From assembly GCA_937132085.1 (NCBI GenBank), contig CAKZNV010000088.1, positions 1 through 52,094 of the forward strand: a DNA stretch of 52,094 nt. The letters run 5' to 3'. Under the pieces are notes generated by a model. It had not been told where the DNA came from and searched no databases. It saw nothing but the letters and a program-made list of their open reading frames with translations. Position 1 is the first letter of the stretch. Each line of letters starts with the position of its first letter. Positions 1 to 52,094 of the stretch are shown here, piece by piece. The DNA is from an uncultured Rubritalea sp. Its GTDB lineage: Bacteria > Verrucomicrobiota > Verrucomicrobiia > Verrucomicrobiales > Akkermansiaceae. The position numbers and the translations under genes were made by a program.

Positions 1-177
1 CACCAACGGTGTGACCTATGCTAGCCTTGGGCAACGCCCAAGGTCTAAAACCCCACAACCTCACCAGCCCTGAAAGGGCGGCATAACTCCAAAGCGAAAG
101 CTTCAACGCCCCTCTTGACGTCTATTTAGCAAATCGCTATCTTTGCGTCGTAACATCAACAACCTGTTCTGCTAAAA
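1..177. repeat. Intergenic edge with palindromic repeat-like hairpins
   Basis: No coding potential is seen. Two perfect short hairpins occur: CCTTGGG/GCCCAAGG around 25-43 and GCCCT/AGGGC at 67-79. The phrases 'gccctgaaagggc' and 'gcataac' resemble the ~220-bp repeats at 15003 and 16340, so this may be a diverged relative of that family. A further GCAAA/TTTGC hairpin lies near 132-150, ahead of the first gene. Confidence 0.4.
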
Positions 178-570
178 ATGAAATATCTATTATCATTCCT
201 AACTTTTCTCATATGTAATGCCTCTCAGGCTGCAGAAGTAAACCCATTACCAACTTTTTCCCCTGAAAACCTTGTTCAGCTTTTGGATGAAGGAAATATG
301 AAAGAAGCTAATCTCATTTACGAAAAAAGCATATTGAAAAACATTAATTTACTTTTTCTCTGGCACAATTTATCCCACTCTCGTAATGGAGCTAAGAAAA
401 TCTACGAGAAAGATAATTTGATCATTTTAGAAGGTAATCCGTGGATTCGTAGTGGTGATAGCTTAATTGAGACATTAGATGGCAAGAAATCTCTTATCAA
501 GATACACAAAAAAACTATGCGAATAGTATATGTCCAAGGTGAATTTATACAAAGCCACCTCCTAAAATAA
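178..570 (+). CDS. Small secreted protein of unknown function
   Basis: Encodes 130 residues. Residues 1-18 form a good Sec signal peptide (a Lys, a hydrophobic run, then SQA-A as likely cleavage site), so the mature protein of about 112 residues should be periplasmic or secreted. I recognise no family. The C-terminal half is rich in short hydrophobic/basic strands and looks like a small beta domain. The gene is AT-rich and stands alone with about 130 bp of non-coding DNA after it. The start is preceded by 'gctaaaaatg', a phrase also found before the next gene. No clear Shine-Dalgarno sequence is seen. Confidence 0.6.
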   Translation: MKYLLSFLTFLICNASQAAEVNPLPTFSPENLVQLLDEGNMKEANLIYEKSILKNINLLFLWHNLSHSRNGAKKIYEKDNLIILEGNPWIRSGDSLIETLDGKKSLIKIHKKTMRIVYVQGEFIQSHLLK

Positions 571-700
571 AAAATACAGAACCAGTCGCAGAAGCCCCCC
601 CCTCACACTGTGACGGTTTCTATAGCTTTAAAACTAACTAAAACCTCAACTCCTTCGTCCAAGTTCGCTCCCACTTCAGGGTTGGCTACGCTAGATCGTC

Positions 701-1153
701 ATGCTAAAAATGAAAAAAATCATCACCCTTGCAATAGTTTTGGGAGCTCTTGGAGCTATCTATTTCATCATGGATCCACTACAGGGGGATCTGACAGCAA
801 TGAAAAAGAATCAATATATTGAATCTACAATCACAAAGTTGAAAAACTTTAACCCATCCACAGTAAAGCCTCTAGAGACAGGATCAAAAGGAGAATACTA
901 TGCATTTGATGGTGATGGAGACTCTTTTCTTAAGCTAAAAGATGGCAGTTGGATATACGTTATATCAAGAACGATTCATGCAGATACAGATTTCGAGCGT
1001 ATGATAGGAGATATTCAGTTGGCAGTTGATAACTCTGGCACCATATATAAGGGAACAGAACATTGGTGCGGAGCTAAGCTAGTCGAATCCAAAAACATTG
1101 AAGGGACTTCAATTGAAAACCTCCTAAAAACACTCAATCTAACAAAGCAATAA
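701..1153 (+). CDS. Membrane-anchored small protein of unknown function
   Basis: Encodes 150 residues. Residues 4-24 form one hydrophobic segment after a Lys pair, giving either an uncleaved N-terminal anchor or a signal peptide; the rest would be periplasmic. Two starts are possible, 701 or the ATG at 710 (MKKIITLAIV), which looks like a more usual signal start. The soluble part contains an acidic glycine-rich strip (DGDGDSF) and a DGSWIYV segment, suggesting a beta-rich domain, with one Cys near the C-terminus. I recognise no family. It belongs to the run of unrelated stand-alone small genes at the left of the window. Confidence 0.6.
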   Translation: MLKMKKIITLAIVLGALGAIYFIMDPLQGDLTAMKKNQYIESTITKLKNFNPSTVKPLETGSKGEYYAFDGDGDSFLKLKDGSWIYVISRTIHADTDFERMIGDIQLAVDNSGTIYKGTEHWCGAKLVESKNIEGTSIENLLKTLNLTKQ

Positions 1154-1216
1154 AAATGGCATAACTAGTAGCAGTAGCCTACCTGACGTTATACTAAAAA
1201 TACAAAACCTCCATTT

Positions 1217-1600
1217 ATGTCATTAGAACTCATCAAAGAACTAGACGAACTATACATGAAATTAGAGGTAAACTTGAGCTTCTTTAGTCCCCGTCATGAG
1301 AAAGTCATCGTGGATGTATACCAAGCAATGGGAGGGATAGAAGGCGGAGGTTTAGTAAGTTTCTGGAGTGCCTATATACCACAGAAACGAATGATAAAAT
1401 CTTTCCGAATACTAGGAGAACATGAAATTGCTGACATTCTAGCTGAGTCGAAATGGATAAAGAAAAGTGCTCAATCTGGTCAAAAGGTAACTCGTGAAGA
1501 ATATTCAGACTTTAATACTTTGAATACAGAACTCTGGAATAACCTTAAAGGAGTTCCTAGTAAACTGATCAAATACGCAAAGAAGCAAAACTTATTATAA
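1217..1600 (+). CDS. DUF4375-like small protein
   Basis: Encodes 127 residues, soluble, with no signal peptide. It begins with two amphipathic helices (residues 1-40) and carries a glycine-rich segment, GGIEGGGLVSFW at about 39-50, followed by helices. This resembles the DMP19/DUF4375 family, where a helix pair is followed by an NGG-type turn and an aromatic strip; I infer membership from this pattern only. Some family members are adaptor- or DNA-mimic-like, but no function should be assumed here. It is a stand-alone AT-rich gene in the accessory stretch, 63 bp after the preceding gene. Confidence 0.55.
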   Translation: MSLELIKELDELYMKLEVNLSFFSPRHEKVIVDVYQAMGGIEGGGLVSFWSAYIPQKRMIKSFRILGEHEIADILAESKWIKKSAQSGQKVTREEYSDFNTLNTELWNNLKGVPSKLIKYAKKQNLL

Positions 1601-1671
1601 AATAACAATAACTACTAAAAAATGTCCACGCACTATCTTGCTATGTTAGAACGTTCGCCTAACGTATTGCG

Positions 1672-2361
1672 ATGAGCACAGTGAAACGATTTTCTATAGG
1701 CAATTGGAACCTACTGATACTACCCTTAATTGTGCTTTCGCTTGTTGCGTTTGCTCTCGAAACTTTACCCAACTTATCAGATAGCTCGAAAACCTATTTA
1801 AGGTATTTCGAAATTTTCTCTGTAGTTATCTTTTCAATCGAATATCTAATCAGAATAATCTGCAGCCAGGCTAAGTTCAGATACATATTTTCATTTTATG
1901 GCCTGATTGACCTATTGGCTATCTTACCATTCTATTTATCACTTGGTGTAGACTTACGGACACTAAGAGCGTTCAGGCTTTTTAGATTATTCAGGCTTTT
2001 GAAACTAGCTAGATATAGCTCAGCAATGAGACGTTATCATAAAGCATTTCTCATAGCTAAGGAGGAATTAGTGCTATTTGGCACAGCTTCGATGATTGTA
2101 TTCTATTTAGCTTCAGTGGGGATATACTATTACGAGAATGAAGCTCAACCAGAAGTATTTGCCTCTGTGTTTCACAGTATGTGGTGGGCAGTAGCCACCT
2201 TAACGACTGTCGGATATGGCGATATATACCCGATCACGGCAGGAGGAAAGGTGTTTACATTCATCGTTCTGCTGATTGGTTTGGGCTTTGTAGCTGTTCC
2301 TACAGGCTTGTTTGCATCAGCATTATCTAAGGCTAGAGAAGATGACTCAGATGAGACGTAA
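1672..2361 (+). CDS. Voltage-gated potassium channel (Kv/KvAP type)
   Basis: Encodes 229 residues of a six-transmembrane cation channel in the inner membrane. Helices run at roughly 12-31 (S1), 44-62 (S2), 72-91 (S3) and 94-118 (S4), where arginines recur every third position (LRTLRAFRLFRLFRLLK) as in a voltage sensor. The pore region has the K+ selectivity filter T-V-G-Y-G-D at residues 179-184, followed by S6. No C-terminal RCK/TrkA domain is present; the protein ends about 20 residues after S6 in an acidic tail. The ATG at 1672 fits the start of a cytoplasmic N-terminus. Channels of this size are common in bacterial accessory regions. Family identity is certain; gating behaviour is not. 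Confidence 0.9.
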   Translation: MSTVKRFSIGNWNLLILPLIVLSLVAFALETLPNLSDSSKTYLRYFEIFSVVIFSIEYLIRIICSQAKFRYIFSFYGLIDLLAILPFYLSLGVDLRTLRAFRLFRLFRLLKLARYSSAMRRYHKAFLIAKEELVLFGTASMIVFYLASVGIYYYENEAQPEVFASVFHSMWWAVATLTTVGYGDIYPITAGGKVFTFIVLLIGLGFVAVPTGLFASALSKAREDDSDET

Positions 2362-2494
2362 TAAGTAAATGCGGGGTAAACTGCTCTCACCCGATTTTTG
2401 ATTTTATTGGGAATTGACTGCTGAGTGATCTATTTTTTAACATCGACCTTTGATAGGGAGAATGTTCTACCTAATCTAAACGTCCTAATAAAAC

Positions 2495-2893
2495 ATGAAA
2501 CCTGAAGCCCCTGAATTCAACGACCTCCTATGCGCTATAAGTGATGAGTCAAATATAGCTAAAGTTCTCAGTATCGTTAAATCAGGAATCGACATAAATC
2601 GTCCTACTAGAGCAGGCTGCACACCACTGATGTTTGCTGTTATGCCGAATGAGTATGGTGACCACAATACAGCAAGAGCCACATACGAAATGGTAAAAGC
2701 CCTGCTAAGTTCAGGAGCCAAAGCCCCTCCTACTGACAAATTTGGAATGACCGCACTTGACTATGCAAATCAGTGGATCGATCCAAACTGGAAGGATATG
2801 CATGGCGACCCTGCTGTTGTGAAATTTAACGACGAGGAGATCATGGTCTTTAAGAAAACTATTGAGTTAATTGATACAGCAATACAAAACTGA
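2495..2893 (+). CDS. Ankyrin-repeat protein
   Basis: Encodes 132 residues, cytoplasmic by appearance. Two to three ankyrin repeats can be read: residues 1-35 (helix pair, then IVKSGIDINRPTRAGCTPLMFAV with the TPLMFA signature near 44-50) and about 65-90 (ALLSSGAKAPPTDKFGMTALDYA). Ankyrin repeats act as protein-binding surfaces. The partner cannot be inferred because the gene stands alone between a channel and a secreted unknown. It is AT-rich like its neighbours. Confidence 0.75.
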   Translation: MKPEAPEFNDLLCAISDESNIAKVLSIVKSGIDINRPTRAGCTPLMFAVMPNEYGDHNTARATYEMVKALLSSGAKAPPTDKFGMTALDYANQWIDPNWKDMHGDPAVVKFNDEEIMVFKKTIELIDTAIQN

Positions 2894-2983
2894 ATGGTAT
2901 AACAAGACGTATCATTATAACCGTATTCACCCCTTTATACGACATCCTGTTCATTCAGAATAAATTCATGAAACTCACCAACA

Positions 2984-3544
2984 ATGAAAACAATCAGATT
3001 TATAATAGTATATTTTTTCATTAGCTCTGCATTCGTAGTTGCACAAAATCCAGATGGAATCTCGTCAAAAGCACTTGAGAAACATGTCACCACCATCAAA
3101 AAACATCTAGACCTAGATCGCTGGACCGTAGAAGCAACTCCTGAGTCAATTATCATTAAATCGAAGTTTAAAGTAGATTTGCAACGAAAAGATCATCTAT
3201 TTGGCCAGCTTCCTAAATCTATTACTTACCGCATTGAGTTACTCTTTAAGAAAGAATTATCAAAAGTAGAATACATCAAGCTAGCAAAGAAACGAACTGA
3301 GTATGCTGCTATTTTGAATTATGGAGCTAAGACTGAAGCCGAAAACTCTGCTGCTATAAAATTTCTTGAGGAAAATACTCTACCTCGCTACGGATCGATT
3401 GGGGCATACTCAGTCTATTGCGTTACCTCAGAGTCGATTATCACCTACCTTGAACGAGGTGAAACTTATTCGGAGGTGAAAGCCGCCTTAGCTACTATAG
3501 ATCGAGTCTTTTGGGCTAGAGGACTAACCCACTTTAAAAATTAA
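2984..3544 (+). CDS. Secreted protein of unknown function
   Basis: Encodes 186 residues. Residues 1-20 are a Sec signal peptide with likely cleavage after VVA in 'FVVAQNP'. The mature part is charged and Lys-rich with alternating strands and helices; it includes repeated Lys pairs, and the only cysteine I see is in the YCVT segment near the end. I recognise no family. The ATG at 2984 is chosen because it begins the signal peptide directly. It is the last of the small stand-alone genes before the GH16 enzyme. Confidence 0.6.
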   Translation: MKTIRFIIVYFFISSAFVVAQNPDGISSKALEKHVTTIKKHLDLDRWTVEATPESIIIKSKFKVDLQRKDHLFGQLPKSITYRIELLFKKELSKVEYIKLAKKRTEYAAILNYGAKTEAENSAAIKFLEENTLPRYGSIGAYSVYCVTSESIITYLERGETYSEVKAALATIDRVFWARGLTHFKN

Positions 3545-3658
3545 AGCTATTATCACCCCTAAACTAGTTTTTAGTGTGCACAGTGAACATCTAAGTTAGC
3601 CAAAGAAAAAGGGGGAGCCTATACTTCACCATGTTCATACCCCAACAAACAAAATCAT

Positions 3659-4702
3659 ATGCTAGCCGCCAAATCTAAGAAAAATCGCATCGTCTCACTA
3701 CTGTTGGCCTTCGCTGCAGGAGCTCTCTTATCAGCTCAAACTACGGAACAGCCACTATCAGTCACACCTGCTGTCGAGCTTAAGAGTCCTACTAAGCTCG
3801 GAAAACTCTACCAACTTCAGCTTAAGAAGGATGATAAGTGGACGGACGTTGGACACGCTATTAAGGGAACAGGAAAACCATTTGTAGCTTATTACTCTTC
3901 TGGTGAATATCGCTTGATTACCCCCTCGAAGAAGTGGCTTAAAGTATGGGCTGATGAATTCGATGGTGATGATCTGGATTTCACTAAATGGGAGAAGGAA
4001 GAGAATAACTATGGCGGTGGGAATAATGAACGACAAGCTTATCGAACTAATAAGAAATATTGTTCTGTAAAGGATGGCTTACTAAATATCAATGTCTACC
4101 GTGACTCACATACCACTAGCGACGGAAAGACGCAGCCCTATTCATCAGCTCGTATCAGAACGCTGAATCGTGGTGACTGGAAATACGGCCGATTCGAGAT
4201 CCGAGCCAAGATGCCTAATGGACAAGGCATTTGGCCAGCTGTGTGGATGTTGCCTACGAACTCAAAGTATGGTGGTTGGGCTTCAGGTGGTGAAATTGAT
4301 ATTATCGAGTCACGAGGAAGCATGGTAGAAGAAACTACGGGAGCTCTTCACTTCGGCGGAGCTTGGCCACGTAATACTTATCTGGCGCACAGTTATAAAT
4401 TCCCTAAGAATAATGCGGCCGAAAAATTTCATATTTACACTCTGGAATGGACTGCTGACGAGATCAAGTGGTTCGTGGATGGAAAACTATGCAAGACACG
4501 CAAGAAGGAAGAGTGGTTTTCCGAAGCAGCTAAGCAAAACCCCTCTGCTCCATTTGACCAAGAGTTCCACATGATCATCAACGTAGCTGTCGATGGCAGA
4601 TTCTTCGAAAAGACGAAGCAACAAGCGGATCGACTAAAACCTAACGTATTCCCCCAAACTTTACAGATTGATTACGTGCGAGTTTACCAGTGGGCCGAGT
4701 AA
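3659..4702 (+). CDS. Secreted glycoside hydrolase family 16 (beta-glucanase/laminarinase type)
   Basis: Encodes 347 residues. A signal peptide spans about residues 1-27 (LLLAFAAGALLSAQ). A short linker or small domain covers about 30-95, then a GH16 jelly-roll from about 97 to the end. The GH16 catalytic motif is present as E212-I-D214-I-I-E217: nucleophile Glu, helper Asp and acid/base Glu. Supporting family segments are WADEFDGDDLD at the domain start, the RIRT strand, GIWPAVWMLP before the active site, and FHIYTLEWTADEIKWFVDG after it. Such enzymes cut beta-1,3 or beta-1,3-1,4 glucans, agar or carrageenan outside the cell; the substrate cannot be fixed by eye. No carbohydrate-binding module or anchor follows. 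It suits a polysaccharide-degrading marine-type lifestyle. Confidence 0.93.
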   Translation: MLAAKSKKNRIVSLLLAFAAGALLSAQTTEQPLSVTPAVELKSPTKLGKLYQLQLKKDDKWTDVGHAIKGTGKPFVAYYSSGEYRLITPSKKWLKVWADEFDGDDLDFTKWEKEENNYGGGNNERQAYRTNKKYCSVKDGLLNINVYRDSHTTSDGKTQPYSSARIRTLNRGDWKYGRFEIRAKMPNGQGIWPAVWMLPTNSKYGGWASGGEIDIIESRGSMVEETTGALHFGGAWPRNTYLAHSYKFPKNNAAEKFHIYTLEWTADEIKWFVDGKLCKTRKKEEWFSEAAKQNPSAPFDQEFHMIINVAVDGRFFEKTKQQADRLKPNVFPQTLQIDYVRVYQWAE

Positions 4703-4774
4703 TCGTTCAGCTGTGAGTAGGAGGAATCTCAACTTGTCTCCCTTCCTAAACTCCAAAGCGCCTCTCCACACCAA

Positions 4775-4802
4775 ATCTTGAAACTTCAATCTTGAAACTT
4801 CA
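4775..4802. repeat. Heptamer tandem repeat (4 units)
   Basis: Four 7-bp units read ATCTTGA AACTTCA ATCTTGA AACTTCA, so the block is also a perfect 14-bp duplication. It lies in the spacer between the GH16 gene and the YbjN-like gene. Related 7-bp-period blocks occur at 36209, 46501 and 47768. Confidence 0.75.
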
Positions 4803-4826
4803 AACTCCCCATGCCATAGCCACCCC

Positions 4827-5348
4827 ATGCGCCCACCATCACTCCAGATCCAGTCCGTAGCCGATGCCTTTAACGAACAAGGCTGGCAGCACGAATTCGT
4901 AGAAGGCAGAGAAGTCATCACTACTGCTTTCGATGCTCATCATACTCGTGTGCAGCTGTTTGCGCAGACATTTACTCAGATCAACTCACTCACCATCGTA
5001 GGCGAAACTGCCATGCCGACAGATGAGGACAAAATCCCCTACCTCCTAGAGCTCCTTCACCGTGCGAACAAGCAGATGAACCTCGGAGGACTCGAATACG
5101 ACCTCGACCGCCAACGTGTGGTCTTCCGTATCACCAACATTTTCGAAAGAGAGAAATACGACAAAGACATCATCTCCACCATGGTGCACTGCACTATCGC
5201 AGAGGTAGATCGCATTACCCCGTATTGCTCAGTCATCCAGCAGACACCAGAAGACCTCCTCGCTGACCTCAGCATAGAGCGTCTCCTACTCCGTGAAGAC
5301 CTCATCCCTCCTGTCCCAGGTGAAGAGGAGGACGAAAATTATATTTAG
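4827..5348 (+). CDS. YbjN-domain-like protein
   Basis: Encodes 173 residues, soluble, no signal peptide. The order of elements (a helix 'VADAFNEQGW', a beta-hairpin with 'VITTAF', the strand LQxF..TF, then a long helix with LLELLHRANKQMNLGGLEYD and a strand VVFRITNIF) matches the YbjN / type III chaperone-like fold: a first helix, a sheet, and a helix containing a conserved N-x-x-x-x-x-G-x-F/L-E/S pattern. The acidic C-terminus (GEEEDENYI) may be disordered. E. coli YbjN is linked to stress and motility control; here the role is unknown. The gene stands alone. A TTG/ATG alternative is not evident, so the ATG at 4827 is used. Confidence 0.65.
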   Translation: MRPPSLQIQSVADAFNEQGWQHEFVEGREVITTAFDAHHTRVQLFAQTFTQINSLTIVGETAMPTDEDKIPYLLELLHRANKQMNLGGLEYDLDRQRVVFRITNIFEREKYDKDIISTMVHCTIAEVDRITPYCSVIQQTPEDLLADLSIERLLLREDLIPPVPGEEEDENYI

Positions 5349-5480
5349 CCTTTTGGAAGCTCAAGCTTTTGGAGCACGAAGCGGAAAGCACGAAGCCGCA
5401 AGCGTTTGACTATACTATAAAGGTGAAACTGCCTCCACAGTGCTCCCCGCTCCCTCACCAAAGGTGAACGCTCCCTGCTC
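5349..5480. other. Intergenic spacer with diverged repeat fragments
   Basis: No gene seen. Contains AGC-rich phrases such as 'gaagcacgaagc' type and 'gcaagcgtttgac', which recur inverted near 7675-7710 after lysS. These look like fragments of a dispersed intergenic element. Confidence 0.35.
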
Positions 5481-5545
5481 CCCTTATTTCTCCAATTTCA
5501 AAAGTTGTAAATTGAAAAAAGCTAAATATTGTCCGACCAATTATG
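5481..5545 (+). repeat. Duplicated lysS leader, copy 1
   Basis: This 65-bp block ending at the ATG of the small membrane gene aligns without gaps to 6091-6155, which ends at the lysS ATG. By my count 55 of 65 positions match. The copy includes TTGTAA (5505-5510) and TATTGT (5527-5532), a possible promoter pair. Confidence 0.8.
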
Positions 5546-6043
5546 AACCTACAAGAAGATCCGCATCTCACAAAAGATCCAGAGGAACCTTTTGATTTAG
5601 CTAACTTTAAAGACACTCTGGACAAGCACATTGCTAAACAGCTCGCAGAACAGAGTGTTAAAGGTGCTTTAGTGTTTGGCGGTATCGCGGCAATCTTAGG
5701 AGCTTTACTATGGGCAACATTCATCGTAATTACAGATTTACGAATTGGGTTCGCAGCTATAGGCCTCGCTTATCTGGTTGGGTTCGCGGTTCGCAAAGGC
5801 GGAAAAGGCATAACAACTAAATTTAATATCATTGGAGCCGCTCTCAGCCTCAGTTCCTACTTTTTAGGTGATTATTTTAAAGGCGTAGCCTTCACAGCGA
5901 GGATGAAAGACATTTCGTGTCTCGAAGCTGTAAGTGAATACCCAATAAGTTACGCAGTGCCATTCATGTTTTCATCTCTGACACCCATTGACTTATTATT
6001 CTACGCTATCGTAGGGTATTTCGGCTATAGATTTTCTAACTAA
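5543..6043 (+). CDS. Small four-helix membrane protein, unknown
   Basis: Encodes 166 residues. A charged cytoplasmic N-terminus of about 38 residues is followed by hydrophobic segments at about 42-64, 69-85, 93-110 and 135-160. No motif that I recognise. The gene sits between two copies of the lysS leader, so its promoter appears to be a duplicate of that of lysS and the pair may be co-regulated. No Shine-Dalgarno is visible, and the putative -10 is only about 10 bp from the start codon. Confidence 0.6.
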   Translation: MNLQEDPHLTKDPEEPFDLANFKDTLDKHIAKQLAEQSVKGALVFGGIAAILGALLWATFIVITDLRIGFAAIGLAYLVGFAVRKGGKGITTKFNIIGAALSLSSYFLGDYFKGVAFTARMKDISCLEAVSEYPISYAVPFMFSSLTPIDLLFYAIVGYFGYRFSN

Positions 6044-6090
6044 GCCTAATTATCTCCAAAAGAACTTTCCCCTTTAACCTGCTACCTTTC

Positions 6091-6155
6091 CCCTTATTTC
6101 TACCATTTCAAGGGTTGCAAATTGAAGAAAGCCAAGTATTGTCCGCCCCATTATG
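6091..6155 (+). promoter_or_regulatory. lysS promoter/leader, copy 2 of the duplication
   Basis: Contains TTGCAA at 6115-6120 and TATTGT at 6137-6142 with a 16-bp spacer. The block matches 5481-5545 at about 85%. If TATTGT is the -10 element, transcription would start about 4 nt before the ATG at 6153, giving a near-leaderless mRNA. This is sequence inference only. Confidence 0.45.
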
Positions 6156-7622
6156 AGCGAGCAAGAAACGCAATCAACTGAGCAAGAACTCATCGCAGTC
6201 CGCACCGAGAAGCTAAACCAACTCCGTGAACTGGGTATCGACCCGTATGGACAAAAATTTCCAGTCACCATCACACCTGGTGATCTAAAAGCAAACTTTG
6301 AGAACGATAAACCTGTCACTCTAGCAGGTCGCCTACTCGCTATCCGCGATATGGGTAAAAGCGTGTTCTTCACTATCGGTGACGTGCATGGTCGTATCCA
6401 AGGATATCTTAACCAGAAAGGCCTTTCAGAGCTAGACTGGTCAGCTTGGAAGCTCATGGATCTCGGCGATTGGGTCGGCATCGAAGGTGAGACATTCACT
6501 ACTGGAAAAGGCGAGCCATCTGTCAAGGTGACTAAGCTCACTGTGCTCTCAAAAGCTCTCCGCCCAATGCCTGATAAGTGGCACGGCGTATCTGACCGTG
6601 AGACTAAATACCGTAAGCGCCATCTCGACCTCATGTCGAACCAAGACAGCGCTGACCTTTTTGTTACTCGTTCTAAAATGATCGCAGAAATCCGTAGCTT
6701 CCTACACCAGCGTGACTTCCTAGAAGTAGAAACACCAATGCTCCACGGAGTAGCTGGTGGAGCAGCTGCTAAGCCATTCGAGACGCATCACAATGCTCTC
6801 AACATGCCACTCAACCTCAGAATCGCTCCAGAACTTCACCTGAAGCGCCTCCTCTGTGGTGGATTTACTAAGATTTTTGAACTCAACCGTAACTTCCGTA
6901 ACGAAGGTATCTCAAGACGTCACAATCCTGAGTTCACCATGCTTGAAGCATACTGGGCATTCTCAGATTTCGAGCAAATGGCTGACCTCGTTGAGGAAAT
7001 GACTTGTCACCTTGCGGAGAAATTCTGCGGCGGTCTCCAGATCGAGCACAAGGATGCAGAAGGCAACCACCTTCGCACCATCAATCTAGAGCGCCCATGG
7101 AAGCGTAGACCATACCATGATCTTATCAAGGAAGTGGCTGGCGACGACTGGTTCGACCTCACCGAAGAGCAACACCGTGCTAAGTGCAAGGAACTCGGCG
7201 TAGAGATCTCAGACAACATGGAAGACTACGAGATCTCTCAGCAGGTCTTCGAGAAGCTCGTTGAAGAGCATTCATTCGACCCATGTTTCGTGACTCACGT
7301 TTCTAAGGAACTCATCCCACTCGCTAAGCTTAACCCTGAAAACCCAGATGTAATCGACGTTTATGAACTCATCATCAACGGCCAAGAAATCTCACCTGGT
7401 TACTCAGAGCTAAACGATCCTATCCTTCAGCGTCAGCGCTTCGAGGAACAGGCTGGTGGAGAGACTCAGAATATCGACCACGATTTCGTAGAGACTATGG
7501 AAAGCGGAATGCCACCAGCAGGTGGAATTGGCATCGGAATTGATCGTCTGATCATGATGCTCACTGGCGCACCGACTATCCGTGACGTCGTCCTCTTCCC
7601 ACAGTTGAAGAACAAAGATTAA
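6153..7622 (+). CDS. lysS: Lysyl-tRNA synthetase, class II
   Basis: Encodes 489 residues, close to the usual bacterial class II LysRS length (about 500). An N-terminal OB-fold anticodon-binding domain covers about 50-160 (VTLAGRLLAIRDMGKSVFF). The class II catalytic core follows, with motif 1 ending near 'FLEVETPMLHGVAGGAAAKPF', motif 2 'FRNEGISRRHNPEFTMLE' and motif 3 'GGIGIGIDRLIMMLTG' followed by RDVVLFP. It charges tRNA-Lys in the cytoplasm using ATP and lysine. The ATG at 6153 is supported by the conserved leader duplication ending there and by the usual short acidic N-terminus. It is transcribed alone, with a weak hairpin just after the stop. Confidence 0.97.
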   Translation: MSEQETQSTEQELIAVRTEKLNQLRELGIDPYGQKFPVTITPGDLKANFENDKPVTLAGRLLAIRDMGKSVFFTIGDVHGRIQGYLNQKGLSELDWSAWKLMDLGDWVGIEGETFTTGKGEPSVKVTKLTVLSKALRPMPDKWHGVSDRETKYRKRHLDLMSNQDSADLFVTRSKMIAEIRSFLHQRDFLEVETPMLHGVAGGAAAKPFETHHNALNMPLNLRIAPELHLKRLLCGGFTKIFELNRNFRNEGISRRHNPEFTMLEAYWAFSDFEQMADLVEEMTCHLAEKFCGGLQIEHKDAEGNHLRTINLERPWKRRPYHDLIKEVAGDDWFDLTEEQHRAKCKELGVEISDNMEDYEISQQVFEKLVEEHSFDPCFVTHVSKELIPLAKLNPENPDVIDVYELIINGQEISPGYSELNDPILQRQRFEEQAGGETQNIDHDFVETMESGMPPAGGIGIGIDRLIMMLTGAPTIRDVVLFPQLKNKD

Positions 7623-7625
7623 ATG

Positions 7626-7640
7626 AATGCCTTTGGCATT
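7626..7640 (+). terminator. Weak hairpin after lysS
   Basis: AATGCC-ttt-GGCATT, a 6-bp perfect stem directly after the lysS stop. It lacks a good T tract, so it is a weak terminator candidate. Confidence 0.35.
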
Positions 7641-7641
7641 T

Positions 7642-7730
7642 GGAAGCAGGGAGCGAGGAGCATGGAGCTAATAAACTCCGTCAAACGTTTATAACGCTTG
7701 CAGCTCCGTGCTTCCTGCTCCTCGCTCCAT
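7642..7730. repeat. Large imperfect inverted repeat after lysS
   Basis: The left arm (about 7642-7669) and the reverse complement of the right arm (about 7702-7730) share GGAGCGAGGAGC and a GGAGCT end, with AGC-rich neighbours. The loop is about 32 bp. Similar AGC-rich phrases lie at 5355-5410, so it seems to be a dispersed intergenic element. Confidence 0.5.
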
Positions 7731-7748
7731 ACGGCTCAGCCGTGTCTA

Positions 7749-7776
7749 TTGACTTCCCTCCCTTATCTTCTACACT
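7749..7776 (+). promoter_or_regulatory. plsY promoter candidate
   Basis: TTGACT (7749-7754) and TACACT (7771-7776) with a 16-bp spacer. The predicted transcription start lies about 6 nt before the ATG at 7789, again almost leaderless. Confidence 0.5.
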
Positions 7777-7788
7777 TTGCTCACATTT

Positions 7789-8484
7789 ATGAATAACTGG
7801 CTACCACCACTCATCGCATTTTTACTCGGCTCCATCCCATTTGGCTTACTCATCGCTAAATCTCAGGGAATCAACATCCGTGAGCATGGCTCTGGAAACA
7901 TCGGAGCTACTAATGTGTTACGCACCGTTGGCAAGAAATACGGCATCACTTGCTTCATCTTAGATTTTTTCAAAGGCTTCATCCCTGCCCTACTAGGCGT
8001 CAGTTTCTTCTACTTTGGCGATACCCACCACAGTATGGCACTAGGATTCCTCAAGCCATACGCCATGCATTCTGATGATCAGTTCTTCACCCAGTCCATG
8101 CAGGTCTTCACCGGTCTATGCGCCATCCTAGGACACAACTACTCACCGTGGGTAAACTTCAAAGGCGGCAAAGGCATCGCTACTTCAGCTGGTGTATTAG
8201 CTGTTCTCATGCCAGCTGGACTCGTGATCCTCATCGTCATTTTTATCCTCACCTTCAAGCTCACACGCTACGTATCTGTCGCTAGTATGGCAGGAGCAGC
8301 TTCACTGCCTATCATCGTGTTAGGCGGCTCACTTTATCATGGGAAATTCCAAGATGGCACCTGGAATAAGCCACTACTCATTTTTGCAATACTGATCGCA
8401 TTCTTAGCGATCTGGAAGCACCGCAGCAATATCAAAAACCTGATCAATGGATCAGAACATAAATTTACCCCTAAAAAGAAATAA
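7789..8484 (+). CDS. plsY: Glycerol-3-phosphate acyltransferase PlsY
   Basis: Encodes 231 residues of a multi-pass inner-membrane enzyme that transfers an acyl group from acyl-phosphate to glycerol-3-phosphate, the first step of phospholipid synthesis. Diagnostic segments are GSIPFGLLIAK near the N-terminus and GSGNIGATNVLRTVGKK directly after it, plus a second loop 'LGHNYSPWVNFKGGKGIATSAG' that holds the conserved G-H and F-K-G-G-K-G motifs. I choose the ATG at 7789 over an upstream in-frame TTG at 7777, because 7789 begins the first helix as in relatives and fits the promoter. Only 5 bp separate it from gpsA, so the two form an operon supplying and using glycerol-3-phosphate. Confidence 0.96.
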   Translation: MNNWLPPLIAFLLGSIPFGLLIAKSQGINIREHGSGNIGATNVLRTVGKKYGITCFILDFFKGFIPALLGVSFFYFGDTHHSMALGFLKPYAMHSDDQFFTQSMQVFTGLCAILGHNYSPWVNFKGGKGIATSAGVLAVLMPAGLVILIVIFILTFKLTRYVSVASMAGAASLPIIVLGGSLYHGKFQDGTWNKPLLIFAILIAFLAIWKHRSNIKNLINGSEHKFTPKKK

Positions 8485-8489
8485 CCGAG

Positions 8490-9512
8490 ATGTCTACTCC
8501 TAAAAACACCACCACTCTCGCTACAAGAAAAGCTGTCGTCCTAGGCTCAGGCTCATGGGGCACCGCTCTTGCCATCGTTCTCTCTAAGCACTTTGACGAA
8601 ATCGTAGTCCTAGGTCGCTCCGAAGAAACAGCTGAAGAAATTAACACTTCTCACACGAATAGTCGCTACCTCAAGGAAGTCACTCTTCCAGAGAACATCT
8701 ATGGCGGCACAGACCTAGCCGAAGCCCAAGATGCAGATATCATCCTCTTCGTAGTCCCAACTTCAGCCACTCGCGAGACAGTCAACAAGCTTGCTGAGAT
8801 CGGCATCCCAGAAAGCACTCCACTTATCTCATCAGCCAAAGGTATTGAGCGTGGCACGGGTGAGCGCATGAGTAACATCATCAACCAATCACTACCGAAT
8901 AACCCAATCGCTATCATTTCTGGCCCTACTCACGCTGAGGAAGTAGCCATTGGTCTCGCTACATGCACCGTCGTCGGTAGTGTCGATAAACAGCTTGCTC
9001 AAAACCTTCAGCAGTATTTCTCTAGCCCAACATTCCGCACCTACACATCGCAAGATGTCGCAGGCATGGAGCTAGGTGGAGCACTCAAAAATGTCTTCGC
9101 TATTGCGGCAGGAATCGCTGCAGGAATCGGTCTAGGCGACAATGCTATCGCAGCACTCGTCACTCGTGGTTTAACAGAAATGACTCGTCTCGGCACAGCT
9201 CTAGGTGGCCAGCCTGAGACTTTCATGGGACTATCTGGAATCGGCGATCTCATGACGACTTGCTACTCACCACATTCTAGAAACAATCGTGTCGGCATGG
9301 CGCTAGGCCAAGGTCTATCACTACAGGAAGCCTGTGACCAACTAGGCATGGTCGCTGAAGGAGTGCCAAACACACTTTCCATCTACGAACTAGCTCGCAA
9401 GATCAACATCGACACACCAATCATTGATGCTGTCTACAAGGTTCTCTACGAAGACAAGCCAGCGCTAGAAGCTCTGAGCGACCTCCTCACTCGAGACCCT
9501 AAAGCTGAATAG
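8490..9512 (+). CDS. gpsA: Glycerol-3-phosphate dehydrogenase [NAD(P)+]
   Basis: Encodes 340 residues, the normal length. It reduces dihydroxyacetone phosphate to sn-glycerol-3-phosphate in the cytoplasm, providing the substrate of PlsY, its operon neighbour. The Rossmann motif is GSGSWGTALA (about 20-29). Other family marks are 'SSAKGIERGTG', 'ISGPTHAEEVA' and 'ELGGALKNVFAIAAGIAAGIGLGDNAIAAL', which contains the catalytic Lys, then 'GLSGIGDLMTTC' and the C-terminal helical domain. The start is 5 bp after plsY. Confidence 0.97.
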   Translation: MSTPKNTTTLATRKAVVLGSGSWGTALAIVLSKHFDEIVVLGRSEETAEEINTSHTNSRYLKEVTLPENIYGGTDLAEAQDADIILFVVPTSATRETVNKLAEIGIPESTPLISSAKGIERGTGERMSNIINQSLPNNPIAIISGPTHAEEVAIGLATCTVVGSVDKQLAQNLQQYFSSPTFRTYTSQDVAGMELGGALKNVFAIAAGIAAGIGLGDNAIAALVTRGLTEMTRLGTALGGQPETFMGLSGIGDLMTTCYSPHSRNNRVGMALGQGLSLQEACDQLGMVAEGVPNTLSIYELARKINIDTPIIDAVYKVLYEDKPALEALSDLLTRDPKAE

Positions 9513-9577
9513 TTTTCTACCATCACTAGAGACAACCTATCCATAGGCTTACTTATTCCCTTCCCAGAATTACTATT

Positions 9578-11443
9578 ATGATCTTTGATTTTTCAACCAT
9601 CTCGTTTGCTACCTTCCTCACAGTCATACTCGGCTTAGGAATTTTAGCCCAGTGGAGTGCATGGAGGTTTAAATTCCCCTCAATCCTCCTACTACTAGCA
9701 TTCGGTTTCGGAGCTAAACTGTTATTCGATATCAACATCGATAACTACCTCGTAGGCAACCTATCAGAACAACTACTACTACCTATTGTAGGACTCTCGG
9801 TAGCCTTGATCCTATTCGAGGGAGGACTAACGTTAAAATTCTCAGAACTCAAAGAAAGTGGAGCACCCGTCATCCGTCTCTGCACAGTCGGAGTCGTCAT
9901 CGCCTTTGTCGCCACCACAGCTGTCGGCATCTACATCTTTAACTGGAACTGGAGAGTCGCCGCCATCCTCGGCTCTATCCTTGTAGTCACTGGGCCTACC
10001 GTTATTGCTCCATTGATTCGCCACATCAAGCCATCACGTAAAGTCGGCGCCATTGTTAAGTGGGAAGGCATCGTAGTCGACCCGATCGGAGCCATCATGG
10101 CTGTCCTCATCTTCCAAGCTGCCACAGCTGGTGACTGGGAATCAGCACGAACTACCGTCCTTATCACACTAGCTAAGACGTTACTCATCGGAGTCGTTTT
10201 CGCCATCATCTTAGCGAAAGTCATCGAGCTGCTTCTTAAGAAACACCTCATCCCTGACTTCCTCCACTCAGTCTTCATTATCTCTATCGTAGCGATCGCA
10301 TTCGCCGCGTCTAACCAGTTTGTCAAAGAATCAGGACTACTCACAGTCACCGTCATGGGTATCGTGCTAGCGAACCAGAAATCTGTCTCCGTGAAACACA
10401 TCCTAGAGTTTAAGGAAAACCTCCGAGTGCTCATCATTTCACTGCTATTCATCGTCCTCTCTGGCCGAGTCAACCCAGATGACCTACAAGCAGCTGCACC
10501 AGACGCCCTCCTTCTGTTAGTCATTCTCATTCTCGTAGTCAGACCACTGAGCATCTTTGGAGCGAACCTCTTCTCCAAGAAAACTAACTACAAGGAACGC
10601 TTCTTCCTAGCATCACTAGCACCTCGTGGAATCGTTGCTGCAGCGGTGACTTCCATCTTTGCTCTAGAGCTAGAGCACGCATCTCACATACCAGAATACA
10701 AAGATCTCATCACTCCAGAAATTGCCCAACAAGCGCAAAACCTAGTCCCTATCGTATTTATTATCATTGTCGGAACAGTAGCCTTCTACGGACTACTCGC
10801 AGCACCACTAGCGAACAAGTTAGGACTAGCTTCTAAGAACCCACGTGGTGTTCTTTTCGCAGGTGCTAATACCTGGGCTAGAATCATTGCTAAAGCCCTT
10901 CACGATGACGGACACGATGTCCTCATGCTCGATACCAACTACCGAAACGTAGCCGCAGCATCTATGGAAGGCATCCCTGCCAAGCGTGCTAACATCCTCT
11001 CTGAGTATGTAGAAGAAGAGCTAGATTTTACTGGAATCGGTCAGCTCCTAGCAGCCACTCACAACGATGAAGTCAACAGCCTAGCAGCCAAAGAATTCAC
11101 CCACATCTTCGGCAGTGCAGATATCTGGCAGGTCGCTCCACTAGATGAGAAAGCACACCACACCAATGCCGTATCATCGCTAATGCGTAGCCGAATCCTC
11201 TTCTCAGGCAGACCGAACTACAAGGATCTCGACCACATGACCAACCGTGGCGCCAAGATTAAGAAGACCAACATCACGGACCAATACAGCATCCAAGACT
11301 TCATGACCGACAATGAAGAAGCTGTTCTCCTCTTCATCAACTCACCGACCAAAGGCCTCAGACCAGCAAGTGATGCAGACCTAAAGAAGCTCTCTCACGG
11401 AACGATCATCTACGCATTAGTTTGCGGGGAACAGACTGTCTAA
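9578..11443 (+). CDS. Cation:proton antiporter (CPA1/NhaP type) with TrkA-N domain
   Basis: Encodes 621 residues. The first ~410 form about 12 membrane helices of a Na+/H+ or K+/H+ exchanger (early helix with 'LILFEGGLTLKFSEL', then 'GPTVIAPLIRHIKPSRK' and 'GIVVDPIGAIMAVLIF', the aspartate-bearing helix typical of NhaP/CPA1 proteins). The C-terminal ~200 residues form a cytosolic Rossmann domain of TrkA-N type, starting with 'GVLFAGANTWARIIAKAL' and a nucleotide-binding D in 'VLMLDTN'. Such domains usually gate transport through nucleotide binding. Only 3 bp separate it from the downstream methyltransferase gene, so they are co-transcribed. Ion specificity cannot be told. Confidence 0.93.
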   Translation: MIFDFSTISFATFLTVILGLGILAQWSAWRFKFPSILLLLAFGFGAKLLFDINIDNYLVGNLSEQLLLPIVGLSVALILFEGGLTLKFSELKESGAPVIRLCTVGVVIAFVATTAVGIYIFNWNWRVAAILGSILVVTGPTVIAPLIRHIKPSRKVGAIVKWEGIVVDPIGAIMAVLIFQAATAGDWESARTTVLITLAKTLLIGVVFAIILAKVIELLLKKHLIPDFLHSVFIISIVAIAFAASNQFVKESGLLTVTVMGIVLANQKSVSVKHILEFKENLRVLIISLLFIVLSGRVNPDDLQAAAPDALLLLVILILVVRPLSIFGANLFSKKTNYKERFFLASLAPRGIVAAAVTSIFALELEHASHIPEYKDLITPEIAQQAQNLVPIVFIIIVGTVAFYGLLAAPLANKLGLASKNPRGVLFAGANTWARIIAKALHDDGHDVLMLDTNYRNVAAASMEGIPAKRANILSEYVEEELDFTGIGQLLAATHNDEVNSLAAKEFTHIFGSADIWQVAPLDEKAHHTNAVSSLMRSRILFSGRPNYKDLDHMTNRGAKIKKTNITDQYSIQDFMTDNEEAVLLFINSPTKGLRPASDADLKKLSHGTIIYALVCGEQTV

Positions 11444-11446
11444 ATT

Positions 11447-12199
11447 ATGTATACCGACCTCGAAGCCCAACTTCATGATCTCTTCTGGAATCAAGAAGAC
11501 GTCCTCTCAGAGCTTCCTTTGTTAGAGAAATTCTATGACGGAAAAGCTTCACTAGAAATCGGCTGTGGATCTGGTCGCTTACTTTTACCGTTATTAGAAA
11601 ATGGTCTAGAAATCGATGGTGTAGAAATCTCCTCAGAGATGACTGACCTGCTCAAAGTAGCAGCAGACAGCAAAGGTCTAAACCCATCAGTAGTCACCGC
11701 AGACATCCTAGATTTCACTACGAGCAAGATCTACGACCGAGTCTCTGTCCCAGCGTTCACAGCCCAGTTGTTAGACCGAGCTGGATTTAGAACTATGCTC
11801 AGCAACATGCTCGACTACACCAGTAGCGACGCTAAAGCCTACCTAACACTATTCATACCATGGGCAGAAATCGCTGGTGAATTACCTGAAGGAGATTGGT
11901 ATCCAGACCATGAAGCCAAACTCACCGACGGCTCACTAGCTCAGTGTAAAACTAAGTTTTCGATCAACAGACTGCAACAAGCGCTCGCTAGAAAACATCA
12001 ATACACAGTCACCGCTAAGAACGGCAAAAAGAAGACTCACCGTAGTGCTCAAGACCTTCAATGGTATACTCTACCTGAGCTTAATCTGATCCTAGAAGCA
12101 ACTGGATGGCAGCTAGAAACCCTCATCACTGATCTAGAAGAAGACACTCAGCCTGACTCAGATGCTCACATTCTCACTCTGGTAATCAAGAAAAGTTGA
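11447..12199 (+). CDS. Class I SAM-dependent methyltransferase
   Basis: Encodes 250 residues. The SAM-binding motif I is LEIGCGSGRLLLPLLENG (about 36-53), followed by an acidic end of strand 2 in 'IDGVEISSEM', giving the standard Rossmann-like methyltransferase fold. The substrate is unknown. The rest includes a WYPDHEAKLTDGS segment and a C-terminal 'WYTLPELNLILEATGW', as in small-molecule methyltransferases. It begins 3 bp after the antiporter gene and is followed at 34 bp by the next gene, so it is in the middle of a likely operon. Confidence 0.88.
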   Translation: MYTDLEAQLHDLFWNQEDVLSELPLLEKFYDGKASLEIGCGSGRLLLPLLENGLEIDGVEISSEMTDLLKVAADSKGLNPSVVTADILDFTTSKIYDRVSVPAFTAQLLDRAGFRTMLSNMLDYTSSDAKAYLTLFIPWAEIAGELPEGDWYPDHEAKLTDGSLAQCKTKFSINRLQQALARKHQYTVTAKNGKKKTHRSAQDLQWYTLPELNLILEATGWQLETLITDLEEDTQPDSDAHILTLVIKKS

Positions 12200-12233
12200 A
12201 CGCCAACCAGCACATCGCATCTAACCTAGAGTA

Positions 12234-12791
12234 ATGACCGAACCAACTGACAAGCAAGATCCAGCACCGAAGAAGACACCTATCCTACGTCGACTCAGAG
12301 AGCTATTCAGCACCAATACTAAAGCAGTCGCTGAACCTGAAAAAGAGATCCGCTTCACTCGCTCAGCTCAAGCCACCTTCTTTCTGATTCTAACAGTCCT
12401 CTGTATCGTCCTCTGCATCAGCTCACTCTTCTGTATCTATGTGAACTGGGGACCATGGCACTACGATTTCAAAGAAAACTGGTGGATGAGCTTACTAGCC
12501 TTGATCCCTGCCCTCATATTCTTCCGCATCGCTGTGCACTGCATCCGACATGCCTATATCATTCTCACTCCCATGGGCGTAGAGATCTTCCCTCTCATCA
12601 AGCCTCAGAAAAACCTCCAAGTCATCTTCTGGTCAGATATCGATCACGTAGAGATCGACCGATCATTACTTAAAATTCACTACAACGCTGAAGAAACCGC
12701 TGGAATTATCCTCAGCCTAAAGCCTATCTCCAAATCTAACTACCCATTGTTAGAAAAAGCCATTTTAGGTAGAATCAGTCGAAATAATTAA
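12234..12791 (+). CDS. Two-helix membrane protein with PH-like cytosolic domain
   Basis: Encodes 185 residues. A Pro/Lys-rich cytosolic start (about 1-45) is followed by two hydrophobic helices (about 48-70 and 83-100). The C-terminal part has 'ILTPMGVEIFPLIKP' and 'VIFWSDIDHVEID', a pattern like bacterial PH-like (bPH/YcxB-type) domains, where a strand turns into 'I.W.dI..v'. I do not recognise a named family. It sits between a methyltransferase and a VanX-like gene and is probably co-transcribed with both. Confidence 0.6.
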   Translation: MTEPTDKQDPAPKKTPILRRLRELFSTNTKAVAEPEKEIRFTRSAQATFFLILTVLCIVLCISSLFCIYVNWGPWHYDFKENWWMSLLALIPALIFFRIAVHCIRHAYIILTPMGVEIFPLIKPQKNLQVIFWSDIDHVEIDRSLLKIHYNAEETAGIILSLKPISKSNYPLLEKAILGRISRNN

Positions 12792-12802
12792 TCCATTTCC
12801 TT

Positions 12803-13501
12803 ATGAAAAGCTCACCTCTCCTCATCTCCATCACGCTTTCCATTCTCGCCCTCGTGGTCATCCAGTGCTCACCGATCGACTCTAACAGCCCCGTCAGCAA
12901 GCCAAACCTCAACTGGCTCCCAGTCTCACGTAACCCTAAACTGGCCAACGCTGACCTCATCGAGATCCAACAAGTGGATCGTCGCATACTAGTCGATCTC
13001 CAATACACTCGTCCCACCGGCATCGCTAAATTACCACTCTACGACAAGAAATTCCCTGCCCTGCTGCGCCCCGAGACAGCACTCAGACTCAAGCACGCTA
13101 ATGCTATCGTCAGAAAACACGGACTCCGTATAAAAGTCTGGGACGCCTACCGTCCACCAGCAGCCCAGTGGAAACTCTACGAGGCTTCAGGCAGAAACGA
13201 CACCTTCGTAGCTAACCCAGGCAACGCACCATCACAGCACTCATGCGGAACTGCTGTAGATATCACACTAGTTGATCTGAATGGCAAAACCGTCCCCATG
13301 CCTACAGGTTTCGACAGCTTCACTCCCCAAGCCTCATCCACCTACCGACACTCAGATCCAGAAGTAGCCAAAAACCTGCGCATTCTGCAAAGCGCCATGA
13401 ACGAAGCAGGCTTCTACCCGCTCCCTGCTGAGTGGTGGCATTATATCGATATCAATTACAGGAAGTATCCAAACACGATTCTCCTCTCTAAAATCCAATA
13501 A
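12803..13501 (+). CDS. D-alanyl-D-alanine dipeptidase (VanX/DdpX family), exported
   Basis: Encodes 232 residues. Residues 1-22 form an export signal ending near a Cys (VVIQCSP), which may be a poor lipobox because Gln occupies the -1 position. The zinc dipeptidase domain follows with the arginine region 'WDAYRPPAAQWKLY', the zinc motif S-Q-H-S-C-G-T-A-V-D and the C-terminal E-W-W-H motif 'AEWWHYID', which supplies the catalytic Glu and third zinc ligand. Family members hydrolyse D-Ala-D-Ala, for resistance or for wall-peptide recycling. No vanH/vanA or regulator is nearby, so a peptidoglycan turnover role in the envelope is more likely than vancomycin resistance. It starts 11 bp after the preceding gene. 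Confidence 0.92.
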   Translation: MKSSPLLISITLSILALVVIQCSPIDSNSPVSKPNLNWLPVSRNPKLANADLIEIQQVDRRILVDLQYTRPTGIAKLPLYDKKFPALLRPETALRLKHANAIVRKHGLRIKVWDAYRPPAAQWKLYEASGRNDTFVANPGNAPSQHSCGTAVDITLVDLNGKTVPMPTGFDSFTPQASSTYRHSDPEVAKNLRILQSAMNEAGFYPLPAEWWHYIDINYRKYPNTILLSKIQ

Positions 13502-13513
13502 CTTTAAAAGAAC

Positions 13514-14947
13514 ATGCTCTCTCACCTCCTCAGACTTACTCTAGCCCTGCTAGTCACTAGCTTCTGCCACGCACAGATCAAGCCTATGACTGAGACCTAC
13601 CTAGGTGACGGCAAACGTAACTACTACGGAAACTACGCCCCCACTAAACTCCGCATCAAATGGAAAAAGCACCTCGGCACAGGCTTCACCATGGTCGGTC
13701 AGGTTCGTAAGAAATGGAGTGGAGCTGGCTGGACTGGCCAAGCTCTCGTAGTCGAAGAAAACGGAGAAATCTACCTCATTCAGCCAACTCTCAGCCACTA
13801 TCTACGTAAGATCAGAGCTCGTGATGGCAAGGAAATCTGGAAATCCAATCTAGGCGACGTCATCAAAGGCACCCCAAGCTTCGTCACCACCAACAGCCGT
13901 AACCCAGAGCACAAATACCTTATCATCTCAGGCTCACGTAGAGGCTACGGAGCTCACTTCTTCAACGATCCAGCCTATAGCTTACATGCAGTTTCCTATC
14001 TAACAGGAAAGAAAGTCTGGCAGCACAACTCCGCCAGAACTCAATCCAATTCACGAGACGTAGATGCCTCAGGTGTCATGATTGGCTCAAAATTCTGCAT
14101 CCCTACCGAAAACGGAAAGCTCCTCTACCTATCGCCAAACCTATCTCATGCAGTAACTCCAGAAGGCGCCAAGTTCCCTGAACCAAAAATCTACAAAGAA
14201 TACCCACTCTTCGACGCCTCCGTCCTCCCACTCTACAAGCACGAACTCTCCTGTGAATCTTCACCCACAGTCATCGGCGGCACAGCCTACACAGCAGCAG
14301 GATGCGGAAAAGTCTACGGTCACAGTGCTGGACTATTCGGCAACAAATGGATCTACAATGTCGGTGGCGACCTCAACGGAACCATGCCCTTCACTAACGA
14401 CAAACACCTACTCCTAGGCATCGAAAAAGAATTCATCTCAGGCAATGGTGGCGTCATGAAGCTCAAGCCAAAAGGCCGAGGCGCATCCGCCGTAAAATGG
14501 TATTTCCCACTACCTAACAAAAGATTCTACGAATGGTCAGGCGGCATGGTCGGCTCACCAGCAGTCAACCACAGATACAAATCAGCCATCACCAAAGACC
14601 TAGCCTGCTTCGTAGGAGTAGACGGCACCCTCACCCTCATCAACCACAAGAAACTAGCCCCCAACAAAAAAGTCTACGGCCCTAAAAAGCAACAACTCTA
14701 CAACACCCCACTAGTCCTCGACACAGCCAAACTGCCCCACGGCTCCATCTCCAGCCCTCTCTTCCTAGGCGACAAAATAGTCATCGGCTACGACAACGGC
14801 CTAGACCTCTACCAAGTCACCCCAGACCTAAAACTAAAACTCCTAGACCGCCTAAAAGGTCCAATGTTTGATGCTACTCCTACAGTCTGGAACGGTAGAA
14901 TTTACGCCGCGTCGAAGAATGGATATCTGTATTGTTTGGGGAATTAG
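13514..14947 (+). CDS. Secreted PQQ-like beta-propeller repeat protein
   Basis: Encodes 477 residues. A signal peptide covers about 1-20 (LLVTSFCHAQ). The rest is a series of beta-propeller blades of PQQ/quinoprotein type, with repeating 'ARDGKEIWKSNLGD', 'YLTGKKVWQHNSA' and 'GRIYAASKNGYLYCLGN' patterns. There is no dehydrogenase signature, so it is more likely a binding or assembly propeller (as in BamB) or an outer protein than an enzyme. It starts 12 bp after the VanX-like gene, so it probably ends the operon begun at 9578. Confidence 0.85.
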   Translation: MLSHLLRLTLALLVTSFCHAQIKPMTETYLGDGKRNYYGNYAPTKLRIKWKKHLGTGFTMVGQVRKKWSGAGWTGQALVVEENGEIYLIQPTLSHYLRKIRARDGKEIWKSNLGDVIKGTPSFVTTNSRNPEHKYLIISGSRRGYGAHFFNDPAYSLHAVSYLTGKKVWQHNSARTQSNSRDVDASGVMIGSKFCIPTENGKLLYLSPNLSHAVTPEGAKFPEPKIYKEYPLFDASVLPLYKHELSCESSPTVIGGTAYTAAGCGKVYGHSAGLFGNKWIYNVGGDLNGTMPFTNDKHLLLGIEKEFISGNGGVMKLKPKGRGASAVKWYFPLPNKRFYEWSGGMVGSPAVNHRYKSAITKDLACFVGVDGTLTLINHKKLAPNKKVYGPKKQQLYNTPLVLDTAKLPHGSISSPLFLGDKIVIGYDNGLDLYQVTPDLKLKLLDRLKGPMFDATPTVWNGRIYAASKNGYLYCLGN

Positions 14948-15002
14948 GTTTAGGTGTTATGTCATTAAGTCGTTAGGTTTTAGGATTCTAAATCCAGCGC
15001 AG

Positions 15003-15224
15003 GCCTGAAAGACTGTCAAATAATCCAGCCCTGGGTGCCGCGGAGCAAGCCCTGGGTCTCCAAACCCAAAACAAGCCAAGAGGCCTGAAAGGCTGACATA
15101 TGCTGATCCGATCCGATAAAACCTAACACGCATCTATCAGGCTTTCTGCCCTCCTTCATTTGAAAAAAACAACGTCCCCATGGCTCCACCATGGGCTGAA
15201 CTATTTATCACCACGTTGTGGCTG
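15003..15224. repeat. ~220-bp dispersed repeat, copy A
   Basis: Shares ordered blocks with 16340-16559: gcctgaa.., a 'ccagcccnngngtgccgcg' block, 'agaggcctgaaaggctgaca', 'catctatcaggctttc.gccctc', the hairpin CCCATGG-ctcca-CCATGGG, 'ctatcaccacgttgtggctg'. It contains several palindromes and no coding frame, so it looks REP/MITE-like. It ends 4 bp before the stop of the minus-strand gene at 15229. Confidence 0.85.
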
Positions 15225-15228
15225 AAAA

Positions 15229-15660
15229 TCACTCCATATATTCGAGTTCCACCTCGATCTCAATATTGTTCGCCTTTAGAGTAGAGCCTAACATTGTGAC
15301 ATACTTGTAATCTTGTTCATCACTTCTCAGCAATAAAATGATCTTCGGTTTCTTGTTCTTGTTCAAAGCATACCAAAGCGATTGACCTATTGATTCCTTC
15401 CACTTCTCCGCTCTCTCTACTTCGATTGCAAACTCATCGGTCTCAATATCTATCCGTCCACCTGAGATCCTCACCTCAGTTTCACCACCTAGTCGTTTCG
15501 CTATTTTATCGATATAATAAGCTTCACTCCCGTTTTTGAATGTCTTCTCAGGATCACTATCTAGCCAAGTAGTCTTCCACTTGATCAGCCCAACAATCAC
15601 TAACAACACACAAATCCAAGAGAACAACCCGACAAACAGACTCTTCATCTTTTTCTTCAT
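15229..15660 (-). CDS. Membrane-tethered protein with nuclease-like (PD-(D/E)xK-like) domain
   Basis: Encodes 143 residues. Residues 7-27 form one transmembrane helix after a Lys-rich start. The following domain has a helix (about 45-58), a strand ending at D71 in 'GGRIDIE', a strand 'FAIEVE' (E80, E82) with K86, and then a helix 'KESIGQSLWYAL' and a strand 'PKIILLL'. The order strand-D, E-x-E, then a Q-bearing helix resembles a restriction-endonuclease-like fold, but the canonical Lys of E-x-K is replaced by Glu (E80-V-E82), with K86 nearby. Nuclease activity is inference. It lies between repeat copy A and a toxin-antitoxin pair, in an accessory segment. Confidence 0.55.
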   Translation of the reverse strand: MKKKMKSLFVGLFSWICVLLVIVGLIKWKTTWLDSDPEKTFKNGSEAYYIDKIAKRLGGETEVRISGGRIDIETDEFAIEVERAEKWKESIGQSLWYALNKNKKPKIILLLRSDEQDYKYVTMLGSTLKANNIEIEVELEYME

Positions 15661-15768
15661 CCTCTAGTAATGAAGAGATTCTAAATTTTAGCAATGACGA
15701 TCTGAAATCATCTAATTGCCAAACAAGCTTGAACGATTTGTAATGAATACGACTAGACACTCTCCCTC

Positions 15769-15812
15769 TTCATCATGAATTGCCTCGTAAATGAACCAAT
15801 TCATGCTATATT
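15769..15812 (+). promoter_or_regulatory. Toxin-antitoxin promoter and operator half-sites
   Basis: Two inverted repeats of the same 5-mer occur: TTCAT-c-ATGAA at 15769-15779 and ATGAA-ccaa-TTCAT at 15791-15804. A good -10 element, TATATT, follows at 15807-15812, only 6 bp before the antitoxin ATG. This arrangement suits autorepression by the antitoxin and a leaderless transcript. Confidence 0.5.
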
Positions 15813-15818
15813 AGCGAT

Positions 15819-16031
15819 ATGAAATTAGAAGAATTAGTCGAAGAGGCGTCAAAATTGCCAGAAGAGCAAAGAGCTTCATTTGCTTCGCAATTACTTCATT
15901 CTCTCGAAACTCCTCATCATTGGATAAGTGATGAAGAGGTCTCTGAACGCATTCAAGAAGCAGAAGAAGACCCTAGTGTCATGATCTCATTTGAAGATTT
16001 CGTAAGTGGAGTAAAACGTAGTGGTAGCTAG
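15819..16031 (+). CDS. Addiction-module antitoxin (RelB/stability-protein family)
   Basis: Encodes 70 residues. The N-terminal helices 'LEELVEEASKLPEEQRASFASQLLHSLE' are typical of the short addiction-module component family, and the acidic 'ISDEEVSERIQEAEEDPS' segment is the usual toxin-neutralising part. It should bind and block the downstream toxin and repress its own promoter. Its stop overlaps the start of the toxin gene by 11 bp, the usual translational coupling. Confidence 0.88.
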   Translation: MKLEELVEEASKLPEEQRASFASQLLHSLETPHHWISDEEVSERIQEAEEDPSVMISFEDFVSGVKRSGS

Positions 16032-16320
16032 ATTTCATAAGAAGGTTCAATCAGACCTCAACAAAGTTCTAGAACAGTATTCTACGGTTTCTAATGAGTT
16101 AGAAGAGGATTTTTATGATGAGTTCATACTCGGTATAAAAAAGGCTACTCAAAACCCTAAGTTCTTTCATTTCGATGCAAGCGGATTAAGGCGATGCAAC
16201 CTTTACCGCTTTCCTTATCATTTTCTCTATGACTCAATAGACAACGAAATCCGTGTATGGGTGTTAAGGCATGATAAACAAAAGCCTTCATTCGGAATGA
16301 CCAGATTCAAACGAAAATAA
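16021..16320 (+). CDS. RelE/ParE-family toxin
   Basis: Encodes 99 residues with a likely GTG start at 16021, overlapping the antitoxin end. The fold pattern is ParE/RelE: a basic helix 'ARFHKKVQSDLNKVLEQYS', a second helix 'ELEEDFYDEFILGIKKATQNP', then strands with 'GLRRCNLYRFPYHFLYDSI' and 'IRVWVLRHDKQKPSFG'. The conserved R-R-x-x-x-x-x-F-P-Y-x-x-x-Y segment is as in plasmid-stabilisation toxins. Whether it acts on gyrase (ParE) or ribosome-bound mRNA (RelE) cannot be told. It forms a module with the upstream antitoxin. Confidence 0.9.
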   Translation: MVARFHKKVQSDLNKVLEQYSTVSNELEEDFYDEFILGIKKATQNPKFFHFDASGLRRCNLYRFPYHFLYDSIDNEIRVWVLRHDKQKPSFGMTRFKRK

Positions 16321-16339
16321 TCTACCGTCAACAACCCAA

Positions 16340-16559
16340 GCCTGAAGGGCCGTAACATAGTCCAGCCCAGTGTGCCGCGAAGCAAGCTCTGGGATACTCA
16401 TGGATAGCACACTAAGAGGCCTGAAAGGCTGACACATGCTGGTTCTAGCTGAGATTGCCGAAGCACATCTATCAGGCTTTCAGCCCTCTCTCACTTGGAA
16501 AAACTCATCTCCCCATGGCTCCACCATGGGCTGAACTATCTATCACCACGTTGTGGCTG
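16340..16559. repeat. ~220-bp dispersed repeat, copy B
   Basis: Second copy of the element at 15003-15224, same orientation, with the last ~75 bp especially alike, including the CCCATGG-ctcca-CCATGGG hairpin and 'caccacgttgtggctg'. It lies 8 bp before the stop of the homocysteine methyltransferase gene on the minus strand, so the hairpins may also help end that transcript. Together with copy A it brackets the nuclease-like and toxin-antitoxin genes. Confidence 0.85.
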
Positions 16560-16566
16560 GAATTAT

Positions 16567-17478
16567 CTATCTCACCAGAGCCTGCATGTGCTCTAGCCCA
16601 GTTCCACAACAACCACCTAGTATCTGGACTCCGTGATACTCGTGCAACTTTAACATCGCTTCAGCCCAGTCACTCACAGGATCTGCGATTGTTTCTGATG
16701 AGCCATCTAGCTTGGTCACATCCTTGCTCGATCCATTGGCCTGAATTCCTTTCAATCTGTCTAACTCCCCTATTTCATAGTGATCCAGCAGGAACTGAGG
16801 ATGAGTGCAATTTACGTAATACGCTGTCGGAGCTTTGATAAGTTGAACATCTTCATCAATGATCCGGAAGGCTTCTGGTAGTGAATGACCATCCAGAACC
16901 TTTCCATCGGAGCCAGTGCAGAAGCTAATCACGTAAGGTTTACCTGTCTTTGCCATAGCTCTCGCTATTCCAAGCGCTTCTGTCACAGATGGAAGCGTCT
17001 GAGTCTGTAGAAAGTCAGCGTCCGTCACAGCCAGTTCATTGATCTGCTGGGAATGAAACTCTTCGGCCTCTACTGCATTGGGAGCCAAATCAGGTCGATA
17101 ACAATCCCCCTTAGGCCCAGTCAATGCTCCAACTAATACGAGAGGCGCACCTATAACACTAAATTTATCTCTAACCGAAAGCATGAATGCCACAGCATCA
17201 GCATTGATATTCGGGTTTATTCCAGCCTCAGCTATTCTTTCTTTATCCACTCGCCAAGTCGGCGAAGTCAGCAACAACGGCAGATCCGCGGCCGCAGCTG
17301 CCGTAATATACTCACCATAGATTTCCGCCATGGCCGATTGAGCCACCACAGGACCATAGACTAGTGGAGCATTATACAGCGTAGGATGCAGAGTCACTGC
17401 TGGATTTCTCCGGAGCCTCTCAGCGATAGCACACTCTGCTAGGATCTTAGAATGATCAGCTAACAGAGTTTCTAACAT
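16567..17478 (-). CDS. Homocysteine S-methyltransferase family protein
   Basis: Encodes 303 residues with a TIM-barrel of the Pfam S-methyl_trans family. The three zinc-binding cysteines are present: one in the 'YVNCTHP' segment and two in 'ILGGCCGTG' near the C-terminus. Members transfer a methyl group from S-methylmethionine, SAM or betaine to homocysteine, making methionine. Length fits MmuM-type enzymes (about 300). It overlaps the upstream barstar-fusion gene by 7 bp, an unusual partner. The start at 17478 is set by this overlap and by the N-terminal MLETLLADHSKILAECAIAERLRR, which lacks the usual DGG[MT]-type first strand, so the N-terminus seems short or divergent. Confidence 0.85.
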   Translation of the reverse strand: MLETLLADHSKILAECAIAERLRRNPAVTLHPTLYNAPLVYGPVVAQSAMAEIYGEYITAAAAADLPLLLTSPTWRVDKERIAEAGINPNINADAVAFMLSVRDKFSVIGAPLVLVGALTGPKGDCYRPDLAPNAVEAEEFHSQQINELAVTDADFLQTQTLPSVTEALGIARAMAKTGKPYVISFCTGSDGKVLDGHSLPEAFRIIDEDVQLIKAPTAYYVNCTHPQFLLDHYEIGELDRLKGIQANGSSKDVTKLDGSSETIADPVSDWAEAMLKLHEYHGVQILGGCCGTGLEHMQALVR

Positions 17479-17945
17479 TTTCTACTAAAATTCAAGTCAG
17501 AGATGTTTGCCTCTTCTTCAACTCTATGGATTTGTCCACCGTTCTCTTCAATTGAATTTACTGCTATCTCTTCAACAGCAGCACGAAAATCGAGCAATTG
17601 AGAATTGATTTGTAGACCATTGATAAACCAAAAACTATATGGTAATTTCACACCGTTAATGTCGCCTGCCACCCAAGAATCGTTAAGTGCATCTAGATTA
17701 CGCCCATGCCAACTCGGCGCCTCACACTGAGGTAATACTAAGTTGTAGAATTCATCTTTCGAACAGATATTCAACCAATCAATCAAGATAGGATTTTCAC
17801 CAGCCGCTTTAGACACGATAAAACCAATAACGTTTTGGTCAGCTGTCGTAAGCGTCAAATCCTGATTCTCCACGAGACAGCCTAAAGCATCACAAACAAC
17901 TCTCCACAGAGGATGTGTTTCAAGATGTTTATATGGATGCCTCAT
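17472..17945 (-). CDS. Barstar-domain fusion protein
   Basis: Encodes 157 residues. The N-terminal ~50 residues ('HPLWRVVCDALGCLVENQDLTL..' then 'VIGFIVSKAAG') resemble a small stand-alone family of helical proteins. The C-terminal part from about 53 is barstar-like: 'SKDEFYNLVLPQCEAPSWHGRNLDALNDSW' matches the barstar signature of a helix, then G-R/N-N-L-D-A-L-x-D. Barstar inhibits barnase-type ribonucleases. No barnase-like gene is beside it; instead it is joined by a 7-bp overlap to the homocysteine methyltransferase. It may be an orphan immunity protein or have a different binding target. Confidence 0.7.
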   Translation of the reverse strand: MRHPYKHLETHPLWRVVCDALGCLVENQDLTLTTADQNVIGFIVSKAAGENPILIDWLNICSKDEFYNLVLPQCEAPSWHGRNLDALNDSWVAGDINGVKLPYSFWFINGLQINSQLLDFRAAVEEIAVNSIEENGGQIHRVEEEANISDLNFSRKC

Positions 17946-17974
17946 TTTTTTGGCACATCAAAAGATGTCTATAA

Positions 17975-19114
17975 TTACACCTCTTCGTCTGATTGGACTA
18001 CTTCGTCTTCAGCTGAATTCAAGAAGCTCTCTGGCTTGTCGTTACGATCAGCTATCTCGCCTTTGTCACTAGATGGACGATACGCAACCTTCTCACAGAG
18101 ATAGTCACGGAGTTCTTCTAGGTTTTCTTCCTGCTCTGCCGAGATAGGGATGATCTGCTGTTTAGGGAATCGCTGCTTAAGATATCCGAGATTCTCTTCA
18201 GCGCCTTCGAGATCCATCTTGTTAGCTACGATGATCCACTCAAACTTAGCAAGATCTTCATCATACATGCTGATCTCAGTTCTGAGAGTCTCAATGTCTT
18301 CAATAGGATTTCTGCCATCTACTCCAGCCATGTCCACTACGAAGAGTAGCACGTGACAACGAGTGATGTGTCTGAGGAACTCATGACCAAGGCCACGGTT
18401 CTGGTGTGCACCTTCGATGAGTCCTGGGATGTCCGCTACTGTGCAGCGCTTGAATCCAGGGAACTCGACCACCCCCACCATTGGCTTCAGTGTGGTGAAT
18501 GGATACGAACCGATTTTCGGCTCAGCAGCTGAGAGCTTGCTCACGAGAGTTGATTTACCAGCATTCGGGAATCCTACCATTCCAGCATCCGCGATTCTGC
18601 GAAGCTCGAAGTAATAAACGCCCTCTTCCCCTTCAACACCGAGAGTATGCTCTTCGGGTGAACGGTTGACTGATGATTTATAGTGGAAGTTTCCTTTACC
18701 GCCTTTGCCTCCTTGGCAAAGCACGAATTCTTGACCGTATTCAGTAAGGTCAGCTACTGGCTCAAGATCGATTCCTTCGCCACGCTCCATAGCCACTGCG
18801 TCCTTGATAGTCAGCGCTGGAGATTTATAAATCACTGTCCCTGGTGGAACTTTAGCAATACGCTTCTTACCATTTTTACCGTGCTTACGAGCACCGGCAC
18901 CATGGTCGCCGCCTTTAGCCACGAGCTTAGGATCATAGAAAAACTCCTTCAAGTTATCCGTATGTGGGCTGACCTGTAGGATCACGTCACCACCTGCGCC
19001 ACCATCACCACCGTCTGGACCACCTCTTGGTCTAAACTTCTCTCTACGGAAATGAACTACGCCATTTCCGCCGTCTCCAGCCTTACAATAAATTCTTATA
19101 TTATCTACAAACAT
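17975..19114 (-). CDS. obgE: GTPase ObgE/CgtA
   Basis: Encodes 379 residues. The glycine-rich Obg fold occupies about 1-158 ('AGDGGNGVVHFRREKFRPRGGPDGGDGGAGGDV'), followed by the G domain with G1 'GFPNAGKSTL', G2/switch 'YPFTTLKP', G3 'DIPGLIEGA', G4 'NKMD' and G5 'ISAE'. The tail after about 345 is short, acidic and lineage-specific. Obg is an essential GTPase that acts in large ribosomal subunit assembly and stress response. The usual upstream rplU-rpmA pair is not here. The gene reads away from the secreted unknown at 19298, with a 183-bp divergent promoter region between them. Confidence 0.97.
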   Translation of the reverse strand: MFVDNIRIYCKAGDGGNGVVHFRREKFRPRGGPDGGDGGAGGDVILQVSPHTDNLKEFFYDPKLVAKGGDHGAGARKHGKNGKKRIAKVPPGTVIYKSPALTIKDAVAMERGEGIDLEPVADLTEYGQEFVLCQGGKGGKGNFHYKSSVNRSPEEHTLGVEGEEGVYYFELRRIADAGMVGFPNAGKSTLVSKLSAAEPKIGSYPFTTLKPMVGVVEFPGFKRCTVADIPGLIEGAHQNRGLGHEFLRHITRCHVLLFVVDMAGVDGRNPIEDIETLRTEISMYDEDLAKFEWIIVANKMDLEGAEENLGYLKQRFPKQQIIPISAEQEENLEELRDYLCEKVAYRPSSDKGEIADRNDKPESFLNSAEDEVVQSDEEV

Positions 19115-19297
19115 CTTATTCTATCTCCTCTATCAAAAAATTGTTCTGTGCCAGCAAGCCACTCTCGTTGGTAGCCTTATAAACCTTAGCCCGTCTGCTA
19201 TAGCACGTTTTCAGCACTCAGCAACGCTAATAGCGAGAAATCTCTTAACCAGTCGCTCTGCATTGACGGATTTAAAGAACCCAGTTAGATCTAGTTC

Positions 19298-19807
19298 ATG
19301 CAAAAACGATTTAACCTCCTTTCTCTTATAGCTCTGATATTTACGATCAGTATCTTCACTAGTCACGCTAAAGAAACTGCGCCCAAAGAGATAAAATCGT
19401 GGAACAAAGAGAACACCAAGCTTTTAAAAGACATCTATATAAAGATGGTAGGCCCTGCCAACGATCGAGAATCATTCAAGAAAACCAGAGATGGAATCGC
19501 TCTTCTAGTATTTAATGCTCTAGCCTCAAAGGCTATATATAGCGATCAAGATGTAGCAGAGCTTCATTTAGTTTTCGGAAAAGACAATTTCCTCACTCCC
19601 TTACCAAGTAAAAAGAGGTTCAACATGGTGCCTCTTGTCGCCCCAAAAAGCGAAAAAAGCAAAAGAGGTCGTCAACTACTCAACACAGCTGGATCAGAAT
19701 GGTATTTAGTATTCATGCTCAATGATGAAGACAAAATCTATGATGTAGCCCTACGTCACACGACAATGAAAGAAGTATTAATGAGATTTCACGCACCTAA
19801 AGAATGA
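19298..19807 (+). CDS. Secreted protein of unknown function
   Basis: Encodes 169 residues. Residues 1-24 form a signal peptide (LIFTISIFTSHA-K). The mature part is basic, helix-rich at first (about 35-90), then with short strands including 'WYLVFMLNDEDKIYDVALRHTTMKE'. I recognise no family. It stands alone between obgE (divergent) and the SLC13 permease (convergent). Confidence 0.6.
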   Translation: MQKRFNLLSLIALIFTISIFTSHAKETAPKEIKSWNKENTKLLKDIYIKMVGPANDRESFKKTRDGIALLVFNALASKAIYSDQDVAELHLVFGKDNFLTPLPSKKRFNMVPLVAPKSEKSKRGRQLLNTAGSEWYLVFMLNDEDKIYDVALRHTTMKEVLMRFHAPKE

Positions 19808-19884
19808 ACCCATCGTGCACAAAAATTCTGTAAATTCTGCCCCATTTTGTAAATTCTGTATGAAAATCACACCTTTAAACCCTA

Positions 19885-21696
19885 TTAATAAAACGGCCAC
19901 AGGATCGGGATCAAGAAGCTGGCTATAAGCCACATGATCACAGCTAGAGGGAAACCTGCTTTGAAGAAATCGCCGAATTTATAGCCACCTGCACCGTATA
20001 CAAAGGTATTAGTCTGGTAGCCGATCGGTGTGGAGAAGCTCGCTGATGAACCGAACATGATCGCGATCACGAATGGTCTAGGGTCAACACCCATACTCAT
20101 CGCTACCGCTATTGAAAGTGGTGTAAGCAAGGCCGCTACCGCATTGTTACTAATGATTTCAGTCATCACAGCAGCTAATAGATAGACTGCGCAGAGTAGC
20201 ACTTGTGGATTATCTTGGCCTAAGAAACTGACCATCTTGTTCGCTGCAAGACGAGCTAACTCGGAGTGCTCCATCGCCATGCCGACTCCTAACATACCGA
20301 AAATCATGAAGACTACCTTCCACTCAATCGCCTTATAAGCCTCATGAGGATCTAAACAACCACTAACCATCACACCTAGCGCACAGATGAGAGCCGTCAA
20401 CACTACAGGAACAGGCATCCCCAATGGACCACTGAGCGCTCCGACTAACATGAAAATCACAAGCGCTCCGATAGCAATAGGAGCTTTCTTACTACGATTT
20501 CTAGTAGCCTTAGGCTCACTAAGGTTAATAAAGTCTTTCTCCTCGAAGAGTTCACGCATTTTCGCCCCTGGACCCTGAACTAAGAGAGTGTCACCAAACT
20601 CTAGCTTCTCATCTTCAAACCTCTCCTTCAAGTTTCTACCTCTGCGGTGAACAGCTAGAATCAACACTCCAAATCTCTGTCTAAAATTAAGCTCCTTTAA
20701 ACTCTTACCTGCCAATGAAGAATCAGGCCCTAAAATACCTTCCATGAGCACAGCAGACTCGGTGCGCATACCTTCTAGACCTAACATTTCGTTGCCTCGG
20801 ACATCGATCCCTTCAGCGCTGGAAACATCCATCACACCAGAAAGAACGCCTTTAAACACGATCTCATCGCCTTCTTCGAATTTGACCTCTGGAAGCGGTT
20901 CCCTCACTCTGCGGCTATCACGTAGCACTTCTAGCACTCTGACTTTTCTCAGCTTGCTCAGTTCACTTTCTGCAAATGTCTTTCCTAAAAGTGGTGAGTC
21001 CTTACGAACATAAGCATGAGTAATAAATTCTCTGGTCTCACTGCTATCTATCAATGTAGCAAGCGTGACACGATCAGGCAAAAGCTTCTGCCCTACTGTC
21101 ATGAGATAAACAAATGTCACACCCACAAATACCAAGCCCAACGGCAAAATCTCGAACATGCTAAACGGCTCAAGGCCCTTTTCAGTAGCAATACCTGAGG
21201 CGATCAAGTTAGTAGATGTTCCAATAATAGTCATCGTTCCACCCGCAATAGCTGCGTAGGAAAGAGGAATGAGGTATTTAGAGGCTGTGAAATCTTGTTT
21301 TCTACAGATAGCCAAAACGATCGGCATGAATACCACTACCACTGGTGTATTATTGACGAAACCTGACAGCACTGCGACGATTAGGATCAAAGCCGCTAGC
21401 ATTTTCACCGGACTCCCACCGACTAGCTTTTCAAACCAAGCACCGAGTCTATCAATCACCCCAGTCCGCTCTAGCGCAGCACTGAGAATGAACATACAAG
21501 CAACCGTAATAGGCGCAGGGTGTGAGAAAACTTTGAGAGCATAGTTGTCAGCATCCGAGTCCATGCTCAAAACTCCGCCAATCACACAGGCAAGCATGGC
21601 CCCCATCGCCACTAGCTCCGCAGACACCCATTCTTTTACAAATGCGGAGAATACGATCACCACAAGTATAGTTAAAAAGATTTGCTCTGCTGACAT
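19885..21696 (-). CDS. SLC13-family permease with two TrkA-C domains
   Basis: Encodes 603 residues. Two membrane halves (about 1-195 and 405-603) flank a cytosolic central region (about 215-390) with two TrkA-C/RCK_C domains ('SPLLGKTFAESELSKLRKVRVLEVLRD..', then 'SSLAGKSLKELNFRQRFGVLILAVHRRG'). The membrane signature 'AIAGGTMTIIGTSTNLIASG' and its second-half partner 'SASFSTPIGYQTNTFVYG' are the SNT-type motifs of the divalent anion symporter superfamily. Relatives carry dicarboxylates, sulfate or other anions with Na+. The substrate is not evident. It starts 91 bp after the putative selenoprotein gene and may be co-transcribed with it. Confidence 0.92.
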   Translation of the reverse strand: MSAEQIFLTILVVIVFSAFVKEWVSAELVAMGAMLACVIGGVLSMDSDADNYALKVFSHPAPITVACMFILSAALERTGVIDRLGAWFEKLVGGSPVKMLAALILIVAVLSGFVNNTPVVVVFMPIVLAICRKQDFTASKYLIPLSYAAIAGGTMTIIGTSTNLIASGIATEKGLEPFSMFEILPLGLVFVGVTFVYLMTVGQKLLPDRVTLATLIDSSETREFITHAYVRKDSPLLGKTFAESELSKLRKVRVLEVLRDSRRVREPLPEVKFEEGDEIVFKGVLSGVMDVSSAEGIDVRGNEMLGLEGMRTESAVLMEGILGPDSSLAGKSLKELNFRQRFGVLILAVHRRGRNLKERFEDEKLEFGDTLLVQGPGAKMRELFEEKDFINLSEPKATRNRSKKAPIAIGALVIFMLVGALSGPLGMPVPVVLTALICALGVMVSGCLDPHEAYKAIEWKVVFMIFGMLGVGMAMEHSELARLAANKMVSFLGQDNPQVLLCAVYLLAAVMTEIISNNAVAALLTPLSIAVAMSMGVDPRPFVIAIMFGSSASFSTPIGYQTNTFVYGAGGYKFGDFFKAGFPLAVIMWLIASFLIPILWPFY

Positions 21697-21787
21697 GTCA
21701 AAGTTTTAACTGATGCTCCACTTACCAGCTAGTAAAAAATACTCGATAGCTAGTCATTTCACTCAACTTACTAAGGAACAAAATCCC

Positions 21788-22138
21788 CTACTCGAAAAAA
21801 GCTTCCCACTCCGGGAGTTTGAAGCCGTTGACAGCTCCGTTTTTAGCGATAATCAATGGACGCTTCACAAGATTACCATTTTCGCTGAGAAGCTTAATAG
21901 CTTCAGTCTCGCTCATAGTAGGAAGCTTATCCTTCATACCTAGTGATCTATAGTCCATGCCCGAGCTATTAAAGAGGCGCTTAAGCCCTAAATGCTCGCA
22001 GGCAAATTCTAACTCGGCAATCGTAGGTGGAGTTTTACGAACCTGTAGCGATTCAAACTCAATACCTTTATCAGCTAACCAACTGTTAGCCTTACGACAA
22101 TTACTTCAGCCACTATAGCCGTAAATCTTTACACTCAT
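21788..22138 (-). CDS. ArsC/Spx-family redox protein with in-frame UGA (putative selenoprotein)
   Basis: Reading through one TGA (codon 11, 22106-22108) gives 116 residues with the ArsC/Spx thioredoxin-like fold. The start is MSVKIYGYSG-U-SNCRKANSWL, then a helix, the strand 'IEFESLQVRKTPPT', a helical insert 'RLFNSSGMDYRSLGMKDKLP' and the C-terminal 'NLVKRPLIIAKNGAVNGF'. In this family the codon-11 position is the catalytic Cys of C-x-x-C; here it would be a U-x-x-C pair (U11, C14). The 105 codons after the UGA are intact. A hairpin with the expected bacterial SECIS geometry lies 21 nt after the UGA. Relatives reduce arsenate or act as Spx-like regulators; function here is open. The alternative is a point-mutated pseudogene or a sequence error. 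No selA/selB/selC is in the window. Confidence 0.75.
22073..22091 (-). promoter_or_regulatory. SECIS-like hairpin
   Basis: On the minus strand GGCUAAC-AGUUG-GUUAGCU forms a 7-bp stem (one G-U pair) with a 5-nt apical loop. The loop has G at its second position and starts 21 nt after the UGA. Known bacterial SECIS rules as I recall them are a loop of 3-14 nt, a G among its first two bases and a 16-37 nt distance; all three are met. Confidence 0.65.
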
Positions 22139-22158
22139 GATCTACTATAAATTAAAAT

Positions 22159-22180
22159 AGGGAGTAGAAATCTACTCCCT
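22159..22180 (-). terminator. Hairpin terminator of infA
   Basis: AGGGAGTAGA/TCTACTCCCT is a perfect 10-bp inverted repeat around a 2-nt centre (or 9 bp with a tetraloop). On the minus strand it is followed by ATTTTAATTTAT, so it probably ends the infA transcript, just ahead of the ArsC-like gene. Confidence 0.6.
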
Positions 22181-22213
22181 TATTAAAAATCATCGAATAA
22201 TCCAATTATCCCA

Positions 22214-22537
22214 TTATCCAATACGGAATGTAATACGTGCCTTAGTAGTATCATACGGAGACATCTCCATACGCACTCTATCACCTACTACGAGACGGAT
22301 GAAACGCTTACGCATCTTACCCGAAATGTGAGCGAGAACTTCGTGACCACCAGCTAGCTCTACTCGGAACATAGTTCCAGCAAGCACGACTTTAACGATA
22401 CCCTCGATCTCGACAGACTTATCTTCACGATCGTCTACCTTCTTCTTTTTAAATGGGCGCCCTTTATTCCTGCTTGGTCTGCCTCTGCCTGAAGCACGCT
22501 TACGCGCACCTGCTCCTTTTTTTGGTCTTCCTGCTAT
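22214..22537 (-). CDS. infA: Translation initiation factor IF-1, non-canonical start, basic N-terminal extension
   Basis: The OB-fold of IF-1 is clear: '[20 protein letters not shown]', '[19 protein letters not shown]' and '[18 protein letters not shown]'. It binds the ribosomal A site during initiation. No ATG, GTG or TTG exists in frame between an upstream stop and the middle of the domain. The best start is ATA at 22535-22537, 5 nt after the strong Shine-Dalgarno AAGGAG; ATT (22538-22540) is the other choice but lies only 2 nt from it. From ATA the protein has 107 residues versus 72 in E. coli, with ~35 extra residues rich in Lys, Arg, Gly and Pro ([20 protein letters not shown]). It is monocistronic, with a hairpin upstream. 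An ATG-to-ATA change or a sequence error is the simple alternative. Confidence 0.85.
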
Positions 22538-22564
22538 AATTACTCCTTGTTTGATTAAATTTGT

Positions 22565-22581
22565 GTCTCACTTACTGAGAC
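22565..22581 (-). promoter_or_regulatory. Hairpin in infA leader
   Basis: GTCTCA-cttac-TGAGAC, a perfect 6-bp stem, lies about 28 nt upstream of the infA start on the minus strand and could shape its 5' leader. No T tract follows on that side. Confidence 0.3.
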
Positions 22582-22708
22582 GGGTGCATCATCCTTATTT
22601 ATTCACTATCCGCAACACAAAATTTGCTTTAAATAGACGATTTAATGCTGATAATCAGTCATCGAGCAAAAAAAACGCTATAAATCGAAAATTCTGCTGA
22701 GATTTGCA

Positions 22709-22737
22709 TTGACACATAGGCTCCTCCTTCCTAGGTT
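22709..22737 (+). promoter_or_regulatory. rplM-rpsI promoter candidate
   Basis: A perfect -35 TTGACA (22709-22714), a 17-bp spacer and a weak -10 TAGGTT (22732-22737). It sits directly before the structured leader at 22746. The rest of the 290-bp spacer between infA and rplM is AT-rich and holds no gene. Confidence 0.4.
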
Positions 22738-22745
22738 GCCCGCCC

Positions 22746-22793
22746 CTTCACCAGCTATTGAGCGATACATCTCTGTGCCGCTCATCGGTGAAG
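22746..22793 (+). promoter_or_regulatory. Structured leader before rplM (candidate ribosomal-protein autoregulatory element)
   Basis: Nested helices: CTTCACC (22746-22752) pairs with GGTGAAG (22787-22793), and TGAGCG (22759-22764) pairs with CGCTCA (22779-22784), with a possible ACA/TGT extension in the loop. The asymmetric internal loop (6 nt versus 2 nt) is typical of protein-binding leaders. The start codon lies 38 nt after the last helix. L13 leaders are known in other phyla; this one is a candidate only. Confidence 0.5.
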
Positions 22794-22831
22794 ATTAATA
22801 GGAACAACAAGGAACCAGACCACTTAGGATC

Positions 22832-23263
22832 ATGAAAACATTCTCAGCAAAAGCTCAAGACGTAGAGCGCAAATGGCACGTAATCGATGCCTCAAACAAA
22901 ATTCTCGGCAATGTAGCACGTGAAGCAGCAGTGCTTCTCCGCGGCAAGCATAAGCCAATCTTCACACCTCACGTTGACACAGGCGACTTCGTTGTCATCA
23001 TCAACGCTGAAAAAGTGATTCTCTCTGGAAACAAAGAGACTGACAAAATTTACACTCACTACACTGGATACGTTGGTAACCAGAAAGTAGAGAATCCAAA
23101 ATCTGTGCGTAAGCGCAAGCCAGAGCTTCTTATCGAGCGTGCTGTTAAAGGCATGATCCCACATAACAAGCTAGGTAGCGTTATCTATAGTAAGCTTAAT
23201 GTTTACGTTGGATCTGAGCACCCACACCAAGCTCAAAACCCAGAGGTTTTCGAGATTGCTTAA
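22832..23263 (+). CDS. rplM: 50S ribosomal protein L13
   Basis: Encodes 143 residues, the normal length. The L13 pattern is complete: 'RKWHVIDASNKILGNVAREAAVLLRGKHKPIFTPHVDTGDFVVIINAEKV' type core, 'YTGYVGN' and the signature 'ERAVKGMIPHNKLG'. It binds 23S rRNA early in large-subunit assembly. It is followed 30 bp later by rpsI, the standard L13-S9 operon. Confidence 0.97.
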   Translation: MKTFSAKAQDVERKWHVIDASNKILGNVAREAAVLLRGKHKPIFTPHVDTGDFVVIINAEKVILSGNKETDKIYTHYTGYVGNQKVENPKSVRKRKPELLIERAVKGMIPHNKLGSVIYSKLNVYVGSEHPHQAQNPEVFEIA

Positions 23264-23293
23264 TCTAACACTATAATCTAAACACATTTTACT

Positions 23294-23692
23294 ATGAGCG
23301 AAGTTACAAACACACCACACGCTACTGGTCGCCGCAAAAACGCTGTTGCACACGCATGGCTTACTGAAGGCACTGGAGAAATTACAATCAACAAGCGCAC
23401 ATTCGAGGAGTATTTCCCAATGCTTTCACACCAGAACGCAATTCTCGAGCCATTCCTTATCACTAACCTTCTTAAGAAATTCGACCTAAGAGTTTCTACT
23501 AACGGTGGTGGACAGACTGGCCAAGTCGGAGCTATCCGTCTTGCTATCGCACGTTCACTTATCCAGATCGACCCTGAGCTACGTCCAGTTCTCAAGGCTG
23601 CTCTACTCCTTCGTCGTGACCCACGCATGAAAGAGCGTAAGAAGTCTGGTCAGCCAGGCGCACGTAAGCGTTTCCAGTTCTCAAAGCGTTAA
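23294..23692 (+). CDS. rpsI: 30S ribosomal protein S9
   Basis: Encodes 132 residues. Family marks are 'ATGRRKNAVAHAWLTEGTGEITIN', 'GGGQTGQVGAIRLAIARSL' and the C-terminal 'RDPRMKERKKSGQPGARKRFQFSKR', whose last Arg reaches the P-site tRNA anticodon. It is the second gene of the rplM operon and is followed by a strong terminator. Confidence 0.97.
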   Translation: MSEVTNTPHATGRRKNAVAHAWLTEGTGEITINKRTFEEYFPMLSHQNAILEPFLITNLLKKFDLRVSTNGGGQTGQVGAIRLAIARSLIQIDPELRPVLKAALLLRRDPRMKERKKSGQPGARKRFQFSKR

Positions 23693-23738
23693 TCCGCCAC
23701 AGAACACAGAACTACATCTGGTTCCTATTTTCAAAGAA

Positions 23739-23768
23739 TCCGTATCTTCCGAGATACGGATTTTTTTT
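23739..23768 (+). terminator. Rho-independent terminator of rplM-rpsI
   Basis: TCCGTATCT-tccg-AGATACGGA, a 9-bp perfect stem, followed by eight T. Confidence 0.92.
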
Positions 23769-23814
23769 GTTTAAAAATTGATACAACAAATCACACTTCC
23801 TCGTATCCATACTA

Positions 23815-25200
23815 ATGTCTACATCATTCAGCCGCAGAGCCTTCATCACCACAGCACTGGGAACCACACTGTCCATCAAGCTAAACGCTAAACAAATAGA
23901 CAAGAACCTCATCATCTATCACCCAGATTCTGACGTTTACAAGAGGCTAAACGTTCCGTTCAACTCAGATCTCAGCTTCACCCCAAACAGCATTGCTGCG
24001 TGCACTGATGAAACCTCAGTCGTTTCGGCTATTTCTTATGCTAGAGAAAATAAGTTAAACGTATCCATCAAATCTGGTGGCCACTCATTCACCGGAGCAT
24101 CTCTAAATAATGGAGGACTAGTCATAGACGTATCAGGGATAAGGCAAAAATTCTATCGACCTAAAGATCAATCATTCACTGCTGGGCCTGGACTCAAACT
24201 AGCTGAGGTCTATTCCTATCTATTCAAACAAAACAGACTTCTCCCTAGTGGATCATGTGGAGGCGTAGGTCTAAGCGGTCTAACACTAGGTGGAGGCTAT
24301 GGACTGTTCGCTCGCCAACATGGACTCACCTGCGACCACCTTCAACAGGTCAAAATGGTCACAGCTAAAGGAAAAATCATCGACTCAAAAGACAATCCAG
24401 ACCTACTCTGGGCATGCAGAGGTGGCGGTAATGGAAGCCTAGGAGTCATCACATCGCTGAAATACTCAACAGTCAAAGCTCCTGAAACCTTCACTACACA
24501 GAAGTTCAGAGCCTATAACCTCACTCCCAAGAAAGCAGTCCAGCTAATGAAAGACTGGTTCAGCATCACAGCAGGACTCGCTAACCCGCTATTTTCTGCC
24601 TTCGTCATGAATGGCCGCCAAGTCACTATTCTTCTAACATCGACTTACTCACATAGAGGCCCAGCATTTCAATCCGCTAAAAACGCCTTTCTCAAAGCTG
24701 GCACCGCCACACGTGGCGTCTACTCTAAGCCCACCCACATTGGCATCAAGACCTATTCTGGTCGCCCTAATCCCCTGCCATTTAGAAATATGTCAGCTGG
24801 CTACTACAATACATTTCAAGATCTGCAGCCAGTCGCCCAGCAGATCACAGAAACTACCATCAACAACCCCGGAATCATCTTCCAAATCAACACTCTAGGC
24901 GGAGCGATCAATAATCCTAATGTCTCAGGCGCCTACCCTCATCGCTCCTATCCATATCTTGGAGAATTACAGTCCTACTGGAACAGCCCAACTCAGAAGA
25001 AGAAACTTATCCCAGCCGTAGAGAAAATCCGTCTACTACTAAAGCACATCCCTCATCACTACGTAAATTACCCAGATCCTGATCTAGAAAACCCCGCTAC
25101 AGCTTACTTCGCTCAGAGCCTTACTAAGCTACAGAAAATTAAACAACAACTAGACCCAGATAACTTTTTCCCCAAGCCTCCCTTAAAAACTGACTCTTAA
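23815..25200 (+). CDS. Exported FAD-linked oxidoreductase (berberine-bridge-enzyme-like)
   Basis: Encodes 461 residues. A Tat-like signal lies at the start (SRRAFITTALGTTLS), pointing to export of the folded flavoprotein. The FAD-binding PCMH domain has 'SIKSGGHSFTGASLNNGGLVIDVS' with H90, and 'LPSGSCGGVGLSGLTLGGGYG' with C148. These are at the places where berberine-bridge-type enzymes attach FAD through both His and Cys, so bicovalent flavin is likely. The C-terminal BBE motif is seen in 'YVNYPDPDLENPATAYFAQSLTKLQKIKQQLDPDNFF'-type sequence. Substrates of relatives are sugars or alcohols oxidised with O2. The gene stands alone. Confidence 0.9.
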   Translation: MSTSFSRRAFITTALGTTLSIKLNAKQIDKNLIIYHPDSDVYKRLNVPFNSDLSFTPNSIAACTDETSVVSAISYARENKLNVSIKSGGHSFTGASLNNGGLVIDVSGIRQKFYRPKDQSFTAGPGLKLAEVYSYLFKQNRLLPSGSCGGVGLSGLTLGGGYGLFARQHGLTCDHLQQVKMVTAKGKIIDSKDNPDLLWACRGGGNGSLGVITSLKYSTVKAPETFTTQKFRAYNLTPKKAVQLMKDWFSITAGLANPLFSAFVMNGRQVTILLTSTYSHRGPAFQSAKNAFLKAGTATRGVYSKPTHIGIKTYSGRPNPLPFRNMSAGYYNTFQDLQPVAQQITETTINNPGIIFQINTLGGAINNPNVSGAYPHRSYPYLGELQSYWNSPTQKKKLIPAVEKIRLLLKHIPHHYVNYPDPDLENPATAYFAQSLTKLQKIKQQLDPDNFFPKPPLKTDS

Positions 25201-25216
25201 TCAGGGACTTCTGGAA

Positions 25217-25234
25217 TTGTGTCAATATTGTCAC
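25217..25234 (+). promoter_or_regulatory. Pho box before the Na/Pi cotransporter gene
   Basis: TTGTGTC-aata-TTGTCAC: two heptamers at an 11-bp period, 90 bp before the start codon. It matches the layout of PhoB direct repeats and the other boxes in this cluster. Confidence 0.65.
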
Positions 25235-25323
25235 AGTTCTACTGGGATCAATCTTGACTTTTACCCTCAAAAAAGTCCACCCTGCGTCTTCAACCAACAC
25301 AAACCAACACACAAACCAATATT

Positions 25324-27060
25324 ATGTGGACCGCAATCACAACGACACTCAGTATTCTAGGCGCACTCGGCGTATTTCTTTATGGCATGAAGGTTATGTC
25401 AGAAGGTATTCAAAAAGTAGCTGGTGACAGCATGCGCAAGGCTCTTGCCACCATGACCAAGAACCGTTTTAGTGCGGTATTCACTGGTTTTTTCACCACC
25501 TGCTTAGTTCAATCCTCTTCTGCCTCTACAGTATTAGTGGTCAGTTTTGTGAATGCAGGACTACTCACCCTCGTTGAATCTGTTGGTGTCATCATGGGTG
25601 CTAACTTAGGAACTACGATTACCGCTTGGTTAGTAGCTTTCATCCCTAAGTTCAAAATCGTAACCATCGCCCTTCCAATGATCGGCATTGGTCTCCCACT
25701 CTTCTTCACTTGTAAGAACCGCTGGAGATCATTTGGTGAAACTCTCATCGGCTTCGGTTTACTATTCATCGGCCTCTCTCTCCTTAAGGATCAAGTCCCA
25801 ACAGCTTCTGACATCACAGGTGGAGCAGCTGACACAGTCAAATACTGGATTACCTTTATTCAAGAATCACAATACTTCTCAACGATTCTATTCCTCATCG
25901 CTGGTATCATTCTCACACTCGTAGTGCAGTCATCATCTGCAGCCATGGCTATCACTATCGCCTGTGCATGGAACGGCTGGCTCGGAACTGACCCAGAAAT
26001 GGTCTTCGTAAGTTGCGCTGCCATCGTCCTAGGTGAAAACATCGGAACCACAGTTACCGCTTGGCTAGCTTCTCTATCAGCCAATGTTAATGCCAAACGT
26101 GCTGCTCGCGCTCACTTCCTATTCAACGTAATAGGCACACTCTGGGCAATCATCCTTATTGTCCCTCTCACCTCATTGATTTGGAACTCTCTTCACATCT
26201 TCCCTGAGTGGATGATCGAAATCAAAACGAAGAAAGCCGATGGCGGAATTCCACCAGAGCTGATCAAAGTCGCCTTCGCTGTAGCAATCTTCCACACCAC
26301 ATTTAACCTAACCAACATCCTATTACTCCTACCTTTCACTAAGAAGATAGCTAGCATCGTAGAGAAATGGGTTAAGGATAAGCCAGAAGGTGAAGACGCT
26401 CCAACGATCCAATACATTTCACAGAATCTAGTAGACCTAGGTGAACTCAATATCGTAGAAGCAGACAGCGCTCTGAAAACCTTCTCATCTCATTGCATCA
26501 AGATGTTCGATGGATACGTAGATGTATTCGATCACCCAGAGCAAGACATGTCTAGCCTAGTAAGTAAACTCAAGCGTATGGAAGATGAAGCTGACGTCAT
26601 GATGCATGACATCACGAACTATCTCGTCCGATGCTCCTCTCACGAGATCAGCACTGAACATGCAGAGAAGATCACAGGCATGCTACGCATCACTGCTGAG
26701 CTAGAAGAATGTTCAGATGCTATCTACAGACTCGTCAAGCTAGCCGAGCGTAAATACACAGCTGGTAGACAGTTTAGCTCAGAACAAACTGCTAACGTCA
26801 AACTCTTCACTGCACACATCGGAGAATTCTTGAAATTCACAGCTGATAACATTCTTACACCATCAGATGAGACAACGGTTGCCACCTTCGACGCGAAAGC
26901 TGCTGAGATGAGAAATGCCTTTAACAAAGCAGCAATGAAGCGCATGAAAGACGGTAAAGTGAAACTCGAAATGATTAACATCAACACCAACAACGAGCTT
27001 CGTGGCATAGCTAACCAGCTTACACACATCAATAAGACTTCGACTGAAATAGCTGATTAA
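25324..27060 (+). CDS. Na+/phosphate cotransporter (NptA/PhoU-domain family)
   Basis: Encodes 578 residues. Two Na_Pi_cotrans repeats occur in the membrane part (about 1-345), each with the Q-S-S-S signature: Q63 in 'CLVQSSSAST' and Q202 in 'LVVQSSSAAM', each followed by 'GANLGTTITAWL' or 'GENIGTTVTAWL'. A PhoU-like helical domain occupies about 360-570. It imports inorganic phosphate with Na+ across the inner membrane, a low-cost alternative to the Pst ABC system encoded downstream. A Pho box lies upstream and a strong terminator downstream. It opens the phosphate cluster, ahead of phoB-phoR. Confidence 0.95.
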   Translation: MWTAITTTLSILGALGVFLYGMKVMSEGIQKVAGDSMRKALATMTKNRFSAVFTGFFTTCLVQSSSASTVLVVSFVNAGLLTLVESVGVIMGANLGTTITAWLVAFIPKFKIVTIALPMIGIGLPLFFTCKNRWRSFGETLIGFGLLFIGLSLLKDQVPTASDITGGAADTVKYWITFIQESQYFSTILFLIAGIILTLVVQSSSAAMAITIACAWNGWLGTDPEMVFVSCAAIVLGENIGTTVTAWLASLSANVNAKRAARAHFLFNVIGTLWAIILIVPLTSLIWNSLHIFPEWMIEIKTKKADGGIPPELIKVAFAVAIFHTTFNLTNILLLLPFTKKIASIVEKWVKDKPEGEDAPTIQYISQNLVDLGELNIVEADSALKTFSSHCIKMFDGYVDVFDHPEQDMSSLVSKLKRMEDEADVMMHDITNYLVRCSSHEISTEHAEKITGMLRITAELEECSDAIYRLVKLAERKYTAGRQFSSEQTANVKLFTAHIGEFLKFTADNILTPSDETTVATFDAKAAEMRNAFNKAAMKRMKDGKVKLEMININTNNELRGIANQLTHINKTSTEIAD

Positions 27061-27085
27061 TCATCAATTTCATATCAATTCGATC

Positions 27086-27119
27086 AACGAGGTTAGCGTT
27101 CTGCTAACCTCGTTTTTTT
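27086..27119 (+). terminator. Rho-independent terminator
   Basis: AACGAGGTTAGC-gttct-GCTAACCTCGTT: a 12-bp perfect stem with seven T in a row at its end. Confidence 0.95.
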
Positions 27120-27129
27120 ATCCCCTTGA

Positions 27130-27158
27130 TAGTGACTAAATTGTCACTTACATATTAC
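27130..27158 (+). promoter_or_regulatory. Pho box before phoB
   Basis: Three heptamers at an 11-bp period: TAGTGAC-taaa-TTGTCAC-ttac-ATATTAC. The last ends 36 bp before the phoB start, which suits autoactivation of phoBR. Confidence 0.6.
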
Positions 27159-27193
27159 AGACTCACCCTCCTGCCCAGACATAGTCATTCAGT

Positions 27194-27868
27194 ATGCAAA
27201 CTATCCTCATCATAGAAGACGAAATCGATATCGCAGACCTCATCGCCTTCAACCTAGAGCGAAACCAATTCGCAGTCGAAATGGAGCACGATGGCGAAGC
27301 CGGACTAGCAACAGCTCTGACAAGTCAGCCAGATCTAATCATCCTAGATCTGATGCTACCTAAGAAAGATGGCTTCACCGTCTTCAAGGACTTACGCAAT
27401 GATCCACGCACCAGAACAACTCCAGTGCTCATGCTCACCGCCAAGGCACAGACTGAAGATAGGATCGCAGGATTAGAGATCGGCGCAGACGACTACTTAA
27501 CCAAGCCATTTAGCCCAAAAGAACTCGTCCTCAGAATCAAAGCCATCTTGAAACGCAACGCTAAGAGCAGCACTAACTCTAGCTTTGAATGTGGCCCCTA
27601 TAAATTTAACAAATCTACTCTGGAATTTTTTGCCAATGGTGAATTCATCGACCTTACAGCCACTGAGTTCAAGCTCATGCTCTACCTCTGCGAACGACCC
27701 AATGCCCCACAAGATAGATACGTCCTACTCAAAGAAGTCTGGGGATATCATGATGAGGTAAACTCCCGCACCCTAGACACTCACTTGAAACGTCTGCGTC
27801 AAAAGCTCGGAGAACACGCTACCCCACTAGAAACAGTGAGAGGTGTCGGCTATCAGATCGTCACCTAA
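27194..27868 (+). CDS. phoB: Phosphate regulon response regulator PhoB
   Basis: Encodes 224 residues. The receiver domain (1-120) has acidic residues 'EDE' near position 8, the phosphoacceptor D52 in 'IILDLMLPKKDG', Thr and Lys in 'MLTAK' and 'YLTKPFSPKEL'. The C-terminal OmpR-type winged helix (about 130-224) has 'LTATEFKLMLYLCE' and 'VNSRTLDTHLKRLRQKLG'. It activates phosphate-starvation genes by binding the 11-bp-period repeats found in this region. phoR follows 47 bp later. Confidence 0.95.
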   Translation: MQTILIIEDEIDIADLIAFNLERNQFAVEMEHDGEAGLATALTSQPDLIILDLMLPKKDGFTVFKDLRNDPRTRTTPVLMLTAKAQTEDRIAGLEIGADDYLTKPFSPKELVLRIKAILKRNAKSSTNSSFECGPYKFNKSTLEFFANGEFIDLTATEFKLMLYLCERPNAPQDRYVLLKEVWGYHDEVNSRTLDTHLKRLRQKLGEHATPLETVRGVGYQIVT

Positions 27869-27915
27869 TTAGAAACTTGAAATAGCGAGGACTTACGCCC
27901 ACCTTAAGAAAGCTC

Positions 27916-29121
27916 ATGTCAGAAATTCTTCTCATCATCACCGCTGTTTCACTCCTATGCAGTCTCCTACTCTGGCGCCTACTCACCGCCCAGAATAACA
28001 AAGCTCAATTCGCCTATGCAAAACACCGCAAGGAACATAATGACATCCTCGAACGCACTAAAGCCGAGCGCCGAGAGCTCAGGTTATTATTAAATGCCTT
28101 CGATGATGCCATGGTCATCACGAATAACGACGGCGTCATTCAGATAGAGAACCAAGCTACTAAAGCGCTCTGTAAAGGCAGATCTGTAAGAGGTAAAACG
28201 GTCAAAGAAGCCTTCCTCAATGAAGAGATCTGTCAGCATATCGAGACCGCCACCTCATCCCAGGAACCAACTAAAAAGAAACTCATCCTCACTTCATCAA
28301 CCTTTGGCAATCATACCGAATCTAACACCTCAGCCTGGATCATCGATGTAGCCCCCATCCCTTCCAATGAAGAAGATCCTCTTCACCGAATCATACTAAA
28401 AGACATCACCGCCGAGCATAGAACTGATCAAGTAAAGAGAGAGTTTGTCGCCAATGCCTCTCACGAGCTCCGCACCCCACTAGCCATCATCAGTGGCTAC
28501 CTAGAGAACCTCATCGATGACGATGTAGTAGACTCACCCGCTACAGCCAGAAGATTTCTCACTACCATCCGTAAACATAGTGATCGCCTCTCCAAGCTGA
28601 TCGATGAAATGCTCACTATCTCCAAACTAGAGTCAGGTGAAGCAGCTCAGCTGAACAAAGAACCATTCAGCCTCAATCGCGTCCTATCTGACATCACAGA
28701 CAGACTAGCCCCGATGCTCAGCACACAAGATTCCTCCATTCAGCTGAATTTCATCCCAGAGAATATCACCATCACAGGTGATCAATTCTACTGGGAGCAA
28801 GCACTCTTTAACCTCATCGAGAACGCCCTCAAACAAAATCACGACAACCCTATCACTGTCAGCGTTGATATGAAACAGGATGCCGACAATCTAACAATCG
28901 ACATCAGCGACAACGGCAAAGGCATCCCATCAGCCCATCTACCCTACATCTTCAACCGCTTCTATAGAGTTCAGAAGCACCACTCACAAAATGAAGTCAA
29001 AGGCACTGGCCTAGGGCTATCCATTGTAAAACATGCCATAGAAGCTCATGGAGGCACCATCACGGCAACCTCCCAAGCAGGCATCAAGACCACCTTCTCT
29101 ATCATCTGCCCTCAGACTTAG
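27916..29121 (+). CDS. phoR: Phosphate regulon sensor kinase PhoR
   Basis: Encodes 401 residues. One N-terminal membrane helix (about 3-22) anchors the protein; a PAS domain follows at about 52-160, then the dimerisation domain with H183 in 'FVANASHELRTPLAII', and the ATPase domain with N box 'NLIENALKQN', G1 'DNGKGIP', F box 'IFNRFYR' and G2 'GTGLGLSIVKHAIEAHGG'. There is no large periplasmic sensor, as in PhoR proteins that read phosphate flux through PstSCAB-PhoU. It phosphorylates PhoB. The gene converges with the metalloprotease gene, with only 14 bp between the stops. Confidence 0.94.
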   Translation: MSEILLIITAVSLLCSLLLWRLLTAQNNKAQFAYAKHRKEHNDILERTKAERRELRLLLNAFDDAMVITNNDGVIQIENQATKALCKGRSVRGKTVKEAFLNEEICQHIETATSSQEPTKKKLILTSSTFGNHTESNTSAWIIDVAPIPSNEEDPLHRIILKDITAEHRTDQVKREFVANASHELRTPLAIISGYLENLIDDDVVDSPATARRFLTTIRKHSDRLSKLIDEMLTISKLESGEAAQLNKEPFSLNRVLSDITDRLAPMLSTQDSSIQLNFIPENITITGDQFYWEQALFNLIENALKQNHDNPITVSVDMKQDADNLTIDISDNGKGIPSAHLPYIFNRFYRVQKHHSQNEVKGTGLGLSIVKHAIEAHGGTITATSQAGIKTTFSIICPQT

Positions 29122-29135
29122 TCCGATCTACACCT

Positions 29136-30050
29136 CTATCTCTTACGATAAAGCGTGAATATCCCCAATCCTGCGAAAAGGCATAGCAGTGAACTCGGTT
29201 CAGGCACTTGCGTTATATTAGTAACACCAAGAGCAGTTTGAAGTTGATCAATAGGATTAGTGGCATCACCATCTTCATCAGTTCCTGCTAAGGTAAAGTG
29301 ACGGTCATACCTCCACTCGAATCTCGGCAAACCAGTGGCCATAATAGACCCCTTCCCATTCACTTTTGTATGTGCCTTAGAAAAATCTAGATGCTTTAAA
29401 GAAAGCGCATGCCCAACCTCATGAGAAATTGTGCCAGAAAAGAGATTGGTCACTCTTTCTATATCACCTCGATCAGTAGAATAAAGCTGAATAACTAGGT
29501 TACTAGCATACACCGAACTGACAATAGCTCCATTTGGGACAGCGTCTCCATGATTGAATACAACAAGATCCCCCCCAGGTGTTGTTGGTGGTCCCACGCT
29601 ACTATCTCCTTGATAGTATCCAGCAGATCCATCAGCACGTCTTATCGAGCTGTCCACTGCCACTCCGAAAGCTCCATCACCAGTGCCTATTTGAACAACA
29701 TAATATTCACTGTCTCCGTTAGATGGGGCAACGCCTGCATCACCAATGACAAAATTGATATCTAAGCGCTTACCGTTCATGGCAGAGTTGCCAGTCACTT
29801 GTCCAATATCAAAGTGAAAGTCGGCCTTCACCTCTTCCAGAATACGATTAGTAAGAGCTGTTCGATTAGCAGCAGTATCATCAAATCCGTATGATCTGAT
29901 ATCAAAGGTATCTATCGTATCTCCTCGTTTATTAGTTCGTTCAGTAGTTCCCTGAGTAGGATCATTAAAATCTAGGACAACTGTAACTGCCTCGCTACTA
30001 GCCATTATGCCCATCGTGACAGATACTACGTATGTAATTATTTTTTTCAT
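29136..30050 (-). CDS. PEP-CTERM-anchored metzincin-type metalloprotease
   Basis: Encodes 304 residues from the ATG at 30050, chosen over an upstream ATG at 30089 because it starts the signal peptide MKKIITYVVSVTMG. The zinc motif H-E-V-G-H-A-L-S-L-K-H and a downstream Met-turn 'GSIMATG' mark a metzincin (matrixin-like) fold, although the usual Gly of HExxHxxGxxH is Ser. The C-terminus is a PEP-CTERM sorting signal: 'VPEPSS', a hydrophobic stretch, then 'LYRKR', which is used for processing and surface or matrix export by exosortase. It lies in reverse orientation between phoR and pstS, so it may share the phosphate-responsive intergenic region. Confidence 0.88.
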   Translation of the reverse strand: MKKIITYVVSVTMGIMASSEAVTVVLDFNDPTQGTTERTNKRGDTIDTFDIRSYGFDDTAANRTALTNRILEEVKADFHFDIGQVTGNSAMNGKRLDINFVIGDAGVAPSNGDSEYYVVQIGTGDGAFGVAVDSSIRRADGSAGYYQGDSSVGPPTTPGGDLVVFNHGDAVPNGAIVSSVYASNLVIQLYSTDRGDIERVTNLFSGTISHEVGHALSLKHLDFSKAHTKVNGKGSIMATGLPRFEWRYDRHFTLAGTDEDGDATNPIDQLQTALGVTNITQVPEPSSLLCLFAGLGIFTLYRKR

Positions 30051-30172
30051 AAATTTCGTGTTCAATAAAAGTAAACGACTACGTCTCACTGAGCTGAGCT
30101 TGGATCAAGGCTATGTGCATATTCCATCCATCAATGTGGTTATGCTTAAATCTAACAGACTTATTTTAACCT

Positions 30173-30190
30173 ATGTGACAAAACTGTTAC
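30173..30190 (+). promoter_or_regulatory. Pho box before pstS
   Basis: ATGTGAC-aaaa-CTGTTAC, two heptamers at an 11-bp period, with a further TTGTCAA at 30201. The first pair ends 87 bp before the pstS start. The region is also the upstream region of the divergent metalloprotease gene. Confidence 0.65.
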
Positions 30191-30276
30191 CCACCAACCT
30201 TTGTCAAATTTCATGTTTTAAACGATAAGTTCGATGTGCTCAGAAAAACGAGCACCAACAATTAACTAAACAAACA

Positions 30277-31098
30277 ATGAAACTAAAAACAATCACATCA
30301 GTTTTCGCCGCACTCACAGTAGTAGCCACAGCGCAGACTAAACTTGTAATTAAAGGATCAGACACTCTCGGAGCTAAAATGGTTCCACAACTTTCAGAAG
30401 CATACAAGGCAGCTGGAAATAACGTAGAATTCGAAATCGCAGCTGAAGGTTCTTCTACTTGCTTCGCATCACTACTAGCAGGCACAGCAGATTTCGGAAT
30501 GTCATCACGTGGCATCAAGTCATCTGAAAAAGACGCATTCGCAGCAAAGGGTCAAGAGGCAGTAGCACACATCGCAGGCGTAGACATGATCGCAGTGATC
30601 GTGAACGAAGCGAACGGCGTAAAAGCTCTCACTAAGGCTCAAGTAGCTGGAATTTTCACTGGTAAAATCACTGATTGGTCACAAGTCGGCGGTAAAGCAG
30701 GTGCGATCAAGGCATACACGCGTAACACTTCATCTGGAACCTACAAAACCTTCCAGAAGCTAGCGATGAACAAGGTAGACTACGGTAAGAACACTCAGAA
30801 AATGGCAGGTAACGAGCAAATCGCTGAAGCTGTATCTAGTGATGTAAACGGTATCGGCTACGTAGGTCTAGCTTACGCTGAGCGTGACGGTGTTTCCGCT
30901 GCTACAGTTGACGGAATTGCTCCTAAGCCAGAGAATCAGGCCTCCTACTCACTTTCCCGTAATCTCTACTTCTACACCATCGGTCAGCCTACAGGTGAAG
31001 CTAAGAAGTTCATCGACTGGTCGCTCACTTCAGACGAAGCCGCTAAGATCGTGACTAAGGTTGGATTCATTGCCCCTGCTAAGCCAAAAGCTAAATAA
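30277..31098 (+). CDS. pstS: Phosphate-binding protein PstS
   Basis: Encodes 273 residues. A signal peptide spans about 1-18 (VFAALTVVATAQ). The PstS pattern is clear: 'VIKGSDTLGAKMVPQLSEAYKA' at the mature start, the phosphate loop 'AEGSSTCFASLLAGTADFGMSSRGIK', and 'YTRNTSSGTYKTFQKLAM' with the conserved S-G-T phosphate ligands. It captures phosphate in the periplasm and hands it to PstC/PstA. The gene has its own Pho box and its own terminator, so it is transcribed apart from pstCAB, probably at higher level. Confidence 0.96.
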   Translation: MKLKTITSVFAALTVVATAQTKLVIKGSDTLGAKMVPQLSEAYKAAGNNVEFEIAAEGSSTCFASLLAGTADFGMSSRGIKSSEKDAFAAKGQEAVAHIAGVDMIAVIVNEANGVKALTKAQVAGIFTGKITDWSQVGGKAGAIKAYTRNTSSGTYKTFQKLAMNKVDYGKNTQKMAGNEQIAEAVSSDVNGIGYVGLAYAERDGVSAATVDGIAPKPENQASYSLSRNLYFYTIGQPTGEAKKFIDWSLTSDEAAKIVTKVGFIAPAKPKAK

Positions 31099-31132
31099 TC
31101 TAGCTAAAATCTAACTCAACTCTCCCATTAAG

Positions 31133-31167
31133 CACCCTGTCAGCAACTATGCTGCAGGGTGTTTTTT
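31133..31167 (+). terminator. Terminator between pstS and pstC
   Basis: CACCCTG/CAGGGTG stem, extended by CAGCA/TGCTG inside, followed by six T. It separates pstS from pstC. Confidence 0.88.
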
Positions 31168-31196
31168 ATTCCCCTGATTTCCATCAGCCACCCACA

Positions 31197-31225
31197 TTGT
31201 GACAAAATTGTTACAGCAATACATT
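31197..31225 (+). promoter_or_regulatory. Pho box before pstC
   Basis: Three heptamers at an 11-bp period: TTGTGAC-aaaa-TTGTTAC-agca-ATACATT. It gives the pstCAB-phoU part its own phosphate-regulated promoter after the pstS terminator. Confidence 0.68.
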
Positions 31226-31297
31226 CTTCATTTCTTGAGGACTCACTTAATAGGAGGGCGTAAATCACTTACTAGCCAATCACTCTAACACTTTTCG

Positions 31298-33253
31298 ATG
31301 AGCAAAAAATCACACCATCCATTTTCCAAAGGAAGACAATTCAAGTTGCTAGGTCTCAGCAAGCAAGACTGCATCAAATACTTCTTTGGCGGCAATGCAG
31401 CCTTAGCGATCATTATCATCATTGGAATTGTTGTTTTCTTAGGATTCAATGCCTTTAACTTTTTCCCAAAATACAAAGACAGCCTGAATCTCTACAGAAA
31501 GTCTGGTCAAGAATTCGTAGATCACTCCGTGAAGCAATACAACAGCGTGTTCGAGCTCAAAGGACTCTGCACCCAAGCGAGAGCCTACGAGATTGAGGAA
31601 AGAGTCGGACCACTCTACCGAGTAGTCTCAGTTCACGGAGAATTTAAATCTAAAGCCATCAAGCAAGCCTCCACTGAACGCAAGGAACTCAAGCGAGTAG
31701 AGAGTGCATTCAAATCTCTAACAGCAAGCAAAGATGCTGATTCAGCAAAACTAAAACAAGCTCAAGACAAACTAGACACAGCTCGTGAAGCGCTTCGTAA
31801 GAAGCTCACCTCACTGCTAAATAACATCGACTACGACGATCTCACCATCCAGTCCTGGGCCACTGATGAGAAATACCTAGAGCCTATCAGAGCCTCAGTT
31901 GTTGAGAATATCATTACTGGTAAGAAAACAGCCTTCATCAAAGAGATCGAAGCAGAGGAAAAAATCAAAGTCGCCGAAATCACTGCTCTGCCACAGATGC
32001 AGGCACTACAAAAGGCCTACGAAGCCTTCAATACACCACTCTTCGCTATGGAAGGCTACACTCAGCCACTCGCTGACAAGGCCAGTAAAATCAAAGCCCA
32101 AGGCGAAAAGTATGAGACAGTCGTAGCAACCAAAGCAGCTCTCAATCAAGCCCTCAAAATAGCCAACACCCCAGAAAAACGAGCTAAAGCCGAACTCGAT
32201 CTCAAGCGCTTGTTAGATGAAGAACCTAACTACGATATCCTCACCAAGCCATTCTACGAATCCATAGATGACCACCAGAAAGTCTATCTACCACTCGTCG
32301 AGCAAGTCAAACTAGGCATGAGCTTAGTCCCCTTCGATGCAGAATTCCAAGCCGTCGTATCAAGAGATCAGATCAGTGATATTAAAGAAATCCAGACTGA
32401 CATCTACCAAGCTCTAGCTGACGAAAGAGCCAATATCGAAAACTGGGATCACTCAAAAGAATACACCATTGGAGACGCCATGACTGGCTTTTTCTTCGGC
32501 ACAGAATGGATCACCAACTCCTCTTGGCAGGATTTCTATGGAATCCTCCCCCTCCTCGCAGGATCAGTGTTCGTAGCAGTTCTCGCTATCTGCATCGCAG
32601 TGCCGTTCTCAGTAGGTGGAGCCATCTATGTCAACAGGATCGCTACTAAAACGGAGCAGACTATCATCAAGCCATTCATCGAATTCATCCAGGCTATCCC
32701 GTCCATCGTTCTCGCCTTCTTCGGCTACGTCGTGCTTGGTGGATTGATCCAAAAGTATTCACAGTCAGATTGGCTCAACTGGATACCCGGCTTCCCAGCG
32801 GAAGGCCCATACAACATCCTAACCGCAGGTTTACTGCTAGCTCTCATGGCCGTCCCTACCATTTTCACACTCTGCGAAGATGCTCTAAACAATGTCCCTA
32901 AATCCTATAAAGAAGCCTCACTAGCTCTAGGTTCCACCAATCTCCAGAGCGTGCTCAAAGTGATCCTACCATCATGCGCATCAGGTATTATTGCAGCCAT
33001 TCTATTAGGCTTTGGTCGTATCATTGGTGAGACCATGGTTGTGCTCCTCGTGCTCGGCGGACGTATCGCCATTCCTACATCCTTCACTGATCCAGCACAC
33101 TCCATGACTGGTATCCTCGCTCAGGAAATCGGTGAGGTAGATAAATACTCACTCCACTGGGGCGCCCTCTTCATGGTCGGCTGCGGCCTCTTCTTTATAG
33201 CTCTGACACTCAACTTCGTGTCACAGAAAATTCTTAAAAAATACTCTAACTAA
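31298..33253 (+). CDS. pstC: Phosphate ABC transporter permease PstC, enlarged
   Basis: Encodes 651 residues; E. coli PstC has 319. One membrane helix lies at about 27-52, then a large hydrophilic, Lys/Glu-rich, helix-forming region of about 350 residues (likely periplasmic, with coiled-coil-like stretches near 120-170 and 205-310), and finally the normal BPD permease core from about 410. The EAA loop that contacts PstB is intact: 'YKEASLALGSTNLQSVLKV' from Y537, followed by 'GFGRIIGETM'. It forms the channel for phosphate with PstA. The insertion could bind PstS, the wall, or ligands. Confidence 0.93.
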   Translation: MSKKSHHPFSKGRQFKLLGLSKQDCIKYFFGGNAALAIIIIIGIVVFLGFNAFNFFPKYKDSLNLYRKSGQEFVDHSVKQYNSVFELKGLCTQARAYEIEERVGPLYRVVSVHGEFKSKAIKQASTERKELKRVESAFKSLTASKDADSAKLKQAQDKLDTAREALRKKLTSLLNNIDYDDLTIQSWATDEKYLEPIRASVVENIITGKKTAFIKEIEAEEKIKVAEITALPQMQALQKAYEAFNTPLFAMEGYTQPLADKASKIKAQGEKYETVVATKAALNQALKIANTPEKRAKAELDLKRLLDEEPNYDILTKPFYESIDDHQKVYLPLVEQVKLGMSLVPFDAEFQAVVSRDQISDIKEIQTDIYQALADERANIENWDHSKEYTIGDAMTGFFFGTEWITNSSWQDFYGILPLLAGSVFVAVLAICIAVPFSVGGAIYVNRIATKTEQTIIKPFIEFIQAIPSIVLAFFGYVVLGGLIQKYSQSDWLNWIPGFPAEGPYNILTAGLLLALMAVPTIFTLCEDALNNVPKSYKEASLALGSTNLQSVLKVILPSCASGIIAAILLGFGRIIGETMVVLLVLGGRIAIPTSFTDPAHSMTGILAQEIGEVDKYSLHWGALFMVGCGLFFIALTLNFVSQKILKKYSN

Positions 33254-33271
33254 CTCATTTAGCTCACCGAC

Positions 33272-35401
33272 ATGTCAGATACTAATCACTCTAACAGCAA
33301 TCCTTTTGCCTACCGCAAAAGTTCACTCAACTCCAAGGAGAAATCCATGAAGGGACTGCTCGCCTTCGCCACCTATTTCATTGTAGCCTGCGCACTCTGC
33401 ATCTTTGGTAAAATCATCATCAATGGTTATCCTGTCCTCCTCAACAAAGGCCTATCATTCATTACAGAGAAACCTCAGACACTCACTGTGTTAGAGATTG
33501 AAAAAAATGATGACATCCAAGCTCCACTTGAAAACTATGAAAACATGCTCTCCAGCAATGTAGAGCCACTAGAGATTTCCAATCTCAAAGAATTCAAGAA
33601 ATCATTCGGCTACGTCACCTTTGACCTCGAGTCCGGCTCACTCATCGGTGACGGCTACCTCATGGACATCGAGAAGGAAAACAACGGCCTCTACCTCATG
33701 TTCAAAGAGCGCCGACAACCAGAAAAACTCGGTTTCAGTATTCCTCAGGACAAGAAGTTCACCATCCCTAAGGCTGAGCTAGAAATCATCCAGAAAAACG
33801 ATCCAGACCTCATCACTAGCGAAGTCACCAACAAAGAAATCAACATCATTTCTAAAGAAGTAACCATCGCCAAAGGAGAATACCCGCTGAAAAAAGTAGG
33901 CTTCGATGCTCTAGAAAAGAAGACCACGCTTATCTTCCAAATGCGCCAGTCCTACCCAGACGATGAACCTGATAAAGTCATTCAATGTGTGATCCCAGAA
34001 ACCCAAACGATAACCGTCCCTTCTTCAGTATACTACGCTGCATTCGATGAAGAAGAAAACGGAACCATCCCACTTGTCAGCGAAAAATCTATCTTTAGCA
34101 GCAAAACTCTCAGCGAGTTCTCACTCCCTAAAGGAGCTTACAAACTCAGTCCAGCAAGCCTCAGAATATTTACAGCTAACGGCGGACAACACCTTCACAA
34201 TTTAGACAGAGGCAGTGTTGTAGTAAAACTCGATGAAGCGAAAACTGTTACTCTAGCAAAAGAAAGCTACGACAGACTAATAGCCGACAACCCAGAAATC
34301 AAAGTCTCCAACGTTCAAGACAAGACTCAGGAAGTGGACTACGTCTCATTCACACTAGACCGTGACAGCGAGATACAGCTCAACATCTCCGACTACCAAG
34401 CATTTAAGGAAGCCAACTCAATAAACAACAAATTCAAACCCAATGCGGAGCACACTCACTCCTATTCAGGCGGAGGAATCCTAGGACCAATCGTAGGAAC
34501 TGCCTGCCTTGTCATCATCTGCATGGTCGTAGCTCTCTTCACAGGAATTGCCGCTGCCACTTACCTCAATGAATACGCTCGTAAAGGAGGATTCACCAAA
34601 GTAGTTCGACTCGCTATGCTCAACCTCGCAGGTGTTCCGTCCATCGTATTCGGTCTCTTCGGACTTGGCCTCTTCGTCATGCTCGCACCAGTCATGACCT
34701 CATCACCTAGCGCAGATTCTGAACTACTCATCCCCATCGCACCACTCGGTAGCGCACCAGAGCTACGCATTGCTGAAGCCGAAGCCATCCTCACTGTAGA
34801 TCCAGAACTCAGCACGACACTCTCAGCTGAAACAGCGAGAAGCGCCGGAGCTAAGAAATTCTACAACGGCTGGCTCTACCTCTCCTTCCAAGGCTGGGGA
34901 ACCTGCATGCTCGCTGGTGGATTCACCCTAGCCATCATGGTGCTCCCCGTCATCATCACCTCCTGTGAAGAATCGCTCAAAGCAGTTCCAATGGGATTCC
35001 GTGAAGCAGCCATGGCGCTAGGAGCGACTAAGTGGCAATCCATCCGCACAGCCGTCCTCCCCTACGCATTCCCCGGCATCCTCACAGCCACCGTGCTCGG
35101 CATCACCCGAGTAGCTGGCGAGACAGCCCCAATCATGTTCACAGCTGCTGCCGCTGAAAAGTCTGACCTACCTTGGCAAGGCATTCACTCATCTGGATTC
35201 GGCGCCTTTGTAGACTTCCTTCAGCAGTCAGTGCAGGCCCTACCCTATCACATTTACACCGTAGCAGGTCGTATCCCTCAGTCAGAATACACTGAGCCGA
35301 TGCAGTATGGATCAGTGCTAGTCTTCATGATCATCGTGCTGCTTCTCTCAGCAGTCTCCATCTACCTACGCATCAAAATCCGTAACAAAATCAAGTGGTA
35401 G
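33272..35401 (+). CDS. pstA: Phosphate ABC transporter permease PstA, enlarged
   Basis: Encodes 709 residues; E. coli PstA has 296. A cytosolic start and a helix at about 26-50 precede about 360 hydrophilic residues, in which 'KEF', 'SLIGDGYLMD' and 'YVTFDLESGSL / YVSFTLDRDSE' elements appear to repeat, suggesting duplicated beta domains in the periplasm. The BPD core starts near 405 and includes a second insertion of ~65 residues before 'GWGTCMLAGG'. The EAA loop is intact: 'FREAAMALGATKWQSIRTAVLP' around R577, then 'GITRVAGETAPIMFTA'. It begins 18 bp after pstC. Confidence 0.93.
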   Translation: MSDTNHSNSNPFAYRKSSLNSKEKSMKGLLAFATYFIVACALCIFGKIIINGYPVLLNKGLSFITEKPQTLTVLEIEKNDDIQAPLENYENMLSSNVEPLEISNLKEFKKSFGYVTFDLESGSLIGDGYLMDIEKENNGLYLMFKERRQPEKLGFSIPQDKKFTIPKAELEIIQKNDPDLITSEVTNKEINIISKEVTIAKGEYPLKKVGFDALEKKTTLIFQMRQSYPDDEPDKVIQCVIPETQTITVPSSVYYAAFDEEENGTIPLVSEKSIFSSKTLSEFSLPKGAYKLSPASLRIFTANGGQHLHNLDRGSVVVKLDEAKTVTLAKESYDRLIADNPEIKVSNVQDKTQEVDYVSFTLDRDSEIQLNISDYQAFKEANSINNKFKPNAEHTHSYSGGGILGPIVGTACLVIICMVVALFTGIAAATYLNEYARKGGFTKVVRLAMLNLAGVPSIVFGLFGLGLFVMLAPVMTSSPSADSELLIPIAPLGSAPELRIAEAEAILTVDPELSTTLSAETARSAGAKKFYNGWLYLSFQGWGTCMLAGGFTLAIMVLPVIITSCEESLKAVPMGFREAAMALGATKWQSIRTAVLPYAFPGILTATVLGITRVAGETAPIMFTAAAAEKSDLPWQGIHSSGFGAFVDFLQQSVQALPYHIYTVAGRIPQSEYTEPMQYGSVLVFMIIVLLLSAVSIYLRIKIRNKIKW

Positions 35402-35448
35402 TCACTCACTCTCAACACACATCTTTCAATTTCTAACAAATCAAAATT

Positions 35449-36204
35449 ATGATCCAAATCGACAACGTCTCATTCTCCTACGATCTAGGTAAAACCAATG
35501 TCCTACGTAATATCTCCCTAGACATCCCCGAGAAAAAAGTAACCTCATTCATCGGACCATCAGGCTGCGGTAAATCCACTCTACTCAGATGTCTCAACCG
35601 CATGAACGACCTAGTAGAAACCTCAAGAGTCACCACCGGAGAAATCCGTATCATGGACAAGAACATCAACGCCAAGGACGTCGACGCCATCGAGCTTCGC
35701 AAAAACATCGGCATGGTATTCCAGAAATACAATCCATTCCCAAAATCGATCTACGACAACGTAGCCTACGGACTACGTATCCAAGGAATCAAAAAGAAAG
35801 ACATCCTAGATGCAGCAGTTGAGAAAGCCCTCCGTGGAGCCGCCCTCTGGGACGAAGTAAAAGACAGGCTCAAAGACTCTGCCCTCGGTCTCTCAGGAGG
35901 TCAGCAGCAGAGACTCTGCATCGCCCGCACCACCGCAGTCCAGCCTAAGATCATCCTCATGGACGAGCCCTGTTCAGCGCTCGATCCCATCGCTACCGCA
36001 AAAGTAGAGGAACTCATCACCGAGCTACGAAATGACTACACCATCGTTATCGTCACCCACTCCATGCAGCAGGCATCACGTATCTCAGACAAAACCGCCT
36101 TCTTCTACCTCGGCGAACTTATCGAATACGCAGACACCGACACCATCTTCCAAAACCCAGCCCAAAAGCAAACCGAAGACTACATCTCAGGACGCTTCGG
36201 CTAG
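35449..36204 (+). CDS. pstB: Phosphate ABC transporter ATPase PstB
   Basis: Encodes 251 residues, the normal size. Walker A is 'GPSGCGKST', the PstB-type '[11 protein letters not shown]' follows, the Q-loop is in '[19 protein letters not shown]', the signature is '[13 protein letters not shown]', Walker B is '[13 protein letters not shown]' and the switch His is in 'VIVTHSM'. It powers phosphate import with PstS, PstC and PstA and probably relays phosphate status to PhoR through PhoU. Confidence 0.97.
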
Positions 36205-36208
36205 TATA

Positions 36209-36243
36209 ATTTCAAATTTCAAATCACCAATCTCAAATCACCA
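36209..36243. repeat. Heptamer tandem repeat (5 units) between pstB and phoU
   Basis: Five consecutive 7-bp units: ATTTCAA ATTTCAA ATCACCA ATCTCAA ATCACCA, ending 2 bp before the phoU start codon. It fills nearly the whole pstB-phoU spacer. Confidence 0.8.
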
Positions 36244-36245
36244 CC

Positions 36246-36929
36246 ATGGACACCAAAGGACACATCCTAACAGAATTCGATGACGCTCTAACATCATTGA
36301 AGAAGAATACTATTGCCATCGGCACATTGGCTCAGAAAAACCTAGAGAATGCCCTCTCAGGACTCACCCAGCGAGACACAGCTCTCTGTAACCAAGTCAT
36401 CGCAGACGATGAAGAAGTAGATCAGCTAGAAATGCAGATCGACAACGACAGCCTCCAAGTCATGGCAAAGTTCAGACCCTTCGCCTCTGATCTACGCATG
36501 GTGATTTCCTCCATGAAGATCACTCATAACTTAGAGAGAATTTCTGATCATGCCGTCAGCATCGCTAAAAGATCTCGCAAGATCATCAAGAACTCAGAAA
36601 TCGATGAAATTTCCTACATAGAGCCAGCTTATCATCAGGCTCTAAAGATGCTTCAGATCTCACTCCAGTCATACTCAGACAGTAGCACAGAGCTCGCTCT
36701 CGAAGTCCTCAGCATGGACACAGATTTATCAAAATTCCATAAACAAGCGACCAAGACCTACACCAAAAGGCTCGAAGAACCTTGTGATCACTATAAAACC
36801 TACCTCAATCTGGTATTCATCGTCCGCTGGATCGAGCGTGTAGGCGACCTCGCTACCAACATAGCAGAAGACGTCATCTTCATGCAGTCAGCACAAGACA
36901 TCAGACACGGTGGAGACCTCGAAGATTAA
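36246..36929 (+). CDS. phoU: Phosphate signalling protein PhoU
   Basis: Encodes 227 residues in two three-helix repeats. PhoU signatures are 'VIADDEEVDQLEMQIDNDSLQVMAKFRPFASDLRMVIS' type helix in the first half, with 'NLERISDHAVSIAKRS', and 'IVRWIERVGDLATNIAEDVIFM' in the second half; the E/D-R-x-x-D/G-x-A-x-N/S motifs are metal-binding. It tunes Pst transport and PhoR signalling. It ends the pst operon and is followed by a palindromic terminator. Confidence 0.96.
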   Translation: MDTKGHILTEFDDALTSLKKNTIAIGTLAQKNLENALSGLTQRDTALCNQVIADDEEVDQLEMQIDNDSLQVMAKFRPFASDLRMVISSMKITHNLERISDHAVSIAKRSRKIIKNSEIDEISYIEPAYHQALKMLQISLQSYSDSSTELALEVLSMDTDLSKFHKQATKTYTKRLEEPCDHYKTYLNLVFIVRWIERVGDLATNIAEDVIFMQSAQDIRHGGDLED

Positions 36930-36960
36930 GTTCTCAGTTACTATCTAACCTAATTTTTCA

Positions 36961-37000
36961 GGCTGAGAATCTTTTAAAAGATTCTCAGCCTCTTTGTTTT
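36961..37000 (+). terminator. Terminator of the pst-phoU operon
   Basis: A 30-bp perfect palindrome at 36961-36990 (GGCTGAGAATCTTTT and its reverse complement), followed by TCTTTGTTTT. The 3' part is nearly identical to the terminator at 46015. Confidence 0.85.
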
Positions 37001-37096
37001 CAGAAATAAAAAATAACGAATTACAGTGATAGCGTCGTTTTTATAGAGTAGATTTTCAGCTCTAAGAAAAAATCTTCTCAAAAACAGTTCAGATTT

Positions 37097-37144
37097 TTGT
37101 AACCAAAATCATCGCGGGAACAAAGGTTTGTCACAGACAAGCAG
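37097..37144 (+). promoter_or_regulatory. Possible Pho-like heptamers before the five-gene operon
   Basis: TTGTAAC at 37097-37103 and TTGTCAC at 37138-37144, 46 bp before the start codon. They do not show the 11-bp period seen at the other boxes, so phosphate control of this operon is only a possibility. The remaining spacer (36991-37189) is AT-rich with no gene. Confidence 0.3.
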
Positions 37145-37189
37145 ACTGATCGACGAGAGCTTGCTAATTTCCATTAACAAAACAACATC

Positions 37190-38980
37190 ATGTTCAAATT
37201 ACATTTATACACTCTAGCTGGATTAGCTTTAGCGCTCAATCCACTACAAGCCTACGACAAAGACCTAGAAACCTTATATCCAGAATCCACCATGCTCTAC
37301 GGAAGAGTGGATAACATCACTAAGCTCTCCAAAATCGATAAGGATCACCCCATTTCTAACCTGATTAAGAACAAAGCATTTAAATCATATTTATTTGGTG
37401 GCATTGATGAAGAATCTGATGAGACAGAACTACAAAAGGAGATGCTTCTATTCCTAACAAAGCATTGCCGTGAAAGAGCTTCTCTAGGTTTACTTGGAGT
37501 CGGAATAGGAATGGACAATAACGAGACAACAAACTCAAAGGACTCCCAACAAGTAAAAGTAGGGTTTAATCTATCCAACTTAAATGGTGGTATCACTGTT
37601 GACTGTTCTGCTACTCAAGAGGAACTAGAAGCATTGTTGAAATTTGCAAAAGAAAACTCAGGCAGCATTAAAGATGTCATCAATGAAGAATTCGAAGGTG
37701 TCCCATATTCCATTATTGAACTGAGTGCAGAAGAACAACTTGAAGATGCACGAAATCAAGCAGGTGAAGATATTGAGGCTGAGCAAACCATCGATAAATT
37801 GTTTATCGTTCTCACTGATGAGCTTCTGATCATCACTAATAAAGAAGAAAATTTAAAAGATTTCATCGGAAAAGTAATTGCGCCAAGCAAGGAAAAGACC
37901 CTCGCTGACAATCCAAAGTATCAGGATATCGCTGACCAACTGAAAAAATACGATCTCTCTGCGTATGTTAGATTAGACCAAGTCTATAAGATCCTCATTG
38001 AAAATGAAGAAACTAGCCTTCTAAACTACTTGGATGAAAGCCCTCAGTTAAAGTTATTCATCTCTGCTGATGCTGTAAAAAAAGACCTCCACTTAGATGC
38101 ATTTGATTCTGCATTCTGGGGAGCTAAGCTCACTGAAGAAGGTGGTGACCTCAAGTCTGGCTACTCAGTGATCAGTAAGGAAGGAATTGCCAATTTGTTC
38201 CAATACGACAAAAATATCCCTGAGATCCCTAACTATGCGTTCGAAGGATTCAAGTCGATGAGCGTGTCTTCTTATGATTTTGAAGGTAACTATGCACAGC
38301 TTGAGAAACTCATTAGTAAGGTTTCACCAATGGGCTTCATGGCTGCGAAAGCTCAGTTTGGTGATGTTTACGCTCTGGCAAAAACTAACCTCTTTGAAAA
38401 TGTAGAACCATACTATGTTACCCTATCTGGACATATCGATTCTGATCTACAAACTAAACGAACTTCATCTAAGGTTCATGTTTTCAAGGTCAAAAATGCT
38501 GAACGCATCCATGAGTTAATCGCTAAGATCAAAGAAGACGAGCTCGCTAAGGATATCACTACTCTAGAGTTCATGGGAGAAAAAGTGTATAAGATGTCTG
38601 CAAGTGATGGACTATCCTATTACGCAGCAGTTGTGAAAAACTTCCTAGTTGTGACTCAAACGAGTGAAGACGCTATGTGGAGACATGTTATCTCTCAGAT
38701 TAAAAACCCTGGTAAAACAATTGCATCACACAAAGCACTCATAGATATGTGGGACTCGATGAAAAACGAAGAAGTCTCAAGGAGCTATAACGATATCGGT
38801 CAACTCATTATGGATGGCTATTTTGAGCAAAAATCAGTGCTAGCTCAGATCGGTGAAGATGCAGAAGACATGCCAGATGTGTCAGAGCTACATTACTCAT
38901 TGGTCTCAAAGTTTTACCAAGAAGAGAACTTTTGGTATTCAGAAATGAAGCTGAAAGATTACACTCCTCATAAAAAATAA
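37190..38980 (+). CDS. Large secreted protein of unknown function, first gene of five-gene operon
   Basis: Encodes 596 residues. A signal peptide covers about 1-21 (ALALNPLQA-Y). The mature protein is acidic, without transmembrane segments, and alternates strands and helices over its whole length, with phrases such as 'PESTMLYGRVDNI', 'LFIVLTDELLIITNKEENL' and 'NFLVVTQTSEDAMWRHV'. The pattern 'read a value at start / delete at end' resembles DUF3352-like secreted proteins (a repeated alpha-beta domain), but I cannot assign it. It is followed at 12 bp by the pseudoprotease gene, so it heads a tight operon. Confidence 0.7.
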   Translation: MFKLHLYTLAGLALALNPLQAYDKDLETLYPESTMLYGRVDNITKLSKIDKDHPISNLIKNKAFKSYLFGGIDEESDETELQKEMLLFLTKHCRERASLGLLGVGIGMDNNETTNSKDSQQVKVGFNLSNLNGGITVDCSATQEELEALLKFAKENSGSIKDVINEEFEGVPYSIIELSAEEQLEDARNQAGEDIEAEQTIDKLFIVLTDELLIITNKEENLKDFIGKVIAPSKEKTLADNPKYQDIADQLKKYDLSAYVRLDQVYKILIENEETSLLNYLDESPQLKLFISADAVKKDLHLDAFDSAFWGAKLTEEGGDLKSGYSVISKEGIANLFQYDKNIPEIPNYAFEGFKSMSVSSYDFEGNYAQLEKLISKVSPMGFMAAKAQFGDVYALAKTNLFENVEPYYVTLSGHIDSDLQTKRTSSKVHVFKVKNAERIHELIAKIKEDELAKDITTLEFMGEKVYKMSASDGLSYYAAVVKNFLVVTQTSEDAMWRHVISQIKNPGKTIASHKALIDMWDSMKNEEVSRSYNDIGQLIMDGYFEQKSVLAQIGEDAEDMPDVSELHYSLVSKFYQEENFWYSEMKLKDYTPHKK

Positions 38981-38992
38981 CTCTACCTCTCG

Positions 38993-39853
38993 ATGAAAGT
39001 CCTCATTATTATTCTAGCCATGATTGGCTCTATTCATGCCAAGCAAAGCTGGAATATAGAGCTCAAAGATGGCACAGTATTTACGCTCAAAGTAGCGCCT
39101 GAGCTTGTAGGAGACTCCTACAAGTTCCAGCTCGCTGACAAAGCGATGCTAGTGCCAGCTAAGTCGGTGATTTCACTCACCACAACTGAGCCTCAACTGG
39201 AGAGATTTCTCTATGAAGAAGCAAAGGGCAAAGCTGTCACAGTAGAAGAGAATCGTAAAACAATAGTGAGGGTAGAGAGTAAGCTACACAGAGGCAGTGG
39301 CACTCTCATTAATCCTAAAGGATACATCCTGACTAATAATCATATCGTATCCAAGAATCATGAAATCTCCATCACCCTACATGATGGGAAAAAATATGGA
39401 GCTAAACTCATCGCAAAGAGCTTACTGTTCGACCTAGCTATTCTAAAGCTAGATTCGAAGCCAGAAGAGACCTTCCCCTTCGCAAAGTTTGGAGATGAAC
39501 GTAAGCTTGGTAATAATCCTCAGGTCTACACGTTTTCCACATCAGAGAAAACACCGTGGAAAAAAGTGTCCACCTCATTCATCAGTGGTGTTCAATACTT
39601 TGGCATCGAGGACGGCATGCTCTATCAGCAGTATGAGATCTCAATGCGTAAAGATAACACTGGCAGCCCATTGTTTAGTAAAGATGGCAGCCTCGTTGGC
39701 ATTGTGACTCAGAAAACTAAATCGATTCAAACAAACAAGATCTGGTTTTCGACTCCCTCTAGTTTTGTGAAGATCATCATGAAGAATATTAACGCTTACA
39801 TTCACAATCCTTCTAACACCCCAGTTCGATATAATAATATAGAACAAAAATAA
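38993..39853 (+). CDS. Secreted HtrA-like trypsin-fold protein with altered active site (likely pseudoprotease)
   Basis: Encodes 286 residues. A signal peptide spans about 1-16 (IGSIHA-K). A short domain covers 17-90, then a trypsin-like (S1C) domain: H117 in 'LTNNHIV' and D147 in 'LLFDLAILKL' are kept. The Ser motif, usually G-N-S-G-G-P-L, reads D221-N-T223-G-S225-P-L, so the nucleophile Ser is Thr, the oxyanion Gly is Asp and a following Gly is Ser. Proteolysis is therefore doubtful, and a binding or regulatory role is likely. No PDZ domain is seen. It is a paralogue of the intact gene at 45052 (same layout, same H117), with which it shares an operon. Confidence 0.85.
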   Translation: MKVLIIILAMIGSIHAKQSWNIELKDGTVFTLKVAPELVGDSYKFQLADKAMLVPAKSVISLTTTEPQLERFLYEEAKGKAVTVEENRKTIVRVESKLHRGSGTLINPKGYILTNNHIVSKNHEISITLHDGKKYGAKLIAKSLLFDLAILKLDSKPEETFPFAKFGDERKLGNNPQVYTFSTSEKTPWKKVSTSFISGVQYFGIEDGMLYQQYEISMRKDNTGSPLFSKDGSLVGIVTQKTKSIQTNKIWFSTPSSFVKIIMKNINAYIHNPSNTPVRYNNIEQK

Positions 39854-39871
39854 TTTTACCTACATTTACCT

Positions 39872-42139
39872 ATGAAATATATTTTACCATTAGTCTTTGT
39901 TGCTACTGCTACATCATCCATCTCGGCTGAGTTTCAGTTTACTGGACCGACCATTATGGAGCTAGATCATAAGACTCATTCCATGGTGTCTGCTGATCTC
40001 GATAACGATGGTCGCAAGGACTTACTAGTTGCCAACAATCAGGAGATGAAACTGGAGTGCTTGTATCAGAGAACTCCGAAGGAACTAGAGAAAGAAGCGA
40101 AAGAGAGTATCGATCAAAGCTATATCCAACCTATCTATAGTGATCTCCCGTTCATCCGCAAGCAAGTGCTACTCGGTGAGTTTATCTACTCCTTAAACAC
40201 TGTCGATTTCGATAACGACGGAATGTGTGACATTGTCTACACAGGTAAGACCAATAAGTTAACAGTCCTCTTCCAGACCGAAAAAGGTAAGTGGAACAAG
40301 TCTTGGAACTATGACGAAGCTGAACTGTTAGAATACGGTAAAACGATTAGTGTCGCAGATATTAACAAAGACGGAAAAGAAGACATCGCCGTGCTTTCCA
40401 AGGGAAGCATTCAGATATTTTTTAGTAACAGCAGTAGAGATAGACCAGCTCCTGTTTCCTACGCTGTGTCCGTAGATGATGCGCAGAACCTGAAGTTAAA
40501 GGACATCAATAACGACGGTCTGTTAGACCTAGTCTACCTTTCTCAGTTCCATCCCTATGCAATGCGATTCCGCTTACAGCAAAAGGAAGGAAGATTCGGC
40601 GCTGAAATAGCAGTGCCAGTCAAAACAGGATCTACTGACTGGGCTGTCTATAATAAACCAGGAGAGCCAATCCAAGTAGCCACCATCAATAAGAACCTGG
40701 CTGAAATAGATATCCAGACAGTCGGTAAAAACTCCAGTGATCAGATAACTGAAAAGTTTATCCAAGCTCACATGTTCCACGTCCCAACTGCTGGTAAGAT
40801 TTCCTCAGTCTATACTACAGGAGATTTCAACGGTGACGGATTGATCGATGTAGTCGCAGCAGATCCCAATGGAGCTTCTCTCTACTACTACATGAAGAGT
40901 AAGGACGGCAGTTTCCTCCCACCTAAGCAATATGCAACCTATAGCGGAGTCAGCAGTATCGATAGCATTCGCCTTAAAGGTGTAGCTAAAGACTCTCTTC
41001 TCGTCTGTAGCGGGAAAGAGCACATTGTTGGCATCGCTAGGTTTGAGAAAAACGTTTTTGGATTCCCTAAAAACCTAGAGCTCAGCGGAACACTACTGCT
41101 ATCAACCGCGGTCGATGTCGATGGAGACAACAATGATGAAGTCGTTGTGTTAGAACAAACTGGTAGACGTTATAAAATGCATGTTCTGAATCAATCTGAC
41201 AGTGATCTAGACTTCGATATTCCACTTGGTAGTATCAAGCGTGAACCAACACACTTTATCACCAAGGACTTTAACAATGATGGTTCCAAGGACATCGCAT
41301 TGATTATCCCACGTGATTCCATGAGAGTATTTCTTAAAGACGATGCTAACAAGCTAAGTGAATTTAAGGATGAGTCTGGTTTATTAAAAGGTCAGTTCTT
41401 TGATATACTCCCCTCTCAGTTTAACATCTTTGACTACGATGGTGATGGAAAGAAAGAATGGATTCTCACTAAACCTGGCTTCATCAGATGCTATCAGCTA
41501 GAAGGCGATAAGCTGACTATTTCAGCACAGTGTAATGCTCGTGAAGAAGGAGACGTGATCAGAGGTCCTATTCTGATGAAAGCTAGCAAGGGATCAAAGC
41601 CATCAATCTACGCCTATGACCAAAAGAGTCTCGCCATGCAGGTTTTTGAGAAACAAGAAGATGGAGTTTTCAGATACAGTCACATGAGCAGTGTCGGACG
41701 CATCGATCTTCAGTATGCTGAGGTCAACCAAGGCGACAGCCCATCAGCACTCGTCTTCGGTAGACACAGTTTCTGGTATATCCCGCTTAATAACCAAGTC
41801 TATTCTAACAAGGTGACTAGCTCACTCACGACCAATGTGAAAAAGGCCAGTTTCCAGAAAATGGCTCTTGGTGACCTGAATCAAGATAAACAACAAGATG
41901 TCGTCGCGATTGATGGAGTGGATGGATTTTTAGAAATCTTTAGCTACTCTAAGAAAACAAAAAAATGGCAGAGTATGATGAACTTCAAGATCTTTGAAGA
42001 TGTCACTGGCGCAAAACGTGACCTCTCTACATCTAGATTTGATCCTAGAGAGATCACCATTGCTGACTTCAACAATGATGGTAAAGACGACATAGCGTTG
42101 TTGTGCCACGATAAAGTTCTCGTTTACACACAGAAATAA
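39872..42139 (+). CDS. Secreted FG-GAP/VCBS-repeat beta-propeller protein
   Basis: Encodes 755 residues. A signal peptide spans about 1-19 (TSSISA-E). About ten FG-GAP/VCBS-type calcium-binding motifs of the form D-x-D/N-x-D-G-x-x-D are readable in order: DLDNDGRKD, DFDNDGMCD, DINKDGKED, DINNDGLLD, DFNGDGLID, DVDGDNNDE, DFNNDGSKD, DYDGDGKKE, DLNQDKQQD, DFNNDGKDD. This predicts one or two integrin-alpha-like propellers loaded with Ca2+ in the periplasm or on the surface. Such domains bind protein or polysaccharide. It is 18 bp after the pseudoprotease gene and 2 bp before the RND permease gene, so it is probably a functional partner of that pump. Confidence 0.88.
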   Translation: MKYILPLVFVATATSSISAEFQFTGPTIMELDHKTHSMVSADLDNDGRKDLLVANNQEMKLECLYQRTPKELEKEAKESIDQSYIQPIYSDLPFIRKQVLLGEFIYSLNTVDFDNDGMCDIVYTGKTNKLTVLFQTEKGKWNKSWNYDEAELLEYGKTISVADINKDGKEDIAVLSKGSIQIFFSNSSRDRPAPVSYAVSVDDAQNLKLKDINNDGLLDLVYLSQFHPYAMRFRLQQKEGRFGAEIAVPVKTGSTDWAVYNKPGEPIQVATINKNLAEIDIQTVGKNSSDQITEKFIQAHMFHVPTAGKISSVYTTGDFNGDGLIDVVAADPNGASLYYYMKSKDGSFLPPKQYATYSGVSSIDSIRLKGVAKDSLLVCSGKEHIVGIARFEKNVFGFPKNLELSGTLLLSTAVDVDGDNNDEVVVLEQTGRRYKMHVLNQSDSDLDFDIPLGSIKREPTHFITKDFNNDGSKDIALIIPRDSMRVFLKDDANKLSEFKDESGLLKGQFFDILPSQFNIFDYDGDGKKEWILTKPGFIRCYQLEGDKLTISAQCNAREEGDVIRGPILMKASKGSKPSIYAYDQKSLAMQVFEKQEDGVFRYSHMSSVGRIDLQYAEVNQGDSPSALVFGRHSFWYIPLNNQVYSNKVTSSLTTNVKKASFQKMALGDLNQDKQQDVVAIDGVDGFLEIFSYSKKTKKWQSMMNFKIFEDVTGAKRDLSTSRFDPREITIADFNNDGKDDIALLCHDKVLVYTQK

Positions 42140-42141
42140 CG

Positions 42142-45033
42142 ATGAAAACTAGAAAAAAGGCATCAGTCATTTTACTGATCACTATCTGTCTGAGTCTCTT
42201 CGGCTACCGCCAAGCGTCTCGCATACCAGAGACCTTGGAACCCGTCGTGGAATCCAATGTAGCAAACATATTCATCGCTACTCCTGGTCTGTCCACCACT
42301 CACATAGAGACTGAAATCATCGACACTCTGGAGAAAGAGTTACGCTCTCTTCCGCATGTCAAAACGATCCTTTCCTCTACACATTCCGGCTATGCGATCC
42401 TTTCACTAGAGCTTGAGAGAGCAGGTCGTGACAGCCACCAATGGCAACAGAAGTGCAATATCTCGCTCAAGAAATGGCGCACCAAATACAGTAGCTACCA
42501 CCCTCATGTTTCAGATCCTATTCTCAGCATGGAGCCACAGATTGGTTATGACAGCATCATTCTAGTGCCTAATAGCCGACTCAGAGCAGTAGAAAACGAG
42601 CTTCTAGAGCACCTTGAGGTAAAAGACGTCAACATCTTAGCACACCCAAAACGCCAAATCCTCGTAGAGTTTAACAATGAAGAACTAGATGACGCAAAGC
42701 TGCATCCACTGGCCATCAAAGAGGCTATCATCGCTAACAACGTGCGAATCCCCGGTGGAGTCACTCACGAAAAAGGACGAATCTATTCCGTAGAATCAGA
42801 GTCCGCCCTGCAGAGCCTAGAAGACCTAAGAGCTCTAGAAGTGCGTGATCCAAAAAATAACGATCCAACTGCATTAGAAGACATCGTAAAAATTTCCGAG
42901 ACCAATGGCAGTAAATATGAGCCAGAAGCTTACTCCGGCAATACTCGTCACTCTATCATAGCGATCCGTAAAAAAGGCGAAGTTAAAGCAGATCACTTTC
43001 ACCAGATCGTAGGAGAGATAACAGCCAAGCACGAAGCTATCATCTTCCTTGAGAATAATAGCACCATTCAGAGTCATAAGAACGCTATCTTAAAAGGAGC
43101 GGCTTGTAGCATGGTTATTGTTTTTGTCATCATCGCTCTCACCATCGGCTTCAGAGAAGGACTCGTTATTTCTCTCAGTATCCCCTTAGTGATTGGAGTT
43201 TCCTCGCTCTTCATCTCCTTCACAGCAGTCACGCTAAATATCATCAGCCTGGCGGCAGTGATTCTTAGCCTGAGTCTGATTATCGACGGACACATTGTAG
43301 TTCTCGATGCCATGAGCCGCAAAAGACGCTCTGTCCAAGAGCTTCTTAAACGCTTTGGATACGTTCTCGTGGTCTCAGCACTCACGACCATTATTAGCTT
43401 CTCCCCTATCTATTTTGCTGATCACTCACTGGCTGATTACCTAGGCAGCATGTTCATCGTGTTAATGATCACATTATTAATATCACTACTCTACTCCTGT
43501 CTTGTCACCCCATTCCTAGCAAAGGGCAGATCAGGCGAAGCAGAGTCAAAATTACTCAACTACCTCTCTAAGAAACATCTCTGTGTGTTAGAAAAAGTAA
43601 TGGCGAAGAAAGCCTACGTATTGATTCTCAGTATCTTGATGCTCGCCCTCGGTGCATTAGCTGTATCATGGGTGCCATCAGCATTCTTCCCTGAGCAGAA
43701 AAGAGACTACAAGGTGCTTTCTCTCCTGTGTAAGAAGCCTAGAACGAACAGTGAACTAAACCTTGTTGCTCAAGATATCTCATCCTGTCTATCACTAGAA
43801 AACTCTCAGTATTTCCTAGGAATGGCTGCGCCTAACCTCAGTGCATTTCAGCTATTTGAAACTCACGACATGAGGCTGATTAACCTCATCGTTCCTAATG
43901 ATCTGAACCTAGAACAATGCGACGAGCTTCAGAAAAAATACAGCGACTTTCAGTTTGAATTACATCAAGCGAATGTCGGACCTAAGATCAAATACCCAGT
44001 CGAGATTGAAGCTATTGGAGACGCTCAGCAAATAGAAAAGTTCCTAATCGATCTTAACACTGAAGTTGCAAATAATGAGCACATCAAACACCTAGTTCAT
44101 TCTAAACATGAGCCGCTGAACTCCTATAATGTAACCATCAATCCTGATAACGAAGGTGACTTCAGTCGTCAGGATGTGGCACTAGCAATCAATCTTAACA
44201 CACAAGGAGTTCCAATCACCCATCTCATGAGAAATGGTGAGGCTACTCCTATCATACTAAAGGCCGAAGCGAATCACCCCAACCCTAAGAATTCTCTAGA
44301 GAGTTGCTATGTTTTCTCCAAGAACAAGAAAGTTCCTGCGCTGATGTTGCATGAAATCGCCAGCCTCAAAAAGCTCAAAACTCCTCAGTATGCACAGCAT
44401 CAAGATGGAGCTAAAATAGCCCAAGCATCACTCTACCTCAATGAAGGTGAAGAGCTAAAACCATCCTTAGCTAGTTTAGACGGAATGGTAAAAAGCCTAC
44501 AAGACAGCTACCCAGAGCTCAAAATCAAGATCAACGGACAAGCTGAAGCAACTAGCAAAGCAACAGACGCCATCCTCAAGTTACTACCATGGGTGCTGTT
44601 CTTATTAATCACCCTGCTTCTGCTAAAAGAATGGTCCATCAAGCGAGTAGCGATCATTCTCTCAGTGCTACCATTCGCATTCGCTGGAGGATCTGCAGGT
44701 CTTTTAATCTGTGGTCAGAGCCAAGGCTTCATCTCACTTGTCGGAATCGTATCGCTGTTCGGAATCGTCATCAACAACGCCATCCTGTGGCTAGATGCTC
44801 TCAATAATCAGCAATCCACCGAGAATTGCTACGTGCAAGCGACTAAAGAAAGGTTCAGAGCGATCACAGTCACCTCACTCAGCAGCATCGCCACTCTCCT
44901 TCCCCTCTATTGGTTTGGTGGCGAAATTTGGCAACCTCTGGCATCCACACTCATCTTTGGACTCATCTTTGCCTACATTTCCATTGTCCTCATTCTACCT
45001 GTAATTGCCGAGGCCTTAGCAGTTAAAAAATAA
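42142..45033 (+). CDS. RND-family efflux permease, atypical
   Basis: Encodes 963 residues, slightly shorter than AcrB-type pumps (about 1030-1050). The twelve-helix, two-halves plan is complete: TM1 at about 8-24, a large periplasmic loop to about 310, TM2-6, a central cytosolic linker, TM7 near 490-508, a second loop, and TM8-12 to the end. In TM4 the AcrB-type D-D pair is D382-G383, so one of the two proton-relay Asp residues is missing. In TM10 the Lys is N878 in 'VINNAILWLD', as in some other RND subfamilies. No membrane-fusion protein or outer-membrane channel gene lies next to it. It starts 2 bp after the FG-GAP gene. Its substrate is unknown. Confidence 0.9.
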   Translation: MKTRKKASVILLITICLSLFGYRQASRIPETLEPVVESNVANIFIATPGLSTTHIETEIIDTLEKELRSLPHVKTILSSTHSGYAILSLELERAGRDSHQWQQKCNISLKKWRTKYSSYHPHVSDPILSMEPQIGYDSIILVPNSRLRAVENELLEHLEVKDVNILAHPKRQILVEFNNEELDDAKLHPLAIKEAIIANNVRIPGGVTHEKGRIYSVESESALQSLEDLRALEVRDPKNNDPTALEDIVKISETNGSKYEPEAYSGNTRHSIIAIRKKGEVKADHFHQIVGEITAKHEAIIFLENNSTIQSHKNAILKGAACSMVIVFVIIALTIGFREGLVISLSIPLVIGVSSLFISFTAVTLNIISLAAVILSLSLIIDGHIVVLDAMSRKRRSVQELLKRFGYVLVVSALTTIISFSPIYFADHSLADYLGSMFIVLMITLLISLLYSCLVTPFLAKGRSGEAESKLLNYLSKKHLCVLEKVMAKKAYVLILSILMLALGALAVSWVPSAFFPEQKRDYKVLSLLCKKPRTNSELNLVAQDISSCLSLENSQYFLGMAAPNLSAFQLFETHDMRLINLIVPNDLNLEQCDELQKKYSDFQFELHQANVGPKIKYPVEIEAIGDAQQIEKFLIDLNTEVANNEHIKHLVHSKHEPLNSYNVTINPDNEGDFSRQDVALAINLNTQGVPITHLMRNGEATPIILKAEANHPNPKNSLESCYVFSKNKKVPALMLHEIASLKKLKTPQYAQHQDGAKIAQASLYLNEGEELKPSLASLDGMVKSLQDSYPELKIKINGQAEATSKATDAILKLLPWVLFLLITLLLLKEWSIKRVAIILSVLPFAFAGGSAGLLICGQSQGFISLVGIVSLFGIVINNAILWLDALNNQQSTENCYVQATKERFRAITVTSLSSIATLLPLYWFGGEIWQPLASTLIFGLIFAYISIVLILPVIAEALAVKK

Positions 45034-45051
45034 CATACCTATTCTAAAAGC

Positions 45052-45984
45052 ATGAAAAACATCCTATTCATCGTAACAGCTCTGATCACTCAGATAGCCT
45101 GTGCGGGAACTATCACCTTAGCCGATGGTTCCAAAATCACCTCTCCGAAAATAGCAGATGGCCAAACCGAATTCTCTCTTGCAATCGGGGATGAAACATA
45201 TCAATTCTCTGGTAAACACAGCCAAAAATCATTAGTTGCTAAGCCATTTCACTACTTTCAAGCTAACCCACTAGCAAAGGAACTAAGCTACAAAGAAGTC
45301 ATTAAGAAAAATGGATCAGCAGTGGTTACCGTTCTTGCTGGTAGAGGCTTGGGCAGTGGATTCATCATTCATCCAGATGGATACATCATCACGAATCAAC
45401 ATGTGGTTTCCGGTTCATACAAAAGCAAAATTAAGATTAAATTCCACACCAAACAAAACGGAATTCTTAAGCATGAACAATTCAGCCAAGTCAGAGTCCT
45501 TGCTGTAAGCCACAGATATGACCTAGCATTACTTAAAATCGAAGGCTTTGAAAAACGTCAGTTTCCCTACGTAACCATCGCCTCAGCACACAACATCGAA
45601 AAGGGTGACGAGATCGTAGCTATCGGAGCACCTAGAGGACTAGACCGCACCGCAACCAAAGGATTCGTAGGCCTAAGTCACCGAGTCTATGACCAAATGT
45701 TCCGTAAAAGCAACTTGTTCCAGCTAGTATATATCCAGCACACAGCTGAAATAAACCCAGGTAACTCAGGTGGCCCACTATTCAATATGAAAGGTCAAGT
45801 CGTAGGCGTAAATAGCCTCGGTTCTCCGGGTTCTGACGGCTTAGGATTTGCCATCTCAGCTGACTTCCTCAGATACTTTCTAGCGAACCAAGAGCTCTAT
45901 AAACTCAGCGCCAAAAACATGACCTCCAAGTTTAATTACCTATCTCCTCCTGGATTGAAAGAAAAGTCCGAGGACAAGGAATAA
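45052..45984 (+). CDS. Secreted HtrA-like serine protease (no PDZ)
   Basis: Encodes 310 residues. A signal peptide spans about 1-18 (ALITQIACA-G). A small beta region (19-75) comes before an S1C trypsin-like domain with the full triad: H117 in 'ITNQHVVSG', D157 in 'RYDLALLKI' and S239 in 'NPGNSGGPLF'. DegP/HtrA proteins usually carry one or two PDZ domains; here the protein ends about 70 residues after the active Ser. It is expected to act in the periplasm on unfolded or specific proteins. It is 18 bp after the RND permease gene and closes the operon that also holds its pseudoprotease paralogue. Confidence 0.93.
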   Translation: MKNILFIVTALITQIACAGTITLADGSKITSPKIADGQTEFSLAIGDETYQFSGKHSQKSLVAKPFHYFQANPLAKELSYKEVIKKNGSAVVTVLAGRGLGSGFIIHPDGYIITNQHVVSGSYKSKIKIKFHTKQNGILKHEQFSQVRVLAVSHRYDLALLKIEGFEKRQFPYVTIASAHNIEKGDEIVAIGAPRGLDRTATKGFVGLSHRVYDQMFRKSNLFQLVYIQHTAEINPGNSGGPLFNMKGQVVGVNSLGSPGSDGLGFAISADFLRYFLANQELYKLSAKNMTSKFNYLSPPGLKEKSEDKE

Positions 45985-45998
45985 GCAAGCTAAGCTAA

Positions 45999-46448
45999 CT
46001 AATCTAACTTCTTAGGCTGAGATTCTTTTTTAAGTTTCTCAGCCTCTTTGTTTTTCACCAATCCTCTAGCGGCAAATCCTGCGCCAGCGGCTACTAAAAC
46101 AATCATGATCAGCATCGAAGTCGATTTCATATTCATGACAAACTGAATACGACTCACCATTTCAATGATGATAATTGCTAAGCCCAATCCACTGAGTATC
46201 CATGCCCAGCGCTTGCTAGCATCATAAAACAACGCCGCTAGGCCGATCAATAATGGAACAAAGATAATCCCCATCGAAGTCGTCTGCATGCCCTGTCTCC
46301 CTCCACCGATCCAGCCAGAAATAGAGCCAAATTGACCAGTAGAAACTCTCACGGAATCTAAAAAGAAATACAGCCCAGCTGCCATCAGCGCTAGACCACC
46401 TAAAAATAATTTATCTCCTCCTTCAGTTCCACCAGGTTTCATGGCCAC
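45999..46448 (-). CDS. Small four-helix membrane protein, unknown
   Basis: Encodes 149 residues with hydrophobic segments at about 13-30, 55-72, 82-100 and 110-128 and a Lys/Glu-rich cytosolic tail (KEAEKLKKESQPKKLD). I recognise no family. The 3' end of the gene contains a palindromic terminator that serves the convergent operon, so the tail sequence is partly set by that structure. It stands alone and lies 14 bp from the end of the protease gene. Confidence 0.6.
   Translation of the reverse strand: MAMKPGGTEGGDKLFLGGLALMAAGLYFFLDSVRVSTGQFGSISGWIGGGRQGMQTTSMGIIFVPLLIGLAALFYDASKRWAWILSGLGLAIIIIEMVSRIQFVMNMKSTSMLIMIVLVAAGAGFAARGLVKNKEAEKLKKESQPKKLD
46015..46055 (+). terminator. Terminator of the five-gene operon, inside the convergent gene
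   Basis: GGCTGAGA/TCTCAGCC stem with a T/A-rich loop at 46015-46044, followed by TCTTTGTTTTT. The segment 'TCTCAGCCTCTTTGTTTT' is shared with the pst-phoU terminator at 36961. It lies inside the coding end of the minus-strand gene 45999-46448. Confidence 0.7.
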
Positions 46449-46500
46449 AAATTAGCAGAACTCAGCAACATATCAACAGCTTTGCGAAGCAAACAACTAA

Positions 46501-46528
46501 TCTCAAACTTCAAATCACAAATATCAAA
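46501..46528. repeat. Heptamer tandem repeat (4 units)
   Basis: TCTCAAA CTTCAAA TCACAAA TATCAAA: four consecutive 7-bp units ending in CAAA, in the spacer between two minus-strand genes. Confidence 0.75.
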
Positions 46529-46551
46529 TCCCTAAACAACAAAGTTTAGGT

Positions 46552-47736
46552 TCAAGGCGTATAAATAACTACGGGGCCAACACCACCGCTACCTTGGACT
46601 CTGCGTAGTTTTCCTACCGCCTTTGCTATCATTTCCACCGCAGTATCGATGTCTTCCTTCGTCGTGAAGACAGACAGAGAGATTCTCAAGCTGCTATTCG
46701 CCCTCTCTCTAGAGAACCCCATAGCCTGCTGCACATGCGATGGCTGTTGCTTGCCAGTCATACACGCAGAGCCAGCTGAACACGCTATTCCATATTCATC
46801 TAACAAAATAAGCAAGCCAGCCGCCTCACAGCCACTAAATGCTAAGTGCGCAGTATTCTTCGCTCGATAATTCACATCACCATTGATCTCTACGCCATCG
46901 ATTTCAGCCATCAGCTGAGCTTCTAAATAATCTCTCAGCTCTCCCACCTTCTGATGACAATCCAGCTCGATACAAGCACTCATCAGCTCAGCCGCCTTGC
47001 CCATCCCCACGATAGATGCCACATTCTCTGTGCCACTTCTCATACCGCGTTCCTGGCCACCACCTCTTAGCAATGGCTCAAATCTTAATCCACTACGAAT
47101 ATACAGTGCTCCCACACCTTTAGGCGCATGGAATTTATGCCCTGAAATAGATAAAAAATCTACCGGTGTTGCTTTCACATTCACCTCCATTTTACCCACA
47201 GCCTGGATCGCATCCGTATGGAATGGCACACCTGCAGCTTGAGCGATAGCACAGGCTTCATCAACAGGCTGAATCACTCCAGTCTCGTTGTTCGCCCACA
47301 TCAGTGAAGACATCGCCACATCAGGCTTCTCCACAGCTAGTTGCCATGCTACTAAATCCAGTCGACCTCCAGCATCCACTCCCACCTTTTCGATCACAAA
47401 ATCTTTTCTCAGCGCCAGATCCTCACAGACTCTCAATATCGCACTATGCTCAATCTCGCTGGTCACAATACGCTTATTTTCGCCACACATATCCGCCACA
47501 GAATACAACACCGCATTATTCGCCTCAGTGCCGCAGCCAGTAAAATAAATCTCATCGCTACTAGCCCCGACAAGCCCTGCCACTTGCTCCCTAGCCTTTT
47601 CCACAGCCTGCTTCACAGCCTTGCCAGCTCGGTAGCCGCTCGATGGATTATAGCATAAATCACTAAGGTAAGGCAGCATCGCTTCCAGCACCTCTGGGTG
47701 CACCTGAGTCGTCGCATTGCTATCGAGATAAATCAT
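46552..47736 (-). CDS. Cysteine desulfurase (NifS/IscS family)
   Basis: Encodes 394 residues of a PLP enzyme that removes sulfur from cysteine for Fe-S clusters, thiolated tRNA or, in some cases, selenium delivery. Family marks are the start 'MIYLDSNATTQVHPEVLEAMLPYL', 'NNETGVIQPVDEACAIA', the PLP Lys in 'SISGHKFHAPKGVG', 'LLRGGGQERGMRSGTENVASIVG' and the catalytic Cys loop 'GIACSAGSACMTG'. No iscU or regulator is beside it. The C-terminal 'VGKLRRVQGSGGVGPVVIY' is lineage-specific. IscS-type enzymes can also supply selenide for selenophosphate, which may be of interest given the putative selenoprotein in the window, but this is only a thought. Confidence 0.95.
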   Translation of the reverse strand: MIYLDSNATTQVHPEVLEAMLPYLSDLCYNPSSGYRAGKAVKQAVEKAREQVAGLVGASSDEIYFTGCGTEANNAVLYSVADMCGENKRIVTSEIEHSAILRVCEDLALRKDFVIEKVGVDAGGRLDLVAWQLAVEKPDVAMSSLMWANNETGVIQPVDEACAIAQAAGVPFHTDAIQAVGKMEVNVKATPVDFLSISGHKFHAPKGVGALYIRSGLRFEPLLRGGGQERGMRSGTENVASIVGMGKAAELMSACIELDCHQKVGELRDYLEAQLMAEIDGVEINGDVNYRAKNTAHLAFSGCEAAGLLILLDEYGIACSAGSACMTGKQQPSHVQQAMGFSRERANSSLRISLSVFTTKEDIDTAVEMIAKAVGKLRRVQGSGGVGPVVIYTP

Positions 47737-47767
47737 GTCTGAACACTAAGCATTCGCCTTCTATATT

Positions 47768-47788
47768 CAAATGCCAAATTGCAAATCG
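47768..47788. repeat. Heptamer tandem repeat (3 units)
   Basis: CAAATGC CAAATTG CAAATCG, three 7-bp units upstream of the cysteine desulfurase gene. It belongs to the same class as the blocks at 4775, 36209 and 46501. The rest of the 233-bp spacer (47737-47969) holds no gene. Confidence 0.7.
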
Positions 47789-47911
47789 ATAAGTTTTATC
47801 CGAGAAATGAATCAAACCACAAACACAAAGCCCAAGCAGTAAAGCACAAGCAGCTAAAAGGGCTGCCTAAATCCATCTCCCCTAGGCCTCAACACCCCTA
47901 AAATAAACCAC

Positions 47912-47945
47912 AAAAAAAGGCACCTCGATAAACGAAGTGCCTTTT
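47912..47945 (-). terminator. Terminator of rpsM-rpsK-rpsD
   Basis: On the minus strand AAAAGGCACTTCG pairs with CGAGGTGCCTTTTTTT around a short loop, with one mismatch in the stem. It lies 24 bp after the rpsD stop. Confidence 0.8.
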
Positions 47946-47969
47946 GAAATTTTGTTAATCTCTGAGAGA

Positions 47970-48581
47970 TTATCTTGAGTATAGTTCAACAACAAGCTGA
48001 ACGTTTACACCGTGGTCCATGTCTTCCTCTTCAGGATTTCTAGCCACTGTTCCAACCATGTTTTCACGGTCGATAGTGAGCCAGTCTTTCATAGGAACTG
48101 CCTGTGTAAGGTCAAGTGCACGGAGTCCGAGTTGCTGTGAAGCAGCTCTTTCGCCTACCTTGATCTTGTCACCTGGCTTGCACTGGTATGACGCAATGTC
48201 CACCTTAGTGCCGTTCACAGTGATGTGTCCGTGGTTTACAAACTGACGTGCTGCTGAACGTGTGTTACCGAAACCGAGTCTGTAACAAACGTTATCAAGA
48301 CGTGTCTCAAGAAGCTGAACGATTGCATCACCAGTAACACCACGACGACGTGCTGCTTCTGCGTAGTAACCGCGGAACTGCTTTTCAAGAACTCCGTATT
48401 GGAAACGTAGCTTCTGCTTTTCGCCAAGAGCGATTGAGTAGTCAGACTTCTTCTTACGTCCTGCACGGAATCCGTGTTGTCCAGGTGGGAAGTTTCTGCG
48501 CTCGAGTGCTTTTGATGGTCCGAAGAGTGCTACTCCGAATCGGCGACTGATCTTATCTTTTGGGCCTATATAGCGTGCCAT
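47970..48581 (-). CDS. rpsD: 30S ribosomal protein S4
   Basis: Encodes 203 residues, the normal size. It begins 'MARYIGPKDKISRRFGVALFG' and contains the S4 RNA-binding domain with 'RLDNVCYRLGFGNTRSAARQFVNHGHITVNG'-type sequence. S4 is a primary 16S rRNA binder and, in E. coli, represses its operon. It is the last gene of a three-gene cluster after rpsM and rpsK; rpoA and rplQ, which usually follow, are not here. Confidence 0.97.
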   Translation of the reverse strand: MARYIGPKDKISRRFGVALFGPSKALERRNFPPGQHGFRAGRKKKSDYSIALGEKQKLRFQYGVLEKQFRGYYAEAARRRGVTGDAIVQLLETRLDNVCYRLGFGNTRSAARQFVNHGHITVNGTKVDIASYQCKPGDKIKVGERAASQQLGLRALDLTQAVPMKDWLTIDRENMVGTVARNPEEEDMDHGVNVQLVVELYSR

Positions 48582-48614
48582 AATATTAAAATGTTAAATG
48601 TTATTTCGTTAGGA

Positions 48615-49169
48615 TTATACGCGACGAGCTTTCTTAGGACGGCAACCATTGTGTGGAATAGCTGTTACGTCTCTGATTGCTGAGATATCAAGACCGAGTC
48701 CCTGTGCAGCTCTCACTGCGGACTCACGACCTGCGCCTGGTCCCTTTACACGCACCTCAACAGTCTTAAGACCGTGAGACATTGCCTGACGGCATGCGTC
48801 TTGGGATACTACCTGAGCTGCATAAGCGGTGCTCTTACGAGAACCTTTGAAGCCCATCTTACCAGCTGATGACCAACCAATGGAGTTTCCACGGCTATCA
48901 GTCACGCTAACGAGAGTGTTGTTGAAAGTAGCTGTTACGTGAACAATACCTGTTACAACGTTCTTGCTGCCTTTTGCTTTGTGAATTTTAACAACCTCTT
49001 CTTCGCCACCGGCGATTTCTGCGAAGATGTCTTTCTTCTTTTCGTCCTTCTTAGGAACTTCTGGAGTAGCTGGCTTTTCGTCAGCTTTCTCTGTTTTAGG
49101 TGCTTCTACAGTTGCTTCAACTGGAGCTACAACTTCTTCAGTTGTTTCTGTTTTCTTTTCTTCAGACAT
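48615..49169 (-). CDS. rpsK: 30S ribosomal protein S11 with long N-terminal extension
   Basis: Encodes 184 residues; E. coli S11 has 129. The S11 core begins near residue 66 ('[26 protein letters not shown]') and ends with the family tail '[22 protein letters not shown]'. Residues 1-65 are an acidic/basic, Ala-Pro-Val-rich, low-complexity stretch with many E and K, probably disordered and exposed. The ATG at 49169 follows rpsM by 21 bp, which fits the long form; I see no in-frame ATG close to the core. Confidence 0.95.
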
Positions 49170-49190
49170 TATATTAAGTGGTCAAAATGA

Positions 49191-49565
49191 TTATTTCTTA
49201 GGAACTGAAGAAACTGAACGCTTCTTACCCTTACGTGTGCGAGCGTTTGTCTTCGTGCGCTGTCCTCTTACAGGAAGTCCACGCTTATGACACTGGCCAC
49301 GGTAGCAGTTGATTGATTGAAGACGCTTCAAGTTACCTTGAAGTTCACGACGAAGATCGCCCTCAATGATGATGCCTTCTTGTGTGATCACTGCTGCGAT
49401 CTTAACAAGTTGCTCTTCTGAGAGTTGACCTGTGCGGATATCTGGATTTACGCCAGCTTGATCTAAAATCTTAGATGCTCTGGTTGATCCGATACCGTAG
49501 ATGTAGGGGAGAGACGCTTCGATGCGCTTCTCGTTTGGAATTTCGATTCCGAAAATACGTGCCAT
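49191..49565 (-). CDS. rpsM: 30S ribosomal protein S13
   Basis: Encodes 124 residues. Family marks are 'MARIFGIEIPNEKRIEASLPYIYGIG', the helix-two-turn-helix 'RASKILDQAGV', 'NCYRGQCHKRGLPVRGQRTKTNARTRKG' and a basic tail. It contacts the P-site tRNA and the large subunit head bridge. It is the first gene of the rpsM-rpsK-rpsD operon. Confidence 0.97.
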   Translation of the reverse strand: MARIFGIEIPNEKRIEASLPYIYGIGSTRASKILDQAGVNPDIRTGQLSEEQLVKIAAVITQEGIIIEGDLRRELQGNLKRLQSINCYRGQCHKRGLPVRGQRTKTNARTRKGKKRSVSSVPKK

Positions 49566-49990
49566 AATGATACTTTATTTTTGGTTGTTAATAACTGTGC
49601 TCCGCAGATGTTTATGCGCAACGTGCGCAAAGCGGGACGGCTCATTTACCAAACATTACCCTATAAGCAAGACATTTATGCATAATTATCAGGAATTTTC
49701 CCAAACTAACGATATTTTACAATTTCTTCTACTCACCCGCTCTTTTCTCTAAATATTTTTCGATTTCAGCGCTTTTCCTCATTTTCGAAAAAAGCGATTT
49801 CCTCCATAATTTTTAAGTTTTCACAAATTAGCCCTGATCCAGCTCAATATCTTAAAAAAACTAGTTTAGATACCTTAATTCTAAGGGATATCTAAGGTTA
49901 TTTTTTCTAAAAACGTGTAATTGATGCTTGCTGAAATATAAAAATATAGAGGATATTGAGCGCCACTAGTTAGAACCAATACACACTCTT
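49566..49990. other. Divergent intergenic region, 425 bp, AT-rich
   Basis: No gene is seen. For the minus-strand rpsM transcript, a hairpin formed by two TGCGCA 6-mers around ACG (49615-49629) lies about 50 nt before the start and could be part of an autoregulatory leader. A CGCTTTT/AAAAGCG hairpin sits at 49770-49796. In front of the plus-strand gene at 49991, ACCTTA/TAAGGT repeats at 49872-49898 form a possible operator. Functional calls are speculative. Confidence 0.35.
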
Positions 49991-50977
49991 ATGAGCCTAA
50001 GAAAACAACTTAACGATGCACTACCCGAAATACTCCCGGCAAATCCGAGAGACGCTATTAAGGGAACAGAACTAATCCGACTCATCCGCATGCGGATCGA
50101 AGGGAATTACTCAGATGCCTCTCTTAGATACCACTTCTCTATCATGTCCTGTGATCCAGGTTCCCCTATCGCCAAGGTAGAAAAGGGACAAGGTTACTAT
50201 AGACGCACCGCTCCAGTGCCAGTTCTCTCTAGTGCACAGGAAATCCTCTCGCTCCAGCAAGGCCGACTAGACGACCTCGGCCCAGATGGACCTAATAAGG
50301 AAGTCATCGACATTGCACTCATGCGAGTGAAGAAATTCAGAGCCATCGTTCAGCGTTGGGCTGAATACAATGGCCGCCAGACATTCATCTTCCGCGAACC
50401 ATTTGCCGCTAAGGCACCTGTAGGCAACCTCTGGAAGTTCCCAGAAATGTGCCTCGTTGACTGGGAAGGCGGAATGGACAGAGATGAAGCTCACGGAATC
50501 TTCCGCATGAAGCAACACCTCAACATCCCATCATTCAGACTAGTATCTGCCAGACTACGTATCCAAGCCGGCATCCACAGCTTCAGAGAAGATGTCTATC
50601 AAGCACTCAGCTCCTCGGAGTGGGCTAATGGTGGTGAGATCTTCTACGCTGAGCCTATTCAAGACGAAGCCCTCGCTGAAGCGTTCAGAAGACTCAACGC
50701 TAAGTTTGGTATCGGCATCACCAGTTTCGGACTAGATCCACTCACTCTCGATGATCTACCAAGACCAGCTGAGATACTCAATGCTCACCCACGTGAGACT
50801 GAAGCTCTCATGAGCAGACTCGATATCAACCGTATCGCTAGCACTAATATGAATCAACACATCGACTGGACAGCTCTAGAATCAGTCCGTAACGATTCCT
50901 CTGAGATCGACACACTCTTTAACTGGCTCAGTGAAGGCATTCAGACCGAGCGCCCACAAAATCATCAGCCTGAGTAA
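49991..50977 (+). CDS. Winged-helix-like protein of unknown function, possible degenerate nuclease domain
   Basis: Encodes 328 residues, cytoplasmic by appearance. Residues about 20-75 look like a winged helix ('DAIKGTELIRLIRMRIEGNYSDASLRYHF', then a strand pair 'SPIAKVEKGQGYYRR'). The middle carries 'LWKFPEMCLVDWEGG', which recalls the W-R/K-F-P-D-V-V segment of HTH/restriction-endonuclease-like fusion proteins, but the later strand 'FRLVSARLRI' lacks the E-x-K pair. The C-terminal part ('LNAKFGIGITSFGLDP') is similar in kind to nuclease-type cores. I do not recognise a named family. It lies 23 bp before alr and may share its transcript. Confidence 0.6.
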   Translation: MSLRKQLNDALPEILPANPRDAIKGTELIRLIRMRIEGNYSDASLRYHFSIMSCDPGSPIAKVEKGQGYYRRTAPVPVLSSAQEILSLQQGRLDDLGPDGPNKEVIDIALMRVKKFRAIVQRWAEYNGRQTFIFREPFAAKAPVGNLWKFPEMCLVDWEGGMDRDEAHGIFRMKQHLNIPSFRLVSARLRIQAGIHSFREDVYQALSSSEWANGGEIFYAEPIQDEALAEAFRRLNAKFGIGITSFGLDPLTLDDLPRPAEILNAHPRETEALMSRLDINRIASTNMNQHIDWTALESVRNDSSEIDTLFNWLSEGIQTERPQNHQPE

Positions 50978-51000
50978 AAAGCACTCACACCATAGACATC

Positions 51001-52094
51001 ATGCATGAGATCCATCAGTCCCCTCCCAGAACATGGGCTGAAATCGACCGCTCAGCATTGCTGCACAACTTAAAGGTAGCTAGAGAGACCTCTGGCTGCC
51101 GAGTCATGGCCGTCCTAAAGGCAGGAGCCTACGGACATGATCTCAAACGCATCAGCGAATTTCTCGATCCTCAAGACCTCGCATTCTTCGGAGTCGCCAG
51201 CGTCTTCGAAGCTCGCAAGCTAGCCAAAATCGGCATTAAGACCCGAGTCTACCTCCTAGGCCCTACCTTTGCTGATGAACGACAAGAAATCGTCCATAGA
51301 CGCTGGACTCCATCCATTTCCAATCTCGAAGAAGCTGCCGACTTTGACTCGCTCAATGCAGTTCACTCTCCAGATTCCCCACTCCCCGTCCACCTCACAG
51401 TTGACACTGGAATGGGCCGAGGTGGATTCCTCCCAGAGCAGCTTAGCGACGCTTTACCAGAGCTACTGAAATTCAAACACATCAGTATCGAAGGCATCGG
51501 CTCACATCTACCCTCCGCAGATGAGGACAGAGACTTCACACTCGCTCAGTATGAGAATTTCCACCAAGCTGTCGCAAATTGCCAGTTTGACTTTAAATTC
51601 ATCCACCTAGCGAACTCTGCCGGCCTACTCGACTACCCTTCCACCGTCGTCAACCTCTGTCGCCCAGGGCTACTACTTTACGGACTCTCCCCCATCCCTA
51701 AGTTCCAGTCACAGCTTAAGCCAGTGATGACCCTGAAATCCCGTATCTCCATCATTCGTGACTTACCAAAAGGCCACGGCATTTCCTACGGACGCACGAC
51801 TATTCTAGAAAGAGACTCCCGTATCGCCACTGTCGGCATCGGCTACGGTGATGGCTACCCACGCTCAGCATCACATAATAATCCAGAAGTCTACCTCCAC
51901 GGCAAACGCTGCCCTATCATCGGTCGCATCACCATGGATCAGATCATGGTCGACGTCACCGACCTCCCACCTAACGTGGAAGCCCGCTCTGGAGACGAGC
52001 TAGAACTCTTCGGCAGCAACATCCTCGCCACCGAGGTCGCCGAGAAAGCCGGCACCATCCCCTGGGAAATCCTCACCAGAATCACCCCACGTGT
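51001..52094 (+). CDS. alr: Alanine racemase, truncated by window end
   Basis: At least 364 residues, running off the right edge, with almost the whole enzyme present. It interconverts L- and D-alanine for peptidoglycan. The PLP lysine is K40 in 'VMAVLKAGAYGHD'; later marks are 'TVDTGMGRGGF', 'IEGIGSHLPSADE', 'LANSAGLLDYP', 'CRPGLLLYGLSP' and 'ISYGRTTILERDSRIATVGIGYGDGYPR', which holds the second catalytic Tyr region. The last readable part is 'GTIPWEILTRITPRV', as in the usual C-terminus, so only a few residues seem to be missing. The start ATG at 51001 lies 23 bp after the preceding stop. Confidence 0.95.
   Translation, partial: MHEIHQSPPRTWAEIDRSALLHNLKVARETSGCRVMAVLKAGAYGHDLKRISEFLDPQDLAFFGVASVFEARKLAKIGIKTRVYLLGPTFADERQEIVHRRWTPSISNLEEAADFDSLNAVHSPDSPLPVHLTVDTGMGRGGFLPEQLSDALPELLKFKHISIEGIGSHLPSADEDRDFTLAQYENFHQAVANCQFDFKFIHLANSAGLLDYPSTVVNLCRPGLLLYGLSPIPKFQSQLKPVMTLKSRISIIRDLPKGHGISYGRTTILERDSRIATVGIGYGDGYPRSASHNNPEVYLHGKRCPIIGRITMDQIMVDVTDLPPNVEARSGDELELFGSNILATEVAEKAGTIPWEILTRITPR

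Follow-up and report, generated by a model that had tools for sequence, protein, structure and literature searches.

Does a single in-frame TGA near the start of a small minus-strand gene of an uncultured Rubritalea sp. end that gene, or is it read as selenocysteine (Sec)? The gene lies in a contig of 52,094 nucleotides (the window, by which we mean this whole stretch of DNA), and its frame consists of ATG and nine further codons, the TGA, 105 codons, and a terminal TAG (Table 1). The TGA at residue 11 is the sole interruption, and decoding it gives the motif U11-S-N-C14. Since the standard code ends the gene at codon 10, routine annotation would truncate it or place its start further along. 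An earlier sequence-only reading had proposed that the TGA stands at the first Cys of a CxxC motif in an otherwise intact ArsC/Spx-family frame, that a 7-bp hairpin with loop AGUUG follows at 21 nt, and that the gene sits beside infA and an SLC13 permease. All of these features were found as described, and the comparisons below indicate that the gene is almost certainly a functional selenoprotein gene in which UGA is read as Sec.

Table 1. Features of the locus in window coordinates, with readings predicted from sequence
Feature	Position	Strand	Remark
Candidate selenoprotein gene, ArsC/Spx fold, 116 aa with predicted Sec at residue 11	21788..22138	-	stop codon included
TGA codon, predicted Sec (U11), first position of UxxC	22106..22108	-
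TGT codon, Cys14 of UxxC, likely resolving residue	22097..22099	-	invariant in 30/30 rows
Predicted bacterial SECIS hairpin within the frame (stem of 7 bp; loop AGUUG, second loop base G)	22073..22091	-	21 nt after UGA
CitMHS/TrkA_C permease (SLC13-like), downstream neighbour	19885..21696	-	after gene in Sec and Cys genomes
infA (IF-1), upstream neighbour	22214..22387	-	PF01176, profile positions 10-64

Family membership is clear. The window protein matches Pfam ArsC (PF03960) at 59.1 bits (cut-off 24) and, with C substituted for U, NCBIfam TIGR01617 at 81.0 bits (cut-off 75.05); all 30 rows of our alignment (A3) reach E 0.001 or better against TIGR01617. Scanning the window for frames that a single TGA links (at least 80 codons, at least 30 of them after the TGA, and less than 35% overlap with ORFs of at least 120 aa) returned four candidates. 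Besides the gene studied here, one has a sub-threshold antitoxin match 3' of its TGA, and the other two match nothing in Pfam. As a separate observation, the short ORF 15819-16031 (+) matches Unstab_antitox just below threshold (22.6 vs 23.3 bits) and is possibly an addiction-module antitoxin, and the next ORF, 16021-16320, matches no Pfam family.

The distribution of the TGA among relatives bears directly on whether it is an accident. The gene was found in 44 of 58 genomes (the window's own plus relatives), with one TGA in six matches and no stop in 38, where the no-stop status of nine of the 44 comes from the program count only. At residue level we read 40 rows (35 of the 44 matches and five further relatives), in which the aligned position holds TGA in six rows and Cys in 34. 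U11 thus stands opposite the first Cys of the CxxC motif of the Cys homologues, as the sequence-only reading expected, and the five sister genomes that carry the same TGA have an otherwise open frame, with none of the further disruptions that it had named as the mark of a pseudogene. The TGA form occurs in the window's genome and in five others of its 12-member genus; in five further congeners the frame contains no stop. In the remaining congener, G011 (92% complete), no match to the gene was found, and there the gene is either lost or missing from the assembly.

The search was also extended to wider samples. The gene is matched in 247 of 386 sampled genomes of the order; among the matches listed, only the five congeneric rows have a TGA, and no stop is listed at any of eight further loci (L051-L058). 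Searching the phylum with the pattern UxxCRKAxxW gave 22 matches in 21 of 387 genomes, a sample in which the window's genome is the sole representative of its genus. One match is the window itself, and none of the 10 matches for which loci were given encodes a relative (best tblastn E 0.34). Viral contigs yielded no relative; of 187 stretches matching the pattern there, none was confirmed.

These results leave little room for two trivial explanations. Because the genome of the window is a draft in 254 contigs, a sequencing or assembly error at a TGC or TGT codon might be suspected; however, the TGA is common to six genomes that belong to different species, and codon 11 is TGC or TGT in the 24 non-TGA rows of the 30-row alignment, which reduces the probability of an error to practically nothing. 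Alternatively, the TGA could be a plain nonsense mutation in a decaying gene, as its interruption of the frame under the standard code would suggest. Yet the same single TGA persists in six genomes whose synonymous sites are near saturation, without any other stop. In addition, rates pooled over the 15 pairs among the six Sec genes give 0.159 nonsynonymous against 0.709 synonymous differences per site over the whole frame, indicating that the putative Sec gene is alive and under protein-level selection. Synonymous change is itself constrained where the hairpin lies: it amounts to 0.356 per site over the 11 codons that follow U vs 0.747 outside the 14-codon stretch after U, and the ten 11-codon windows with the lowest synonymous rates all start no earlier than one codon upstream and no later than eight codons downstream of U. 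We therefore regard a pseudogene as very improbable.

If UGA is decoded as Sec, the decoding machinery should be at hand, and the search for it that the sequence-only reading had suggested was successful. The window's genome has a complete set of selA, selB, selC, and selD: selA scores 420 bits, selB 305.6 bits (cut-off 242.25), selD 373.4 bits (cut-off 125), and tRNA-Sec 58.3 bits (cut-off 47), with a TCA anticodon by ARAGORN. ARAGORN support and the selD search apply to the window's genome only. In 14 control genomes, matches over cut-off were found for SelA in two, SelB in two, SelD in two, and tRNA-Sec in five, which makes tRNA-Sec the less specific marker. A side observation concerns selD itself (L010:1501-2427, contig C201 of the window's genome), which has an in-frame TGA in the motif SCGGUASK and is very probably a selenoprotein gene too.

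Across the genus, SelA occurs in 11 of 12 genomes (absent from G008), SelB is over cut-off in nine (not in G001, G002, or G007), and tRNA-Sec likewise in nine (not in G001, G002, or G008). SelA, SelB, and tRNA-Sec are all over cut-off in four of the six Sec genomes; of the other two, G008 has no SelA match and no tRNA-Sec over cut-off, and G001 has neither SelB nor tRNA-Sec over cut-off. Among the five Cys congeners, all have SelA and three (G004, G006, and G010) have all three components over cut-off. Completeness is 58% for G001, 82% for G002, 83% for G008, and 93% for G007, and the SelB gap of G007 is the one that incompleteness explains least.

The hairpin is the second element on which Sec decoding would depend. 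In the window it reads GGCUAAC-AGUUG-GUUAGCU, with seven pairs and a 5-nt loop. According to passages of a 2026 review (PMC13188914), bacterial SECIS elements have a loop of 3-9 nt, a stem of 4-16 bp, a G in the first two loop positions, a spacing of 16-37 nt, and a folding energy of -7.5 or lower. All six Sec genes have a 7-bp stem and a 5-nt loop at 21 nt after the UGA, with a G in the first two loop bases, and so conform to the rules for shape, G, and spacing; in G005, an alternative 8-bp stem with a 3-nt loop and 22 nt spacing is also possible. The energy rule holds for folded 45-nt windows in all six (-8.4 to -12.8 kcal/mol) and for the bare hairpin in one, the other five lying at -7.2 kcal/mol, just short of the published -7.5. 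A search of positions 21700-22400 against Rfam gave one chance match (12.9 vs a gathering score of 65).

Taken by itself, the window hairpin is weak evidence, and the case for it comes from its conservation. Its z-score is -1.68, and 16 of 200 shuffles fold equally well. Similarly, of the 2413 TGA triplets in the window, 141 precede a hairpin that obeys the loop, spacing, and G rules with an energy of -5 kcal/mol or lower, and in 90 cases the stem has at least 7 bp. When codons were redrawn synonymously from the rest of these genes, six 7-bp stems in six genes appeared once in 5000 draws. With codons taken from the small pool of the individual gene, the mean was 2.0 such stems out of six, and six were reached at least once in 500. 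Two stem pairs vary among the six Sec hairpins, in each case with pairing kept through one-sided changes; no two-sided (covarying) change was found among them, and there is therefore no covariation support beyond conservation.

The seventh residue after U is N in all six Sec rows, and the eighth is S or R in the six Sec rows and K in 27 of 34 Cys rows. The predicted hairpin is under selection, and the predicted SECIS has left marks in the protein at residues 7 and 8 after U.

One alternative would accept translation through the UGA and dispense with selenium, the codon being read as an ordinary amino acid (Trp or Cys). Such read-through is compatible with the sequence-level basis of our reading. 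However, it would not account for Sec machinery that includes a tRNA-Sec with a TCA anticodon, nor for a conserved SECIS-like hairpin, and we consider it very unlikely. Based on the machinery and the conservation, we propose instead that SelB with Sec-tRNA would read the UGA at codon 11 as Sec, guided by the hairpin 21 nt downstream.

What, then, would the protein do? The AlphaFold model, built with C in place of U, has a mean pLDDT of 95.3 and places residue 11 (modelled as Cys) just N-terminal of the first helix (residues 12-23). The first solved relatives by sequence are the ArsC-related proteins 3gkx, 2m46, and 3fz4, and Foldseek with the model ranks 3gkx, 3fz4, and 2m46 first by E-value; all three have Cys where the window protein has Sec. 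Fold and motif suggest that the product is an ArsC/Spx-fold thiol/selenol oxidoreductase, in which Sec, immediately ahead of the first helix, would bond with Cys14 as a selenenylsulfide.

The name of TIGR01617, Spx/MgsR family RNA polymerase-binding regulatory protein, points to another role, that of a redox regulator binding RNA polymerase in which Sec would sharpen a redox switch and not serve a reductase. The fold cannot tell Spx from ArsC-related proteins because their TM-scores are similar (0.78-0.87 for Spx chains and 0.84-0.89 for ArsC-related ones, partly equal). Nevertheless, the protein scores far below the cut-offs of the Spx models (NF002459, 36.6 vs 123 bits; NF009885, 31.2 vs 152 bits), its closest solved relatives by sequence are annotated as ArsC-related, and we know of no regulators with Sec. 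A regulatory role thus seems rather unlikely, and the protein is probably a thiol/selenol reductase.

Selenoproteins of ArsC type are already known, so the relation of the window protein to them needs to be defined. The sequence-only reading pointed to Sec-containing ArsC-like proteins reported from marine metagenomes, and rightly so. Domain cd03032 is, we presume, the ArsC_Spx domain. The Global Ocean Sampling survey lists an "Arsenate reductase 2" assigned to cd03032 with UxxC and 42 sequences (PMC2398784); compared by description only, it and the window protein share UxxC, an ArsC_Spx domain, and a marine source. In a passage of a 2022 review, which also names protein MAM02162.1, that survey is given as the source of a UxxC arsenate reductase-like protein (PMC9312934), and a passage of the 2026 review places such a selenoprotein under NF041106 (PMC13188914). 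We infer from these passages that the two reviews mean the same entry. A UxxS arsenate reductase, with 14 sequences, is reported from the Sargasso Sea (PMC1088965), and the UxxS selenoprotein of TIGR00014 recurs in sections of three sources (PMC1088965, PMC2398784, and PMC13188914). It resembles the window protein in belonging to the ArsC superfamily and having Sec at the catalytic Cys position. It differs in having UxxS in place of UxxC, and the window protein scores 47.6 bits against TIGR00014 (glutaredoxin arsenate reductase), below its cut-off of 106.05.

NF041106 (ArsC_rel_Se_1) is closer in appearance, having in common with the window protein the ArsC superfamily, UxxC, and a hairpin just after the UGA. 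Here too the window protein falls short, at 17.3 bits against a cut-off of 85, and its Sec was therefore probably acquired separately. Among the 58 relatives' genomes, G050, from the same order, is alone in having an NF041106 protein above the cut-off (L113:1501-1827, 99.1 bits), with a 7-bp stem and 5-nt loop 24 nt after its TGA. This member and five of the six Sec rows have S-W at residues 8-9 after Sec. However, BLASTP aligns only 28 residues between it and the window protein, eight of them identical, and it lacks both the FNSSGMDYR and the GNLVKRP stretches. The putative G050 selenoprotein is thus a different Sec protein from that of the window.

In the literature covered by titles and abstract openings, nothing concerns this Rubritalea protein. 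A search pairing Rubritalea with selenoprotein found no paper, and "spx" is absent among the matches listed for a search on Spx, selenoprotein, selenocysteine, and ArsC. The protein appears to show a sulfur-to-selenium switch inside one genus.

The direction of this switch can be judged from gene order and trees. In the window the order is infA, selenoprotein gene, CitMHS/TrkA_C permease; the infA ORF as listed starts at GTG, and its true start probably lies further upstream. In our comparison of gene order, which covered the permease, L13, and S9, the gene also precedes this permease in the five other Sec regions retrieved (partially in G003, where the contig ends) and in six of the seven Cys regions retrieved, the exception being a 4,130-base contig in G002. 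The Cys-bearing TIGR01617 proteins of Verrucomicrobiales thus share both family and gene-permease order with the window protein, with Cys where it has Sec. Because the gene pair recurs, a functional tie between gene and permease is suggested. On the upstream side, the five Sec regions carry the ribosomal genes for L13 and S9, which the comparison did not find in the seven Cys regions.

In the 40-row tree, the six Sec rows form one clade (100/99), with one change of state, and this held without the SECIS columns. Most of the deeper branches lack resolution, and the row closest to the clade, from G040 of another family, has the Cys form. A 19-row SelA tree places the five Sec genomes that have SelA, together with G011 (the congener without a match to the gene), in a clade (100/98). 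None of the Cys congeners belongs to it; three share a larger group with it, and G002 and G007 do not.

Since the Sec rows form one clade and the Cys congeners share the gene-permease locus and have SelA, the simplest explanation is that the gene was inherited vertically and switched in place. On the evidence of trees and gene order, we consider it highly likely that Sec replaced the catalytic Cys in place within this lineage. In one earlier survey, Cys-to-Sec was the commoner direction (33 vs 15 events; PMC1794560).

We also looked at the place of the hairpin in the Cys genes. Stems of at least 5 bp occur there in 7 of 24, and codon draws give a mean of 8.1; the idea that these are remnants of a SECIS was rejected, as such stems are no commoner than in the draws. 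In the Cys congener G004 (L028), we observed a 6-bp hairpin with SECIS-like spacing at the homologous place (-6.4 kcal/mol). That hairpin might be taken to mean that Sec was ancestral and the Cys congeners are reversions. Such a history would need many losses, with 34 Cys rows against one Sec clade, and the stems of the Cys genes look fortuitous given the codon draws, so that an ancestral Sec is improbable.

Under replacement of Cys by Sec, the raw material for a SECIS may already have been present. The K-A-x-K-W-L motif of the Cys protein makes a putative latent hairpin fairly likely, and about a third of Cys genes have a fortuitous hairpin of at least 5 bp at the right distance. Because the motif already yields such hairpins, the switch may have needed few steps.

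Altogether, it seems likely that Sec arose independently a third time in the ArsC/Spx superfamily, within one genus and at an unchanged locus, and that building the SECIS altered the protein next to its active site (S or R for K, and N at a position that is otherwise mostly hydrophobic). Cys congeners of the Sec subclade also have Sec machinery. Sec and Cys orthologs that share both locus and genus, with Sec decoding in either group, would thus constitute a natural experiment on what selenocysteine adds to an enzyme and on how a SECIS arises inside a coding frame.
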